Below are positions 1 through 64,000 of a stretch of DNA of 64,000 nucleotides, piece by piece. The stretch's first letter is position 1; every line of letters starts with the position of its first letter. The notes below the pieces were generated by a model that was given only the letters and a program-made list of their open reading frames with translations, was not told the origin of the DNA and searched no databases. The translations under genes and the position numbers were made by a program. This DNA comes from Candidatus Peribacteria bacterium RIFCSPHIGHO2_01_FULL_51_35 (GTDB lineage Bacteria > Patescibacteriota > Gracilibacteria > Peribacterales > Peribacteraceae): positions 22,564 to 86,563 of the forward strand of contig MFXP01000002.1 of the NCBI GenBank assembly GCA_001787535.1, written 5' to 3'.

Positions 1-1588
1 GGTTGTTCTCACCGATGTAATGGTAATAGCGCGCAAAATCTTCCAAATCGTAGAGCTGCTCCAGGTCCGCGAGCGCCGTTCGCGTTTTCTCACTCAAAAA
101 TTCGCGTCCCTCCGGGGTGAAGACGTCATTGCGGTACGCTTTCACCACGCGCACGTTCGTCTCCGGATGGAACACTTCCACGACGATCTGGTTCCGTTTC
201 CCTTCATTCAAGAAAATCGGTTCTTTTTCGTAGACGACCGCGTAGTTGTTGCTGTCGAAGAGCGGGGCGTTCACCATCGCGAGGATGCGTCCCGTGAACG
301 GGTCCATGACGATCACCTGGCCGCTGTCCGCGGCATACTTTTCGATGGCAGCTTGCAAGATCGTCTCCACTTCTTTTTGGATCGATCGGTCGATGGTCAG
401 CGCCACGGTGTCGCCGTCTTTCGGATCGACGATGGATTGATCCGCCGTGAGAATCTGCCCGCCATGCGGGTCGCTGACGGTGCTGATGAGTCCTTCCTGG
501 CCGCGCAGTTGCGGGTTGAACGTGCGCTCGACGCCGTACTGCGCTTCTTGATTGGTGTTCAAGAACCCGATGACGTGCGATGCGATGGTCGTATCGGGAT
601 AGAATCGCCAGTGCTCCTGAATGAGCGCGATGCTGCGGAGAGGGGATTGAATCTCTTGCGCTTCCTTGGTGGTTGCCGCTTTTTCTTTCAGAATATCCGT
701 CTCCTTTATGGCTTCCAACTGGGCTTCTTTAATCATTAGCGAGAGCGCGGGCGGCAAACGACGCATCACCGAAACGTAGCGAAGCGGGCGTGACCGAAGC
801 AGGCGACGGAGCAAGACGGGATCCATGGCGAGAGGAACAGCCAACTTTCGCGCATGGGAATCGACGTAGGGTTGCGTGATGTCTTCCGGATTCGCGTAGA
901 TCAACTTTTCGTCTTCATGCACTTCGATGCCCTGGATATTCAGATCGACGACAGCTTTCATCTGCACTTTGGTGGCTCCGTACTTGAGCGGGACGAACGT
1001 CACTTTCCTCTCCGAAATTTTGCTTTCTATTTCGCGTGCGAAGAGTCGCTTCACTTCCGTGCGATCGGGAAGATGCAGAATGTCCGTCGGTGGGCGTGTG
1101 GCGGGAATCGGCTCGAAGACGACCCCCGAAGAGATGCGCTTCATCTGCTCCACGGGATCAAAAGCCGCTGCGTAGAAGGGGATCAATTCGCGCGGACAGG
1201 TTTGCTCACCGGCCGTGCAGTGCGCGTGAAATTCCTCCGTGACGAGAATATCGGCAAGCGTTTCCGCCACCTGTGTCGCGTCATCGGTGATCAACGGATC
1301 GACGTAGACGAGATCCAGCGTGGTGTTCGTTGCGAGCAAATTCGTTTCTTCCGTTTTGCTGCTCATGCCCAAAATTTCGCCGCGTTTCGCAGGGAGACGC
1401 ACGCCGCCAAAGTGCTGGGCCTGCGCCGCTTCGTGGTATTCCTTGCCGCGCACGAGCTGGAGTTCGATCAAGCGCGAAACGATAATGAGCAGAGCCAGCA
1501 GAAAAAAACCATGAACGATGGTCATTCTCTGCAGCAGCGAGCGTCGCTTCTGCGTTTCGGACTGTGAAATCTTCGGGCGAAGAGCCAT
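1..1588 (-). CDS. Penicillin-binding protein / FtsI-like transpeptidase, 3' end outside window
   Basis: Reverse-strand reading from ATG at 1588: MALRPKISQSETQKRRSLLQRMTIVHGFFLLALLIIVSRLIELQLVRGKEYHEAAQAQHFGGVRLPAKRGEILG, an N-terminal TM plus PBP dimerisation-domain pattern; open to the window edge; the listed + strand ORFs here are antisense. Confidence 0.85.
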   Translation of the reverse strand, partial: MALRPKISQSETQKRRSLLQRMTIVHGFFLLALLIIVSRLIELQLVRGKEYHEAAQAQHFGGVRLPAKRGEILGMSSKTEETNLLATNTTLDLVYVDPLITDDATQVAETLADILVTEEFHAHCTAGEQTCPRELIPFYAAAFDPVEQMKRISSGVVFEPIPATRPPTDILHLPDRTEVKRLFAREIESKISERKVTFVPLKYGATKVQMKAVVDLNIQGIEVHEDEKLIYANPEDITQPYVDSHARKLAVPLAMDPVLLRRLLRSRPLRYVSVMRRLPPALSLMIKEAQLEAIKETDILKEKAATTKEAQEIQSPLRSIALIQEHWRFYPDTTIASHVIGFLNTNQEAQYGVERTFNPQLRGQEGLISTVSDPHGGQILTADQSIVDPKDGDTVALTIDRSIQKEVETILQAAIEKYAADSGQVIVMDPFTGRILAMVNAPLFDSNNYAVVYEKEPIFLNEGKRNQIVVEVFHPETNVRVVKAYRNDVFTPEGREFLSEKTRTALADLEQLYDLEDFARYYHYIGENN

Positions 1589-1718
1589 GGGGATGTGCGG
1601 TCAATCCTTTGTACCAGGATGCGAGCACGCTTTCGAGCGACTTCTGAGGACATTTTGACGAAATGGCACAAAGGAAGAATCTGGCAACTACGCTGCTTTT
1701 CTGCTATAATAGTCTGTT

Positions 1719-2861
1719 ATGGCCGATGCGACACCCAAACAAAAAATGAGCACAGAAAACCCCCTTATGAGCATTCCGTATGCAACACTCGGAGGCGAAG
1801 CCGTACTCACCGCATTGCAAGAAGCGTCCGCAGCCCTCGGCATTTCCGACATCCACTTTTCGCCGCAGAAAACGGACGTTCGTTTGGAATGTCGTTTGCA
1901 CGGCGTGCTTCGTTCGGTCGCCTTTCTCACGCCGGTGCAGTACGGGGACATTCTCCGTCGCATCAAATTTTTGGCGAAACTGAAATTGAACATCACGACG
2001 GTGGCGCAAGACGGCCAGTACGTCATTCCCATGAAAAACCGCGTGGTGAACATTCGCGCAGCGACGCTTCCTTCGCGTTTCGGCGAAGCTGTGACGCTCA
2101 GATTCTTGGATCCCGATCGCGGCATCCTGCCGTTGGAAAAACTCGGGTTTCCGGAGGAGATCGTGAAGAGTTTGCGCGATCTTGTGGAACTCCCGAACGG
2201 TCTCGTGCTCGTCACGGGGCCGACGGGCTCCGGCAAAACGACGACGCTCTATGCACTCCTCTCCACCATCGTCGGCAAGGAGCGAAACATCATCACGTTG
2301 GAGGATCCGGTGGAATACGAGCTTGCGGGCATCATCCAGAGTCAGATCGACCCCGAGCATAATTTCACGTTCGCGAACGGACTTCGGTCCGTGCTCCGCC
2401 ATGATCCCGATGTCATCCTGGTGGGCGAAATTCGCGATCTGGAAACGGCGCAGACCGCCATCAACGCGTCTCTCACGGGGCACTTGGTGCTATCCACATT
2501 GCACACCAATTCCGCCGTGGAAGCCATTCCGCGTCTACTCTCCATGGGCGTGAGCCCCTACACCTTTGCTCCGGCGCTTCGTGCGGTTTTGGCACAGCGT
2601 CTCGTGCGAACACTCAAAACCTCGTGTCGTGGCGGGAAATGTGACCCGGGTTCCCACGATTCGTACGATGGACAAATGTGTTTGCCGGAATTGCTCACCA
2701 TGACGCCTGCTCTGCAAACACAGATTCTGAACATGGCGCAAGGACCGAAGATTGCGGAACAGGCAAAGAAGGATGGACTCAAGACAATGAAGGAATGGGG
2801 AGAAGAATTTGTGAAGAAAGGACTCACCACAAGGGAAGAAGTGGAACGTGTGACAGCTTAA
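1719..2861 (+). CDS. GspE/PilB-type secretion/pilus ATPase lacking the usual N-terminal domain
   Basis: Walker A GPTGSGKTTTLYALL, GEIRDLETAQTAINASLTGHLVLSTLHTNSA. Confidence 0.9.
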   Translation: MADATPKQKMSTENPLMSIPYATLGGEAVLTALQEASAALGISDIHFSPQKTDVRLECRLHGVLRSVAFLTPVQYGDILRRIKFLAKLKLNITTVAQDGQYVIPMKNRVVNIRAATLPSRFGEAVTLRFLDPDRGILPLEKLGFPEEIVKSLRDLVELPNGLVLVTGPTGSGKTTTLYALLSTIVGKERNIITLEDPVEYELAGIIQSQIDPEHNFTFANGLRSVLRHDPDVILVGEIRDLETAQTAINASLTGHLVLSTLHTNSAVEAIPRLLSMGVSPYTFAPALRAVLAQRLVRTLKTSCRGGKCDPGSHDSYDGQMCLPELLTMTPALQTQILNMAQGPKIAEQAKKDGLKTMKEWGEEFVKKGLTTREEVERVTA

Positions 2862-3180
2862 ATCATTGAGATCGAATCGATCGTGTTACTCGATAGTGAA
2901 GTGTGAGTCCTATTCAAGATCCAAAGCAGCACCAAACGCCAAGGGAATGATCAAGGAACCAAGGACTCAACTTTAGATTCCATATCATGACTCGATGTGA
3001 GTAGGGAAATGGTGTCGTATGCCTTTATAGAATTGAAATGAAAATTCATTGGTCATGCGGTGCCTTCTTTGGTGTTTGATGCTGCTTTTGTCCTTAATCC
3101 GCACAAAATCTCTTGTTAACAAGAATTGCTCGCAACCCTTGCCAGTCCGCTCTTCTTTTCCATAGGATAACAATCCTCCC

Positions 3181-4905
3181 ATGCTGTTTCATGCGCGCCA
3201 CAGGCGAGGTACGTATCCGCTTGCGGCGACTTCGGCGTATCCAGTCCTTTTGAAATGGGTGCTTGCCGCCGTTCTTGCGCTGATCGTTCTTTATGTTGTG
3301 GGATCCTTCGTGCTCCGCGTTTTTGGCGTGGGGAATCCCATCCGTCACGAGAAAGTGACGCTCCATGTGGAAGGAAGAGATGCCGTGAGCGTGTCCCTGG
3401 ACGGAGGTGACATCCAACGCGCGCAGGACGGGATGAAACTGTATCCCGGGGATCGCGTGACAACGGGTGCGAACACGCATGCAACGCTCCTCTTTTTTGA
3501 CGGTTCCATGGTTCGCTTGGATCAGAAAACCGATCTTACCGTTGCGAAAAGCGCTTTTGGTTCCAGACAATCGGAGTTGGAGTTGGAGCTCCAGCAAGGA
3601 AAAATGTGGGTGGCAACGCCCCCGAAAAAATCCTTTACCGGAGCCATTGTGCGCACGGTTCGCACACCGATGACGACATTTGCGCTTCCTGCGGAAACGG
3701 AGGCCGTTCTTTCCGCCTTGGAAGCGTACGTCTACAGCGCCGATGGCAGCGGCATCGAAGTGGAAGTGCTCTCGTCCGACCTTGATTCCATCTTCATCGG
3801 CGAAGGTCAAAAGTGGATTCTTCCGTCCACGGAGGACATCGGGAACGATCTCTACGCCTACCGCAGTCCGCTGGATCCCGGCGCCATTCGCATGCCCCTG
3901 GTGGAAGAAAGCAGAGTGCGTCGGACCATCGTGACGAAGCAAGCATCGCAGACGGCCGCAGCGACGGATGGCGGCGTGGAAGGCGGATTCTTGCGCGTGC
4001 GCTCCCCCGCGAATGCCGCCAAGCTCACTTCGGGCACGGTCAAAGTGGAGGGATCCTTCGGGGAGGGTGTCGCTTCCATCAAAGTGAATGAATACTTTGC
4101 CGTGCTGGATGCCGAGAAGAAAACCTTCTCGCAAGAGTTGGCGCTCCCGACGGGCACGGAATCGTTCGATATCCGCATAGCGGCGTTGGATTCCGCCGGA
4201 GAAATTTTGGAGGAAGTGCTGCGCAACGTGACGCGGGAATTCAAAGCCCCGGATGCTCCGACAATTACGAGTCCGGCGAAGCAGGGGCAAACCTATCGCA
4301 CGCAGACGCAGGAGTTTGTGCTTCGCGGAGGCTCGCCGGCGGGTGCCGTTGGCATCATCGTCAATGATTACCGGTTGCAGCTTTTTTCCCCCAGCAAAGG
4401 AGAGTGGAGCTATCTCGCAAGCACGCGGCTTGGTAATTTTATACAGGGCGAAAATATTTTTTCCGTTGTCGCCATCGATGACGCCGGTAACAAAAGCGAG
4501 CCCGCCGTGCTCAAAATCATATTGGGCGAAGGCACGGAAGGTGTCATTGCAGAAGGGCAAGCAAGCAGTGCCGCTCCCGTTACAGAGACTCCCGCGGAGC
4601 TCCCGAACAATGCTCCTCTAAAACCGGGCTCTCTGGTTGTGACCGGTCCCACAGCGGGTACTGCGCATACGGCTACCGGCAGCGAATTCCTTATAGAAGG
4701 CACGACGATTCCGGAGACAGCCAGTGTCTGGGTGAATGACTACGAGTTGCAGTTGTATGTCGATGGCAAAACATTCTGGAACTACATCGCGAACACGGAG
4801 TACGGCAACTTGAAGCGCGGTAAAAATGTCTACGTCATTGTCACGCGCAATGCGAGGAACGAGATCCTGGATAAGTTGGAGTACACGGTGACGTACAATC
4901 CGTAA
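3181..4905 (+). CDS. Membrane-anchored FecR-like protein with Ig-like repeats
   Basis: N-terminal TM, FecR-like GDRVTTGANTHATLLFFDGSMVRLDQKTDLTV, repeated VNDYxLQL modules. Confidence 0.7.
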   Translation: MLFHARHRRGTYPLAATSAYPVLLKWVLAAVLALIVLYVVGSFVLRVFGVGNPIRHEKVTLHVEGRDAVSVSLDGGDIQRAQDGMKLYPGDRVTTGANTHATLLFFDGSMVRLDQKTDLTVAKSAFGSRQSELELELQQGKMWVATPPKKSFTGAIVRTVRTPMTTFALPAETEAVLSALEAYVYSADGSGIEVEVLSSDLDSIFIGEGQKWILPSTEDIGNDLYAYRSPLDPGAIRMPLVEESRVRRTIVTKQASQTAAATDGGVEGGFLRVRSPANAAKLTSGTVKVEGSFGEGVASIKVNEYFAVLDAEKKTFSQELALPTGTESFDIRIAALDSAGEILEEVLRNVTREFKAPDAPTITSPAKQGQTYRTQTQEFVLRGGSPAGAVGIIVNDYRLQLFSPSKGEWSYLASTRLGNFIQGENIFSVVAIDDAGNKSEPAVLKIILGEGTEGVIAEGQASSAAPVTETPAELPNNAPLKPGSLVVTGPTAGTAHTATGSEFLIEGTTIPETASVWVNDYELQLYVDGKTFWNYIANTEYGNLKRGKNVYVIVTRNARNEILDKLEYTVTYNP

Positions 4906-4911
4906 GAGTGG

Positions 4912-5370
4912 TTATACAGGATTAATCACTTGGAATAATTTTCGCAGTGTAGCTCCTGCTTGAAGGAGTAATCGATTGTGTTCCACCGCCGCACTATATG
5001 TTTTTTTAACCAGAGGTTCCAACCTGCTGGCGGTCCGAGGGGTCATTTTTGCTTTCAGCGTTGATTCCCAGTAGTTCATTAATGAATCTATATATCCTTT
5101 ATCATCGAGAATGGCTTCCCTCGTCAGATCCGTCGGACGCGGTCTGCCTGCTGAGTTTGCACATTGTCGTCGATGCAAGTTAAACACGCGAAGAACTTGA
5201 TCGAATTTTATATGATGAAGAAGATCGTTCGGTGTTTCGCATCTGGAAAGATCATCTTCTTCTATTTCCAAAGTTTGTTTTTCGTTGCCATCAGGTGGAT
5301 CTACACGGGTGTCCAACTGAAACGTGCGTTCATGCATATCAAAGAGAGGAATAGTGTTGTGATCGTACAA
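4912..5370 (-). CDS. Hypothetical protein
   Basis: ORF of 152 aa in a convergent gap; no motif recognised. Confidence 0.5.
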   Translation of the reverse strand: MYDHNTIPLFDMHERTFQLDTRVDPPDGNEKQTLEIEEDDLSRCETPNDLLHHIKFDQVLRVFNLHRRQCANSAGRPRPTDLTREAILDDKGYIDSLMNYWESTLKAKMTPRTASRLEPLVKKTYSAAVEHNRLLLQAGATLRKLFQVINPV

Positions 5371-5381
5371 CTCAGATCCTG

Positions 5382-6317
5382 CTAGGCAAGAAAATTGATG
5401 TTGAGTTTCTTCAGTATTTCCAAGAATTGCGCTGGCAGATGCGCTTCAATCGCATGATCTTTTGCATCGGCAGGTGATTCAAAAGTAAGTTTCCAGGCAT
5501 GCAAGCAGAGCGATTCCACTTCCCATTCCTGCACCACACGTTCGCTGAGTGCGCTGCTGTAGCTGCTGTCACCCAGTACAGGATGCCCGATGCCCGCCAA
5601 GTGCACACGAATTTGGTGCGTGCGTCCCGTGTGCAGGTCACACTCCAGAAGAGCAACATTGGAAGCTTTTCCTACTATGCGATAGGTCGTCTGCGCCTCG
5701 CGGCTCGTGCTGGTTCCTGTTATGGCCATCTTCGTTGGATTCATCGAACTTCTGCCGATGGGTGCATCGATCTTCGCTTGGGATTTCTCCGGAATGCCTG
5801 CGACGAGTGCCAAGTATGTTTTTTTCACGGTGCGCGTCTCAAACTGTTTCTGCAATGCTATGTGTGCCGCAGGATTCTTTGCGATCAGCAAGCAACCGGT
5901 CGTATCTTTATCCAAGCGATGCACGAGAACGCTCTCTGACGAGAATGGAATCTTCATCTTCGTAAACAGAAGGGCGACGCCATGCAGGATCGTGGGCTCA
6001 TCGATTGCTCCGGCACCCGGATGGACGGAATACCCCGCGGGCTTATTGATGACGAAGCATTGCTCATCTTCGTACAAGATCTCCAGATGCAGATCTTTCG
6101 GTTCGATCGCACTTTCCGTTGGAGTGGAAGCATCGTCGCTTACAATCACGCGATCACCGGGTTCAAGACGATGCGCCGGCTTTTTGACAATCACGTCGTT
6201 CACGCGGACATGGCCTTCTTCGATCGCTCTCTTTGCTTTCTCGCGACTGAGCACACGTCCTTCTTCCGCGAGAAAAGAATCCAGCCTGTGGGGATACGAA
6301 ACGAGCCACTCGGACAT
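5382..6317 (-). CDS. RluA-family pseudouridine synthase with S4 domain
   Basis: S4-like N-terminus, VHRLDKDTTGCLLIAKN, HTGRTHQIRVHLAGIGHPVLGD. Confidence 0.95.
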   Translation of the reverse strand: MSEWLVSYPHRLDSFLAEEGRVLSREKAKRAIEEGHVRVNDVIVKKPAHRLEPGDRVIVSDDASTPTESAIEPKDLHLEILYEDEQCFVINKPAGYSVHPGAGAIDEPTILHGVALLFTKMKIPFSSESVLVHRLDKDTTGCLLIAKNPAAHIALQKQFETRTVKKTYLALVAGIPEKSQAKIDAPIGRSSMNPTKMAITGTSTSREAQTTYRIVGKASNVALLECDLHTGRTHQIRVHLAGIGHPVLGDSSYSSALSERVVQEWEVESLCLHAWKLTFESPADAKDHAIEAHLPAQFLEILKKLNINFLA

Positions 6318-6377
6318 GCGGATACTATGCCTCTTTCACGTCATGATTCACAGCAAAGAGTCTGCTACACTTCCGTT

Positions 6378-7541
6378 ATGCCAAATGAGCTCTTAACACG
6401 CGCGGTGGAAGCAGTCACGCCAAAGGCTTTGGCGGAGGAGAAGTTGAAGACAGGTCTACCGATCCGCATCTACTTGGGCATCGATCCCACGGGAACCAAG
6501 CTGCATTTGGGGCATAGCGTGCCTCTACGCAAGCTGCGTGCATTTCAAGATGCAGGGCACCAAGTGATCTTCCTGATTGGAAGTTTTACTGCGATGATCG
6601 GGGATCCTTCCGGTCGCGATAAGCAGCGTGAACCTCTCACGACCGAACAGGTGCTGGAAAATTTTAAGACCTACAAAGAACAAGCAGCGAAAGTGCTCGA
6701 CTTCACCAACATCGAAGTGGTCTATAACCACCAGTGGTTGGAAAAGCTCATGTTTGTCGACATCATTAACTTAGCCGGTAACTTCACCGTGCAGCAGATT
6801 TTGGAGCGCGACATGTTCGACAAGCGCTTAAAGGAAGGAAAGCCGATAGGATTGCATGAGTTTTTGTATCCTCTTATGCAAGGCTACGATTCCGTAAATT
6901 TGGACGTCGATTGTGAGCTTGGTGGGAATGACCAGCTTTTCAACATGCTCGCGGGCAGAACGTTGCAGTCCACCTTCGGCAAACGCGATAAGTTCGTGAT
7001 AACCACCAAATTGATAGCCGGAACGGACGGACAGAAGATGAGCAAGACGTACAACAACTGCATTTATTTGGAGGATGAACCCAATGATATGTACGGCAAA
7101 GTCCTTTCCATCAATGATGACCTGATTACGGTGTATATGGAGTGCTGCACCGGTATCCCGATGTCGGAAGTCACAGAAGCCGCAAAGGCTTTGAAGAAAG
7201 GCAGTGTGAATCCCAAGGATCTTAAAATGCGCTTGGCTCGCGAAATCGTAACGATTTACCACGGTGCAGACGCTGCTGCAGTCGCAGAGAGTGAATTCCA
7301 GAAGGTTCATAAAGATAAGGGTATTCCGGCAGACATAATAATAAGAAATGTGAAGAAAGGAGACCTTGTAATTGACATCATGGTGGAATGCAAAATGGCT
7401 CCATCAAAAACCGAAGCAAAGAGATTGATCGAACAAGGCGGCGTAACCATAGATGGCAAAGCAATTACAGCTCAAGATGCGAAGGCTGAGGCAGGAATTT
7501 TGAAAGTCGGGAAGAGGAAGTTTCTAAAAATTTTTTTATGA
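6378..7541 (+). CDS. tyrS: Tyrosyl-tRNA synthetase
   Basis: GIDPTGTKLHLGHSVPLRKLR, GGNDQLFNMLAGR, KMSKT, C-terminal S4; start moved to MPNELLTRAVEAV. Confidence 0.95.
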   Translation: MPNELLTRAVEAVTPKALAEEKLKTGLPIRIYLGIDPTGTKLHLGHSVPLRKLRAFQDAGHQVIFLIGSFTAMIGDPSGRDKQREPLTTEQVLENFKTYKEQAAKVLDFTNIEVVYNHQWLEKLMFVDIINLAGNFTVQQILERDMFDKRLKEGKPIGLHEFLYPLMQGYDSVNLDVDCELGGNDQLFNMLAGRTLQSTFGKRDKFVITTKLIAGTDGQKMSKTYNNCIYLEDEPNDMYGKVLSINDDLITVYMECCTGIPMSEVTEAAKALKKGSVNPKDLKMRLAREIVTIYHGADAAAVAESEFQKVHKDKGIPADIIIRNVKKGDLVIDIMVECKMAPSKTEAKRLIEQGGVTIDGKAITAQDAKAEAGILKVGKRKFLKIFL

Positions 7542-8224
7542 ACACTCGAATTGTAATCGGATTATGTGTACTAACATTATTTATAATTTCACTTTTTGTA
7601 CCCTTTTCTGTTAGGCCTTTTAAACTTGGTCAATCAATTAATTTTAAAGAACTAACCATTGAGCAGTTAGAATTACATAGGGATGGAAATATATTTGTGG
7701 ATAAGTTATTCAACAAACAGCCAGACTTATCAGATCATTTTATTAACTTTGGAGCAGACCTCAGTGTCTTACAAATCCCCACTGTAGATTTCTCATATAA
7801 AACGTGTATTTCCATCAATAATTTTGTAAAAAAAGAGGATAATGATTTGGTTTTCATTAGTAATGGTCCTGTTGGTATGAAAATCGCAATTGATGATAGC
7901 CAAGTAGTAGTTGATGCAAATGAATATAAGGATAACTATGAATATTGTGTCCTCAATAAAAATATTAATTTTATAGAATTAAGTACTAGAGAATCTTCAA
8001 TTAGTCCTGAAATTTACAAATCACTTTGTGGAGAGCAGGAGGTTTGTGAATTATCAGGCAGGTTTCAATTGCTTTGGAGTACAAAAATATTGAACCCATG
8101 GAGTTCTATAGTAGCTGCTTTCCTGATTTCACTCATGCTTGCTGTTTTATATGCCAAATACATTTGGCTGCCTGCTGAGTTCTTTTCTAATAAAACAAAT
8201 GAAAAAAATAAAACGGGGGTATAA
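7538..8224 (+). CDS. AT-rich hypothetical membrane protein
   Basis: N- and C-terminal TM segments; ATGA overlap with tyrS and TAATG overlap with the next gene. Confidence 0.7.
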   Translation: MNTRIVIGLCVLTLFIISLFVPFSVRPFKLGQSINFKELTIEQLELHRDGNIFVDKLFNKQPDLSDHFINFGADLSVLQIPTVDFSYKTCISINNFVKKEDNDLVFISNGPVGMKIAIDDSQVVVDANEYKDNYEYCVLNKNINFIELSTRESSISPEIYKSLCGEQEVCELSGRFQLLWSTKILNPWSSIVAAFLISLMLAVLYAKYIWLPAEFFSNKTNEKNKTGV

Positions 8225-8568
8225 TGCGATATGTGTCTCAAGATCTTCTTAAAAAGCGCTGCGTTCCCTGCGAAGGAGGCGCTCAGCCCCTCAGCCCGAG
8301 CGAGGCTCTGGAGTTGCTGAAGCAGACTCCGCAGTGGAAGATTGATGAAGAATCCAAGAAGATTTCACGAACTTTTAAGAGCAAAACATTTTTGGATGCT
8401 GTGGCATTTGTAGAAGCAGTTGCAGCAATTGCAGAGGAAGAAAATCATCATCCTATGATAAAAGTGGATTTCAATCGTGTGACGTTAGAATTATGGACGC
8501 ACGCGATTGGAGGATTGAGCGAGAATGATTTTATTGTTGCGGCAAAAGTAGACGCGCTGGGAGAGTGA
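8224..8568 (+). CDS. Pterin-4a-carbinolamine dehydratase
   Basis: W(K)ID..KKISRTFKSKTFLDAVAFVEAVAAIAEEENHHPMIKVDFNRVTLELWTHAIGGLSENDFIVAAKVD. Confidence 0.93.
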   Translation: MRYVSQDLLKKRCVPCEGGAQPLSPSEALELLKQTPQWKIDEESKKISRTFKSKTFLDAVAFVEAVAAIAEEENHHPMIKVDFNRVTLELWTHAIGGLSENDFIVAAKVDALGE

Positions 8569-8577
8569 TTGAATCGC

Positions 8578-8673
8578 TCAGGAAAAAATCAGTAAGGATG
8601 CCAGCGAGGCACCACTGACCAGAAGAGTGGAGAAGAGGAGTCCCAAGCCGACGCTAATGGTTTCTTTGGACAT
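8578..8673 (-). CDS. 31-aa putative small membrane protein
   Basis: MSKETISVGLGLLFSTLLVSGASLASLLIFS inside listed ORF 8578..8808; single hydrophobic segment. Confidence 0.4.
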   Translation of the reverse strand: MSKETISVGLGLLFSTLLVSGASLASLLIFS

Positions 8674-8750
8674 GTGTTTATAGGACGAATGAAAAAGTAA
8701 TTTCTTACCGGAGAGAGAAAATTTTTGGTGATAGGGGAGTGGTCGAGAGG

Positions 8751-8858
8751 GGAGTGTCAGTCTTCGAGACGCCCTGCGGGTGTCAGACTGAGGAGCGAGG
8801 CATCGCAATGCCGAGTGTCTCGAAGGCTGACGGGCAGGGCTCCTCAGACTGACACACT
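8751..8858. repeat. Complex inverted-repeat/REP-like element with A-B-A'-B' order
   Basis: gtcagtcttcgagac / gtctcgaaggctgac and gtgtcagactgaggag / ctcctcagactgacac, plus internal ggcat-cgca-atgcc. Confidence 0.75.
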
Positions 8859-9088
8859 GATTTCTTACGCGTCACAATGCAGCCCATGGATTGCAGTGCG
8901 TTTTGAAGTGTTCGCACTTGGCCATGGCAACGTGAAGGAAGGAATACATGGATCTTCTGTCCCTGCGGCGATGTGCGCACCCAATTCAAAAGAGTCTCTC
9001 CGGAGTCGTCGTGTCGAGCAGTCCAGTCGATCACGATCCAACTCTTTTCTCTTTGGGAAGCCATAAGTTGGTTTAGCAGGGAAGTCAT
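8783..9088 (-). CDS. Hypothetical protein whose C-terminus is encoded by the REP-like element
   Basis: MTSLLNQLMASQREKSWIVIDWTARHDD...; last residues lie in the repeat. Confidence 0.4.
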   Translation of the reverse strand: MTSLLNQLMASQREKSWIVIDWTARHDDSGETLLNWVRTSPQGQKIHVFLPSRCHGQVRTLQNALQSMGCIVTRKKSVCQSEEPCPSAFETLGIAMPRSSV

Positions 9089-9160
9089 GTATGTAGTGTA
9101 CAGATGTACACCTGAAGAATCAATTAAACAGTCTTGCACTTCGTACACCTTCCAGGCGAA

Positions 9161-9233
9161 ATGACCAATGACCATAGACCAATGACCAAAAAAGAAATCA
9201 CCCTGGTCATTGGTCATTGCGTCATTGGTCATT
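9161..9233. repeat. Iterated-word hairpin (AATGACC word)
   Basis: atgaccaatgaccatagaccaatgacca ... tggtcattggtcattgcgtcattggtcatt. Confidence 0.85.
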
Positions 9234-9242
9234 CATCATCAT

Positions 9243-10169
9243 TTATTTCCCATGGAACTTCTTATGAACCTCTTTGAGTTGAGTATTAGTCACGTGTGTA
9301 TATATTTGCGTGGTCGAAAGATCTTTATGGCCAAGCAGTTCCTGCACCGACCGAAGATCTGCGCCGTTCCGAAGGAGATCAGTAGCAAAACTATGTCGGA
9401 GTGTGTGCGGAGAAGGATCCGTAACAATCCCCGCCTGCAGCGCGTATTTTTTGACGACGTTATAAATGCTGATGCGCGACAACCGAAAGTCTTCCCCCGG
9501 AGGCAGCATGTTCAGGGCTTTTCCGTGGTCACGAATAAAAAGGGGATGCAGGTGATCCAGACGAATCTCCAAGTAATCCTTCAATGCGCTCACAGCGACA
9601 TCGGACAGGAAGACAACCCGGAGCTTGCTGCGCTTCCCGCGTACGCTGATCTCACGAGTATTAAAGTTAAGATCCTTGCGGTTCAGAGATCGCAGTTCGG
9701 CCAAGCGAAGGCCGGTGGAAAAGAAGAGGTTGAGGATGGCGCTGTCGCGCTTGCCGGACTTGGTGGAGGTATCCGGTGCCTGCAGCAGGCGAATCAGTTC
9801 TTCTGCAGTCAGCACTTTGACTTTTCGCTGTTCTTCTTTAAAACGCTTTACTCTGTCCGGCGGGTAGACATCCATTTCTTCTTCCTGCACCAAGTATCGC
9901 AAAAAAGCCCGTAGGATTGTGAGATGATGATTTTTGGTACGAACACCCAGCTCCTTGTTTTTCTTGGTGCGGAACTCATGGAGCTTCTGCTTATACATTC
10001 GTACACTCTCCTTGGAAAAGTCTTTGACCGATGAGAGAGGGGAAAGGCGCTGCAGAAGAGCCAGGGACTCTCGGTAGTTTTTCACCGTTAATGTCGATTT
10101 ATTTTCTTCCGATTGCAGGAAGGAAAGGTAACGATTGATAGCCTCTGTCAGCGAGTCGCGTTTGGGCAT
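9243..10169 (-). CDS. Tyrosine recombinase of XerC/XerD family
   Basis: STGLRLAELRSL, HTLRHSFATDLLRNGADLRSVQELLGHKDLSTTQIYTHV. Confidence 0.92.
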   Translation of the reverse strand: MPKRDSLTEAINRYLSFLQSEENKSTLTVKNYRESLALLQRLSPLSSVKDFSKESVRMYKQKLHEFRTKKNKELGVRTKNHHLTILRAFLRYLVQEEEMDVYPPDRVKRFKEEQRKVKVLTAEELIRLLQAPDTSTKSGKRDSAILNLFFSTGLRLAELRSLNRKDLNFNTREISVRGKRSKLRVVFLSDVAVSALKDYLEIRLDHLHPLFIRDHGKALNMLPPGEDFRLSRISIYNVVKKYALQAGIVTDPSPHTLRHSFATDLLRNGADLRSVQELLGHKDLSTTQIYTHVTNTQLKEVHKKFHGK

Positions 10170-10289
10170 AGAATGGCTCTATCTTGGAGACTACCAGATC
10201 TAAGGTTAACATAAAATGCATTATGTTAAGTTATAGAGAGGTGTGCAAGAGCACTTCCCTGCCCCATTGCCTTGAATAATTCGTGTCCA

Positions 10290-10637
10290 ATGCTTCATAC
10301 TCATCCTATGGAAATACCGCAAACATTCGCTCGCCTGCTCGATCGCCCTCCGCCCGGCACCGATATTGCTATGGCCATTCTCCACATTCGCCAACACTTG
10401 CCCAAAAGGTTCTTGGAATTCCCTCTCAATGAAAATGCAATTCATCAGCTTGAAGCGCACAAGCGTTCCTGGGATGATTTATTGGTGGAACAGTCATATG
10501 GAAATGATTGCGATACTGCTGAATATAAAACTCAATGTGAAGAATTTAATGCCATCAGTTTGTCCATCGCTTTGTTGCGCCATTATTTGGAGGACAATTT
10601 TAGCCAGCAGAGTGCTACGTCTGCGGCTCAATCGTAA
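10290..10637 (+). CDS. Hypothetical protein
   Basis: ORF; start ambiguous (10272/10290/10308); 3' end overlaps the convergent gene. Confidence 0.45.
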   Translation: MLHTHPMEIPQTFARLLDRPPPGTDIAMAILHIRQHLPKRFLEFPLNENAIHQLEAHKRSWDDLLVEQSYGNDCDTAEYKTQCEEFNAISLSIALLRHYLEDNFSQQSATSAAQS

Positions 10638-12207
10638 TGTGCGAGAGGATGCGTGGCAGTTCCCCGCTCCATGGCGGCCAGAGCTGAATCTGAACTTTCT
10701 CGACCTCCGGAAGGTTTTTGATGATCCGCAGCGCATCCTCCTTGGACATACCTGCCACTTCCTCGCGCATTTTCTTATTAAGCCTGGCGCCCGTGGGAGC
10801 AAGCGCGTCCAAGACGAATTGTTCGGTGCCCGTGAGATCGACTGTCAGCTTGATCCAGGAGAGGTCATCCGCATAGTCGATGACGTGGACGATCATGCGT
10901 TCCATTTTCAATGTATCTTTGAGTAATTCACGGCCTTCTGTGACGTGCGCTTCCAGTTCTTCGCTGAGCATATTTAAGATCGCTTGAGAGTCGTATGCAT
11001 ACGCGGTGTAGGAGATTTTCCCTTCGATGGGGATGGATGTGACGGGCTCGCCCAAGAACTGCGTTGGAAGCACAAAGTCGTGATATTCGATCTTCGTCAG
11101 TTCATCGTAGTAGAGCATTTCGTAGACGACGCCTTCACCCTTGCCCACGTTCCGCAGAATCCTCTCCTCATCCACCAGTTGCTTGGCATTGGAAAGCAAC
11201 TCGTGCTCCAGTTTTTTCTTCGCAAGATCCACGTCCGCTTGCGAGAGCACGGTGCGATAGGACGTCGTTCCGCCCTTCACGTCGGCTCGATTTTCCCCGT
11301 AGATGAGGGTGCGTTCCTCGGGAGCCAACCCCGGAAATTCCCATTTGATGCCTGCGGGGACATTCGCGCGCGCGCCGATGATTTCTCCGTAAATGTCCAG
11401 GTTTTCCGCACGTGTGCGTATGGTGAGCTCATCCCCCGCCGAAATGTTGATGGGTTCCAAGGTTTTGAAAATCATGCCCGCCTGGTTCATGAGTCGCGTG
11501 CCCGTGCGCAGCGAATAGCGTTCGTTGGATTTGTTGATGATCGTGATAAGAGCCTCTGCGCTCTTGCCGATGAATTCCTTGCTGATTTGATCGAACGTGA
11601 TGGATTTTTCGATGATCACATTGATGGGAATGAGGGGCATGGTACGCACACGGGAGGAAGCTAGCAGCACGGCTCCCGAGGTCGTCAAAAAGATGTTCGC
11701 CGTTTGGTTGACGTTGTCTTGTCGCGGCCAAATGCGGATTTCTGCGGACGGGAGCAAGCGGAAAAAGACGAAGAGGAAAAGTCCGGCGCTCACGGCGATC
11801 AATATCCAAATGCGGATTTTCGGCAGTGACAGAAGTCCCATGGATTGCAAGCGCGAGCGCAGTTCCTGCCGCCACACGTGCGGCGAAAAAAGGCGGATTG
11901 CTTCCTCCGCGCTCGTGTGGTCTTTGAGGATTTCTCTGAGCTCGCGCGTGCCATCCACCACGCGTACGCCGCTTCTGCGGGTCGCCATAGCCAGCGGTTT
12001 CAGTTTTGTTGCGATGCGCAGTCGACTGCGAATTTTGACGCACTCCTTCAAAAACCCTTCGCGATCTTCCTTCTTTGGAAAGAGTGTCTCTTCACTGCCG
12101 GAGAGCATTGCGATCACTTGCCCCTCGGTTTCCGAGAGTCGTTTTGCAAATGCACTCCATGATTCTTCTTCCTTGGGAAAAAGAACGATGAGAGATTCGG
12201 GTGCCAT
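10615..12207 (-). CDS. Baseplate J/gp47-like membrane protein (CPR-type)
   Basis: 530 aa, one central TM (IRIWILIAVSAGLFLFVFFRLL), long beta-rich C-terminal region; tentative resemblance. Confidence 0.55.
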   Translation of the reverse strand: MAPESLIVLFPKEEESWSAFAKRLSETEGQVIAMLSGSEETLFPKKEDREGFLKECVKIRSRLRIATKLKPLAMATRRSGVRVVDGTRELREILKDHTSAEEAIRLFSPHVWRQELRSRLQSMGLLSLPKIRIWILIAVSAGLFLFVFFRLLPSAEIRIWPRQDNVNQTANIFLTTSGAVLLASSRVRTMPLIPINVIIEKSITFDQISKEFIGKSAEALITIINKSNERYSLRTGTRLMNQAGMIFKTLEPINISAGDELTIRTRAENLDIYGEIIGARANVPAGIKWEFPGLAPEERTLIYGENRADVKGGTTSYRTVLSQADVDLAKKKLEHELLSNAKQLVDEERILRNVGKGEGVVYEMLYYDELTKIEYHDFVLPTQFLGEPVTSIPIEGKISYTAYAYDSQAILNMLSEELEAHVTEGRELLKDTLKMERMIVHVIDYADDLSWIKLTVDLTGTEQFVLDALAPTGARLNKKMREEVAGMSKEDALRIIKNLPEVEKVQIQLWPPWSGELPRILSHITIEPQT

Positions 12208-13403
12208 TACGTTTCAAGAAGGGCTAAGGCAGGCAAATGTTTGCCCGCAATGTATTCCAGCATCGCACCGCCGCCGGTGCTCACAAATGTGTATGCATCC
12301 AGCGGATAGCCGTAGCGCCGGTGGAAATCAATGGTGTCTCCCCCGCCGACGATGGTAACGGCTCCCCGCTTTGTTGCGGCCGCAACGGCCTCCGCGATTC
12401 TCTTGGTGCCGTGTGAAAAACGATTCACTTCGTAGAATCCGAGCGGTCCGTTCCAGAGAATCATCTCCGCTTTCTCAATCACCATGATGTAGCGTTCGAT
12501 GGTGACTTTGCCGATGTCGAAGATCGCCATGTCTCCGACAATGTCCTCCACCGGAAGATCGATCTTCTCAGCGCCCTCTATCGCTTCGGTGGCAACAACA
12601 GCGTCCCGCGGAACGAGAATGTTTGCTTTGCCGTCATTGTCTGCCAACAACATCAATTCCTGTGCTTTCGGTACATATGCTTCTTCATATTTCGATTTGC
12701 CGACATCAAACCCACGTGCCGCAATGAAAGTGTTCGCGACGCATCCTCCTAGTAAAATGTCGTCGCCTTTCGATAGAAATTGCTCAATGATCGGAATTTT
12801 CGTTTCCATCTTTGCTCCACTGATGATGAGCACCAGCGGTCTGCGCGGATCATCGTGCACTTTCGACAGATATTCGAGTTCGTGCGCCAGGTTGAGTCCT
12901 GCGGAGCTTGGGAGCAACTTTGGAAGCTCCACCATGCTGGCATGTTTCCTGTGCGAATTCGTAAATGCATCGTTCACGTACATGTCCCCCAGAGCAGCCA
13001 AATGTTTCGCAAGCGAGGGATCATTTTTCTCTTCGCCCGGTTCGAAGCGCAAATTTTCCACGAGCAACACTTCTCCCGGTTTCAAACTCATTGCCATCTT
13101 TTCCGTTTCGCTGCCTACAACATCGGGTGCAAATGCAACCGATCTCCCGAGTAGCTTCTCGAGAACGGGAACCAGCGGCTTCTGCGTGAACGCGAGATCT
13201 TTCTTTCCTTTCGGCCGACCTTGGTGCGAAAGAACAACGAGCGATGCTTCGGCATCCAGTATCACCTTCATGGTCGGAATAACGGCTTCAATACGTTCAA
13301 AATCCACTACTTTTCCCTCTTCGATAGGCACATCGAATCCGGCACGTACGATCACGCGCTTCCCCTTCATTTTTGATGAATCCATTGTGCGGTAACGGCT
13401 CAT
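12207..13403 (-). CDS. pgk: Phosphoglycerate kinase
   Basis: KRVIVRAGFDVPIEEGKV, SHQGRPKG, NLRFEPGEEKND, WNGPLGFYEV, TIVGGGDT, FVSTGGGAMLEYIAGK. Confidence 0.97.
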   Translation of the reverse strand: MSRYRTMDSSKMKGKRVIVRAGFDVPIEEGKVVDFERIEAVIPTMKVILDAEASLVVLSHQGRPKGKKDLAFTQKPLVPVLEKLLGRSVAFAPDVVGSETEKMAMSLKPGEVLLVENLRFEPGEEKNDPSLAKHLAALGDMYVNDAFTNSHRKHASMVELPKLLPSSAGLNLAHELEYLSKVHDDPRRPLVLIISGAKMETKIPIIEQFLSKGDDILLGGCVANTFIAARGFDVGKSKYEEAYVPKAQELMLLADNDGKANILVPRDAVVATEAIEGAEKIDLPVEDIVGDMAIFDIGKVTIERYIMVIEKAEMILWNGPLGFYEVNRFSHGTKRIAEAVAAATKRGAVTIVGGGDTIDFHRRYGYPLDAYTFVSTGGGAMLEYIAGKHLPALALLET

Positions 13404-13481
13404 AGGTGCGTAGTGTACGCAGGAAGTGCAGAGTTTTCCACTCTGTTGACGGAAGATGGCTTCAGTATAAAATTTCATCAA

Positions 13482-13550
13482 GTGAACGCCATGATGGTGT
13501 TCGCACGGCGGCTGAGTGTTAAGGGACTAGAGAGGTGCTCAGCCGCCTCT
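13482..13550 (+). ncRNA. Putative structured RNA module 0
   Basis: GGCGGCTGAG (13507-13516)/CTCAGCCGCC (13538-13547); preceded by TTGACG at 13446. Confidence 0.45.
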
Positions 13551-13578
13551 TCATACGAAATGTGATATAATTTCTTCA

Positions 13579-13645
13579 CGTGCAGTCGAAACTGCACGTA
13601 TGAGAACAGCGGCCAAGAACCTTCGGGTTCTTGGCCGCTTCTTTG
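13579..13645 (+). ncRNA. Putative structured RNA module 1
   Basis: CGTGCAGT-CGAA-ACTGCACG, then AGCGGCCAAGAACC-TTCG-GGTTCTTGGCCGCT; preceded by tgatataat extended -10. Confidence 0.6.
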
Positions 13646-13700
13646 ATGATATTTTGTAATGATTACTTGACGTTCCTTCCACTCACATTAGTATTTTGAT

Positions 13701-13790
13701 ATGCAGCAGCTCTCCAAATCTGTTGCATGTAAGCAAGGCGAGCTTTTGCTCGCCGGCGGTTGGGACAGGTACCCCCAACCGCCTTTTTTC
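13701..13790 (+). ncRNA. Putative structured RNA module 2 with intrinsic terminator
   Basis: ATGCAGCAG/CTGTTGCAT, GGCGAGC-TTTT-GCTCGCC, GGCGGTTGGG/CCCAACCGCC + T6; TTGACG at 13667. Confidence 0.6.
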
Positions 13791-13844
13791 GGCTTCGGAC
13801 AGAAGTTGACGTATTCAATCTTTTACGTAAATGAGTATTAGTAC

Positions 13845-13911
13845 CTTGCAGCTTGCTGCAAGCGAACAGCGGTCGAGTGCTTCTCCACAGGCCTCGACCG
13901 CTCATTTAAAA
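13845..13911 (+). ncRNA. Putative structured RNA module 3
   Basis: CTTGCAGC-TT-GCTGCAAG, AGCGGTCGAG/CTCGACCGCT; TTGACG at 13806. Confidence 0.55.
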
Positions 13912-13949
13912 ATTCAAGGAATGAGTCTTTTCCTCTATCATCGGAAGCA

Positions 13950-15017
13950 ATGACTTTGCTTCCACTTCTTGCGTTTGCCCTCACTGCACTGGTTCATCTG
14001 GCAGCACTGAAAATTTTTCCGGCGCTCGGAATTCTGGATTTTCCCGAACGGTACGGATTCAACCGCCCGAGACTCCCCTATCCAACGGGAATCCTTTTGA
14101 TTATTTGTTTCATCGCAATTTTTCTTTTTCTCGAAGAAATGACGATGCAGTCTGTGGGCGTGACCATCGGAATCGCGCTGCTCGGCATCTTCGCATTCAT
14201 CGATGACCGCACTCCCCTCCCCTCTTCGCTCAGGCTCGGTATTCAGATCCTGGTTGCGCTGATTATTTTCCTCACCGGAACACGCATCTTTTCGCTCACG
14301 AATCCTCTTTCTGTCGTTTTCCCTTCCTCTGTCATCGACCTGGATAACCTGGTTATCCCTTGGGCCTTTTTTAGCAATCCTTCCGTCATTGGAGCGCTGT
14401 TCACGGTCATCTGGCTCGGGCTCACGATGAATGCCTTGAACTGGTTCGATGGTATTCCGGGACAAGTGAGCACACTCTCGGCGATCGGTTTCTTCACGAT
14501 TGGATTTCTTTCGTTGAGTGACCGCGTGAATCAACCCGAACTCGCAACGATCGCTTTTGTTCTCGGATCCATCTCCTTGGCGGCACTGCTTTTCGATTTC
14601 CCCCCGCCTCGCGTGCTCATGGGCGATACAGGGTCGATGTTTTTTGGCCTCATGCTCGGCGTGCTTACGATCTACGCGGGTGGAAAAGTGGCAACGGCGT
14701 TCCTTGTCCTCGGCGTACCATTGATTGATAGCTTGATCGTGATCGTGCGACGTTTGCTGAAAGGCGTTTCGATCTTCCGTGGCAATACTCGCGATGAACA
14801 TCTTCACCATCGCTTACTTCTGAAAGGATGGTCTGCGCGGCAGATTATTTTGCTCACAGCGGCCATCGGTGCAGGCTTCGGCACGAGCGCTCTCTTCATG
14901 AGCACATTGGAAAAATTCCTTGCGGGGATCGTGTTATTCATTCTCATGCTGTTTCTTTCCTATTATTCACGTCCCGAGATCGATCCCGCAGGCGCGGGAT
15001 CGATCTCTACGAAATAA
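13950..15017 (+). CDS. WecA/MraY-family undecaprenyl-phosphate glycosyl-1-phosphate transferase
   Basis: Multi-TM, FIDDR, NALNWFDGIPG, MGDTGSMFFG, RDEHLHHRLLLKGW. Confidence 0.93.
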   Translation: MTLLPLLAFALTALVHLAALKIFPALGILDFPERYGFNRPRLPYPTGILLIICFIAIFLFLEEMTMQSVGVTIGIALLGIFAFIDDRTPLPSSLRLGIQILVALIIFLTGTRIFSLTNPLSVVFPSSVIDLDNLVIPWAFFSNPSVIGALFTVIWLGLTMNALNWFDGIPGQVSTLSAIGFFTIGFLSLSDRVNQPELATIAFVLGSISLAALLFDFPPPRVLMGDTGSMFFGLMLGVLTIYAGGKVATAFLVLGVPLIDSLIVIVRRLLKGVSIFRGNTRDEHLHHRLLLKGWSARQIILLTAAIGAGFGTSALFMSTLEKFLAGIVLFILMLFLSYYSRPEIDPAGAGSISTK

Positions 15018-15024
15018 TCTTGCC

Positions 15025-15351
15025 ATGAATTTTTCTCACTATCATCTTATCGTGTACGTTCCCCTTTCGCACGCGGATGCTGTTCGAAAGGCATTGGCCA
15101 ACGCAGGCGCAGGAATGATCGGGAACTATGACAACTGCTCCTTTTCGATGAAAGGAGCAGGACGGTTTAGACCGCTCAAGGGCTCAAATCCTACAATTGG
15201 AAAACAAGGAAAAATCGAAGAAGTACCGGAAGAAAGAATCGAAGTGGTTGTGACCTCACACCAATTGAAAGGAGTGGTCGAAGCCGTTAAAAAGGTTCAT
15301 CCGTACGAGGAACCGGCCATTCATGTGCTTCCCATGATTCTGGAGCCTTGA
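15025..15351 (+). CDS. YqfO/NIF3-associated PII-like domain protein
   Basis: YVPLSHADAVRKALANAGAGMIGNYDNCSFSMKGAGRFRPLKGSNPTIG ... HPYEEPAIHVLPM. Confidence 0.85.
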   Translation: MNFSHYHLIVYVPLSHADAVRKALANAGAGMIGNYDNCSFSMKGAGRFRPLKGSNPTIGKQGKIEEVPEERIEVVVTSHQLKGVVEAVKKVHPYEEPAIHVLPMILEP

Positions 15352-16070
15352 AACAGGAGGAAATGCTCTGTAGTGTTCGTACCTTTATGCTGCCACAACA
15401 CGAGCGAGCCAAAGAGCCCATCTCCCAAATTCTGTCCGCCTCAACCGACAAGGAGCGCATTTGTGCAATTTCAGAAATAATGAAACTTTTTGTCGATGAG
15501 CTCCGAATACGAATACTTCATGTTCTTCTTGAGAGTGATGAGATGCACGTTAAGGCTTTGTCTAGATGGCTTCGGATGTCACAGCCTGCAGTTTCTCGTC
15601 ACCTTGCATTGCTAAGGCACGCCGGAGTGCTCACTCTGCGGAAAGGCGGGAAATATAATTTCTATAGTATTAGTGAAAATTTTCGAGAACTTCTGAATGT
15701 CTGCATTCCGAATACTATCCAATTATCGGAGAATTCTTGGCAAATTGAAGGTGATGGTTCAATGGCTGATGGGAAACCATTTCCTGTAGAGCTACCTCTA
15801 CAATCATTTCCACAAACACCATCTCAGTCTCCGCGTTCAGCGGAAAAGCCGATCAAAAATCCTGTGGATTATGTGTTCACGAGAATCAGAGATGCTATTC
15901 GTCCGGAGTATCAATCTGATTGGGATCAGAAAAGAGAACTTGCGGAGGATATAATCTCGAGGCGCTTAGAAGGAGGAGCTTCACCGAAAGATTGTGCAGA
16001 AGCAATGATCGCGAACATGGCAAAATCCAAAAGCGCACATCAGATGCGTGACGCTGAATCAAAAAACTGA
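15348..16070 (+). CDS. ArsR-family transcriptional regulator with C-terminal extension
   Basis: wHTH DELRIRILHVLLESDEMHVKALSRWLRMSQPAVSRHLALLRHAGVLTLRKGGKYNFYSI; start uncertain. Confidence 0.85.
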   Translation: MKQEEMLCSVRTFMLPQHERAKEPISQILSASTDKERICAISEIMKLFVDELRIRILHVLLESDEMHVKALSRWLRMSQPAVSRHLALLRHAGVLTLRKGGKYNFYSISENFRELLNVCIPNTIQLSENSWQIEGDGSMADGKPFPVELPLQSFPQTPSQSPRSAEKPIKNPVDYVFTRIRDAIRPEYQSDWDQKRELAEDIISRRLEGGASPKDCAEAMIANMAKSKSAHQMRDAESKN

Positions 16071-16073
16071 TAA

Positions 16074-17525
16074 TTATTCCTTCTCGTACTTCATCGGGCT
16101 GCTCAGGATTCCTCCCGGCTGCACCTGCACGACGACTGTTTGGTGTCCGCGCGGGAGCATCTGCACCACAGCTTCGCCGTTTTCAAAGTCGAGCGCGGAG
16201 AGCGTTTCCGGTCGGAATTCCGCCGTGCCGTAGGCGCTCCTTAAATACAGATCACTCGTGAGTTCCGGTGAGCGAATGGGACTGCCCTGTGCATCCAGCA
16301 GACGGATTCTGAGCTTCTCCCAACCGCGGCTGAACGCTCCGTCATGCATCAAGTCGATACTTGTCACGTTGTTCGATGTGATCATGAGAGGTGCGGCGGC
16401 GGCAACCGTTTCCTGCTTGATGATTTCAATCGGAACATCCTGCGGCGCTTCCGCAAGCTGGACGATGGCAGTGTTCTTCAATTCCATCGCAATGCGTCTG
16501 CTTTCACGGTTCTTGATGCGCTGCTCGCGCCGCTCGGCAACCGTCATGCGTTTTCGAACCGTCTTTTCGATTGTTTCTTGATCGGAGTTCTCGGCAACCG
16601 TGATGACGGGCTTGTAATGCGCTTGCACGTATTCCAGCGGGTTCACCGTGCACTGCAGACCGTACTCGCGCTTAAGTCCCGTGTTGATGGCTTCCGCGAA
16701 ACTGACACCCGCCTCCTTCATGTCCGACGTTGTGAACGACCAGAACGGATTGCCTCCGATTTCCGTGCCGTCTTTGCAGACGTCACGCTGCACTTGGAAG
16801 TGCAGGTGCGGCCCGGAGGCATTGCCCGTCATGCCGCTCGCTCCAATCGTCTCGCCTTTTTGCACCACGGTTCCGTTGGAAACGAACACGCCGCTCAGGT
16901 GAGCGTAGAGCGAGTACAGCGTGATGACTTCAGTGGGCTTTTCCGGATTCGGCACGCGCGGATGTTTGACGATGATGTACTTGCCGAAGCCGCTCGGCTG
17001 CTCCGCAGTCGCGATGACGATGCCTTGCATAATGGAACGCACGGGCGTTCCTTCCGGGACGCGAATGTCGATGCCTACGTGCCCTCCGCGTCCTCCTCCT
17101 GTCTTGTACGTACCAAAGTGATCAACCGAGAAGACGATCTGTTCGAGGACGTCATCCTTGCCCAATGCATCATGAGATCTGTAGGAAGGCAGTGGAATAA
17201 GCAGATCTTTCGGCACTTGGCGATACGTGTGCGTACCGGAATCGCCGCCGTACAGAGACCATTTGCGATAGTCCGGGACGAGTTCAATCGGCTCGATTGT
17301 TCCATCGTAGACGATCAAGCTATCATCGTACTGTCCCATCACGGACTTCCAGAACACGTGCCAACCGTGTTGCCCCACCATGTTCCCCGTCACAAATGCG
17401 AACAGAGAAAGCACGGCCACCCAGAAAGACGTCCTCTCTGCCAAATAATGGAATGCATGCGGCTCCTTCTTCTTATGAAGAGCGGCGGAGCGGAAGCCCA
17501 AGCGCTTTTTTGACACAGTATTCAT
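16074..17525 (-). CDS. M23-family metallopeptidase with N-terminal TM
   Basis: GGHVGIDIRVPEGTPV, YAHLSGVFVSNGTVVQKGETIGASGMTGNASGPHLHFQVQ. Confidence 0.95.
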   Translation of the reverse strand: MNTVSKKRLGFRSAALHKKKEPHAFHYLAERTSFWVAVLSLFAFVTGNMVGQHGWHVFWKSVMGQYDDSLIVYDGTIEPIELVPDYRKWSLYGGDSGTHTYRQVPKDLLIPLPSYRSHDALGKDDVLEQIVFSVDHFGTYKTGGGRGGHVGIDIRVPEGTPVRSIMQGIVIATAEQPSGFGKYIIVKHPRVPNPEKPTEVITLYSLYAHLSGVFVSNGTVVQKGETIGASGMTGNASGPHLHFQVQRDVCKDGTEIGGNPFWSFTTSDMKEAGVSFAEAINTGLKREYGLQCTVNPLEYVQAHYKPVITVAENSDQETIEKTVRKRMTVAERREQRIKNRESRRIAMELKNTAIVQLAEAPQDVPIEIIKQETVAAAAPLMITSNNVTSIDLMHDGAFSRGWEKLRIRLLDAQGSPIRSPELTSDLYLRSAYGTAEFRPETLSALDFENGEAVVQMLPRGHQTVVVQVQPGGILSSPMKYEKE

Positions 17526-17572
17526 AGTTTGTTTTTATGTATATATAATATCATATTTTGACCAATTAATCA

Positions 17573-18583
17573 ATGAATGAGAAAGTAACCATTTGGCTCC
17601 CTGATGCCAAAAAAACGACCTCCTGCGGAGAGTCGATGGCAAAGACGTTCTATGACGTTCCGCTCGATATTTGTCTGCGCGGAGAGTTGGGAGCAGGCAA
17701 AACGACGTTTTTACAGGGATTTGCCAGAGCTCTTGGCATCACAGAGCCAATCACGAGCCCCACATATGCCCTGGAGCAACGCTATGAGACCGCCAAGGGT
17801 ATGTCTCTCATTCACATCGATCTGTATCGCTTACGTGCAAAGCAGGCCAAGGAATTGCTCTCCACGACAGATAATCATAATGGCATTCGCGTCATAGAAT
17901 GGCCGGAGCGCGCGGAGCGATCTACCGCCGAGCATCCGACTATTTTCATCGATCTTGCCGAAGAGAAAAGTGGCAGATCACTGACCTGCATGTTCGAGGA
18001 TATGCCGCTTCCTTCCAAGGATGATATTTATCAGTGGCGTAAAGATGTTCTTCTTCCCAAGCACATTGTTGCGCACTGCGATGCTGTTGGAGCGTTTGCA
18101 GAAAAACTTGCGCGATTGCTCATGAAGAGCGGAACCATCGCACGCCCGCAGGCGCTGCTTCGCGCAGGACAGGTGCATGATCTTTTGCGCTTTATCGATT
18201 TCCGTCCGGGAGCGGCCCCTCCGGGCATGATGGAAACAACAGAAGAAACAAAACGACATACGGATTGGAAGCGGCGTTACAAAGATCTGCATCATGAAGC
18301 TGCATGCACGGAATTTCTGAAGGAACACGGCTATGACGGTCTCGCAGCGATCGTATTGACGCACGGATTCTCGCGTTCGAAGGAACGTGAAACAATCGAG
18401 CAAGAATTGCTGTTCTACGCAGACAAGCGCGCGAAGATGGATGTCATCGTTTCTCTGGATGAACGCTTCCGCGATTTTCGCAAACGGTACGGAGCATCCA
18501 AAGAGAGCGATCAAGCGGAAATCTGGTTCAGGGAGTGCAAAGACCTGGAAGAAAAACTTTTCCCCGAAGGTGCCCCCTTTTAG
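17573..18583 (+). CDS. TsaE-like P-loop domain fused to an HD-like hydrolase domain
   Basis: RGELGAGKTTFLQGFARALGI..SPTYALEQRYE..LIHIDLYRL then HIVAHCDAVGAFAEKLARLL..AGQVHDLLRFID..LHHEAACTEFLKEHG..LLFYADKRAKMDVIV. Confidence 0.85.
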   Translation: MNEKVTIWLPDAKKTTSCGESMAKTFYDVPLDICLRGELGAGKTTFLQGFARALGITEPITSPTYALEQRYETAKGMSLIHIDLYRLRAKQAKELLSTTDNHNGIRVIEWPERAERSTAEHPTIFIDLAEEKSGRSLTCMFEDMPLPSKDDIYQWRKDVLLPKHIVAHCDAVGAFAEKLARLLMKSGTIARPQALLRAGQVHDLLRFIDFRPGAAPPGMMETTEETKRHTDWKRRYKDLHHEAACTEFLKEHGYDGLAAIVLTHGFSRSKERETIEQELLFYADKRAKMDVIVSLDERFRDFRKRYGASKESDQAEIWFRECKDLEEKLFPEGAPF

Positions 18584-18584
18584 A

Positions 18585-19208
18585 TTAAAAGTTCCACGGA
18601 ATCAATTGGTCTACCAATGCTTTCTCCAGGAGAGTTGCATCGATGGTCAACAGCATGGGAGCAAGCAGCAGCAGAAGAGTGCAGAATGCGGCAATGCAGA
18701 GCATACAAGCGACAAAGAAAGACCAACGAGCCCGTACGTTTTCGTGCAGATGTTGCATGTGTTCTTGCGGATTCATGAGCGTGTCAAGGAAGCGATAGAG
18801 AATTTCCAATTTCGGAATCACAGTGCCAAGGCCGCGCGCAAGCGTGACTCCCGCACGCACAAGTCCGCTTACCGCTGCAACTTCCACGCCATGGTGCAGG
18901 TACACGACGAACACGAGACCGATGAGGAGCAGGACGATGTCGATGCTGCTCTCGGAGAACATGGCCTTAAGCGTCTCTTTGCGTTTGTATCCGTAGACTT
19001 CGGTGTATTTCACATAGTCCAATGTCATATGAGCAATGATGACGAGTGCAAACATGCCGAGATTGAACAAAGCAGCGATCAAAAATGTCACCACCAAGTA
19101 TCCTGCATGAAAGGCAGGCATCTTGTCGTGTTCGTGAATGAACAAACGAATGTTGTTTGTTAGGATGTGCATTTGTGAAATTATAACATATTTCTTATAC
19201 CTTAGCAA
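18585..19208 (-). CDS. Hypothetical multi-TM membrane protein
   Basis: Several hydrophobic segments; start uncertain. Confidence 0.65.
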   Translation of the reverse strand: MLRYKKYVIISQMHILTNNIRLFIHEHDKMPAFHAGYLVVTFLIAALFNLGMFALVIIAHMTLDYVKYTEVYGYKRKETLKAMFSESSIDIVLLLIGLVFVVYLHHGVEVAAVSGLVRAGVTLARGLGTVIPKLEILYRFLDTLMNPQEHMQHLHENVRARWSFFVACMLCIAAFCTLLLLLAPMLLTIDATLLEKALVDQLIPWNF

Positions 19209-19266
19209 TAGACCACAATTGCTTTAGAGAAGACAAGGTCGACTTTCGCAATCAAGCAAATACTTA

Positions 19267-19881
19267 TCAATTGCTTCTTTGAGCCAAACTTTCATGAAAT
19301 TTATTTAATGCTTCAAACATTACGCTGGCAAGAGCTGAATCGACTTTCCAGCCCTTCCTATCCTTTTCTGGCAGGGAACCAACGGTTTTTTCATACATGT
19401 CTGCTTCCGCATGAAGGGAAAAATCCGTCGCAGCAATATTGGCCAGTGCAGCTTTCATAATATATGAGGCAGCAAATGATATTTCCTTGTGCAGTTGAGG
19501 GTACTTTCCATATTTTGGCAAAGACAATTCAAATGCTCTTTCACCTGCATCTGTAATTAATGCGGGAAAATTTTCTATAGCAAAACCATCATTTGGAAAT
19601 TGAGGAATAGCACTCCTTACAGCCTGAACAACAAGAGACTTGATGATCCGAGTTTCATCGTCACTAAAATTAGGAGGCAGCAAATTCAGTTCTCTTAATT
19701 GTTTTATCAGATCATCTAAATTTGTATCATTCAAATATTCCTCAATCTCGGAATTCAGTTCACTTTCGAAGTTGGCCATGGAAAATTGCTTCCCTTGTAA
19801 GCTATTAGGATCGAAGAATACTTCTCTCTGCAGTATTTCTGAATACATATATGAAAGGCTAATGAGTAAAATTTCATGCAA
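19267..19881 (-). CDS. AT-rich hypothetical protein
   Basis: 204-aa ORF, low local GC, no motif recognised. Confidence 0.55.
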   Translation of the reverse strand: MHEILLISLSYMYSEILQREVFFDPNSLQGKQFSMANFESELNSEIEEYLNDTNLDDLIKQLRELNLLPPNFSDDETRIIKSLVVQAVRSAIPQFPNDGFAIENFPALITDAGERAFELSLPKYGKYPQLHKEISFAASYIMKAALANIAATDFSLHAEADMYEKTVGSLPEKDRKGWKVDSALASVMFEALNKFHESLAQRSN

Positions 19882-19951
19882 CTTTATACCATAAGTTTGT
19901 TAATGTCAATTCTTGCTAAACTGATTAAAATCACTATTCCAGGAAAGGACC

Positions 19952-21226
19952 TTAAGTCCTCAAGATTTTTCTTGTCCTCTCCAGCCGTCCCCGCACCTCC
20001 GCCTCAAATCCCCTCTCCGTCGGTTCGTAGAAATTTTGAGGCTTCATTCCGATGGGAAAATAATCCGCTTTCACCACGCCGTCTTTGTGATCGTGCGGGT
20101 ATTGATACCCGACGTGGTAGCCCTGTTCCTTCATGCCTTTCACCGGCGCATTGCGTACGTGATACGGCACCTCGAGCGTTGACGCTTTGTTGATGGCTTG
20201 CTTTGCACCGCTCATTGCGACAGTCACGGCATTGCTCTTTGGTGCTTGCGACACATACACGCACGCATGTGCCAGAAAAAATTCTCCTTCCGGAAGCCCT
20301 ACGAGTTCAAACGCTTGCCACGCGGCAATGACAATTTGCAATGCGCGCGGATCTGCCATGCCGATATCTTCGGATGCAAAGATCGCCATGCGGCGGAAGA
20401 TGAAGCGCGGATCTTCTCCGCTCTCGATCATTTTGAAGAGCCAAATAAGTGCGGCATCGGGATCGCTCCCGCGCATGGTTTTAATGAAGGCAGAGATCGT
20501 GTCGTAGTGATCCTCGCCTTTTTGGTCATACCGCTTGCTTCGTTCTTTGAGCAGCGCTTGTGCATGTTCGACGGAGATCTTTTTACCGACGGTCATGACG
20601 GCCATTTCGAGCAAATTCAAAGCGATGCGCGCATCACCGTTCGCACGCGTTGCGATGTGCGTGATGGCTTCATCGCTGATCTGCACCGTGCCTTTGAACC
20701 CTTCTTCATGAACCAGTGCGCGTTTGATGATCGCCTCGAGCTCTGAAACTTGGAGCGGCTTCAGCAAATATACTTGTGAGCGGGACACGAGTGCTTGGTT
20801 CACATCAAAGTACGGATTCTGTGTTGTCGCACCTATCAAGATCACGACCCCGCTCTCGACGAACGGAAGCATGGCATCCTGTTGCGATCGATTGAACCGA
20901 TGAATTTCATCGATGAACAGAATCGTTCTCTGTTTCAGATTCTGATGCAAACTCTGCGCTTCCTCGCATACAGCCCGGAGTTCTTTCACACCACTGATGA
21001 CTGCATTCAGCTGCACAAAGGCTGCATTCGTGGCTTCTGCAATGATCGTCGCGAGCGTGGTCTTCCCTGTGCCAGGAGGCCCTGCAAGAATCACCGAGGA
21101 AAGTTTGTCTTCTTCTATGGCTTTGCGTAGCGGCGTGCCTTTGCCAACAATTTCTTGCTGTCCCACGAAATCATCCAACGCTTTTGGGCGAAGCCTGTAA
21201 GCCAGCGGAGCTTGGGTTGCTTGCAT
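19952..21226 (-). CDS. rarA: Replication-associated recombination ATPase RarA/MgsA
   Basis: MQATQAPLAYRLRPKALDDFVGQQEIVG, AGPPGTGKTTLA, FIDEIHRFNRSQQDAMLP, GATTQNPYFDVNQALVSRSQV; start trimmed from the ORF track. Confidence 0.95.
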   Translation of the reverse strand: MQATQAPLAYRLRPKALDDFVGQQEIVGKGTPLRKAIEEDKLSSVILAGPPGTGKTTLATIIAEATNAAFVQLNAVISGVKELRAVCEEAQSLHQNLKQRTILFIDEIHRFNRSQQDAMLPFVESGVVILIGATTQNPYFDVNQALVSRSQVYLLKPLQVSELEAIIKRALVHEEGFKGTVQISDEAITHIATRANGDARIALNLLEMAVMTVGKKISVEHAQALLKERSKRYDQKGEDHYDTISAFIKTMRGSDPDAALIWLFKMIESGEDPRFIFRRMAIFASEDIGMADPRALQIVIAAWQAFELVGLPEGEFFLAHACVYVSQAPKSNAVTVAMSGAKQAINKASTLEVPYHVRNAPVKGMKEQGYHVGYQYPHDHKDGVVKADYFPIGMKPQNFYEPTERGFEAEVRGRLERTRKILRT

Positions 21227-21242
21227 CAGTATTGATAATACC

Positions 21243-21328
21243 AGAGCAGGTCTTCGACCTGCGATGAAAAGGCAAGCAAACAACGGATTTCTTCGTCTTG
21301 CGTTAATCGCGCGTCGAAGACGCGCTCT
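21243..21328. repeat. Paired hairpin element, copy A
   Basis: AGAGCAGGTCTTCGACCTGCGATG and inverted AGAGCGCGTCTTCGACGCGCGATT. Confidence 0.85.
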
Positions 21329-21385
21329 TCGCTTGCAAAATGAATCCATCTGAACGAAAATAGTCCTATTCTTTCTTCCCTTTTT

Positions 21386-21523
21386 ATGAACAAAGTCTGC
21401 GGAACCTGCGGCAAGGAAATAGAGATCTGCCCCGAGTGTGGCGGCAAGATCTGTGTGCCGGATTGTCCGGATAGAGTGGATGACGGCTGCACCTGTGATG
21501 TGGGAGAAGACAGCGACGAATAA
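21386..21523 (+). CDS. 45-aa Cys-rich zinc-ribbon-like microprotein
   Basis: MNKVCGTCGKEIEICPECGGKICVPDCPDRVDDGCTCDVGEDSDE (8 Cys, CxxC pairs); too short for the ORF track. Confidence 0.7.
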   Translation: MNKVCGTCGKEIEICPECGGKICVPDCPDRVDDGCTCDVGEDSDE

Positions 21524-21577
21524 TTTCCTCGCAGCGGAAGATCGTGGTTCGATGCGCTCACCATAAACTATCTTCCG

Positions 21578-22141
21578 CTACATTTTGAGGAAATATTCGT
21601 GCAATCGTGTTTCCCCACGAACCTCCGGGTGGCACGTTGCAATGAGGATATTTTTTTGTCGAGCAACGACCGGATGCCCTTTATGTGTGGCGAGCACGTT
21701 TGTTCTCCGTCCCGCTCGCGTGATGATGGGAGCACGTATGAAAGCGACATCCACTGATTTTGCGAGGTCTTTGACATCGATGCTTGCTTCAAAGCTTTGC
21801 AGTTGCGATCCGTACGCATTGCGATCCACCGTGATGTCGATCAATCCCAAAGACTTCGGGGCGTTCCTTCCCGTAATCTTCCTCGCGAGAATAATTGCGC
21901 CAGCACATGTTCCAAAGATCGAGAGTGTTTTTCTTCGAACTCTTTTGATGATCGCACGATCTAGTTTTGTCTCACGTAAAAATTTTGCTATGACCGTGCT
22001 TTCCCCGCCCGGAATGATCAGTTTTTGTACACCTGCAAGATCATCCACAGTGCGCACTTCTATGGAAGTGATGCCAAGGCTCCCTAGCACTGCTTTGTGC
22101 TCAGAAAAATCGCCGTGGAATGCTAAAATCCCTACTTTCAT
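21578..22141 (-). CDS. pdxT: Pyridoxal 5'-phosphate synthase glutaminase subunit
   Basis: LAFHGDFSEH, IIPGGESTVIAKFLRE, FGTCAGAIILA, CHPEV. Confidence 0.95.
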   Translation of the reverse strand: MKVGILAFHGDFSEHKAVLGSLGITSIEVRTVDDLAGVQKLIIPGGESTVIAKFLRETKLDRAIIKRVRRKTLSIFGTCAGAIILARKITGRNAPKSLGLIDITVDRNAYGSQLQSFEASIDVKDLAKSVDVAFIRAPIITRAGRRTNVLATHKGHPVVARQKNILIATCHPEVRGETRLHEYFLKM

Positions 22142-22171
22142 AACAGTATTATAACTACTATAGACATTTAT

Positions 22172-22242
22172 AAAAGTGCCAAGGGCGAAGTGCCATGTGC
22201 CAAGTATTTCCTTGGCACTTCGAACCTGGCACTTGGCACTTT
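22172..22242. repeat. Iterated-word hairpin (AAGTGCCA word) between pdxS and pdxT
   Basis: aaaagtgccaagggcgaagtgccatgtgccaag ... cttggcacttcgaacctggcacttggcacttt. Confidence 0.85.
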
Positions 22243-22243
22243 G

Positions 22244-23137
22244 CTAGAGTCCTCTTTCCTGCATCCTGGCAGGTAATGTCGATATTTCCAGCCCCGGCAT
22301 TGCCAGTCCCAGACCTGTGCTGACTTTGGCAAGGACATTCGCATCTTTGTAGTGCACGGTCGCCTGAACTATCGCATGCGCAAATTTTGCAGGATCTTTT
22401 GATTTGAATATTCCTGAGCCCACGAAGACGCCTTCTGCGCCCAATTGCATCAAAAGCGCTGCATCCGCAGGCGTTGCGATTCCTCCGGCGACAAATGTCA
22501 CGACGGGGAGTCGCTGCAAGTCTTTCACTTTCTTCACAAGATCGAGCGATGCTCTTTCTTTCTTCGCATAGGCAGCCAATTGCGTCGCGGACATTTTTTT
22601 GAGCGCTGCGATCTCTCGATTGATCAACTTCAAATGCCGGACAGCTTCGACAACATTGCCTGTGCCCGCTTCGCCTTTCGTGCGGATCATCGCGGCACCT
22701 TCATCAATTCTTCTTAGAGCTTCACCAAGATTCGTCGCGCCGCAGACAAACGGAATCTTAAAATCTTTTTTAGCGACATGATCAAACGGATCCGCAGGCG
22801 TCAGCACTTCGGACTCATCGATAAAATCAATATTGAGTGACTCCAAAATTCTTGCTTCCGCCGTGTGGCCGATACGCACTTTTGCCATCACGGGAATAGA
22901 GACTGCTTTTTGAATCTCTTTGATCAGCTTAGGATCACTCATGCGTGCCACTCCCCCTTGGGCGCGAATGTCGCTGGGAACGCGCTCTAGGGCCATAACA
23001 GCGCATGCTCCTGCCTTCTCTGCGATCCTCGCTTGCTTGGCTGTGACCACATCCATAATGACACCGCCTTTGAGCATCTTTGCCAGGTCTTCGCCGAGGA
23101 TGTTTCGCCCTTTTTTCACGAGACGGAATTGTAGCAT
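22244..23137 (-). CDS. pdxS: Pyridoxal 5'-phosphate synthase lyase subunit
   Basis: [81 protein letters not shown]. Confidence 0.97.
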
Positions 23138-23176
23138 AGAAAAACCGATCAATATATCCCCCGGGTGCTTTTGCGA

Positions 23177-24748
23177 TCAAGCCCTTACGACCGTTTCCAT
23201 GATTTTTTGCTGCAAGCCTGTCGCCTTTCCAATTTGATCGGGCAGCAGGCAGGAAAGGACGGGGTCGCGTTCTTCTGCTGAATAGAGAACCGTGTACATC
23301 TCGGGCAACATCGGTTGCATCATTTCTTCCAGCGTAACAGTCTTGCTCAGCGCCAAAAAATGCTCGTAGGACGTATCGCATTCTTCCTCCAGAATCATGT
23401 CTATGCCGGTGGCCGGCACGATATCGTCTTCCCGTGTTTTGGTATACGCCAAGACGAGTCCATCGCCGCCCAATTCCTTCGTTTGAACGGGGGCGAGAGC
23501 TTCCGCCTCTTTGGTTTCGCCAAGATCCGTAAGCAACTGACCCCACGCATCCTTAATCACCGTGAGGTCATGCACTTGGCAAAAACCACCCAGGCACTTC
23601 ATGCCGTAATAGAGGGAAATCATAAGATAGCAGAGTGCCATGCTCGGATACATCTTGCGGTTTCGCAATGCATCGCTTATTGCTTCCGGCGTCAGCTCGA
23701 AGCGCAACACCCCGTCTTCGGATTGCAACGCAGCATCGTGTAACATCAAACGGACACGGTGTCCCTGAGCATCTATGCCCCAGAATAAAACGCTTCCGGA
23801 TTTATTCTCGAGCGAAAATGCGCCATGAAGATTATTGAAATATTTCAAAAAGAGCGTCCGTGCTGCCGGGTCGAACATCATCCTATAAATGAGGGTATTC
23901 TTTGTTAAATGATGCCGGAGCAGCAACCGGCGCACCACCGATTCGATATCAACGTAAATCAGGTTTGGCACGTCCTGTGCATTCCGAAAGAGCGTCGGCC
24001 AGAGCATGTAATTGATTTTCGTGAATTGCTGGTTGGCATCGTCCGCTTGCAGGACATTCTCCGCTCCAAAGTGCGTTTGTAGAATGGCGTGAACTTTGTA
24101 CGCTCGCTTGGCAGTCACCTGATTGGTCTGTACTTTTTTGTCCAATTCCGCATGCGCGCGATCCAGATCTTCGCTGGTAAAAGGGCGAGTGGCATACACC
24201 ACGGACATTTTTTCTCTGTCCAAGAAGATGGGCAATTTTATCAGATTCCGGGAGCCATTCATGCCTCCGTGGAACAGCAGACCGCGCGCGAAAGTGGATG
24301 CATTGTTTAAGGAAGTACTCGAAAAGGAAAAGACGACGAGGTTTTGCAAAGTTTCGTCGCGAGCTTCTTTGTACGGCAAAGCCGAGATGATGTTCGCATT
24401 GAGGAAGAACGGATGCTGGATGGGGCCGTGATGGTCCGTGGTGGAAACAAGAGGCCGCTTTTCCAGTTGTCGTGCTACGGAATCCGCTACGTTTTCATCC
24501 AAGCGCTCCGCAACCAGTTCGCGCACTATGGAAATAAGTTCGGGTTTGCGTTCATCGAGCCCCGGGCTTGGGTTCACATCCAAGAAATCACGTGAGTATG
24601 TGAAAAGGTTCTTGCCGCCGTGTTTCTCCATAATACTGCCGAGCACTGGTCTCCTCCGCCAGATGGCGGTTTTGAGAGCTTCTAACGTGCCACGCACCGT
24701 CCACTCGGTTCCATCTGCTCTGCGGATGCTTGCATCCGAAAATACCAT
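23177..24748 (-). CDS. Uncharacterised 523-aa protein
   Basis: Long clean ORF upstream of pdxS; no family recognised. Confidence 0.75.
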   Translation of the reverse strand: MVFSDASIRRADGTEWTVRGTLEALKTAIWRRRPVLGSIMEKHGGKNLFTYSRDFLDVNPSPGLDERKPELISIVRELVAERLDENVADSVARQLEKRPLVSTTDHHGPIQHPFFLNANIISALPYKEARDETLQNLVVFSFSSTSLNNASTFARGLLFHGGMNGSRNLIKLPIFLDREKMSVVYATRPFTSEDLDRAHAELDKKVQTNQVTAKRAYKVHAILQTHFGAENVLQADDANQQFTKINYMLWPTLFRNAQDVPNLIYVDIESVVRRLLLRHHLTKNTLIYRMMFDPAARTLFLKYFNNLHGAFSLENKSGSVLFWGIDAQGHRVRLMLHDAALQSEDGVLRFELTPEAISDALRNRKMYPSMALCYLMISLYYGMKCLGGFCQVHDLTVIKDAWGQLLTDLGETKEAEALAPVQTKELGGDGLVLAYTKTREDDIVPATGIDMILEEECDTSYEHFLALSKTVTLEEMMQPMLPEMYTVLYSAEERDPVLSCLLPDQIGKATGLQQKIMETVVRA

Positions 24749-24837
24749 AATTGATAGAGCATTATAGAAACGAAGCCTCGGAAAGCAAGGGTGTAAAACG
24801 AGAGAATCTCTGTAACTATTTACGCCGTCACAGGGGC

Positions 24838-26034
24838 TTACTCTGCAGTTCTGACCACATACAGTACACCTGCCTTGTCATCCGAAATCAGCATTTCTCC
24901 TTTTGCCGTAAATCCGACCCCAACCGGCCGTCCCCAACTGCTTCCATCGGGCAGAAGCCATCCTGTGATGAAATCTTGCGGCTTGGGATCACGTTCCGAT
25001 GTATCAAACCAAATGATTTTGTAACCCGTCGGCACACTGCGATTCCATGAGCCATGCAGTGCGACAAATAATCCATTGCGATACATGCGAGGGAGATTGC
25101 TGCTTCCGGGAGCAAATGTGAGTCCGAGCGGTGCTGAGTGCGCTTGCATGACGTACGTCGGATCCTCTGTTTCATTCTCGCAGAACTCCGCACGCCCAGG
25201 ATACTCCGGTCCCGCGATGCCATTGCCATGGCAGTACGGCCACCCATAATGTTTGCCTTCTTCCACGACATCGATTTCTTCCGGCGGGACACCATCCCCT
25301 ATCAAGTCGCGCCCATTGTCCGTCGCCCAAAGCTGATCATCTTCAAAGACAAAACCGACGGCATTCCGTAATCCTTTTGCGATGACCTGTTCGCCTGTTC
25401 CATGCAGGTTATAGCGAAGGATTGCGGCGCGTTTTTCGTTTGATTCCTCGCAGAGGTTGCAGCTGCTGCCGACGGAAACATAGAGTTTGCCATCATGAAT
25501 CTGTACGGTGCGCGTTACATGACCGCCGCCCGAAGGGAGTCCGCGCACGAGGATTTCCTTCTCCAGATACGTGCCATCCACATGCACATTTCGATACACG
25601 ACGACTTGATGTTCTTCTCCCACGTAAAGATCCCCTTCATACCAATCGATTCCATGCGGACTGCGCAGGCCTTCATCCAAATAATTTTTACGATCGGAAA
25701 CACCATCGCCGTCTTCATCTTTCAGCACAAAAATATTTCCGGTGATGTCCGTGACGTACACCGTTCCGTCATCCGCAACATCGAAAAAACGCGGCTTTCC
25801 GAGACCCGTGGCAAACAGTTTTATTTCCAATCCTTCTGGAAGAGTGATCGATCGTCCATCCATCACTTCTTGTTTCACAAAACCACCGGTATCTGATGCG
25901 GATGCGGTCGAAGAAGATTCAGTCTCTTGTTCGTTCGTAGGAATTTCAATATCTGAAGTGCAGCCAAGAATGCTCATTGTGCCCACTAAAAGCAGTGCCA
26001 AAGGCAAAAGCGACATGTTTCGGATGGTCAACAT
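24838..26034 (-). CDS. Glucose/sorbosone (PQQ-dependent sugar) dehydrogenase-like lipoprotein
   Basis: Lipobox LGCTSD; LPEGLEIKLFATGLGKPRFFDVADDGTVYVTD..., GWPYCHGNG, LFVALHGSWNRSVPTGYKI. Confidence 0.88.
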   Translation of the reverse strand: MLTIRNMSLLPLALLLVGTMSILGCTSDIEIPTNEQETESSSTASASDTGGFVKQEVMDGRSITLPEGLEIKLFATGLGKPRFFDVADDGTVYVTDITGNIFVLKDEDGDGVSDRKNYLDEGLRSPHGIDWYEGDLYVGEEHQVVVYRNVHVDGTYLEKEILVRGLPSGGGHVTRTVQIHDGKLYVSVGSSCNLCEESNEKRAAILRYNLHGTGEQVIAKGLRNAVGFVFEDDQLWATDNGRDLIGDGVPPEEIDVVEEGKHYGWPYCHGNGIAGPEYPGRAEFCENETEDPTYVMQAHSAPLGLTFAPGSSNLPRMYRNGLFVALHGSWNRSVPTGYKIIWFDTSERDPKPQDFITGWLLPDGSSWGRPVGVGFTAKGEMLISDDKAGVLYVVRTAE

Positions 26035-26065
26035 AGACGCACAGTATAAAGGATGCGCACAGGAT

Positions 26066-26776
26066 TTACATCCGGATACTCAACGGATTGAACGACGTGT
26101 GCGTATCGTAGTGGTCTTCTTGTTCGGATTTCTTCAAGAAGGACACGATGCCGTAGGTGACAGGCGTGAAGAGCACTTCTATCGCAACTTTGAAAATGTA
26201 ATTGGAGACAATCAGACTTACCGCGATTTCCCATGGGAACACTCCGAAGGCACATGCAATCGTGATGAATGCGACTGTGTCCAAACCCTGACCAATCAGC
26301 GTGGATCCGATGGTACGTATCCAAAGCTGCTTTCCTTTTTGAATCACTTTCATCTTTGCCAAGACAACGGAGTTCGCAAACTCGCCGACAAAATATGCAG
26401 AGAGACTCGCGATGATGATGCCGCCGGAGCTTATTCCGCCCAAGATGGCGGCAAATGCATCATCCCCTGCGTAGTCCAGCCACATGGCTTCGCCCGGCAT
26501 CCATCCGACGATGCCTAGTGTGATGCTCATCAGAAGCGATGCAGCAAAGCCGACCCAAATCACTCTGCGTGCTCGCGCGAATCCGTACACTTCTGTGAGC
26601 ACATCCGCGAAGATGTAACTTAAAGGAAAAAGCAATGTTCCGGCATCAAATGCCAGTGGCAGTACCCAGATTGATACTCCCCAATCCACAATTTTTGCAG
26701 AGGAAGCGATATTGCTGATGAGCAGGACGGCGACGAATGCGCCGAGCAGAACATCGTAGTAGCGGTAGGTTTTCAT
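26066..26776 (-). CDS. Queuosine precursor transporter (YhhQ-like)
   Basis: MKTYRYYDVLLGAFVAVLLISNIASSAKI..., FPLSYIFADVLTEVYGFARARRVIW; start after the tRNA read-through. Confidence 0.9.
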   Translation of the reverse strand: MKTYRYYDVLLGAFVAVLLISNIASSAKIVDWGVSIWVLPLAFDAGTLLFPLSYIFADVLTEVYGFARARRVIWVGFAASLLMSITLGIVGWMPGEAMWLDYAGDDAFAAILGGISSGGIIIASLSAYFVGEFANSVVLAKMKVIQKGKQLWIRTIGSTLIGQGLDTVAFITIACAFGVFPWEIAVSLIVSNYIFKVAIEVLFTPVTYGIVSFLKKSEQEDHYDTHTSFNPLSIRM

Positions 26777-26795
26777 TCGATAAAGTGGGTAAATC

Positions 26796-26872
26796 TGGTC
26801 GGGGCGGCGGGACTTGAACTCGCGGCCTCCTGGTCCCAAACCAGGCGCTCTAGCCAACTGAGCTACGCCCCG
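26796..26872 (-). tRNA. tRNA-Pro (anticodon TGG), CCA encoded
   Basis: CGGGGCGTAGCTCAGTTGGCTAGAGCGCCTGGTTTGGGACCAGGAGGCCGCGAGTTCAAGTCCCGCCGCCCCGACCA. Confidence 0.97.
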
Positions 26873-26926
26873 ATGATGTATTCGAAGTATAAACGACATT
26901 TTTGCTGATTGGTATAAGATTCATTC

Positions 26927-29062
26927 ATGCGCTGCACCGTCCTTACAGTTTCGCGCTCGCAGGGAATAGGATCGGGTTTAACGTACGACCCCGGGAACCT
27001 TTCTGTGAAGCCCGGAAGTTTTGTGCAAGTTCCGCTTCGCAATAAAATTGTGGATGGCATCGTGTTGGATGTTTTGCAGGATCATGAGAAAGAAGAATAC
27101 GATGTAAAGTCCATCAAAGAAATTTTTGGAGAGAGCCCCCTGCTGACAGAATCGCAGATCAAAACTGTTCGTTGGATGGCGGACTATTACTGCTGCACGG
27201 TTCGCGCAGCGTTGTCTGTCTGGCTCCCCTCCCCTCCTTGGGCAGCCCTGCTTCCGAAAGTTGTGACGCTGTGGAAACTCTCGAATACAAAAAGCATCGA
27301 TCAGATAAAAGGTAAGAAACAGATAGCCGTGCTCGAATTTTTGGAAAGCTCGGATGCAGTGACTGCAGCGACTATTCAAGAAGAAACAGGAGCCACGCTC
27401 ACGACTCTCAAAACTCTGGAGGAACGCGGATTTGTGAGCCAAATAAAAAAGCGAGAAGAAGTGGACCAAACACTGCCATCCATAAAGATCACGGAGCCAA
27501 CGCTCACAGAGTTGCAGCAGAATGCGTACGACAGTATTCGCTCTCAGCAGCTGCCATCACTTCTCTTTGGTATCACCGGAAGTGGAAAAACAGAAGTCTA
27601 CGCAAAGTTGATTGCCGATACTATTCGCGAGGGAAAGCAGGCAATTCTTCTGGTTCCGGAAATTCTGCTCACAGAAAACTGCATCGATCGCTTTCGCAGG
27701 TTACTCAATGCCGAACGCATTGCAGTCGTGCATAGCAAACTCACTCCGACAGAGCGAAGAGAAATTTGGAAGAACATTCATCGTGGAGCAATTTCACTCG
27801 TCATTGGTTCACGCAGTGCACTGTTCGCGTCGCTTCAACACCTTGGTCTTGTGATCTTGGATGAAGAGCATGAGTGGACATACAAGAACGAGCAAACACC
27901 GCGGTATCACGCACGGGAAACGGCAGAGGCACTGTGCAGGTTTTCCAAAGCACGCCTTGTTCTTGGCTCTGCAACGCCATCGTTAGAGTCCTGGTCTCGT
28001 GCAAAAGCAGGACTCTATCATCTGGCCAGACTTCCCGAGCGCTACAAAAATCAGCCGCTTCCGAGTGTTCGGATTATCGATCTTGCAGATGTGAGTTTCG
28101 GACAGCTCTATCCTTTTTCTCCTCCACTCATTAAAGCAATGGAGGAACGGCTCGAACGAAAAGAGCAATCAGTTTTATTTTTAAATCGGCGTGGCATTGC
28201 GACAGCGCTCCTCTGCCTCAACTGCAGACGCAGAGTTGTGTCTCCTGAATCGCAATTGCCTTTCACGGTCCATGAGCGCCGCGATGGATCACAAATTCTT
28301 GTCGATCACAGCACAGGGCTCACTGCACAGGCTCCGAGCATGTGTCCGCACTGCAAATCGCCAAATTTAAGAGCAGTGGGAGCAGGCACGCAGCGCATCG
28401 AACACATTGTCGCGAAGCTCTTTCCCAAAGCCAGAATCCTCCGTGCAGACAGTGACACACTCACAAAGCCGGAAGAGATGCGCGAACTTCTGGATACCAT
28501 GAAACGCGGTGATGCCGATATTTTGCTCGGCACACAATCGGTCGTGAAAGGACTGGATCTCCCGAATGTCACACTCGCAGCAGTGGTGCTGGCAGATGTT
28601 GGTCTTTCCCTCCCTCACTTCCGCGCCGGTGAGCGAGTATTCCAGTTGCTCACACAACTTGTTGGCAGAAGCGGACGATCCAAACCCGGTGAAGTGATTA
28701 TTCAAACGTTTCGGCCCGAAGCCGAAGAAATACTCCGTGCTTCCCGTCACGAAGTGGAACCATATTTGGAACAAGAACTGCGACTCCGCCTGCATACGGG
28801 TTACCCGCCCGCTGTTTCCATGATTCGCTACATCGTGCGAGGGAATCAGCCGAAACACGATGCGGAAGCACTCGCTGCATCTATTTTGCTAAAAGCCAAA
28901 GACCAAAATCAGAGCCACGTGAAGGTCAGCTTCGGTCCCACGCTCATGAGTGGAGGCAAAGAATGGCATGTCCTTGTTCGCGGCTTACGTAAGGGCTTCC
29001 TGGATATTCCTCTTGAAGGAAAACAGATAGTGACAGACGTCGATCCGCTCGATTGCATATAA
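26927..29062 (+). CDS. priA: Primosomal protein N' (PriA helicase)
   Basis: GITGSGKTEVYAKLIADTIREGKQAILLVPEI, DEEHEWTYKNEQTPRYHARETA, CxxC zinc motifs, GTQSVVKGLDLPNV. Confidence 0.95.
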   Translation: MRCTVLTVSRSQGIGSGLTYDPGNLSVKPGSFVQVPLRNKIVDGIVLDVLQDHEKEEYDVKSIKEIFGESPLLTESQIKTVRWMADYYCCTVRAALSVWLPSPPWAALLPKVVTLWKLSNTKSIDQIKGKKQIAVLEFLESSDAVTAATIQEETGATLTTLKTLEERGFVSQIKKREEVDQTLPSIKITEPTLTELQQNAYDSIRSQQLPSLLFGITGSGKTEVYAKLIADTIREGKQAILLVPEILLTENCIDRFRRLLNAERIAVVHSKLTPTERREIWKNIHRGAISLVIGSRSALFASLQHLGLVILDEEHEWTYKNEQTPRYHARETAEALCRFSKARLVLGSATPSLESWSRAKAGLYHLARLPERYKNQPLPSVRIIDLADVSFGQLYPFSPPLIKAMEERLERKEQSVLFLNRRGIATALLCLNCRRRVVSPESQLPFTVHERRDGSQILVDHSTGLTAQAPSMCPHCKSPNLRAVGAGTQRIEHIVAKLFPKARILRADSDTLTKPEEMRELLDTMKRGDADILLGTQSVVKGLDLPNVTLAAVVLADVGLSLPHFRAGERVFQLLTQLVGRSGRSKPGEVIIQTFRPEAEEILRASRHEVEPYLEQELRLRLHTGYPPAVSMIRYIVRGNQPKHDAEALAASILLKAKDQNQSHVKVSFGPTLMSGGKEWHVLVRGLRKGFLDIPLEGKQIVTDVDPLDCI

Positions 29063-29127
29063 ACAAGCATTCGGTTTTCTTCATCTGTAAAGCACAGTCG
29101 GGTTTTTTGAAGAAAATCAGCGGTATC

Positions 29128-29760
29128 ATGCTAAATAATTCCTCCCCTCCCCTCATGAAGAATCTTCACGTTCAGAAATATTTGGCAGAAGTCCTTGGTG
29201 CATTTGCACTCACGCTGGCCGTCTGGCTCAGTATCGGGTTCACGATGCCATTGGCAACGCCGGTCGCTGCTGCACTCGTCCTGGGACTCTTCGTCTACAC
29301 CGTGGGTCACGTGAGTGGAGCGCACTTGAACCCGGCAGTCACGCTTGGGCTCATGAGCGTCAAGAAAATTTCGGTGCAGGATGGACTCCTCTACATCATC
29401 TCACAGTGCGTTGGTGGTGTCGCCGCAATGGTCTTGGGACGTTTGGTCACAGGAGAAGTTGTCCGCGTCACTGCGACAACCAGTTTGAATGTTGGTCTTG
29501 CGGAAGCAGTAGGTGCCTTTATCCTTGCCTTTGGCGTCTGCTCCGTTGTCTACAAGAAAGTGCAACCGGCAACGTCCGGCTTGGTGATCGGTGGATCTTT
29601 ATTGCTTGGCATTTACTTGGCATCTGCTATGAGCAACGGGGTCATCAACCCGGCAGTGGCCATCGGCATTGGCTCACTGAATGTCATGTACATCCTGGGA
29701 CCGCTGCTCGGCGGCATACTGGGTGCACAAGCCTTTAAGTACCTTTCCGAGGAGAAATAG
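29128..29760 (+). CDS. MIP-family aquaporin/glycerol channel
   Basis: Two NPA motifs: SGAHLNPAVTLG and SNGVINPAVAIG; start 29128 or 29155. Confidence 0.92.
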   Translation: MLNNSSPPLMKNLHVQKYLAEVLGAFALTLAVWLSIGFTMPLATPVAAALVLGLFVYTVGHVSGAHLNPAVTLGLMSVKKISVQDGLLYIISQCVGGVAAMVLGRLVTGEVVRVTATTSLNVGLAEAVGAFILAFGVCSVVYKKVQPATSGLVIGGSLLLGIYLASAMSNGVINPAVAIGIGSLNVMYILGPLLGGILGAQAFKYLSEEK

Positions 29761-30211
29761 ATCGCAGTTGATGCAGAGCGATTCCCGCTGCCACAGCCAC
29801 GTTCAACGATTCCTTTTTACCAAGCATCGGGATCATGACGGTTTCGTCGACTATCGAAAGCACATTCTCCGGAACGCCTATCAGCTCATGACCGACAATC
29901 AAGCATATTTTCTCATGCGGTTGAAATGATTCGATTTCCTTAGCATCCGCTGTCAGTTCCAGCGCTACCAGTTGCCAGCCTTCTTTTTTGAGTTCCAGAA
30001 GTATAGGGACAGGGTCCTCAAACTTCTCCCATGGGATAAATTCTTCTGCGCCCAATGCGGTCTTTGTGATCTCCTTGCGAGGCGGAGTGCCTGTGTACCC
30101 CGTTAAATACATCCTCTCCACGTTCATAGCATCCGCAGTGCGAAAGAAGGAACCGACATTCCAGAGAGAGCGGACATTATGAGCCAACAGTCTTATACTT
30201 CTAGTTTTCAT
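29735..30211 (-). CDS. TrmH/SpoU-family RNA methyltransferase
   Basis: HNVRSLWNVGSFFRTADAMNVERMYLTGYTGTPP, LIVGHELIGVPENVL, IPMLGKKESLNVAVAAGIALHQL. Confidence 0.95.
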   Translation of the reverse strand: MKTRSIRLLAHNVRSLWNVGSFFRTADAMNVERMYLTGYTGTPPRKEITKTALGAEEFIPWEKFEDPVPILLELKKEGWQLVALELTADAKEIESFQPHEKICLIVGHELIGVPENVLSIVDETVMIPMLGKKESLNVAVAAGIALHQLRSISPRKGT

Positions 30212-30246
30212 GTATTTCAATGGAATAAATTCCATTACTTCTTGGA

Positions 30247-30306
30247 GCGTTACCCCGGCACTTAAGTGCCGGGGTAACGCGATGAATGAGGGCGAATTTA
30301 TTCGCC
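30247..30306. repeat. 34-nt + 16-nt palindrome pair, copy 1
   Basis: GCGTTACCCCGGCACTTAAGTGCCGGGGTAACGC gatgaatgag GGCGAATTTATTCGCC. Confidence 0.9.
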
Positions 30307-31572
30307 TTAGTGCATTCTTTCCAGTGTGCTGGCATGCGGGTTTGCGAAGATTTCCAGAAGCTCTGCTTTCGCGAGATCAGATTCCGATACGTTATGCATG
30401 GTGTAACACACTCCCGTCTCGCTTCCGTGGCCAAAACTTCCTGCTCCCGTATCAGGAACATCGCGCCGCAGTAAAGAGATGCCTTCGAAGGCATCTGCAT
30501 CAGATACTTCTGCTTTCTTCTGCTGTGCATTCCAACGGAGCACTTTGCCATCTTTTTTGATGAATGCGCGTTCTTTGTTCGGATTAAAGACGGCAATATT
30601 GGAGAAAATATAATCGAGCGCATCGCTCTGTAGAGAAATGTATTTCCACTGCTTGAGCTTTAAGCGGGGAGCAATCCTCTTGGCAGCCTGTTCCACCGTG
30701 CGTTCCTCATTATTCACGATGATCGTGTCGATAAAGATTTCAGTGGATTTCGATTTTCTGTTTCCTAGTGAATATTTCCCCTGAGGAGCGGGCATACTTG
30801 CCCGCGAGTCGCGGCCAGGTATGGCCGCTCCTCTTCGAGGAGTTGAGAACCACTGTTTTAGTGAATCAAAATACGGTTTTCCTCCAGGAGTCCGTTCCGG
30901 GTGCGGCATAAGCGCAACAACATTGCCCGCAGGATTGCAGATGCCCGCGATGGCAAACAGAGACCCGTTCGGTGTCACGATGGGATCTGTGGATACATTC
31001 CCCTCCGCATCACAGTACGAAAATGCAATTTGATCATTCTTCTTCAGCTCATCGATCATGTCCTTATCTTTGGTCGTGAATCGTCCTTCACCGTGCGCCA
31101 TGGGAAGATGCATGATGCCCTCAAAAAAGGCAGTCGCACAGCGCCCCGGCTTGCATGTTCGCTTGATCCATACCCATTCATTGAGGAAACCCACCGCCTC
31201 CGATCCCCTCTCGGTTTCTATGACATTGCGTGCCAAACACATGCGAAGACCGGCATCCAGCGGAATCAAACCGCTTTCGACAAGGATCTGTGCTCCATTG
31301 CAGTTGCCGATGATTGCTTTGCCTGCGGTGGATTCCTCATGGAGAAATTGCATCAAAGAATCACGTGCTGCCACCATGCCACTCCTGCCGCGGTCTTCGT
31401 AGGAAAATCCCCCGGGTACAAAATAGCCATCGACATCTTTTAACTTCGATCGATCATCATTCCACCGGAAAAAGCGTGCCTCCATTCCGCTGTCTTTGAT
31501 GGCACGCAGGGACTCCACTTCACAGTTGTTGCCGGGGAAAGAAAGGACTGCGATAATTGGTCTTTTATTCAT
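30307..31572 (-). CDS. purQ: FGAM synthase glutaminase domain (PurQ) with an unassigned C-terminal extension
   Basis: MNKRPIIAVLSFPGNNCEVESLRAI, VDGYFVPGGFSYEDRGRSG, GNCNGAQILVESGLIP, ALMPHPERTPGG; continues in frame for about 150 aa. Confidence 0.9.
   Translation of the reverse strand: MNKRPIIAVLSFPGNNCEVESLRAIKDSGMEARFFRWNDDRSKLKDVDGYFVPGGFSYEDRGRSGMVAARDSLMQFLHEESTAGKAIIGNCNGAQILVESGLIPLDAGLRMCLARNVIETERGSEAVGFLNEWVWIKRTCKPGRCATAFFEGIMHLPMAHGEGRFTTKDKDMIDELKKNDQIAFSYCDAEGNVSTDPIVTPNGSLFAIAGICNPAGNVVALMPHPERTPGGKPYFDSLKQWFSTPRRGAAIPGRDSRASMPAPQGKYSLGNRKSKSTEIFIDTIIVNNEERTVEQAAKRIAPRLKLKQWKYISLQSDALDYIFSNIAVFNPNKERAFIKKDGKVLRWNAQQKKAEVSDADAFEGISLLRRDVPDTGAGSFGHGSETGVCYTMHNVSESDLAKAELLEIFANPHASTLERMH
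30783..30833. repeat. Paired hairpin element inserted in frame in purQ
   Basis: GAGGAGCGGGCATACTTGCCCGCGAGTCGCGGCCAGGTATGGCCGCTCCTC; 51 bp = 17 codons. Confidence 0.85.
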
Positions 31573-31592
31573 GAAATAATTGTAACATGAAT

Positions 31593-31662
31593 AAATGACC
31601 AATGACGCAATGACCAATGACCAACACTATCTTGGTCATTGGGATCTGGTCATTGGTCATTA
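31593..31662. repeat. Iterated-word hairpin (AATGACC word), second copy
   Basis: aatgaccaatgacgcaatgaccaatgacca ... tggtcattgggatctggtcattggtcat. Confidence 0.85.
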
Positions 31663-31670
31663 TATGGTAC

Positions 31671-32213
31671 CTATATGGTCATAATCTCCTGCTCCTTCTT
31701 CTTCGCCGTTTCCGCAATCTTCGCGTTGAACTCATCCACGTCTTTCTGCAGCTGTTCCAAGAGCGTTTCACGGACATCTTCATCCTTTTCCGGCTTGATG
31801 GCATCGTGCGCTTCCTGGCGGTTCTTGCGTATGGAAATACGTGCTTCCTCCGCCAGTTGATGCACCACTTTGGAGAGCTGTACTCTCCGCTCCTCCGTCA
31901 TTGGCTGAAAATTCAAACGAATGAGTACTCCATCGTTCACGGGATTTGCTCCAACATTGGCCGCTTGCAGCGCTTTTTCCACGTTTGCCAGCACAGATCT
32001 GTCCCACGGCTGCACTGCAATGGACCGCGCATCCGTCACGCTGATGCCCGCAAGGGATTTGAGCGGTTGTCTCTGCCCGTATGCTTCCACGTCAACGTTT
32101 TCGATCAACGCCGCGTTGGCTCTGCCTGTTTGCAATTTTGCATACTCGTTCAGTAAATAGTGCAGAACGCTTTCTGCTGATGCGCGAAATTGTGCGACGC
32201 GAGGATTGTTCAT
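31671..32213 (-). CDS. frr: Ribosome recycling factor
   Basis: LQTGRANAALIENVDVEAYGQRQPLKSLAGISV, IRLNFQPMTEERRVQLSKVV, IRKNRQEAHDAIK. Confidence 0.97.
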   Translation of the reverse strand: MNNPRVAQFRASAESVLHYLLNEYAKLQTGRANAALIENVDVEAYGQRQPLKSLAGISVTDARSIAVQPWDRSVLANVEKALQAANVGANPVNDGVLIRLNFQPMTEERRVQLSKVVHQLAEEARISIRKNRQEAHDAIKPEKDEDVRETLLEQLQKDVDEFNAKIAETAKKKEQEIMTI

Positions 32214-32228
32214 AAGAGAGAGGAGAAA

Positions 32229-32936
32229 TTATCCGTGGACGTGAGTGCCTATTTTCTCACCAAGAGCCGCTTTCAGCAAGGAGCCCTGCTTCAAAAAGTT
32301 AAAAACGATGATCGGCAGGTTTTGATCCTGACAAAGGCTGAATGCCGCTTGATCCATGATTTCCAGATGCTTCTCCAATGCTTCTTTGTACGTCACAGAA
32401 TCATATTTTACCGCGTCCTTGTGCTTATTCGGGTCTTTATCGTAGATGCCATCTACGTTTGTGGCTTTGAGAACGACATCGCACGAAAGTTCCAGTGCAC
32501 GGAGCGCGGCGGCGGAATCCGTCGTGAAGTAGGGATTTCCTGTGCCACCTGCGCAAATCACAATTCTTCCTTTGTCCAAGTGACGGAGCGCACGACGTTT
32601 AATGAAAGGCTCCGCAAGTTGCGGCATGTTGATGGCGGAGAGCACACGTGTTTCGGCTCCCAAGGAATCCAATGCAGCCTGGAGTGCAACGCTGTTCATA
32701 ACGGTCGCCAGCATGCCCATGGCATCCGAAACCGTCCGCTCGATGCCGTTTTCCTTTGTATCGCGGTAGCGCCAAATATTTCCTCCGCCAACGACAATCA
32801 CAAGCTCGATGCCCTTCTTCGAAACTTCCATGATTTGTTTTGCAGTATCCAAGAATGCCTTTCGGTGGATGCCGTACTCATGTTCTCCGGAAAACACTTC
32901 GCCGGAAAGTTTCAACATGATGCGTTTGAATTTCAT
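32229..32936 (-). CDS. pyrH: UMP kinase
   Basis: MKFKRIMLKLSGEVFSGE, IVVGGGNIWR, GGTGNPYFTTDSAAALRALEL, DGIYDKDPNKHKDA. Confidence 0.97.
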   Translation of the reverse strand: MKFKRIMLKLSGEVFSGEHEYGIHRKAFLDTAKQIMEVSKKGIELVIVVGGGNIWRYRDTKENGIERTVSDAMGMLATVMNSVALQAALDSLGAETRVLSAINMPQLAEPFIKRRALRHLDKGRIVICAGGTGNPYFTTDSAAALRALELSCDVVLKATNVDGIYDKDPNKHKDAVKYDSVTYKEALEKHLEIMDQAAFSLCQDQNLPIIVFNFLKQGSLLKAALGEKIGTHVHG

Positions 32937-33439
32937 ATGGTTGGGGGAGAAGGCGGATTTGGTGCGATGTGTTCTTTTTCAACCGCTTTCGCAACTTTGC
33001 CTGCACGCTTGAAAAACTTTTTAAGCGCAGTCACCAGTTGCGCGACTGCATGTACCAAATCATGCCACGTCCCTTTAAGCGTCTTCTCTCCTCTGGAAAG
33101 AGGCCCGACGAACGGAACATCCTTCTTCTTGCCCTGCGCAGCATTGATGAAGCCAATGACCATGCCCGCGAGCACGATCAATTCCAGAAAGCGGGAGAAG
33201 TAATCAAATGGAATGAACCAGATAAGCACGGTGAGCCCGAACAGGATCATCGCCTGCTTTGCATGAAAGCGGACGAATGGAGAATCTTTTTTCAAGAAAA
33301 ACACGACGACGGACATCACCCACAAATAGCTGAAGGCGGCGATGTCTTTGTTTTCGTCTACATCATGCTCCGGGGAGAGTGTCGGCTTTGGCACCTCTGC
33401 CGATGGCTCCTCTGTTGGCTCTGGAAAGGCATTGTCCAT
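32933..33439 (-). CDS. DUF4870-like membrane protein
   Basis: DIAAFSYLWVMSVVVFFLKKDSPFVRFHAKQAMILFG; start MDNAFPEP. Confidence 0.75.
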   Translation of the reverse strand: MDNAFPEPTEEPSAEVPKPTLSPEHDVDENKDIAAFSYLWVMSVVVFFLKKDSPFVRFHAKQAMILFGLTVLIWFIPFDYFSRFLELIVLAGMVIGFINAAQGKKKDVPFVGPLSRGEKTLKGTWHDLVHAVAQLVTALKKFFKRAGKVAKAVEKEHIAPNPPSPPTI

Positions 33440-33514
33440 ATCTAAGAAAGTATACCATAAAACGCTTCGCTGAACCAAGGTAAGGCTGCAGAAAGACCTC
33501 AATGAAAAGCCGAA

Positions 33515-33584
33515 TGGTACCCCCGGCAGGAATTGAACCTGCGGCCAACCCCGCGCTAAACGCGGGCCTGCTCTAACCACCGAG
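33515..33584 (-). pseudogene. tRNA-like fragment lacking the 5' acceptor strand
   Basis: CTCGGTGGTTAGAGCAGGCCCGCGTTTAGCGCGGGGTTGGCCGCAGGTTCAATTCCTGCCGGGGGTACCA; last 34 nt identical to tRNA-Arg(TCT) 3' end. Confidence 0.85.
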
Positions 33585-33795
33585 AAACGTTTTTGGAGTT
33601 TTTAATACGTTTCTCCAGTAGCTTGGCTTCAGCTATTGAATTACAGGGTATAAATTTTCGCAAAGTCCAATTGCCGATTCTTTTGGTTGTGTGGGTATGG
33701 CCATGTGCATGCTGTACTAGCCTACGTTCAAGATCCGTCGTACTCCCAACGTAGAACCTCGATCCCTGTAAAATATAAACACCAATTTTTTTCAT
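33556..33795 (-). CDS. Single-domain GIY-YIG nuclease
   Basis: MKKIGVYILQGSRFYVGSTTDLERRLVQHAHGHTHTTKRIGNWTLRKFIPCNSIAEAKLLEKRIKNSKNVSRWLEQARV. Confidence 0.88.
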   Translation of the reverse strand: MKKIGVYILQGSRFYVGSTTDLERRLVQHAHGHTHTTKRIGNWTLRKFIPCNSIAEAKLLEKRIKNSKNVSRWLEQARV

Positions 33796-33799
33796 AAGA

Positions 33800-33875
33800 T
33801 GGTACCCCCGGCAGGAATTGAACCTGCGGCCAATAGGTTAGAAACCTACTGCTCTATCCACTGAGCTACGGGGGC
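33800..33875 (-). tRNA. tRNA-Arg (anticodon TCT), CCA encoded
   Basis: GCCCCCGTAGCTCAGTGGATAGAGCAGTAGGTTTCTAACCTATTGGCCGCAGGTTCAATTCCTGCCGGGGGTACCA. Confidence 0.96.
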
Positions 33876-33919
33876 GTATTTAAATTATGTATGAAGAATG
33901 GCAAATTAGGAATGCCTCA

Positions 33920-33981
33920 TCGAAGCAACAGCCAACCCCGCGTTAGGCGCGGGGCTGCTCTATCCACTGAGCTACGGGGGC
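33920..33981 (-). pseudogene. tRNA-like fragment lacking T-arm and 3' acceptor
   Basis: GCCCCCGTAGCTCAGTGGATAGAGCAGCCCCGCGCCTAACGCGGGGTTGGCTG; first 27 nt identical to tRNA-Arg(TCT). Confidence 0.85.
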
Positions 33982-34245
33982 ACGAAAGAATCGTACCAGA
34001 ACCGTGCGATCAGCAAATGTGTTTTGGCCTCTCTGCGGACTCTACCCTATGGAAGAACTGCGGGAACTCCACTCTCATTCTTAATAAAGAGCACCATAAA
34101 CGTCTTCTTCATCTTTCTGCGCTGAGCTTGCTCACCGCGACCGTTGGGATACGCGTACTTCCGACGACGGATGGAACGGAGCTTGCGACCGGGAATGGAG
34201 TAGATAGTGCAAGAGACGAGAGTGAGCATAAAAGGGAGAGAGAAA

Positions 34246-34365
34246 TCATTCTTGCTTCTGCGGTCGCAATGCCCTGTTGACCGCAATGGCAAGCGCCATG
34301 GAATTGACGAAGATGAGCAGCGGAAGGAGGTAATAAAAGACGGGGGTGAAGGTGTGAAGCAGCAT
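34246..34365 (-). CDS. 39-aa putative small membrane protein
   Basis: MLLHTFTPVFYYLLPLLIFVNSMALAIAVNRALRPQKQE; too short for the ORF track. Confidence 0.35.
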   Translation of the reverse strand: MLLHTFTPVFYYLLPLLIFVNSMALAIAVNRALRPQKQE

Positions 34366-34705
34366 GGCGGAGACATTTGCAGAGAGAACGATTCCTGACC
34401 AGGGAAAATCTCAAGATTTTAGATCACAGTATTTGCCGGTTGTATAGTCCCGCGATGCTTTCTTTTTCTCAAAATATATGAGATGCGAAAATAATTTTCC
34501 GTGCATAGATGAAAAACAGAAAAATTATAATCGGAATATTTCCATATTATTTTTTAAAAAAAGAAATTTTTGGTAAATTTTTTTGCTGAAATTCTTTTTT
34601 TGTTAAATGCGAAGATGACATATATTTTCTTTTACGCCGCAAAAAATATTTTCCGAATTTTCATTTCATTGTACAATTACTTCCAATCTTTCCCCCTTCC
34701 TTCTC

Positions 34706-34774
34706 ATGGCAAAGAAAGCAAAGAAGAGGAAGAAGACAAAGGCAAAAAGGAAATCGAAGAAGAAGCGCCTTTAG
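34706..34774 (+). CDS. 22-aa extremely basic peptide
   Basis: MAKKAKKRKKTKAKRKSKKKRL; AT-rich upstream region with TACAAT box and a terminator just downstream. Confidence 0.6.
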   Translation: MAKKAKKRKKTKAKRKSKKKRL

Positions 34775-34786
34775 TCTCGACTTCTG

Positions 34787-34817
34787 AAAAAAGCGTCACA
34801 GAGTGTGGCGCTTTTTT
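34787..34817 (+). terminator. Intrinsic terminator, probably bidirectional
   Basis: aaaaaagcgtcacagagtgtggcgctttttt. Confidence 0.8.
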
Positions 34818-34833
34818 ATTTCAATAAAATCAT

Positions 34834-36321
34834 TTACCGAAGTGCCATCCATCGCACTCCGACCGTTATTCCTGCAATGGTGCCAAGAACGCTGCTGATG
34901 ATAAGTACAAGAATAATCACCGTGTTGTCGCCCTTCGCGCCATCGTCGAGCGCAATCATCTTACACAACGTGCTGCAGGTGCCGGTTTCATTCTTATTCT
35001 CTTGTCCAAGGTCGCAGTCTTCTCCTTCTTGCAAGAATCCGTCTCCGCACACGGGGAGTTCACAGATGACGGTGCAGTTGTCCGTAGAAAGATCATTGCC
35101 ATCGTCACATTCCTCCTCGTTGTCGAGAATGGCATCGCCGCAACGGGGGGATGCGCAGGTCGTGCGACAGCGGCCGGGTTCGATATCTGAGTTTTCAGAC
35201 CCTTGATCGCATTCTTCTCCGACATCGATGATTCCATTGCCACACGTCGCGGCCTCCACACCGCATACGGACGAGCAGCCGTCTCCATCGATGGGATTTC
35301 CGTCGTCGCATTGCTCGTTTTCATCGATAATCGCATTGCCGCACGGCGATGCGGGGTTCGAAGCGGAACCCGACGGATCCCCGAACGCGCAGGTTGCATT
35401 GCAACCCTCTTCACCATCGCACTGTTCGCCGGTATCGATGACCCCATCGCCGCAAACGGCGGGCGAACAAGTCAAACGACAGGCGCCCGATTCGATGTTG
35501 GAATTTTTCTCTCCGTCATCGCATGATTCCCCGAAGAGCCCATCCACGATGCCATCGCCGCACACGGGAAAGGAGCATGATGTGCGACACACATTGGGCG
35601 TGGCATCGGAATTGCCCTTTCCGCTGTCGCACTCTTCGCCTTGATCCACCTTTTCATTGCCGCAGAGTGATTGGTCCACCGCGCCTTGGGTTCCGATTTT
35701 TGTTGCGCCGGAGAGAATGCTTTGTGAGGAAACAAATGATCCTATGGAGGAAGCAGCCTTTGCTTTGATTTTTTTGAGCAATTCTTCCGATACGGGAACA
35801 ACCTCCGCGGAGCACCGATCTTGAAATTTCCATTGGCAGCCCCCCGAACACGTCGTCACCAATGCTCCCGTACTGGATTTCGTTTCCTTGCACTCGGGCG
35901 GCAAGCAATACGTTCCGCATGACGGCCTCGCAAATTCTTTCACGGTTTTCGTTGCGCCCGTCACGGGATCAATCGCTTGCACATCGATTTTGGTCGGCTC
36001 GCATTCTTCCTTCAATTCCGTCGCAATTTCTCCGTCGCCGCACACGCGAAGTTTGCATTCGTTGGAGCATTTTCCCACCCCGTTGATCTCCTTGCCGTCG
36101 TCGCATTCCTCCCCTGCATCAACGTTTCTGTTGCCGCACACGGCGGCAGGCTTGGCAGAACTCTGCGCCGAAGAGGAAGAGGAACCTGCGCCATAGGCAA
36201 TCTGCCCGATGCCGCCTGTTGGCAGCACACGAAAAACACCGTCCACCTGCGCAAGGAACATGGCAAGAAACAAGCCGAGAGAGCCGAAAAGGATGATGCG
36301 TGATAGGGGTTTTTGTTTCAT
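34834..36321 (-). CDS. DUF4215/Myxo-type Cys-rich repeat surface protein with C-terminal TM
   Basis: Repeated CGNGIIDVGEECDQG..., CGDGFLQEGEDCDLG...; N-terminal signal, C-terminal TVIILVLIISSVLGTIAGITVGVRW. Confidence 0.88.
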   Translation of the reverse strand: MKQKPLSRIILFGSLGLFLAMFLAQVDGVFRVLPTGGIGQIAYGAGSSSSSAQSSAKPAAVCGNRNVDAGEECDDGKEINGVGKCSNECKLRVCGDGEIATELKEECEPTKIDVQAIDPVTGATKTVKEFARPSCGTYCLPPECKETKSSTGALVTTCSGGCQWKFQDRCSAEVVPVSEELLKKIKAKAASSIGSFVSSQSILSGATKIGTQGAVDQSLCGNEKVDQGEECDSGKGNSDATPNVCRTSCSFPVCGDGIVDGLFGESCDDGEKNSNIESGACRLTCSPAVCGDGVIDTGEQCDGEEGCNATCAFGDPSGSASNPASPCGNAIIDENEQCDDGNPIDGDGCSSVCGVEAATCGNGIIDVGEECDQGSENSDIEPGRCRTTCASPRCGDAILDNEEECDDGNDLSTDNCTVICELPVCGDGFLQEGEDCDLGQENKNETGTCSTLCKMIALDDGAKGDNTVIILVLIISSVLGTIAGITVGVRWMALR

Positions 36322-36552
36322 TTTCTCTCTATAATATCATGTTTTTTGACCTGTGTCTCTCTGCAACTATTTGTAAAAACAGGGTAAAAATGACATAATA
36401 TACGTGGTTTTTCCGTATCTATGAAGTGGCAGTAAAAGGCAGATTGTCACGAATACGCATTACTTCCTCCTCTCGTGCGCCGTAGCGATATCGCAGCTTC
36501 GGATGCAACGTATTTATCTCTCGATCAGGCGATATTCTTATCGCGAAGGCGT

Positions 36553-37968
36553 ATGAGACTCACAAAAATCATCTGCACGCTTGGCCCCTCCTCCCATTCT
36601 GACGAAGGGATTGATGCGTTGGCGCGTGCGGGCATGAACATTGCTCGCATCAACTTTTCCCACGGCGACCGCAAACAGCATCTGCAAGTGATGGAACGTA
36701 TTCGCGCATGGAATGAAAAACACGGTCGCGGTCTGGGCATATGCATCGGAACGATTTTGGATACGAAAGGAGCCGAAATTCGCACGGGCGACACCGATCA
36801 CCCCATCGAGATTCTCAAAGGCGAGGAAGTGATCTTTTCCCCGGAAACGAACGAACGTTCGGCCAAGAAAACCATTTTCGTCAATTACTCGGGGTTTGCC
36901 AATGATGTGCGGGAAACCGATCGCATTTTGATCGATAACGGAGAAATTGCTTTTGACATCGTGCGCACGGAAAAGAACGGTGACGTCGTCGCCAAAGCGC
37001 GTGGCGCGGGGAAGATCGGATCCCGCAGGCACATCAATTTGCCCGGCGCCGATGTCGATTTGCCTTCCATCACCGAGCAAGATTGGAAGGACATTGAATT
37101 TGGCATAGAAGAAAACATGGACTTTGTCGCTCTCTCTTTCATACGCAATCGTGATGACGTCGAAATTGTGCGGGAATTCATCAAAAAGAAAAAGGGGTCT
37201 ATGGAAATCATCGCAAAGATAGAAACGGAGCAAGCGGTGGAGAACATCGCGGAGATCGTTCATGCGGCGGACGCCATCATGGTGGCACGAGGCGACTTGG
37301 GTGCGGAGCTCCCCTTTGAGCGCTTGCCTGTCATCCAAGATGAGATCGTTGCACGCTGCAGGGAAGTCGGCAGGCCCGTCATCATTGCGACGCACATGTT
37401 GGAGAGCATGATCGCGCAGCCAATCCCCACGCGTGCGGAAGTAACCGACATTGCGCACGCAGCCATGACGCAAACAGATGCCACGATGCTTTCGGGTGAA
37501 ACCGCCGCAGGCAAGCATCCTCTGCTTGCACTGGAAGCCATGGACAAGGTGCTGAGGGCCACCGAGGAGCATTTGGCGGTGTTCCGTATCAATCAACCCG
37601 AACCCGTGCAATCGGAGCGTCAGGCCCGCGCCGAAGCCGCGTTCACTTTGGCGGAGTCCACAAATGCAAAAGCTCTCCTTACGTTTACGCGCACCGGACA
37701 AACCGCGCGCGACTTGGCGAAATTTCGACCGCGCATTCCCGTTCTCGCATTCACCGATGATGAAGCAACGCAGCGAAAACTATCTCTGTCGTACGCCGTT
37801 GCCCCCTTCGTAATGAAACTCGACAAAGATCCGGAGAAGACCGTTCTGCAAGCACTGGCTCACGTTAAAGAGGCGGGGCTCTTACACACGGGCGACCGGG
37901 TCGTGATTGTGTCCGATGCACAGGCGCATGAACAGCTTATAAACACGGTACAATTACGGGTAGTCTAA
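36553..37968 (+). CDS. pyk: Pyruvate kinase
   Basis: TKIICTLGPSSHSDEGIDALARAGMNIARINFSHG, IMVARGDLGAELPFERLPVIQ, MLESMIAQPIPTRAEVTDIAHA. Confidence 0.97.
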   Translation: MRLTKIICTLGPSSHSDEGIDALARAGMNIARINFSHGDRKQHLQVMERIRAWNEKHGRGLGICIGTILDTKGAEIRTGDTDHPIEILKGEEVIFSPETNERSAKKTIFVNYSGFANDVRETDRILIDNGEIAFDIVRTEKNGDVVAKARGAGKIGSRRHINLPGADVDLPSITEQDWKDIEFGIEENMDFVALSFIRNRDDVEIVREFIKKKKGSMEIIAKIETEQAVENIAEIVHAADAIMVARGDLGAELPFERLPVIQDEIVARCREVGRPVIIATHMLESMIAQPIPTRAEVTDIAHAAMTQTDATMLSGETAAGKHPLLALEAMDKVLRATEEHLAVFRINQPEPVQSERQARAEAAFTLAESTNAKALLTFTRTGQTARDLAKFRPRIPVLAFTDDEATQRKLSLSYAVAPFVMKLDKDPEKTVLQALAHVKEAGLLHTGDRVVIVSDAQAHEQLINTVQLRVV

Positions 37969-37972
37969 AGAA

Positions 37973-38058
37973 GACGTAAAACGCAAGACGTAAGACATAA
38001 GACTCAAGACTACAAAATTGAACCTACATCGTAAGTCTTATGTCTTATGTCTTACGTC
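37973..38058. repeat. Iterated-word hairpin (GACGTAAGACATAAGAC word)
   Basis: gacgtaaaacgcaagacgtaagacataagactcaagac ... gtaagtcttatgtcttatgtcttacgtc. Confidence 0.85.
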
Positions 38059-38432
38059 TATTTCGTAAGTGCTACAGCAGATTCATCATGCGTGAACTTG
38101 GGATTTCGCACGGGCACCATCACTTGAATCAATTTGTCTTCCTGGAGACTCACCATGGATTGCGATTCGGCAATGTGCATGTTCAACACTTCTTGCTCCA
38201 AAAGTAAAAGGGACCGCTCTCGCTCCAGTGAACGCAGCCGATACCCTTTCGTCGCATTGGCGTTTTCATGGAACAGGATCAGCAATGCCAAGAACAGAAT
38301 GAGCGATCCGATGCACACCATCAAAAGCACGGTGCTTTGATTCACCAGTCTGCCCAGCGACAGCCGGTGCGGAATATCCGATGATGGGAAGAAGGATTCG
38401 AGCAAGAACGAAAGGGAGTGTAACAGAAGCAA
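38058..38432 (-). CDS. FtsL-like small division protein
   Basis: Single TM followed by coiled coil, directly downstream of rsmH. Confidence 0.65.
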   Translation of the reverse strand: MLLLHSLSFLLESFFPSSDIPHRLSLGRLVNQSTVLLMVCIGSLILFLALLILFHENANATKGYRLRSLERERSLLLLEQEVLNMHIAESQSMVSLQEDKLIQVMVPVRNPKFTHDESAVALTK

Positions 38433-38435
38433 ATT

Positions 38436-39356
38436 TCAAATGCGACGAATGGCGCGGAAAACGGCGCTGCGGGAACGAGGATTTGCCCGTACTTCCTCAT
38501 CCGAAGGCTTGACGGGTTTTTTCGTGAGAATCTCGAACGGAGCGGCTTTCGTGATTCCTCCGCGAACGGGATCGCGATCGGGCTCGGCACGCTGCTTGAA
38601 CGCCTGTTTTACCATGCGGTCTTCGAGTGAGTGGTAACTGATGACGCCGAATCTTCCGCCGGTCTTGAGCAAAAGAGGAGCGACTATCAGAAGATGTTCC
38701 AGTGCCCCCAGTTCACCATTGATGTGAATGCGAAGCGCTTGGAACACTTGCGGCAGTATTTTTGGAGCCCGATATCCTGCTGCAATCTCGATGCATTTCT
38801 TGAGATCGAACGTCGTCCGAATCCCATCGTTGATCGATCGGTCATGCAGCCTCTTCGCAAGACGTCTGCTCTCTCTCAACTCGCCGTATCGAAAAAGAAC
38901 ATCGGCAATGTCATCTTCAGCGGCATCATGAAGAAAATCGGCAGCGGTTGCGCCTTTCGTTTGATCAAAGCGCAGATCCAAGGGGCCGTCGAAGCGAAAG
39001 GAGAATCCCCTCTCGGGACGATCAATGTGCGGGGAACTCAGTCCCAAATCCGCAAAAATGATGTCGAACGGTGGAAAGGAATCCTCACGAAGGGATCGGA
39101 AGTTTTCGTGTCGCAGATCGATCTGTTTTTCGTAGGCTTTCAGACGATCTTTTGCGATGGAAAGATTATCGCTGTCCGTATCCAAACCGCAGAGGAACCC
39201 CGTTGCACCGACAGCCTTGAGAAAAGCTTCCGCATGCGATCCCAGACCCAACGTGACATCCAGCACTCGCTCACCGGGTAGAGGTTTGAGGACAGATAGG
39301 ACCGGGGAATGGCCGTCGTCGCTGTGAAGGACCGGAATATGCGTAGGACGTTTCAT
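38436..39356 (-). CDS. rsmH: 16S rRNA (cytosine-1402-N4)-methyltransferase
   Basis: HIPVLHSDDGHSPVLS, DVTLGLGSHAEAFL, FADLGLSSPHIDRPERGFSF, ISYHSLEDRMVKQAF. Confidence 0.96.
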   Translation of the reverse strand: MKRPTHIPVLHSDDGHSPVLSVLKPLPGERVLDVTLGLGSHAEAFLKAVGATGFLCGLDTDSDNLSIAKDRLKAYEKQIDLRHENFRSLREDSFPPFDIIFADLGLSSPHIDRPERGFSFRFDGPLDLRFDQTKGATAADFLHDAAEDDIADVLFRYGELRESRRLAKRLHDRSINDGIRTTFDLKKCIEIAAGYRAPKILPQVFQALRIHINGELGALEHLLIVAPLLLKTGGRFGVISYHSLEDRMVKQAFKQRAEPDRDPVRGGITKAAPFEILTKKPVKPSDEEVRANPRSRSAVFRAIRRI

Positions 39357-39541
39357 CGATGAATTGTAAGCAGATCCCCTCATCTGGCAATGAATTGGGC
39401 TTGTTGGAACCAATGCTCATTTCACTGTATACATAAGTTGATCAAAATAAACGCCAATTGGCACGGAAGGACTGCTTTTAGGCTCATTTAAGCCATTCCA
39501 GACCATTGACAATTATTACTATTAACATACAATAGCACACT

Positions 39542-40108
39542 TTGGTACTCCTCTCTTCCGCCGTTTTCAGCTTGGTACTGGGCATGGCCAATCCACTGAC
39601 ACTTGTCACGTCTGTTCCCGTGCAGACGTGGGCGCCGGAAGTAGGCGACTCCTTCTTTGTCGATACGAAGGCAAACATGGGATATTTGGTACATACGGAC
39701 GGTGTGTATACGGAATTCCCGGTCGTCACCGGCAAGAAAGCGTTTGTCCATTACATTGGCAGAGGGTATCGGGCAGAAACCCCCAGCAGGAACTGGGTTG
39801 CAAAGTCATTGCACTTTAAGGGAGATCGCATGACGTTTGGTGCTGCAAACCCGAAAGAATACAAAGACATCGACGGGGCTTTCCTTCGCTTGTACGTCGA
39901 CGGAGTGGAAAACAGTCCGTACGGCATTCATCCGACCAGAAACAGTGCTCGCATGTTTGCGGAGACTGACCGTTACGAAAGCATGGGTTGCGTCATCGTC
40001 AGCGATGCCATGATGCGCGTGATCTTACAAACCTGGCGCTTGAACGGTGAACAGCTTACCGTAGTCACCAGGCACGGATTTGAATCAAAAGAAATAGCGA
40101 AACTTTAG
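39542..40108 (+). CDS. L,D-transpeptidase (YkuD) domain secreted protein
   Basis: YGIHPTRNSARMFAETDRYESMGCVIVSDAMM; N-terminal hydrophobic segment. Confidence 0.8.
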   Translation: MVLLSSAVFSLVLGMANPLTLVTSVPVQTWAPEVGDSFFVDTKANMGYLVHTDGVYTEFPVVTGKKAFVHYIGRGYRAETPSRNWVAKSLHFKGDRMTFGAANPKEYKDIDGAFLRLYVDGVENSPYGIHPTRNSARMFAETDRYESMGCVIVSDAMMRVILQTWRLNGEQLTVVTRHGFESKEIAKL

Positions 40109-40143
40109 ACAAAGCTGGCGGAGCCACGCACTTCGCGAAGCGC

Positions 40144-40236
40144 GTGGCGGAGAGGGAGGGATTCGAACCCTCGATACGATTTTACCCGTATACCACATTA
40201 GCAGTGTGGTGCTTTCGGCCACTCAGCCACCTCTCC
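40144..40236 (-). tRNA. tRNA-Ser (anticodon GCT), CCA encoded
   Basis: GGAGAGGTGGCTGAGTGGCCGAAAGCACCACACTGCTAATGTGGTATACGGGTAAAATCGTATCGAGGGTTCGAATCCCTCCCTCTCCGCCA. Confidence 0.97.
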
Positions 40237-40280
40237 ACGAGGCCGCAACAGTATACGGAACATCCGCTGTCCAATGCTAG

Positions 40281-41033
40281 TCAAGAGGCTGATTCCTTTT
40301 TCACCGCCGCCCTCCGATACGCACACCATTCGCAATCGGGATTCGCAGGAGGCGGCAGATCGCGCACAAGGCAGAGTTTCATCTCCGACAGCGCCTCCGG
40401 AATCCAGTCTGCGTTGCCAGTATACGCTATGAGTTGGACGGAGAACTCCAAAGTTTTATCGAATGCTTCTTTGTCTTTGTCTGCATTCACATACACAAAA
40501 TATCCCGTGTCCGAGACGTGGAATCCATTCTGACGATAGAGCCATTGATAGACCTCCATCTGTCTTTTGTATTTGCTTCCAAAGTGACCATCCAGTGTGA
40601 TGTCCGCTGCAGTGCTTGTTGCTTTGTAATCAACCACAATCAATTCTTTCCGATCATCGATCCACACATCATCCACAGCACCTGTGATGATGAAATTTGA
40701 TTCGTCATGGAGGAATTGGATCCCTTTGAAGTTATCACGCCATGTTGCAAGGTCAGGGTGTGCGAAAGGAACGGCATGGACACCATAGGTATGCATGAGT
40801 GGGTGCGCTTCACTCTTTTTCCGATGCACATCGAATTCTTTTTTCAGAAGTGCATCGACTGCGATGTTGAGCGTAAAGGCGGGGCCGGATGGCCTGCCGA
40901 TACCGCAGCGCCTATCCAAATAGAAACAGCGTGAACACTCGAGAAACAATTCGATCTTGCTGCGGCTGATCTTGAATGGTTCTTTTACATGAGGATCAAA
41001 AATATTGCGCGTTCGTGTGCCAGTGGCAGCCAT
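40281..41033 (-). CDS. PD-(D/E)XK nuclease (Cas4/RecB-like)
   Basis: SRSKIELFLECSRCFYLDRR, ITGAVDDVWIDDRKELIVVDYKAT, C-terminal CEWCAYRR. Confidence 0.82.
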   Translation of the reverse strand: MAATGTRTRNIFDPHVKEPFKISRSKIELFLECSRCFYLDRRCGIGRPSGPAFTLNIAVDALLKKEFDVHRKKSEAHPLMHTYGVHAVPFAHPDLATWRDNFKGIQFLHDESNFIITGAVDDVWIDDRKELIVVDYKATSTAADITLDGHFGSKYKRQMEVYQWLYRQNGFHVSDTGYFVYVNADKDKEAFDKTLEFSVQLIAYTGNADWIPEALSEMKLCLVRDLPPPANPDCEWCAYRRAAVKKESAS

Positions 41034-41074
41034 GATCCCATGATAGCTTGAATTCGCACGAGCGTCCTCTAGAC

Positions 41075-42196
41075 CTAGACCCGAGAAGGAGACACGCGAG
41101 CCTTTAAAGCTCCAACCATCTGTTGCACTTCCCGAACATACGCATCCAACTTCTGTTTGCGAACATGATGCGCGGCAAGAACGGATTTTTGGATCTCCTC
41201 CAATCGTTTCAAGGCGGACTCACAGGCCGTCACCGTTTCATCGATTTCTTCCGGCGTAATGGGTACTTTGCCGTATTCGCGTCGCAAGCGACTGATTTCT
41301 TCCTGCGCGTGATGCAGCATGTCCAATAGCTGCGCGCGAATGGTTTTGACGGCATCAAACCGCTTCAACGCATTCACCTTGTGCGATTCCAGCATAGGCT
41401 CTGCGACGCGCTGCACATTCCAGATCAACCCAAGGCGCTCCAGTGCGCGGATGAGGAGCCCCGAAAAATCCACTTGCCACCAACGGAGTCCGTGGAACGC
41501 ATTGCGCGGGAATGCATGATGGTTGTTGTGCCAACCTTCGCCGAAGGCCAGGAGCCCAACGATCCACTCATTCCTGCTCTCATCCGTTGTCTCAAATTCG
41601 CGTTTGCCGAACGTGTGGCAGACCGAATTCACGCTCCAGGTAACATGCGTTGTCAGGAAAATGCGCACGCCCGCGCCCCAAATGAGTCCGGTCCATCCGC
41701 CGAGCAGAAACGGAAGAGATACGGTCAGGAGAAACCAAACCCAGGAATATTTATCCACAAACATCGTGACGGGGTCATCCAGAAGATGCGGCGCATAGGT
41801 CTTTGCGTCGGCGAAATTTTTCTTGGAAAAAAGCCAACCCATGTGCGCATGCCAGAAACCATGGAGCGGACTGTGCGGATCTCCGTCATCATCGGAATGC
41901 GCATGATGTTTGATGTGCGTCGCAGCCCAGTCTAGCGGCGTTCCTTCGCAGGCCATGCATCCGAGAATGAGGAACATAAGACGCACAAGACGGTTCGACT
42001 CAAATCCCTGGTGCGTCAGCATGCGATGATACCCAATCGTCACACCAAGCGTCGTCGGCACGTAAAAGAGCGCGAGCAACAGGAGGTCCTTTGCGTGCAC
42101 GTATTGGTTCCAAAAAAGGACGATGGCAGCGACCACCGCTGCAAGGGGCAGCACGACCAGAAAGAGAACCCGAATTTTCTGCCATGTTTCCGCCAT
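41075..42196 (-). CDS. Fatty-acid (acyl-CoA-type) desaturase with C-terminal coiled coil
   Basis: GYHRMLTHQGF, HIKHHAHSDDDGDPHSP, WHNNHHAFPRNAFHGLRWWQVD; start tentatively MAETWQ. Confidence 0.9.
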   Translation of the reverse strand: MAETWQKIRVLFLVVLPLAAVVAAIVLFWNQYVHAKDLLLLALFYVPTTLGVTIGYHRMLTHQGFESNRLVRLMFLILGCMACEGTPLDWAATHIKHHAHSDDDGDPHSPLHGFWHAHMGWLFSKKNFADAKTYAPHLLDDPVTMFVDKYSWVWFLLTVSLPFLLGGWTGLIWGAGVRIFLTTHVTWSVNSVCHTFGKREFETTDESRNEWIVGLLAFGEGWHNNHHAFPRNAFHGLRWWQVDFSGLLIRALERLGLIWNVQRVAEPMLESHKVNALKRFDAVKTIRAQLLDMLHHAQEEISRLRREYGKVPITPEEIDETVTACESALKRLEEIQKSVLAAHHVRKQKLDAYVREVQQMVGALKARVSPSRV

Positions 42197-42296
42197 TTGC
42201 GAGATCCTCATCCAGAGCGTGTGAAGATGCAACTGTGAAGCCCTCGTCTTTTGTTGACAATATGCAAAATTGCTGCGAAAGCTTTGAGGTTCTTTC

Positions 42297-43784
42297 TCAG
42301 AATTTCGGCTTCAGGATCTCCACATCGGCTTTATCCATGAATTTCAGTTCGCCTTCTCCCTGCAAACGCACGATGACGCGTTGTGCAGACACTTCCGCTT
42401 TCTTGGCCAAAGCAACGGCCTCCTCCCATTGGTCCAGCAGCAGCGCACGCTCGGCCTTCTCCAGGGCTTTCTGCGCAACCAGCAATTTCTTGCGAGCGTC
42501 CTCAAAATACGTATGAGCCGCGTCTGTCGTTTTCAGGAGTTCTTTGAGACGCGCAACGGAAACCTTTGCGGCTGCAATGGAAACTTCTGCTCCTGTTCTC
42601 AAACCTGCGCTCTCTTCGCCCTTCATCTGCATCTTCTCTGCCGGAGCGCCGCTCTGCTGCAGGTCATGTTCTATTTTCACAAGAAGTTTCGCTTCCTCGG
42701 CTTCCGCCAAAGAAAATTTTCGAAGATGCACCGATGCTTCCGCATTTCCTTCCGCGAGTAACAGTTCCGCTTCCTTCAATTGCATTTTCGCATTCTCGAT
42801 CTTTTCCAGAGAGAAGTTCACTGCGTCCATGCCGGAGGTTTTGCGCATGCTTTCGATCGCTGAACGAGATTCCTCGATCTTCATTTTGGCCGTCTGCAAC
42901 TGCTCCACTGCGTGATTGTCCACTCTCTTTGCGGCACGAGTGGCGATGAGCGACGTTTCTTGGGTGAGTGCAAGGGATTCCGTCGCATCATCGGCTATGG
43001 CGATCGTCACGACTTCTTCGATCTCCATTCCGCGAAGAACGGTGGCGATTTCATTTTTCAGATTTTGTCGTGACAGAGCAACGCGCACAAGAATATTTTC
43101 ATGCGCCTGGATGGACGCCATGAGTTCCGCATCCAAACTTGCTGCTGCATCTGCAAAACCTCCTGACCGCAGGGATTCGATGTTCTTGCGCACCTTCGCC
43201 GAATGCCATCGCACCTTATCCGAAATGGTTGCCGCCGCCACCCGGCTTAAATTCGATCGAACCGCAAGATGTTCCGCTTCTTCCAGACGGCGGATGGTGC
43301 GCCTTGTTTCGTAGCGTGCTCTGCTCTCCGATGTGAACTTGAATGATCCGGCCAACGGCTCATTGATATGCACTTTGATGCCGTAGAGAAACTCTCCCGG
43401 GAGCGCGCTCTCTGCCGCGTAACTCACTGTTCCACCTACGGTCATGGCGAGAAGGAGCACGGATGCAAAGACGGGCGTAAAATGAAAACGTGGCAGATAG
43501 ATATCGAAGATCTCCGTCACCGTCCGCGCCGTTCGACTGTTTTTACGATCCGCCACGATGCGAGCAAAAGATTCATTCCTTTCCGAATTTGTCATTTGAA
43601 TGCCCTGAGCTGCATGTATGAATTGGTGAATATTTCTCATTCGCTTTGTATGACGGACATCTTCGGCCTTTCTTACGGCCGCACCCCTTTGGAAATCCAA
43701 GAGATTTTGCCAAACGGAGGCCTTTTCTCCCGTTCGCAGAGAGATTTTCTTCGCCGTCCCGAAGAAAGCGTTTAGGTCATCCAT
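42297..43784 (-). CDS. DUF5667-like membrane protein co-encoded with a sigma factor
   Basis: YAAESALPGEFLYGIKVHINEPLAGSFKFTSESRARYETRRTIRRLEEAEHL; 8-nt overlap with the sigma-factor gene. Confidence 0.75.
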   Translation of the reverse strand: MDDLNAFFGTAKKISLRTGEKASVWQNLLDFQRGAAVRKAEDVRHTKRMRNIHQFIHAAQGIQMTNSERNESFARIVADRKNSRTARTVTEIFDIYLPRFHFTPVFASVLLLAMTVGGTVSYAAESALPGEFLYGIKVHINEPLAGSFKFTSESRARYETRRTIRRLEEAEHLAVRSNLSRVAAATISDKVRWHSAKVRKNIESLRSGGFADAAASLDAELMASIQAHENILVRVALSRQNLKNEIATVLRGMEIEEVVTIAIADDATESLALTQETSLIATRAAKRVDNHAVEQLQTAKMKIEESRSAIESMRKTSGMDAVNFSLEKIENAKMQLKEAELLLAEGNAEASVHLRKFSLAEAEEAKLLVKIEHDLQQSGAPAEKMQMKGEESAGLRTGAEVSIAAAKVSVARLKELLKTTDAAHTYFEDARKKLLVAQKALEKAERALLLDQWEEAVALAKKAEVSAQRVIVRLQGEGELKFMDKADVEILKPKF

Positions 43785-44283
43785 CTTTTAAATGGGAACG
43801 GAGCTGCTGCGTGCCTCTGTGCAGACGCACCGAAATGACATTGGCGGATTCACCCGTGATCTCCGCAATTTCCGAAGGCGAAAGGCCATCAATATGGCGC
43901 ATAATGAGCACATCACGGTAATGCTTTTCGATCATCTTGAATGTGGAGAGCACCTTCCATTCATCCACTTTGTTTTTCATGTCCTGGCTGCCATCGAAGC
44001 CGGGATTGAAGCCTGCCTCCATCAAGGAATCAAGTGATGCCTCTTTTTTCTTGCGCACATCATCGATGACCAAGTTGTTTGCGACGCGGTACAGAAACGC
44101 GCGGATGTTATCGATTTGTTCACCTTTCTGAAGATATTCCCACGTGCGTACAAATGCATCTTGCATCAAATCGCGTGCACGATCGCGATCAAAAACACGA
44201 AAGTAGCAGTGACGGAAGATGGCGTCTGCATACTGTTCGTACGCGTCATTGAAGATTTTTTCGATGTCGCTCTGCTGGTTCAT
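43777..44283 (-). CDS. Sigma-70 family (ECF-type) RNA polymerase sigma factor
   Basis: FRHCYFRVFDRDRARDLMQDAFVRTWEYLQKGEQ, DVLIMRHIDGLSPSEIAEITGESANVISVRLHRGTQQL. Confidence 0.93.
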   Translation of the reverse strand: MNQQSDIEKIFNDAYEQYADAIFRHCYFRVFDRDRARDLMQDAFVRTWEYLQKGEQIDNIRAFLYRVANNLVIDDVRKKKEASLDSLMEAGFNPGFDGSQDMKNKVDEWKVLSTFKMIEKHYRDVLIMRHIDGLSPSEIAEITGESANVISVRLHRGTQQLRSHLKDG

Positions 44284-44405
44284 GGGCTTCGGAAAGAGAA
44301 GAAAAGGGGCATGAGAATATCAGCCTTTTCACTCTTTCTCTAGACATATTTTCATCTTCTGTTCAATTCTCGCAACAGCGAACCTGTCTGCGGTTTGTAC
44401 GAGGG

Positions 44406-44552
44406 TCAAATCTTCGCAAATGCCAGTGCTATGGCAAATCCAATGCCGACGCTCAAAAACACTCCCGTAGTGTAGAGGATCGGAAGCAGAACTTTGGGGA
44501 TGCCGATATCCGTGAGGAATGCATGCCGATGTGTGAGGATGGAAGCTGCCAT
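44406..44552 (-). CDS. 48-aa putative small membrane protein
   Basis: MAASILTHRHAFLTDIGIPKVLLPILYTTGVFLSVGIGFAIALAFAKI. Confidence 0.4.
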   Translation of the reverse strand: MAASILTHRHAFLTDIGIPKVLLPILYTTGVFLSVGIGFAIALAFAKI

Positions 44553-44766
44553 ACAAGGATGAGACGCAGAAAAGCATTCACTCTTACACGAATGCAGAAA
44601 CAAATCCCCCTCTTCTTCCTCTCCAGCTTAGAGTTCTTATACCCTAAGGAAAAAAGAGGGGGCTGCATCCTCTGACGATCTCCGCAGGAATTTCTTACAA
44701 ACGAATGTTGCTGCATTCACTTTTATTTTTTGTAGAACTTGGTTCATTTGCTTTTGCCAGATTCTT

Positions 44767-44820
44767 AGCTTTTTAGCTTCTTAGCAAGACACAGGTCTGT
44801 GCCTAAGAAGCTAAAAAGCT
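44767..44820. repeat. Iterated-word hairpin (AGCTTTTTAGCTTCTTAG arms)
   Basis: agctttttagcttcttag caagacacaggtctgtgc ctaagaagctaaaaagct. Confidence 0.85.
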
Positions 44821-44827
44821 ACTTTCC

Positions 44828-45367
44828 TTATGAATGCCTCGCCGGATTCTGCAAATACTGCGTCGCGGGGAAGGCCATCGAGAGATACTCCGCAGCGGTA
44901 TCCGCAAACTCGGCATCGAAGTGCAGATCTTGATCCAACCACAGGCGTGTGAATTCCGTGACGTCCACGGCGCCTTCAAACCCATTGTCTTTGTTTTGGA
45001 CGACGCCGTTCTTTAAAATCTTGTACGTCCAATGCAAATGCGGACCCGAGGTGTTGCCGCTTTTGCCGCTTTCTCCGATGGGATCACCCTGATAAATCGT
45101 TTGGCCGTTCGTGATCGTGGTTTTGGAAAGATGTGCCAGCACACTCTGGCGTTTGCTGTCTTCGATGGTCACCGAGAGTCCGTAGCCATTCGTTCCATCA
45201 TCCACAACCTTTGCAATGCCGTCGTGTGGTGCATAAATGATGGTTCCTTCCGGTACACCAAAATCGATGCCGTTGTGTCCTGCAAGTCCGAACGGCGTGT
45301 ACATATCGGGATTTTGTCCAAACCCTTGGGTAACGAGCGGCTTGCCGGGGAGAGGACAGAAGATCAT
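44828..45367 (-). CDS. M23-family metallopeptidase
   Basis: GLAGHNGIDFGVPEGTIIYAPHDG, LAHLSKTTI, GESGKSGNTSGPHLHWTYKI. Confidence 0.93.
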   Translation of the reverse strand: MIFCPLPGKPLVTQGFGQNPDMYTPFGLAGHNGIDFGVPEGTIIYAPHDGIAKVVDDGTNGYGLSVTIEDSKRQSVLAHLSKTTITNGQTIYQGDPIGESGKSGNTSGPHLHWTYKILKNGVVQNKDNGFEGAVDVTEFTRLWLDQDLHFDAEFADTAAEYLSMAFPATQYLQNPARHS

Positions 45368-45373
45368 GACTAA

Positions 45374-45439
45374 CAATGTACAACGGACAACTGACAATGG
45401 ACAATGAATTCGTTGTCCATTGTGCGTTGTACATTGTCA
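45374..45439. repeat. Iterated-word hairpin (ACAATGGACAA word)
   Basis: acaatgtacaacggacaactgacaatggacaatgaattcgttgtccattgtgcgttgtacattgt. Confidence 0.85.
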
Positions 45440-45443
45440 ATTT

Positions 45444-46856
45444 CTAAAGATTCCAATTCGTATGGAAGTTCCCTTCCTCATCCAATTTCTCATATCCGTG
45501 TGCCCCGAAGAAATCACGCTGCGCTTGGACGAGGTTCTGCGGAAGCCATGCAGAGCGGTACGAATCGTAATACGAAAGTGATGCAGACATCGCAGGTAAT
45601 GGAATACCGCGTTCCGCACCCAGTGCGACGACGTGTCTCCATTCCAGTTGACGGTCTCCACTGCAACGTTCACGCAAATGCTCCGAAGCAGCTTTGTCGC
45701 CTTCGAACGCTTTTTGGTAGTGCTCCAATATCGCAGAGCGGATGATGCAGCCACCGCGCCAAATGCGTGCCACTTCACTCGTCTGCATCTGCCAATCTTC
45801 CTTCGCATTTGCGACACTGAGCATCTGCATGCCCTGTGCGTACGTGTTGATGATCGAAAGTTCCAATGCGCTGCGCACGATATCGGGCAGAACTTCTTTC
45901 GGCAGAGAATCTTCCTCCACAGAAACGGGAGCGATGCCGCTGCGCATCACACGAAATTCTTTGGTGGAGGACATGATGCGCGCATCCACCGCTGCGGTGA
46001 TGGTTGGAACGGCAACGCCGTATTCCATAGCGGCATCCGTCGTCCATTTGCCCGTTCCTTTCTGGCCCGCTGCGTCTTTGATTTGATCCAAGACAAATTT
46101 TCCTGATTCCTTCTTTTTGAAAACTTTTGCCGTGATCTCCATCAAGAACGATCGCAAATCATCGCTTGCACTCCATTCTGCAAAAATTTTCCCAAGATCC
46201 TCATTCGAAAGTCCTCCTTCGACTTTTAAAACGTGATACGCCTCGGCGATCAACTGCATGATGCCGTACTCGATGCCGTTGTGAACCATCTTCACATAAT
46301 GTCCGCTGCCACCGGGACCGACGTACGTGAAACATTTTCCTCCAGCACCGCCTGTGGTGAGCGAAGCCGAACCATCGTCTGCAGCCATCTTGATAAAGAG
46401 CGGCTCGATCTTTTCGTACGCAGACTTGTCCCCTCCCGGCATCATGCTGGGTCCTTCCAACGCGCCGACTTCACCACCACTGATACCCATGCCGAGGAGG
46501 TGAATCCCCTTCTGCTCCAATTCCTCTTGCCGACGCTCTGTGTGCCGATAATGGCTGTTGCCGCCGTCGATCAAAATATCTCCCTTGGAAAGATGCGGAA
46601 GCACTTCACTGATGCAGGCATTCACTGCATCCCCTGCTTTCACCATCAGAATGATCACCCGTGGTGATTTCAATGTCTTGCAAAGACCTGCGAGGCTATA
46701 GACAGCTTCCAGTGAGCCTTCTTTTGCATAGTCTTTAATGAATGCATCCGTTTTTTCTGACGTTCGATTGAACACGAAGACATCTGCGCCATTTCTGGCA
46801 GCATTGCGCGCAAGATTCGCACCCATTGTTCCCAGACCGATCAATCCTAGCTGCAT
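45444..46856 (-). CDS. gnd: 6-phosphogluconate dehydrogenase (decarboxylating)
   Basis: IGLGTMGANLARNAARNGADVFVFNRT, DILIDGGNSHYRHTERR, GISGGEVGALEGPSMMPGG, GTGKWTT. Confidence 0.97.
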   Translation of the reverse strand: MQLGLIGLGTMGANLARNAARNGADVFVFNRTSEKTDAFIKDYAKEGSLEAVYSLAGLCKTLKSPRVIILMVKAGDAVNACISEVLPHLSKGDILIDGGNSHYRHTERRQEELEQKGIHLLGMGISGGEVGALEGPSMMPGGDKSAYEKIEPLFIKMAADDGSASLTTGGAGGKCFTYVGPGGSGHYVKMVHNGIEYGIMQLIAEAYHVLKVEGGLSNEDLGKIFAEWSASDDLRSFLMEITAKVFKKKESGKFVLDQIKDAAGQKGTGKWTTDAAMEYGVAVPTITAAVDARIMSSTKEFRVMRSGIAPVSVEEDSLPKEVLPDIVRSALELSIINTYAQGMQMLSVANAKEDWQMQTSEVARIWRGGCIIRSAILEHYQKAFEGDKAASEHLRERCSGDRQLEWRHVVALGAERGIPLPAMSASLSYYDSYRSAWLPQNLVQAQRDFFGAHGYEKLDEEGNFHTNWNL

Positions 46857-46879
46857 GGCATCAGATTACCACACTAACA

Positions 46880-46943
46880 AGAGCGCGTCTTCGACGCGCG
46901 ATGAGTTGATCAATATTCGCATCGCGGGTCGAAGACCCGCTCT
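46880..46943. repeat. Paired hairpin element, copy B
   Basis: AGAGCGCGTCTTCGACGCGCGATG and inverted AGAGCGGGTCTTCGACCCGCGATG. Confidence 0.85.
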
Positions 46944-46959
46944 GCGGTATTCAATACGG

Positions 46960-47625
46960 CTACTTCTTCACTTTCTCCCAATCATCCAAAAATCTCTTGA
47001 TCCCGGCATCTGTAAGAGGATGCACCGGAAGTTTTTTGAACAGATCGTACGGAATTGTGCAGATATGTGCTCCATAACGTGCTGCATCGACGATATGCCC
47101 GGGGTGCCGTGTGGACGCGACCAGCACTTCGCAATCAAAACCATAATGAGACCATGCTTCCATTATCTCCTTGATTAATTTCATGCCGTCTTCACCGGCA
47201 TCATCCAATCTTCCCACAAACGGACTGATGATGTTCGCTCCGGCTTTTGCTGCAAGGATGGCTTGTGGAACGGAAAAAACAAGCGTCGTGTTCGTCTTGA
47301 TTCCTTTGGAGCGGAAATACGACAACGCTTTGAGTCCTTCGGTTGTCATGGGAACTTTCACGACGATGTGCTTATGCCAGCTGGCATATTCCTCACCTTC
47401 CTTTTTCATGCCTGCAAAATCCGTCGATGTCACCTGTGCGCTGACACACGGGACGTGCTTGCACATCTCTAAGACTACTTTTTTGAAATCCGCTTGTCTT
47501 GAGACACCTCGAAGGGTGCCCTCTTTCGCGACAAGACTGGGATTCGTCGTAACGCCATCCAATACTCCCCACGCTGCGATCTCCGCAACATAATCGGTAT
47601 TTGCTGTATCGAGGAATAATTTCAT
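46960..47625 (-). CDS. Transaldolase / fructose-6-phosphate aldolase family
   Basis: MKLFLDTANTDYVAEIAAWGVLDGVTTNPSLVAKEG, HIVVKVPMTTEGLKAL, SPFVGRLDD. Confidence 0.95.
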   Translation of the reverse strand: MKLFLDTANTDYVAEIAAWGVLDGVTTNPSLVAKEGTLRGVSRQADFKKVVLEMCKHVPCVSAQVTSTDFAGMKKEGEEYASWHKHIVVKVPMTTEGLKALSYFRSKGIKTNTTLVFSVPQAILAAKAGANIISPFVGRLDDAGEDGMKLIKEIMEAWSHYGFDCEVLVASTRHPGHIVDAARYGAHICTIPYDLFKKLPVHPLTDAGIKRFLDDWEKVKK

Positions 47626-47691
47626 GGCGAAATAGTAACGCATTTGCGCGTGTTCTTCCAGAAAGAATTACAGTCCGGGAGCCATCTTTAT

Positions 47692-47910
47692 TTAAGGATC
47701 TCCGGACGCCGGTGCTGCTTTAGGATTTGAGATAATGCGTTTCATTATGCCATTGATGGAGGACAGATACACACGCAATGCGACCAAGACGTTCGTATCG
47801 TTTGGCTCCTGCAGCAATCGCATGACCTGCTGCTGTACGCCAAGCAAAGTCGGATGCATCCTCAATAACTCTTCATGCAACCGGATAATGGGGAGCAGAT
47901 CTTCGTGCAT
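47692..47910 (-). CDS. Hypothetical 72-aa protein
   Basis: ORF in intergenic gap. Confidence 0.4.
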   Translation of the reverse strand: MHEDLLPIIRLHEELLRMHPTLLGVQQQVMRLLQEPNDTNVLVALRVYLSSINGIMKRIISNPKAAPASGDP

Positions 47911-47955
47911 ACCAAAATGATGTAAGAGGACATTCGGTCATACGTCAAAGGAAAC

Positions 47956-48744
47956 ATGCAGTACACTCTCTCCATGCGCTTGCTCTCAGGCAAATCGGCA
48001 TCCCTTCTGTTCCTCGCCGTGCTCCTTTCCGGAACGGCATGGTTTGTGTACGGCCACTTGCAACCCACTATCGTATACAAAGCTCCGCCGACGCCCAAGG
48101 AGGACCCGCTAACATCGCAAGGAGCGGCTATTGAAGAAACCGAATCGCAAGCAAGCAGTTCCGTAGCTTCGGCGCTTCCACCGCGCGTTGTCATTCAAGT
48201 GCCTTTCGCATCACAAGCGCCTTTGGGTGATTGGGGCATGCCCTACCAGGAAGCGTGTGAAGAATCGTCATTGATTCTTGTGCACCACTACCTTACAGGA
48301 GAAGCAATGAGTCCTGAGATCATGGATGCGGAAATCCGAAAAATGGCGGACTACGAAGTGAATGAACTCGGCTTCCATGCCGATACGACAGCGGAAGAAA
48401 CGGGACTCGTTGCGCAGAAATTTTACGGGCACAAAGCAACGGTGTACTACGACATCACGATCGATGACATCAAGAAGCAAATTGCTGCCGGCAATCCGGT
48501 CATCGTTCCGCTGGCAGGACGCGACATTGGAAATCCGTACTACAGCGGTCTCGGCCCCTGGTACCACATGCTCGTCATTGTCGGCTACGACGGCAAAAAT
48601 TTCATCACGAACGATGTCGGCACAAAACGCGGAGAAGGCTACAAATATCCGCAACAAGTCCTCTACGACGCCATCCACGACTGGACGGGCTCAAAAGAAG
48701 ACATCCGCAACGGGCGGAAGGCGATCCTGGTGGTTACTCGGTGA
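47956..48744 (+). CDS. C39-like (Peptidase_C39_2) secreted cysteine peptidase
   Basis: N-terminal TM; VPFASQAPLGDWGMPYQEACEESSLILVHHYL; WYHMLVIVGYDGKNFITNDVG. Confidence 0.85.
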   Translation: MQYTLSMRLLSGKSASLLFLAVLLSGTAWFVYGHLQPTIVYKAPPTPKEDPLTSQGAAIEETESQASSSVASALPPRVVIQVPFASQAPLGDWGMPYQEACEESSLILVHHYLTGEAMSPEIMDAEIRKMADYEVNELGFHADTTAEETGLVAQKFYGHKATVYYDITIDDIKKQIAAGNPVIVPLAGRDIGNPYYSGLGPWYHMLVIVGYDGKNFITNDVGTKRGEGYKYPQQVLYDAIHDWTGSKEDIRNGRKAILVVTR

Positions 48745-48746
48745 AT

Positions 48747-48962
48747 TTATTCTTCAAACTGTTCTTCGAGTGGATCGAGTTCACCATCTCCAATTTTTCG
48801 GGCATGGATTTCGCGATTAAATTTCCGAGCCTGATTGGAAACTTTGTATGCAATTCCTGTTTGTTCGAGTTCTAAGGAACTGAGTCCATGGATAGTGGAT
48901 AAACGACAGTCCAAGTCATTGGAATGATCATGGAGAACTGCATTAAGATTGCGTGAACCCAT
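48747..48962 (-). CDS. Hypothetical 71-aa protein
   Basis: ORF, convergent to the C39 gene. Confidence 0.4.
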   Translation of the reverse strand: MGSRNLNAVLHDHSNDLDCRLSTIHGLSSLELEQTGIAYKVSNQARKFNREIHARKIGDGELDPLEEQFEE

Positions 48963-49080
48963 AGTGTTTGAAGGAAAGAAGTTGGCGACATTATTAGGAG
49001 TCAGGCCCGCATGTCAACACGATGACCTCCTTTACCTCTCTTCTCTTTGCCCATACACTAAAAGTCGATTTCTTCCCCGC

Positions 49081-51372
49081 ATGAGCAAGAGACCATCCTA
49101 TGAATCCTTGATCGGCAAAGATCCGAAGCTTGTCCCCCTTTCTTTGCAAAGAATCCTTGGAGCAAGCGAAACAGTCGATTCTCTCTGGATTGGCCCTCAT
49201 GATACAAAGAAGCTGTCTGAAAAAGATCAAAAGGCATACGAATCTGCACATACCATCATGTGCCATTTGGCAGTGCGCGCTCCCACGGAACACCAGTCGG
49301 GGCATCCCGGCGGTCCGCTCTCTTCTTTCACATTCGCCTATTTCCTTTCGAAGAAGAGAAATCCTGCAGTCGATCAGCCACTTCGCATCAGTGCGGGACA
49401 TCTTTCATTGCTAGCATATGGTCTTCAGTGGTTATTTGGTCGAGAAGGAAAAGACAAACGATTGGCATCACCGCAGGCAATCATCGATTCGTTCCGCAAG
49501 CCGGATGGTTTGCCGGGACATGTGGAAGCAAGCATCGGCGATATTCCCTTTGGGACTGGACCGCTTGGAAAAGGTGTGAGCAATGCGTTGGGTGCTGCAT
49601 TCGGTTTGAAATATCAGATGAAACCCGGAATCGTTGATGTGCTTCTTGCCGATGGCGATAGCCAAGAAGGTCAAGTACAGGAAGCGTTTCGATTGGCTGC
49701 ACATCTTCAGTTGGATAATTTGGTCGTGCACGGAGACTTCAATGATATTCAACTAAGCGACATGCCATCCAAAGTTGTTGCATGTGACTTTGCATCCATT
49801 GCATCTGCAACCGGTTGGCAGGTCATCGAGGTTCAGAACGGAAATGATCCCGCTCAGGTTGCTGCTGCCCTCGAAGTTGCAGATCAATATATTGGCAAGG
49901 GAAAGCCAATCTTCATGTGCTACTACACCACTATGGGACACGGAGTAGCGCTCATGGAAGAAGGGTCCAACACGGGCACGAAAAACTTCCACGGCACTCC
50001 CCTCTCCAAGGAAGAAGCTGCAAAAGCAATTGAGCCTCTTCCCAATTTCGAGGAAACTATCAAGGCCTACGAATCATTTCGTACGGAAGAAAAGAAGCGA
50101 TATACATCCAAACCTGCAATGCAGACGAATCTGCTTCTTTCGTGGAGCACTCCGAAGAATTACAAGCGAACTCTGACGGATGCAAAAGGAGCGGCCCGCA
50201 AAGATTTCGGCGCAACGCATTTGAAAAATTTGATGGCCGTGGATGACCGCATCGTTGTGCTGCATGCAGACCTCGCTGCATCCGGTGGATTCGATCTTGT
50301 ACACAAAGACTTTCCCAATCGAGTGATCAACGTTGGCGTCGCGGAAGCAAACATGTACATGATGGCGGCGGGCATGCGCCAAGTCGGCCTGCTTCCTGTC
50401 ACGTACACATTCGCAGCGTTTGGAACAAATGAAGCGCGCGCAAACGCACGGCTCATCGACATCAATTCTTCGCACACGCGTTGCGCAGTCCTGCACGATT
50501 GCACACACAGCGGGCTTTCCGTCGGAGAAGATGGCGAAACACACCAGGAACAGAATTATCTGAATATTCCATTCCACCACACGCAAGTGTGGATGCTCGC
50601 GGACAGCAATCAAGCAGGCGCCGCCGCCGAACGCGCAATGGAGTTGATCGCGAAGGGCGAGGAAAGCGTGTACGTTTTTTCTCCACGGAGCGGCCACGAA
50701 CAATTGTCATCACCGAACGGCAAGCTGATCTACGGTGCCGAGTATGTTTTTGATGGCAAAGCAGATCTTATTCGCGGCAGCGGTGACACCAAAGATCAAG
50801 CAACGATCATTGCAACGGGAATTCCCGTGCACGATGCCGTGAAAGCTGCGGATCGCTTGCTGAAAGAAGAAAAAATACAAGTGCGTGTCCTCAGCGTAGC
50901 ATGCGTGCGTCCACTTGATGCATCGGCTGTCATTCAAGCAGCGCTCGAAACAGGACACCTGATCGTTGTAGAAGATCACAATGCGGAAGGAGGACTCGCG
51001 ACACTCGTGGCAGATCTTATCGCAGACTTCCAGCTCCCCTGCTCTCTTCGACGCCTAGGGCTCAATCATTATTTCCCCTCAGGAACGGACAAGGATCTCA
51101 AGTTTCTCGCGGGGCTGGATGATGAAAACATCATGAATACGGTACAGGATGAACTGCGTACGGAAGTGAAAGGCGGGGAGGACGCATTTGTGACATGCAT
51201 CTTCGCAATGGCCAAAAATGCAAAGGAAAGCACATTCGGGAAATTCGCTCAGAGTTTTCTCGATCAATTGAAAAATAGGAAAGGATATTTGGAGACGCTG
51301 CGCGGCGCGTGGAAGAAGAGGGAGGCCGGCACACTTCCGGACAACGAACACTTGCGCGAACTTCTTTCCTAA
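49081..51372 (+). CDS. Transketolase
   Basis: EHQSGHPGGPLSSF, GPLGKGVSNALGAAFGLKY, DGDSQEGQVQEAFRLAAHLQLDNLVVHGDFNDIQL. Confidence 0.95.
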   Translation: MSKRPSYESLIGKDPKLVPLSLQRILGASETVDSLWIGPHDTKKLSEKDQKAYESAHTIMCHLAVRAPTEHQSGHPGGPLSSFTFAYFLSKKRNPAVDQPLRISAGHLSLLAYGLQWLFGREGKDKRLASPQAIIDSFRKPDGLPGHVEASIGDIPFGTGPLGKGVSNALGAAFGLKYQMKPGIVDVLLADGDSQEGQVQEAFRLAAHLQLDNLVVHGDFNDIQLSDMPSKVVACDFASIASATGWQVIEVQNGNDPAQVAAALEVADQYIGKGKPIFMCYYTTMGHGVALMEEGSNTGTKNFHGTPLSKEEAAKAIEPLPNFEETIKAYESFRTEEKKRYTSKPAMQTNLLLSWSTPKNYKRTLTDAKGAARKDFGATHLKNLMAVDDRIVVLHADLAASGGFDLVHKDFPNRVINVGVAEANMYMMAAGMRQVGLLPVTYTFAAFGTNEARANARLIDINSSHTRCAVLHDCTHSGLSVGEDGETHQEQNYLNIPFHHTQVWMLADSNQAGAAAERAMELIAKGEESVYVFSPRSGHEQLSSPNGKLIYGAEYVFDGKADLIRGSGDTKDQATIIATGIPVHDAVKAADRLLKEEKIQVRVLSVACVRPLDASAVIQAALETGHLIVVEDHNAEGGLATLVADLIADFQLPCSLRRLGLNHYFPSGTDKDLKFLAGLDDENIMNTVQDELRTEVKGGEDAFVTCIFAMAKNAKESTFGKFAQSFLDQLKNRKGYLETLRGAWKKREAGTLPDNEHLRELLS

Positions 51373-51378
51373 TTCTCC

Positions 51379-52326
51379 ATGCTCCTCCACCCGATACGCC
51401 TGTGGTTGCCGTTATGGATTTTCCTGGGCACAGCCGCCTTGCCACTCGGCGCATCTGCAAAATCTTTCCTTGATGTTCCGAAAACGCATCCCGCTTACGA
51501 GGCGATCACTTCTCTCACAGACCAGGGCATCCTGAAGGGTTATCCGGATGGACGGTTCCACCCCAACCAACCGGTGAACCGCGCCGAGGCGGTTCGCATG
51601 ATGGCAAGTGAATTTTCTCCGGAATACATCGAGGCCTTTTCGTATTCGACAGTGTTTTCAGATGTGCCGAATGGCGCCTGGTACCTGCCGTACGTCGAAA
51701 TCGCGCGCCAAAACGGCGCCATTGATAGTCCGCCAAAATCCTCTCTCTTTTACGGCGAGAGACAGGTCACCAACGCCGAGTTCGTGAAGATATTTCTCAT
51801 TCTCAAGCGACGAAACATCCATCTTTTCGAGCAAGAGCAAAAACCGCTCGCGCCGGATGTCAGTGCAGGCAAGTGGTTTTACCCATACCTGACGCTTGCA
51901 CTCTCCATGAACATGATTCAAACCGACGCCGTAGGGAACCTCTTGCCCGAAAAAGCGTTGTCTCGAGCCGATGCGGCAGTCCTGCTGCACCGCTATGCAC
52001 AGTACGCTTCCACGCAAGCCCTTCCCCTTCTCATCGACGCAATTGATGAAAACCTGCACAAAATTTCTGCACACCGTACAGGTGAGTACACGCCACAGGC
52101 ACCGGCCGCTTCCTTTCGGGCAATCCTCCTGGCACACGGGCTCCGCTCGCTTCACGACAGTCTCGAACATCAGGCACTGCAAAAAATCACGTGGGCTGCC
52201 GGAAAGCTCCTGAAGGGTGAACCGCAAGAAGCGCAGAAGCTGATGAAGGAAGCCAAGATGCTGTCACCAGCGACCGTTTCAACGTACGGAAGTTCGTTGA
52301 CACGCTCACTGCAGTTTCAGCCGTAA
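51379..52326 (+). CDS. SLH-domain surface protein
   Basis: SFLDVPKTHPAYEAITSLTDQGILKGYPDGRFHPNQPVNRAEAVRMM; further degenerate SLH-like repeats. Confidence 0.88.
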   Translation: MLLHPIRLWLPLWIFLGTAALPLGASAKSFLDVPKTHPAYEAITSLTDQGILKGYPDGRFHPNQPVNRAEAVRMMASEFSPEYIEAFSYSTVFSDVPNGAWYLPYVEIARQNGAIDSPPKSSLFYGERQVTNAEFVKIFLILKRRNIHLFEQEQKPLAPDVSAGKWFYPYLTLALSMNMIQTDAVGNLLPEKALSRADAAVLLHRYAQYASTQALPLLIDAIDENLHKISAHRTGEYTPQAPAASFRAILLAHGLRSLHDSLEHQALQKITWAAGKLLKGEPQEAQKLMKEAKMLSPATVSTYGSSLTRSLQFQP

Positions 52327-52334
52327 ACATTTAC

Positions 52335-52470
52335 AACCGGCTGTTCTGCGAAACTTTATAAATAAAGTTTCCCGTTTGCCATGACCATTCCCCGCGACCT
52401 GTCCCTCGTGCCATGTTAACGGCGTTAACATCACCCTTCGAGGAGATTGAGGAACGGCGGACAGCAGAAG
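52335..52470. repeat. Degenerate copy of the fic upstream region, left repeat
   Basis: ttctgcgaaactttataaataaagtttcccgtttgccatgaccattcccc...ccatgttaacggcgttaacatc...gacagcagaagag; both blocks recur at 53164-53360. Confidence 0.8.
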
Positions 52471-52499
52471 AGTTTGCTCCTGCCGACTTTCTTCTGCCA

Positions 52500-52757
52500 C
52501 TATCTATACACATTCTTCCTGTGTGCCACGTTCACCACAGTCACCGTGATAATGCTGTGGTCAACACCGTAGATGATACGATACGGCCAAACTCGTAGAG
52601 AGCGGAGCCCCTTATACTTACCTTCAAGCTGTTTCCCTGCGGTTGGGTTTTCTCTGAGAACATCAAAGGCGGCCAGTACGCGCTTCTGATCTTTCTTTGG
52701 AAGAGATTCCAGCTGCTTCACCGCCTTTGTTTTTACTTCAAGCGCGTACATACTCAC
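52500..52757 (-). CDS. RelE/ParE-family toxin
   Basis: KAVKQLESLPKKDQKRVLAAFDVLRENPTAGKQLEGKYKGLRSLRVWPYRIIYGVDHSIITVTVVNVAHRKNVYR. Confidence 0.9.
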   Translation of the reverse strand: MSMYALEVKTKAVKQLESLPKKDQKRVLAAFDVLRENPTAGKQLEGKYKGLRSLRVWPYRIIYGVDHSIITVTVVNVAHRKNVYR

Positions 52758-53035
52758 AGCTTCAGCCTCTTTTTCGTCGTATTAAGGCTGACGGTATTCT
52801 TGTGCAATTTTCCCGCCTTCATGTCCTTTACCGCCTCTTCAAGCTCCTTATCCAACTCCGAGTCAGACATAATCTCCATTGTCTCTTGCCATCCTTCATA
52901 TTCCTCAAAGGACATCACAACCACCTTAGGAGTGCCTTCATGGGTAATAGCCACAGCAACCCCTGGGTGCTCTGCCTCATCAATGACCGCATAGAAGTTC
53001 TTTCTCGCCTCTGTTGCTGTCATAAACTTATTCAT
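52754..53035 (-). CDS. Phd/YefM-family antitoxin
   Basis: MNKFMTATEARKNFYAVIDEAEHPGVAVAITHEGTPKVVVMSFEEYEGWQETMEIM. Confidence 0.9.
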   Translation of the reverse strand: MNKFMTATEARKNFYAVIDEAEHPGVAVAITHEGTPKVVVMSFEEYEGWQETMEIMSDSELDKELEEAVKDMKAGKLHKNTVSLNTTKKRLKL

Positions 53036-53163
53036 ACGTACATTGTAGCGTACGCCTTCCCTTCCTGCAAGAGCAAAAGGACGACAGCGAAGAGGCAACG
53101 ATCCCAGCCTATTCGCCGCTTTTTTTCATGTTAACTATTTACGAAAAAACTAACGTCTTCAAT

Positions 53164-53343
53164 GTACCATGTTAACGGCGTTAACATCTCGAGGAGATTC
53201 AGGAACGGAGGACAGCAGAAGAGTAGTACTCGAAGAACCGGAAGGAATGATTCCTTTTCCTTGAAGCACCGTCAGCCGGCGGTTCTGCGAAACTTTATAC
53301 ATTACGTACTATCTGCTAAACTTTATAAAGTTTCCCGTTTGCC
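53164..53343. promoter_or_regulatory. fic upstream region with palindromic operator-like boxes
   Basis: aaactttataaagttt palindrome next to the start codon, further aaactttata half-site, gttaacggcgttaac palindrome upstream. Confidence 0.55.
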
Positions 53344-54267
53344 ATGACCATTCCCCAGAAACTCCGGACCATCCGACAGTTGTCAGAGCTGAGCCAGACT
53401 GAACTGGCTCGCACGCTCGGCGTCTCCTTTGTCGCCTTCAACCGTTGGATCACCGGAAAATCCACTCCCCACAGGAAGGCGCAGGAGCGCATTGATGCAC
53501 TGTACCGAGAGTACACGGGTCTCACGGTGATTCCCGAGGAAGCCTTGGCAGCGAAGAAGGCAATCGTGATGGGGAAGGCAAAAAAGATGAAGCAGGTGTT
53601 TCGGACAATTCTGGGAAATCCCGATATCCGCGATCAGTTCGTGCTCGTGCTCACCTATACCTCCAACTCCATAGAGGGGAGCACCCTCACACAGGCGGAG
53701 ACTGCCGCCGTGCTCTTTCAGAACGCCGCGCTTCCCGATAAGACACTTACGGAGCAGCTGGAAGCAAAGAATCATCAGGCAGCGCTCCTGTATCTCTTTG
53801 AACACCTCTCATCAAAAAAGCCTCTCGGTGAGGAGTTGATCCTGAAACTTCATGGGATGCTCATGAACGGTATCCGCGCGGATGCCGGATCGTACCGCCG
53901 ACACGGTGTCCGCATTGTCGGAGCAGATCTTCCAACGGCGAATTATCTCAAAGTGCCGCATCTCATGGAGGAGCTGGCAAGGGACCTGCGCCCAAACCGC
54001 AGAGATGTCATCGAGCACGTCACAACTGTCCACGCTCGCTTTGAGCAAATACACCCCTTCTCAGATGGGAATGGGCGCATCGGGCGGCTCCTGATGCATG
54101 CCATGCTTCTTCGGGAAAATCTGCCACCTGTGGTAGTCATGCCCGAAAGGAAGCGACTCTACTACTCCGCTCTCAATATCGCCCAAAAGAAAGGCGATAC
54201 CACTCTCCTGCAAGATTTTTTCTGCGATGGGATCATGGAAGGATGGAACATCGTGGAGAGGAAATAA
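53344..54267 (+). CDS. HTH-Fic protein
   Basis: XRE-like HTH LRTIRQLSELSQTELARTLGVSFVAFNRWITGKSTP; Fic motif HPFSDGNGRIGRLL; SNSIEG fits the (S/T)xxxE(G/N) inhibitory motif. Confidence 0.93.
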   Translation: MTIPQKLRTIRQLSELSQTELARTLGVSFVAFNRWITGKSTPHRKAQERIDALYREYTGLTVIPEEALAAKKAIVMGKAKKMKQVFRTILGNPDIRDQFVLVLTYTSNSIEGSTLTQAETAAVLFQNAALPDKTLTEQLEAKNHQAALLYLFEHLSSKKPLGEELILKLHGMLMNGIRADAGSYRRHGVRIVGADLPTANYLKVPHLMEELARDLRPNRRDVIEHVTTVHARFEQIHPFSDGNGRIGRLLMHAMLLRENLPPVVVMPERKRLYYSALNIAQKKGDTTLLQDFFCDGIMEGWNIVERK

Positions 54268-54467
54268 TCCTCGAGGAAGAGGAAATTCGAAGAACCAGAA
54301 GAAATGATTCCTCCTTGCTGCTTTTTCTCATATCTATTCCGGTTCAATATGATACCCAAATCCGGACTCTGAGTATCTGCGATCAATACCGCGTAGCTTT
54401 CACGCAAGCCATAGATCATTAACCGATTCGGTTATCTTTGTTCTATCAGTGAGAAAGCGACGTGGTA

Positions 54468-57400
54468 TCAGAAGCTGAACATGGGCAACCAGATTTTTCC
54501 CCAATGCTTTGTGGCAGCGGGTCCGCCCGGCGGCTCGCCGAAATCCCAGTTCGTGTTGCGGCCGCTGTCCGTGCATTCCTCGGCAACATCCGAACACACA
54601 AGTGCATCTCCTCCGCTCGCGTCACTGTCGAGCACATCGAGAAAATCGATGGTTTGGGAACCGCCGTCCCCATCGAGGAGGAGGTTGCTTGCAGAACCCG
54701 TCTTCGTCGTCCGCAGGCTCATGAGGTTGGATGCTGCGCCTCTCAATGTCAGAGCGCCCGAAATGCTCTGGCGAGACGTATGATCGAACGTGAGCGTCTG
54801 TGCTGATGTCACGGTCTTCGTAAAATTATGGAAGACGGTCGAACCGGAAATCGTCTGATCGCCGCCATCGAGCGTGAAGGTGCCGCTGCGTTTCGTGAAA
54901 TCGCCGTAGAGGGCTGCCGAACCGGAGAGTGTGACGTTGTAGTTGCCGGCGGAGGCATCCAGCGCTGCGCTATAGATGTTCAAATTGCCATTCACGTCGA
55001 GGTTGGACCCGAGGACATAGACCCCGGATCCGGTCGATTTGCCGCCGTTGTAAAGAGCATTGATTTCCGAAGCAGTGAGCGCGCGGTTGTAGATGCGGAT
55101 GTCATCAATTTTTCCATCGTGCCTGTCAGGGAGCGTTGTTGTATCTTCTTTGTACGTTCCGAAGAACAAATCCATGTCACCTGTCGTCACGATAGTTCCC
55201 GTCTTGGGGGTGGACGCGGCCAGCGCTCCATCTATATAGATAGATTGCGTCACACCGTCGTAGACGCCCGCTACGTGGTGCCATGCGCCATCCGTATAGA
55301 AGTTACTGTCGTTCGGGCCTAAAGCGGTCAAACCGCCGGTCGTTTCAACGATGAAGGTCAGCCCCTGGGGGTTATCTGCGGCAAAATCTCGCAGCAATAA
55401 TGCCCATTGGACCGTGCTCGAGGTATTCGGCTTGCTGATGAAGTAGTTATTATCCTCATCCGTTTGCGTGTCGGCGGTGAACCACGTTGCAACTGTAATC
55501 CCCGGTCTTGTAAAGTTAAACACACTGCTGTTCGTCACTCGCACGTGCTCGTCCACTCCGTCGAAATCAAGAGAACTTGGATCGTAAAATTGGACTCGCG
55601 GCGGGACGGACGCGGACCAATCCGTGCCCACCTCTAGGTTCGTGGACACACCGTGATTGCCGTATTGGGAACTATCCTTCGCGGCTGTGGCTCCGCGTCC
55701 CTCGTCGAACTTCCAATAGCCGATGAGGCCGTTGTCGAGCGTCAGGTTCTGCGTTGCGTTCGTGCCGAGGCTGAGGGTCTCTGATGTCATCCTGCTGTTC
55801 AGGAGGATTCCCGTGGAGGTTGTAAGCGTGCCGGTGCGTGCGATCAGCGAGCCGGAAACGACGAGTCCGTTCGTGCCAAGAACAAGGGAACCGGAGACGG
55901 AGAGATCGTGCGTCTTGATGCGCGCTCCGGGTGTGTACGTGTCACCCACCCAGACCCAGAGTTCTTTGTTCAACCCGAGTGTGACGATATTGGAGGCCTC
56001 CAGGGAGTAGATTGCCGAGAGATCGTCGTCGCCCGTGCCGTCCGAGGTATTCAGGTGGGTACTCGTGATCGTGTATGCACCGCTCTCCGAGCGGGCGATG
56101 AGGTGGTCTTGGTAGATGGTCATCCCCGTCATGTTGTTGCCTTGCCCCAGCGACACGAGGACGCCATCCTCTGTTTCGTCATTGAGGAAGAGCGTGAGGA
56201 CCGCTCCTGTCTGCTGATTGATAGAGAACGTGTACATGCCGCCCGCATCCGTATCGTCCGACGTGGTAACGGCTGCCCCATCGATGGAGAGTGCGACCGT
56301 GATGTTCGCGCCGATGACGGACGTGCCTTCATCACTGTAGACAGTGCCTGTGATGGTTGTTTGCGGACCCGTGGCCGTCGTCAAACTGGGATAGGTACAC
56401 ACTGCTGTGGCGCAGTCATTGGCACCGTCGTTATCCTGCTCGCGAAATATTCCGGTATCCATGCCAACGCTGCTGATCACAGGCTCATAGAGGCGGAAAT
56501 AGTAGGTCGTGGTCAATCCAACGTCCTCCGCCTTCAGTGGAAAGTCGATCTCCACCACCTTCGTCTCGAAATGATCGAAATCAAGGTCTGCCGCGGCGTC
56601 CTTGTCGGAGACGTAGAATACTGCCGGCCCTGTTTGGTCTGTCCCCGTAAGACTCGATGTGGTGCTGGTATTGCCGTCGGTGCAAGCGGTGCAGGTTTCG
56701 GCTGCGGTCGCATAGCGCCACACCGCAGAGGTTTCGCCCGTGTCCCCAACATCCACCCAGGTGCAGGTCGCCTCCCCGCCGGCGGCATCCGGGTTGCAGC
56801 CGGACGTGTACTGCAATTTCTTCCGAATATCCAGGCCCGTTCCTCCGGCGCGCTCGGACATATTCATGCGCAGTCGAATGAATTCCTCCGAATCCACGCT
56901 CGTCGGCGTCACGTTCTCCGCGGCACCGTTGAGACCCGTGGAGGGATCGTCCACTGTTTCATCGTCGTAGAACCGCCAGTTGAGCGACCACGGGGAATAC
57001 GGAACGTAGGAGGAATGGTGCACGAGCGAAACGGTATTCGTTCTGGTCCCCTGTTCCGCGTTGACATCGAGGAGTTCCCCGATACTGACCCAGTCGGCGT
57101 CCGCGCAGCCGGTGGCATCCGAGTACGTCAGGGCACGGATGTCGTCACCGACGGTTGCCTCTATGGAGCGGCGGGTGAGGAGCATTCGATTGTTATTGCA
57201 AGAGGAGACGATGGCCATGTCCTCAACGTCATCTTCGTTGCTGATGTTCGGGTTGCCGACGTCGGCGACGACGGATGTAAATCCTCCAGCGGATGTCCAG
57301 CACTCCATATCGCTCGTGAAGACGCTCGCATCCGTCCACATGTACAATGCTCGCTGCGAGTTACGGGTCCATGCAGTCGCAGCCACGTGACCGACCGTTG

Positions 57401-59162
57401 CCTCCGCTGAAATGTCGTCTGTCCCTTCCGAAAAACCGGCTCCCGTCCAAACAAACAACTCCACGTCATTGCCGCTATCGGTTGCGACAACGGAAATATC
57501 GTCACTGAGCGGATCATTCGCCATGTCTATCCATCCATTGTACGTTTGCCCGTTGTTATTCGCAGGGCCATCCGTTTGGATGCCGCCCCAACTCGTCGTG
57601 TAGATGCTGTACCGTAAATTTGCAACGCCGTCATCAGTCACGACCGCGAGGCCTGCCCCGGTTGTTTCTTCATACGCAAGATCGAACTTCTGGGCGTTCG
57701 TGTTTGTGAGGTCATCCACGGGGTTGCTCTCGTCGTCCCACGCGGAACCCGTCCAGTGCGCCAGGAACAGGTCGTTCAAGTGATCGGAGACGCCGACGAG
57801 CATCTCGTCGCTGCGAAAATTCGTGAGGCGTTGTCCCCGAGCAACGAGGCGGACCCACTCGGGCTTTCCGTTCACGCCGACTCCCGTCATATCGATGTCA
57901 TTCGTGGTGTCCGGGGAGAACGTCGAGCCGCAGGCGGGCGACGGTGTCCAGCTCGTTCCGTCCCAGACGCAATAGTGGACATTGCCGCCGCCCGTCGTGA
58001 TGCCGCCACTCCCAAAGACGACGATTGCATCTCCCGAGAGCTGTTCGTACGCCACATCGAACCCACGCATAAGGCCTCCACTAAGCGTCAGCACCACTTT
58101 GGGCATGGTCGCACGCAGCGACCAGTCCCCTGCCGCGTTGCAGCCCCCTGTGCAGGTGAGCACGTCCATCCGGCCGGTTTCCTTTTGATGGACCGCAATG
58201 AACTCCTCACGCGTGGGAGACGCCATAACCTTCACGAAACGGATGGCTTGCCCGTCCGTTGCGACGGACAGGATCTGCGCACCCGATGTCGTCGGGTCGG
58301 TGTAGAGGCGATTATTCAGGTCGCCGGGGTTCGTGGCAGACTCGCTGTAGACCAAAATACCGCTGTTGGAAACAGCATCCACCGCAAGAAGCCAATCTTG
58401 CTCCTCCAGCACAATGGTGTCGCCCGCGGAGGAACGGAAGCGTATGGGCCCGAGTGCATGGAGGGCAGGGCTCTTGGTGGGAACCACGTAGCGATACCAT
58501 ACGTTGGCTTCCTCTCCACGAACGGGGAAATGAATCTCTTGGCCATTTGCGTTCGGGCGGAGTGTCGCACCGGTCGAAAACCCCTCGACCTGCAGAGGAA
58601 ACGGAACTGTTTCGATAAGAGTGCCGGAGAAAGGCAACGCGCCTCGAAGAGTGAAACGCATGTCGTACTGCTCCTGTGGAAACAGGCGCGTTGCCCCATT
58701 GCGGATAAGTGTGAATGCGGCATCGTTCGAAACCGCAAACATTCGTTCGAGCGACTGCGGACCACCGGGAGTATCGACGGTGAGAGTGACGACGTGGATG
58801 CCAAGGGTTTGTGCGACAAACGATGCGGTGTAATCGGCAGTATCCGAGATCGCACGATTACCGCACCGCTCGATTCTCCGGACCGTCCCCTCCTCGGACG
58901 AGAGAATGGTCGTATTGCCATCCGGTGCCCGGACATTGATGCTCAGAAGCCCGTCACAGACCGTCTCTCCGGCCTGATCGACAATGCCAATCTGGAAAGA
59001 AACCGCCTCTCCAATGCGGTAGGACGATTGCGGAACGTTGAGAGCGAGCGTCCAGAGCTCCCCTTGGGAGAGGTCCCCTCTCCACCGGTTCGCGCACCCT
59101 GCAAGAAACAGAACTGTGATAAGAACTGCCGGCTGTACCCACCGTTTCTGCGGAGAAAGCAT
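54468..59162 (-). CDS. Giant LamG-containing surface lipoprotein (about 1564 aa)
   Basis: MLSPQKRWVQPAVLITVLFLAGC lipobox; LamG-like IGYWKFDEGRGATAAKDSSQYGNHG...WHHVAGVYDGVTQSIYIDG...DDIRIYNRALTASEINALYNGG. Confidence 0.85.
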   Translation of the reverse strand: MLSPQKRWVQPAVLITVLFLAGCANRWRGDLSQGELWTLALNVPQSSYRIGEAVSFQIGIVDQAGETVCDGLLSINVRAPDGNTTILSSEEGTVRRIERCGNRAISDTADYTASFVAQTLGIHVVTLTVDTPGGPQSLERMFAVSNDAAFTLIRNGATRLFPQEQYDMRFTLRGALPFSGTLIETVPFPLQVEGFSTGATLRPNANGQEIHFPVRGEEANVWYRYVVPTKSPALHALGPIRFRSSAGDTIVLEEQDWLLAVDAVSNSGILVYSESATNPGDLNNRLYTDPTTSGAQILSVATDGQAIRFVKVMASPTREEFIAVHQKETGRMDVLTCTGGCNAAGDWSLRATMPKVVLTLSGGLMRGFDVAYEQLSGDAIVVFGSGGITTGGGNVHYCVWDGTSWTPSPACGSTFSPDTTNDIDMTGVGVNGKPEWVRLVARGQRLTNFRSDEMLVGVSDHLNDLFLAHWTGSAWDDESNPVDDLTNTNAQKFDLAYEETTGAGLAVVTDDGVANLRYSIYTTSWGGIQTDGPANNNGQTYNGWIDMANDPLSDDISVVATDSGNDVELFVWTGAGFSEGTDDISAEATVGHVAATAWTRNSQRALYMWTDASVFTSDMECWTSAGGFTSVVADVGNPNISNEDDVEDMAIVSSCNNNRMLLTRRSIEATVGDDIRALTYSDATGCADADWVSIGELLDVNAEQGTRTNTVSLVHHSSYVPYSPWSLNWRFYDDETVDDPSTGLNGAAENVTPTSVDSEEFIRLRMNMSERAGGTGLDIRKKLQYTSGCNPDAAGGEATCTWVDVGDTGETSAVWRYATAAETCTACTDGNTSTTSSLTGTDQTGPAVFYVSDKDAAADLDFDHFETKVVEIDFPLKAEDVGLTTTYYFRLYEPVISSVGMDTGIFREQDNDGANDCATAVCTYPSLTTATGPQTTITGTVYSDEGTSVIGANITVALSIDGAAVTTSDDTDAGGMYTFSINQQTGAVLTLFLNDETEDGVLVSLGQGNNMTGMTIYQDHLIARSESGAYTITSTHLNTSDGTGDDDLSAIYSLEASNIVTLGLNKELWVWVGDTYTPGARIKTHDLSVSGSLVLGTNGLVVSGSLIARTGTLTTSTGILLNSRMTSETLSLGTNATQNLTLDNGLIGYWKFDEGRGATAAKDSSQYGNHGVSTNLEVGTDWSASVPPRVQFYDPSSLDFDGVDEHVRVTNSSVFNFTRPGITVATWFTADTQTDEDNNYFISKPNTSSTVQWALLLRDFAADNPQGLTFIVETTGGLTALGPNDSNFYTDGAWHHVAGVYDGVTQSIYIDGALAASTPKTGTIVTTGDMDLFFGTYKEDTTTLPDRHDGKIDDIRIYNRALTASEINALYNGGKSTGSGVYVLGSNLDVNGNLNIYSAALDASAGNYNVTLSGSAALYGDFTKRSGTFTLDGGDQTISGSTVFHNFTKTVTSAQTLTFDHTSRQSISGALTLRGAASNLMSLRTTKTGSASNLLLDGDGGSQTIDFLDVLDSDASGGDALVCSDVAEECTDSGRNTNWDFGEPPGGPAATKHWGKIWLPMFSF

Positions 59163-59296
59163 CCTGTAAGCAGCAGCGAGAGAGGCTCGCACCCGGGAAA
59201 GATCCACGGGCGTGAGTATATCCAAAGCCGTCTGTGAATCAAAAGGATATTGGTGAGCATAGAAGCGAGCCGGAATAAATTCCGGAGACGTGTTTG

Positions 59297-59357
59297 CCGT
59301 TAGCCGCCGATTTAAATCGGCGGCTAACGGATGAAGCAAATGGCGAATTCATTCGCC
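59297..59357. repeat. 34-nt + 16-nt palindrome pair, copy 2
   Basis: CCGTTAGCCGCCGATTTAAATCGGCGGCTAACGG atgaagcaaat GGCGAATTCATTCGCC. Confidence 0.9.
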
Positions 59358-59467
59358 TCTTCGAAGCAAATTCCTCTCTATGAGGCCAATTATTCGAGTT
59401 TCAAGATTCACAGAAGTCAAGACTCCTTCCCTCCCTACCTTTTTTTGCGCCGCCTCACTGTGCCTCT

Positions 59468-60538
59468 TTACATGTCGAACGTTCCCATCAGCATGATGGT
59501 GATGCCGGAGCCCGCGCGCGATGAACCGATCTGATCGACATCGAGGTGAATCTCCGAGCCCTTGGCAAGAGAGGTATCCGAGAAGGCGTGCGTACCGGCT
59601 TCTGTCTCGGCTCCATCACTGATCTGGGGTCGTGTCGAGAAGATGGTGGTGCCTTCTTCATTGATATCGATAATCAGTGCTGCACCCGTCGGACCGACGA
59701 CTCCCTTGATCTCCACGTCATTCGCTGTGAAAGCGTACGGCAGGATGAATGTCGGACCCTTCTCCGGGCCGACAACCTGCACGCCATCCAGGAACCAGAT
59801 GAGCGCGCCTGTGATCGTGGAGATCGTGTTGTTGTTCACATTGATGGTCTTATTCTTCAGCTCCTGCGTCGCTCCGGTGCCGACGAGGGTGGTTGAGTCG
59901 TCGGGGAGCGTCCAGGTGCGGTCGGCCGTGATGTAATGGTTGAGCGTACCGGCATTGCCCTGGCCGCTGAAGAAGCTGATGTTGTTCGACGCCGCAATGC
60001 TGGAGCCGGAGAGCGTTCCGATGACGCTGAGATCGTCGCTGAATTGGAAGCGATCGAGAGTGTTGCGGAATGTCAGGGTTTCATTCGTGCCGTCGCTGCC
60101 GAAGGTGAGCACCGTGTCGGCCGCCGTCTGGTCCTGGTTCAAGGCCAGGTCTCCCTCTGTCGTCACGTCGCCGTCGACCTTGAGCGTACCGGAGCCCGTG
60201 ATGTTGCCCTGCACGTGAAGATCATCGGTGAACTCGAACCGAGCGGGAGCGAGATTCCAGAAGAGCTTCTCACTCAGCGTGCCTCCGAACCGGATCTCAA
60301 CATCCCCCGTCGAGTCGCCCTCGTCGATGATCTGGAAGGACTCCGTGTTCACGAGGAGCGTCGGCGACCAGCTGCTGGTGGCCGCAAGCGCATTCGTGCT
60401 CTGCAGCAAGATCATTGCCGCGAAGATCACAGCCAGAGCTGTCGCGGGGGCGCGGGACACGCGTCCGCTCCGGATCAGCCTTTGATTGTGCAAGGTGCGG
60501 ATCACGGCTGTGGAGGACAAGGAGAGGACTCCGTACAC
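59468..60538 (-). CDS. Secreted phage-tail-fibre-like protein
   Basis: Signal-like N-terminus; LNHYITADRTWTLPDDSTTLVGTGATQELKNKTINVNNNTI resembles phage tail repeats. Confidence 0.75.
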   Translation of the reverse strand: MYGVLSLSSTAVIRTLHNQRLIRSGRVSRAPATALAVIFAAMILLQSTNALAATSSWSPTLLVNTESFQIIDEGDSTGDVEIRFGGTLSEKLFWNLAPARFEFTDDLHVQGNITGSGTLKVDGDVTTEGDLALNQDQTAADTVLTFGSDGTNETLTFRNTLDRFQFSDDLSVIGTLSGSSIAASNNISFFSGQGNAGTLNHYITADRTWTLPDDSTTLVGTGATQELKNKTINVNNNTISTITGALIWFLDGVQVVGPEKGPTFILPYAFTANDVEIKGVVGPTGAALIIDINEEGTTIFSTRPQISDGAETEAGTHAFSDTSLAKGSEIHLDVDQIGSSRAGSGITIMLMGTFDM

Positions 60539-61068
60539 GGCTCTTCAGGAGTGCCAAGCAGACTCGCGCGAAGCGCATCCGTCTTTGGAGCACCGAGAAG
60601 GACGAGGAGGAGAAGCAAGTTGATAACGACACTCCCGATGAGAAGACCCATCGCAAAAGCGCCCCACGCGAAGCGTGCAGGCGCAGTTTCTTTGGAAACG
60701 GGAACGCTCTCTTCTTTCTTTTCGATCACTTCCGCCTTCTCACTGACCGCAACCTCCGGCACAGTCGTTCGCGAACGACGTGCCTCCGGCACCGAATGCA
60801 TCTGCATCGTCCAGGTCTGGAACTTCTCCGGGAGAGGTGTTGGTTTATCCTCCAGCGAGCGAAGGTCAGCCGGATCAAAGCGTTTCAACCATCGGTAGAA
60901 CGTACTGCGCGCGATCCCAAATGTGCGGCACGTTCTGCTGATGGACCGATGTGTTGCAAAGTCGAAAAACCACTCAAGGCGTTCTGTCACCTCATTGCGC
61001 ATGTTCTCCTGCCGCGCGCGTGCGAGGAGAGTCCGGAGATGCTCGAGGGTTGTCGGGAGCAGGGACAC
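60502..61068 (-). CDS. HTH domain (transposase-like) fused to a transmembrane segment
   Basis: HRSISRTCRTFGIARSTFYRWLKRFDPADLRSLEDK...; FAWGAFAMGLLIGSVVINLLLLLVLLG near C-terminus. Confidence 0.8.
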   Translation of the reverse strand: MSLLPTTLEHLRTLLARARQENMRNEVTERLEWFFDFATHRSISRTCRTFGIARSTFYRWLKRFDPADLRSLEDKPTPLPEKFQTWTMQMHSVPEARRSRTTVPEVAVSEKAEVIEKKEESVPVSKETAPARFAWGAFAMGLLIGSVVINLLLLLVLLGAPKTDALRASLLGTPEEPCTESSPCPPQP

Positions 61069-61301
61069 GGTTTGTTTTTGGTGTGTATGGAGCGCAACAT
61101 CTGTCGCGCAACAAATCCTATCAGTATAGCGATTTTATGCCTTTTGATCAATAGCTCCCTTCGTGCGGGGTTTGGAATGCATTGCAGCGATGCGTCGCTA
61201 CAACTGTAGCGCGACGTCTGTAGTGCCGAAAACACTTGACATATATTGCAAATATACAAGCGAATGGATGCCAGCGGTGGTTTGACATTTGGTTCTTTCC
61301 G

Positions 61302-62116
61302 TCACCAGTCGATGAACCAGAAGAAATGCCTCCTCCTCTTCACAGGTGGACTCGCGGCCCCTGCAGCAGGGTTCACCTCAACGCCGACCCAGTTCCACGC
61401 GGCGGCGCTCGTCCCGAAACCATCGAAGTTCATGGTCACGGCCGTTCCGGAGGGGGACGTGTCGGCTGCTTTGTGTGCGGAGAGGAGGGAGATTTGGAGC
61501 GCATCGTGCTCGGCATCCTCTGTGTCCGTTGATGAAGGCAAGCCCAAAGCATTCCAGTCAGTCGCACAGCCAAACCCACGCGAATTGTTCACCGTCGAGG
61601 TATAGATGGTCGGAGTGATGTTGTTTGTGGTAGAGCTGTTTTCCCCGCTCGCGCCGATGGGGTCGGACGTGTCATGGCCGGTAATAACGTATACTTTGAA
61701 AGAGATCCGCTCCGTGCCGCCTAGCCCCGCCGTGCGTGTCACGGAAACCGTCATCGATTGGCTTGTCGGCTGCAGCGCGTACCACGCGCTCGCGTGCCCG
61801 TCTTCAGCGCCTGCATCACCTTTGTCCCGCTCAACGATGTTGGTCCATGTGAGTCCGGTACTGTCGGAAACGCTGATCGTGATGTTACTACCCTGTGAGT
61901 TGTCCGCGCTCACCATGACCAGCAGCAGGGACGAGTTGGGTGGGGTAAAACTCGCCGAGACCAGCGCATTAGCATTGGGCGGGGTTCCTGTTGCCCGTGC
62001 GGGAGACGAGGCATCAATGGCGATGGCGGCCTGTGCAATCGTTGGCAGGAACAAGCTGCCAATCGTCAGTAGAAAAACGAGCGAACGCCGTACACCCATC
62101 CTCGTTGTCATCATGC
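61302..62116 (-). CDS. Secreted surface protein, start revised to MTTRMGVRRSLVFLL
   Basis: Signal peptide ...SLFLPTIAQA; beta-rich body; C-terminus PVKRRRHFFWFIDW. Confidence 0.7.
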
Positions 62117-62232
62117 CGATGCGAAACACATGCGCGATTGTCAGAATCATGTTGCTGTCGGGAGGCGCAGTATACAAGATCAACTGCTCCGGCGGAAGGC
62201 AGAAGCAGTTGACCAGTCGCCGGATCTTGTCC

Positions 62233-62322
62233 TTAATTTCCCGGCCGTACTTCAAAGCCAACCCAATTCCAGAGCGGTGCACTCGTGCCGAAAGCATCGA
62301 AGTTCATGGTCACTGCATCGGC
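62233..62322 (-). pseudogene. Remnant of a paralogue of the 61302..62116 gene (3' end)
   Basis: Reverse strand reads ADAVTMNFDAFGTSAPLWNWVGFEVRPGN*, versus TAVTMNFDGFGTSAAAWNWVGVEVNPAAG in the adjacent gene. Confidence 0.8.
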
Positions 62323-62450
62323 GCTGTGGTGCTGAAGATTTCGTGTTTCGAGCCGGGCATGAGAGAGTGGAATCGGTGCAAGGTCATCGCTCAAGGAACC
62401 CCTCTCGCGTCGCAGAGAGGAGTTCCCGAACAGAGTGTGTCGTCGCGTTC

Positions 62451-64000
62451 TTACGGTGCGGTGTACTGCACCGTCACGTCTTTCAAGACGGACGTGGATT
62501 TATTCGCCGTCGTGGAAAGCTGGGCTCTGTACTGCAGATAGCGAGCGGTGGTTCCTACCGAGTCTCCGGATGTCGGGACTGTCACATAGCTCGACCAGGT
62601 GCCATCCGGTGTGGGGGTATTCCCCGTTCGGACGCTCATGATGAGGCTCGTACCGGCAGGCAGGCTGCTTGTCCAGGTCAAAGCGCCCCAGTTCACCGAC
62701 TGTCCTCCATCGATGATGCGCGACTGGAAGGTGCCCGGGGAGACGTAGGGTGACATGCGCATCCAGTCGACCTTCAGCACGCCGTTACCGACGTCGTAGT
62801 CGCTGATGAGCGGACGCATTTGCGAGCTGATGGTCCGCGCGAACGAAGCGACCTGGCTTCCGTCCACGAAGTACACGATGGAACTGGCGTTCCATTCGAT
62901 CCGGTACAGGTGGGGACTGCCGATCAGACTGCTACTCAAGAGCGTCTGATTGTTCTGCGATCCGTTCAAGAATCTGGCGTATAGAGCATTGCCTTCTTTC
63001 GTGGTGAAAATCATCTGCCGTGTTGTACCCGAAAAGTCCGTCCCAAAGCCTATTTCCTGCCAGGGGGCTCCGGTGAAGGTCGCGACAAACTCCAGCGAGC
63101 GGTTGTTGCCGTAGGTGCCATTGGTCCCGCTCCGGGCGCCGTCGACTGTCACCGCCCCATTCGCAACCGTCGATCCGCCGCCCGCAGACCACGCAGTGCT
63201 GAACCAGCCTGCGGGGAGCGCAGTACCCTCGAATTCGGAGGCAGCTGTCGGCCGGAGGATCACTTCTCCATCCGCGGTCTGGCTCACGTAGATATTCGCG
63301 TCAAGTGTGCCGGCGGTGAAGTCCGCCGCGGTCGCATCACCGATCGATCCGCCGACCGGCAGGTTCACTGTCCACGAGAAACTCTCGGGAGTCGCATCGC
63401 TATTGCCCGCGGCATCCGCAGCCTTCACTTGGAAGGTGTGGTTGCCGTTGCCGAGTCCTGTGTAATTCTTGGGGCTCGTGCAGGACGTGAATGCGGCTCC
63501 ATCAAGAGTGCACTGGAAGGTGCTTCCGGATTCCGTGGCGCTGAAGATGAAGCTGGCAGTACCGCTTGTGCTCGGATCAGAGGGTCCGGACGTGATCGTC
63601 GTATCCGGGGCCAGGGTGTCGATTGTCCATGTTGTGCTTGCAGGTGAGGCATCGACGTTCCCTGCAGCATCGGTTGCCTTCACCTGGAAGGTGTGGCTGC
63701 CATCCGCAAGTCCCGTGTATGACTGCGGACTGACGCACGAGACGAATGCGGCCCCATCAAGGGAACACTCGAAGGTGCTGCTCCCCTCGGTCGAGGTAAA
63801 GCTGAACGAGGGATTCGGATTGTTACTGGGGTTCGATGGAGAGGCGGTGATAGTCGTATCGGGAGGAGTCGTATCCGGGATGGTGATCGTCCACGAGAAA
63901 CTCGCGGGAGTCGCATCGCTATTGCCCGCGGCATCCGCAGCCTTCACTTGGAAGGTGTGGTTGCCGTTGCCGAGTCCTGTGTAATTCTTGGGGCTCGTGC
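62451..64000 (-). CDS. Repetitive Ig-like surface protein, 5' end outside window
   Basis: Repeats of PDTTITSGPSDPS..SFIFSATESGSTFQCTLDGAAFTSCTSPKNYTGLGNGNHTFQVKAADAAGNSDATP; open to right edge. Confidence 0.85.
   Translation of the reverse strand, partial: TSPKNYTGLGNGNHTFQVKAADAAGNSDATPASFSWTITIPDTTPPDTTITASPSNPSNNPNPSFSFTSTEGSSTFECSLDGAAFVSCVSPQSYTGLADGSHTFQVKATDAAGNVDASPASTTWTIDTLAPDTTITSGPSDPSTSGTASFIFSATESGSTFQCTLDGAAFTSCTSPKNYTGLGNGNHTFQVKAADAAGNSDATPESFSWTVNLPVGGSIGDATAADFTAGTLDANIYVSQTADGEVILRPTAASEFEGTALPAGWFSTAWSAGGGSTVANGAVTVDGARSGTNGTYGNNRSLEFVATFTGAPWQEIGFGTDFSGTTRQMIFTTKEGNALYARFLNGSQNNQTLLSSSLIGSPHLYRIEWNASSIVYFVDGSQVASFARTISSQMRPLISDYDVGNGVLKVDWMRMSPYVSPGTFQSRIIDGGQSVNWGALTWTSSLPAGTSLIMSVRTGNTPTPDGTWSSYVTVPTSGDSVGTTARYLQYRAQLSTTANKSTSVLKDVTVQYTAP

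Follow-up and report, generated by a model that had tools for sequence, protein, structure and literature searches.

A tandem array of four putative small RNA units between pgk and a wecA-like gene in Candidatus Peribacteraceae

Results

Four tandem hairpin modules occupy the gap between pgk (− strand) and a wecA-like gene (+ strand) in a member of Candidatus Peribacteraceae (Patescibacteria). Their layout suggests that they are four paralogous sRNA genes, encoded on the + strand in divergent orientation to pgk and specific to the species or genus, a reading of putative units that we hold with about even confidence. The array is real and unusual, and most likely constitutes another case of a known type. 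Its B hairpins are found at positions 13507-13902 of the window, as we call the whole stretch of 64,000 nucleotides analysed (Table 1). The host genome (1,196,444 bases, 1.196 Mb, 18 contigs) represents the sole species of its own genus among the genomes compared. Both neighbouring genes had been named correctly in the first-pass annotation, as their Pfam matches confirm, and such a divergent pgk/wecA-like pair is frequent in the family.

Table 1. Features of the array and its neighbours (window positions)
Feature	Position	Strand	Basis
pgk (phosphoglycerate kinase), divergent neighbour	12207..13403	-	Pfam PF00162 (PGK), 2e-126
Module 1 promoter-like site: TTGACG, 16 nt, TAAAAT	13446..13473	+	consensus scan; sequence
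Module 1 hairpin A: GTGAACGCCA tga TGGTGTTCGC	13482..13504	+	fold
Module 1 hairpin B: GGCGGCTGAG...CTCAGCCGCC, then TCTTCATA	13507..13547	+	sequence, fold, pair count
Module 2 extended -10: TGATATAAT	13563..13571	+	sequence; motif type enriched 5' of host genes
Module 2 hairpin A: ACGTGCAGT cgaa ACTGCACGT	13578..13599	+	fold
Module 2 hairpin B: AGCGGCCAAGAACC ttcg ..., then TCTTTGAT; terminator-like	13608..13639	+	fold, pair count, terminator test
Module 3 promoter-like site: TTGACG, 16 nt, TAGTAT	13667..13694	+	consensus scan
Module 3 hairpin A: ATATGCAGCAG...CTGTTGCATGT	13699..13730	+	fold
Module 3 extra hairpin: GGCGAGC tttt GCTCGCC, abuts hairpin B	13737..13754	+	fold
Module 3 hairpin B (13755-13783): GGCGGTTGGG...CCCAACCGCC, T6 tail (13784-13789)	13755..13789	+	fold, pair count, terminator test
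Module 4 TTGACG (13806-13811), -10-like TATTAG (13836-13841)	13806..13841	+	sequence; rejected by consensus scan
Module 4 hairpin A: CTTGCAG cttg CTGCAAG	13845..13862	+	fold
Module 4 hairpin B: AGCGGTCGAG...CTCGACCGCT, then CATTTAAA	13868..13902	+	sequence, fold, pair count
Possible own promoter of the wecA-like gene: TTCAAG, 17 nt, TATCAT; 3' of array	13913..13941	+	sequence; inference
wecA-like gene (glycosyl transferase family 4), downstream neighbour	13950..15017	+	Pfam PF00953 (Glycos_transf_4), 9e-24

Structure and uniqueness of the modules

The four modules share a hairpin B of 29-41 nt with a RGCGGYYRRG stem, located exactly as annotated (13507-13516/13538-13547, 13608-13617/13630-13639, 13755-13764/13774-13783 and 13868-13877/13893-13902). 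Over the four copies, 40 of 40 stem pairs are Watson-Crick, and both sides are changed in 5 of the 10 pairs. The stem covariation of 0.60, as compared with 0.30 in shuffles, was reached by none of 500 shuffles, and slid stem partners gave at most 0.25. The reported covariation of the stems therefore stands in so far as pairing is kept while the bases change, but the copies are paralogues in one genome and not sequences from different species, so that tandem duplication followed by repair between the arms could yield the same covariation. Furthermore, since no G-U occurs among the 40 pairs, an upkeep of the arms at the DNA level is possible.

Compared with their own dinucleotide shuffles on the + strand, the folds of modules 1 to 4 have z scores of -4.2, -8.1, -6.3 and -5.2, and module 2 is nearly fully paired. 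The additional hairpin claimed to precede each stem is recovered by folding 5' of all four (hairpin A), and module 3 has two of them. Hairpin A is unalignable across the modules, so that the covariance model was built on hairpin B. Outside hairpin B, the modules resemble each other weakly: modules 1 and 2, and 2 and 4, are alignable beyond chance (7/500 and 5/500 shuffles, respectively), the remaining pairs are not. The loops of hairpin B (TGTTAAGGGACTAGAGAGGTG, TTCG, ACAGGTACC and TGCTTCTCCACAGGC) have no stretch in common.

The pattern GCGGYYRRG-N(4-30)-CYYRRCCGC occurs at five places in the genome, four of which are the array and the fifth an unrelated match. The 1,196,444 bases contain 199 perfect stems with a minimum length of 10 bp, among which the array forms the sole cluster of four; the other two clusters have three members each and are made of dispersed repeat families. 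When applied to the whole genome, the covariance model of hairpin B retrieved nothing beyond the array, the extra matches being the reverse strands of two array hairpins.

The genome is also rich in dispersed, REP-like families of perfect palindromes, a large share of which start with GTAG (e.g. GTAGAGACGCGCG-att-CGCGCGTCTCTAC). Examples are found at L016:1312-1480 and at window positions 9160-9236 and 31591-31661. Tandem GACCAATGACCA repeats are present as well.

The modules could alternatively be DNA palindromes of the REP or MITE kind, or binding sites for a protein, forming a family that multiplied at one spot and yields no discrete RNAs, its arms being kept by DNA-level processes, e.g. 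template switching between them, or by a DNA-binding protein. This would suit a genome full of dispersed palindrome families, the fully Watson-Crick stems and the relatives without homologues, but not the local character of the stem family, given that the other palindromes are dispersed near-identical copies, nor the confinement of T-rich tails and promoter-like boxes to one strand, nor the second, unrelated hairpin 5' of each stem. We regard this explanation as unlikely.

Promoter-like and terminator-like signals

The TTGACG hexamers noted upstream of three modules are confirmed for modules 1, 3 and 4, with three on the + strand in 470 nt against 0.07 expected from the genome count (P ~5e-5). 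The promoter consensus scan accepts the sites of modules 1 and 3, and that of module 4 has a nonstandard spacing. The tgatataat attributed to module 1 was misplaced, since TGATATAAT lies 3' of the module 1 hairpins and 5' of module 2. Its extended -10 type, TGnTATAAT, is enriched 5' of host genes (21 forward and 5 reverse, 1.8 expected). TTGACG is unenriched 5' of genes in this genome (12 forward, 13 reverse), so that its role as a -35 box in the array is putative. Hairpin A of modules 1 and 2 starts 7-9 nt past the -10-like box, thus the putative RNA would begin with a hairpin. As a side observation, the promoter-like site of module 1 lies less than 80 nt from the start of pgk (13403, - strand) and would either overlap with the oppositely oriented pgk promoter or face it.

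T-rich module ends had also been claimed, and overall 18 of the 32 nucleotides 3' of hairpin B are T (P 0.001), all T-rich tails being on the + strand; this description fits modules 1 (TCTTC) and 4 (CATTT) poorly, as their tails are weak. The T6 ascribed to module 2 is actually located 3' of module 3, where it makes, together with hairpin B, the best terminator among the four modules. Only modules 2 and 3 pass the terminator test. With genes called crudely from ORF length, the array is the only one among the 145 divergent gaps of the genome with two same-strand terminators. As annotated, a protein-coding explanation fails, for the coding signal is absent; an 80-aa ORF on the - strand was rejected since it matches no family.

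Two other explanations were considered. The array could belong to the leader of the wecA-like gene, its modules being stacked attenuators or insulating terminators that block read-through or set the expression of this gene. This would be consistent with modules upstream of the gene and codirectional with it, two of them passing the terminator test. However, four stacked terminators require four antitermination events, promoter-like boxes recur within the array, and such a leader is disfavoured by the gene's own possible promoter just 5' of its ATG and by the many relatives with a -10-like box near the wecA start and no such array; we find it rather improbable. A single, stable or processed RNA of ~430 nt with eight or nine hairpins is very improbable, for although such an RNA would suit contiguous modules with several tails too weak to terminate efficiently, T6 follows module 3, new promoter-like boxes precede modules 2, 3 and 4, the modules fold independently and no Rfam family fits. 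A replication origin was rejected, with dnaA elsewhere (contig C9), one near-DnaA box in the array and an uninformative skew.

Homology searches and the same locus in relatives

The covariance model search proposed in the first-pass annotation retrieved no homologue by sequence in 74 genomes of the family or 288 genomes of the class. Weak model matches in the genus g54 were discarded, as they lie inside open reading frames, where the same stretch recurs in three species; the remaining weak matches are ordinary single terminators. Nucleotide searches of 40 relatives, phages and plasmids gave only short chance or coding matches, and the stem pattern has 11 single matches in viral contigs, none of them tandem. 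No Rfam family scores above its gathering cut-off in the region, the best sub-threshold one being Pxr (21.9 bits versus a cut-off of 80). A lack of homologues in relatives was one of two outcomes named beforehand as speaking against an RNA family, and it is what we found; unrelated + strand promoter-terminator units in other Peribacteraceae, described below, partly rescue the idea.

In many relatives, a - strand ORF of ~107-126 aa lies between pgk and wecA (e.g. in L060, L049 and L050). The ~107-aa ORF weakly resembles only the N domain (substrate-binding) of shikimate dehydrogenase, with an E value of 0.003 that is below the cut-off, and is absent from the array genome. The gap measures 47-306 nt in relatives without the ORF versus 565 nt, by the same measure, in the array genome, hence the array contributes several hundred bases. 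In the closest relative, the contig stops ~75 nt 5' of wecA. In L052, L057, L060, L066, L067 and L080, the gap from pgk to the ORF reaches 480-840 nt and contains hairpin units, most of them with + strand T runs, as well as several TTGACA boxes. These long-gap units occur in two other genera (g56 and g54; e.g. L052:1900-2060 and L067:2040-2290). Two species share one of these units at 76% identity, including TTGACA and the terminator GGCACCTGC...GGTGCCTCTTTTATTT, and it has no further counterpart in the family. Over all loci, including the array, terminator-like sites number 14 on the + strand and 4 on the - strand. Judged by their sequences, the relatives' units are positional counterparts of the array, unrelated to it in sequence, and the locus upstream of pgk looks like a recurrent, fast-evolving sRNA site.

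Some further elements were observed in the relatives. Several hairpins start with GCGCGG, which may or may not be significant, and L060 and L066 have two long-range hairpins each, with GCGCGGAYCC or GGGYGCRA at their start. One of the relatives' units contains a purine-rich GGAGGT before a tiny ORF (MADTQWFVFSSTSTMQR / MADQRMLLVSVHLPMQMM), at L067:2153-2215 and in the corresponding part of L080; a CACCTC stretch there could pair with GGAGGT, a possible leader peptide arrangement.

Discussion

The proposal of a tandem family of short structured RNAs remains the best reading of the array, given the tails, the terminators and the noncoding character, although it is weakened by the lack of homologues and by two weak tails. 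According to this proposal, each unit would have a promoter-like box, begin with a hairpin close to or at the 5' end and finish with hairpin B. The latter would also serve for intrinsic termination, for which modules 3 (clear) and 2 (fair) are better suited than modules 1 and 4 (weak). The predicted products would be compact two-hairpin RNAs of ~65-90 nt. The units probably originated by tandem duplication followed by drift of hairpin A, the loops and most of the flanks, only the pairing of hairpin B and its RGCGG core being kept. A common antisense seed is unlikely, for neither the loops nor the linkers have sequence in common and hardly any of module 2 is unpaired. The RGCGG stem being the conserved part, protein binding is the most natural guess as to how such RNAs might act; that they are bound by a protein, or else that the act of transcription at this place matters, is nonetheless speculative and, in our estimation, improbable in itself.

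If transcribed, the array would represent an sRNA locus with several copies, in a genome in which searches for Hfq and ProQ found neither. The position beside pgk, which unrelated units occupy in other genera, would then allow tests of how RNA genes arise and turn over at a fixed site. In a bolder version that we consider doubtful, the gap upstream of pgk in Peribacteraceae would be a recurrent nursery of fast-turnover sRNAs free of Hfq and ProQ, represented in the array species by four two-hairpin RNAs with a conserved RGCGG stem bound by an RNA-binding protein. Our search of the open-licence literature found no relevant report on small RNAs of Peribacteria or Peregrinibacteria.

Several known systems resemble the array in part. 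Integron attC arrays are likewise tandem folded sites in which pairing is better kept than sequence, and attC sites have RYYYAAC / GTTRRRY ends. By eye, against this consensus, no such ends surround the stems, whose flanks read AAC-R...Y-TCT or similar with the GTT partner absent, and no cassette ORFs lie between them; integron sites were thus rejected. The REP and other palindromic families of the same genome are, like the array, short GC-rich intergenic hairpins, but they are dispersed near-identical copies, many starting with GTAG, whereas the stems of the array are diverged, confined to one locus and embedded in a composite unit. Apart from a single unrelated pattern match, the stem pattern and covariance model match one place, in contrast to the many near-identical scattered copies that define REP elements.

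Among RNA families, Brt1-9 of Bartonella are multicopy short RNAs with a strong 3' stem-loop (PMC8070961), two traits that the putative RNAs of the array would share. Each Brt RNA attenuates a separate regulator gene, located immediately 3' of it (PMC8070961), whereas the modules are stacked with no gene between them. Tandem sibling sRNAs such as OmrA/OmrB, PrrF1/PrrF2 and AbcR1/AbcR2 are well known (PMC4211561). Siblings have a shared pairing sequence and, in the best-known cases, work together with Hfq (PMC4211561); the loops and linkers of the array share nothing, and no common single-stranded seed was found among its loops. The siblings number two, whereas the array has four copies of a putative RNA, and no Hfq or ProQ was found in its genome. 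Its units are related, with promoter-like sites at modules 1, 2 and 3 and with only modules 2 and 3 passing the terminator test. Both systems consist of short intergenic tandem units; those of the array would run from a promoter-like site to a terminator and be of similar size, OmrA and OmrB being 88 and 82 nt long (PMC4211561).
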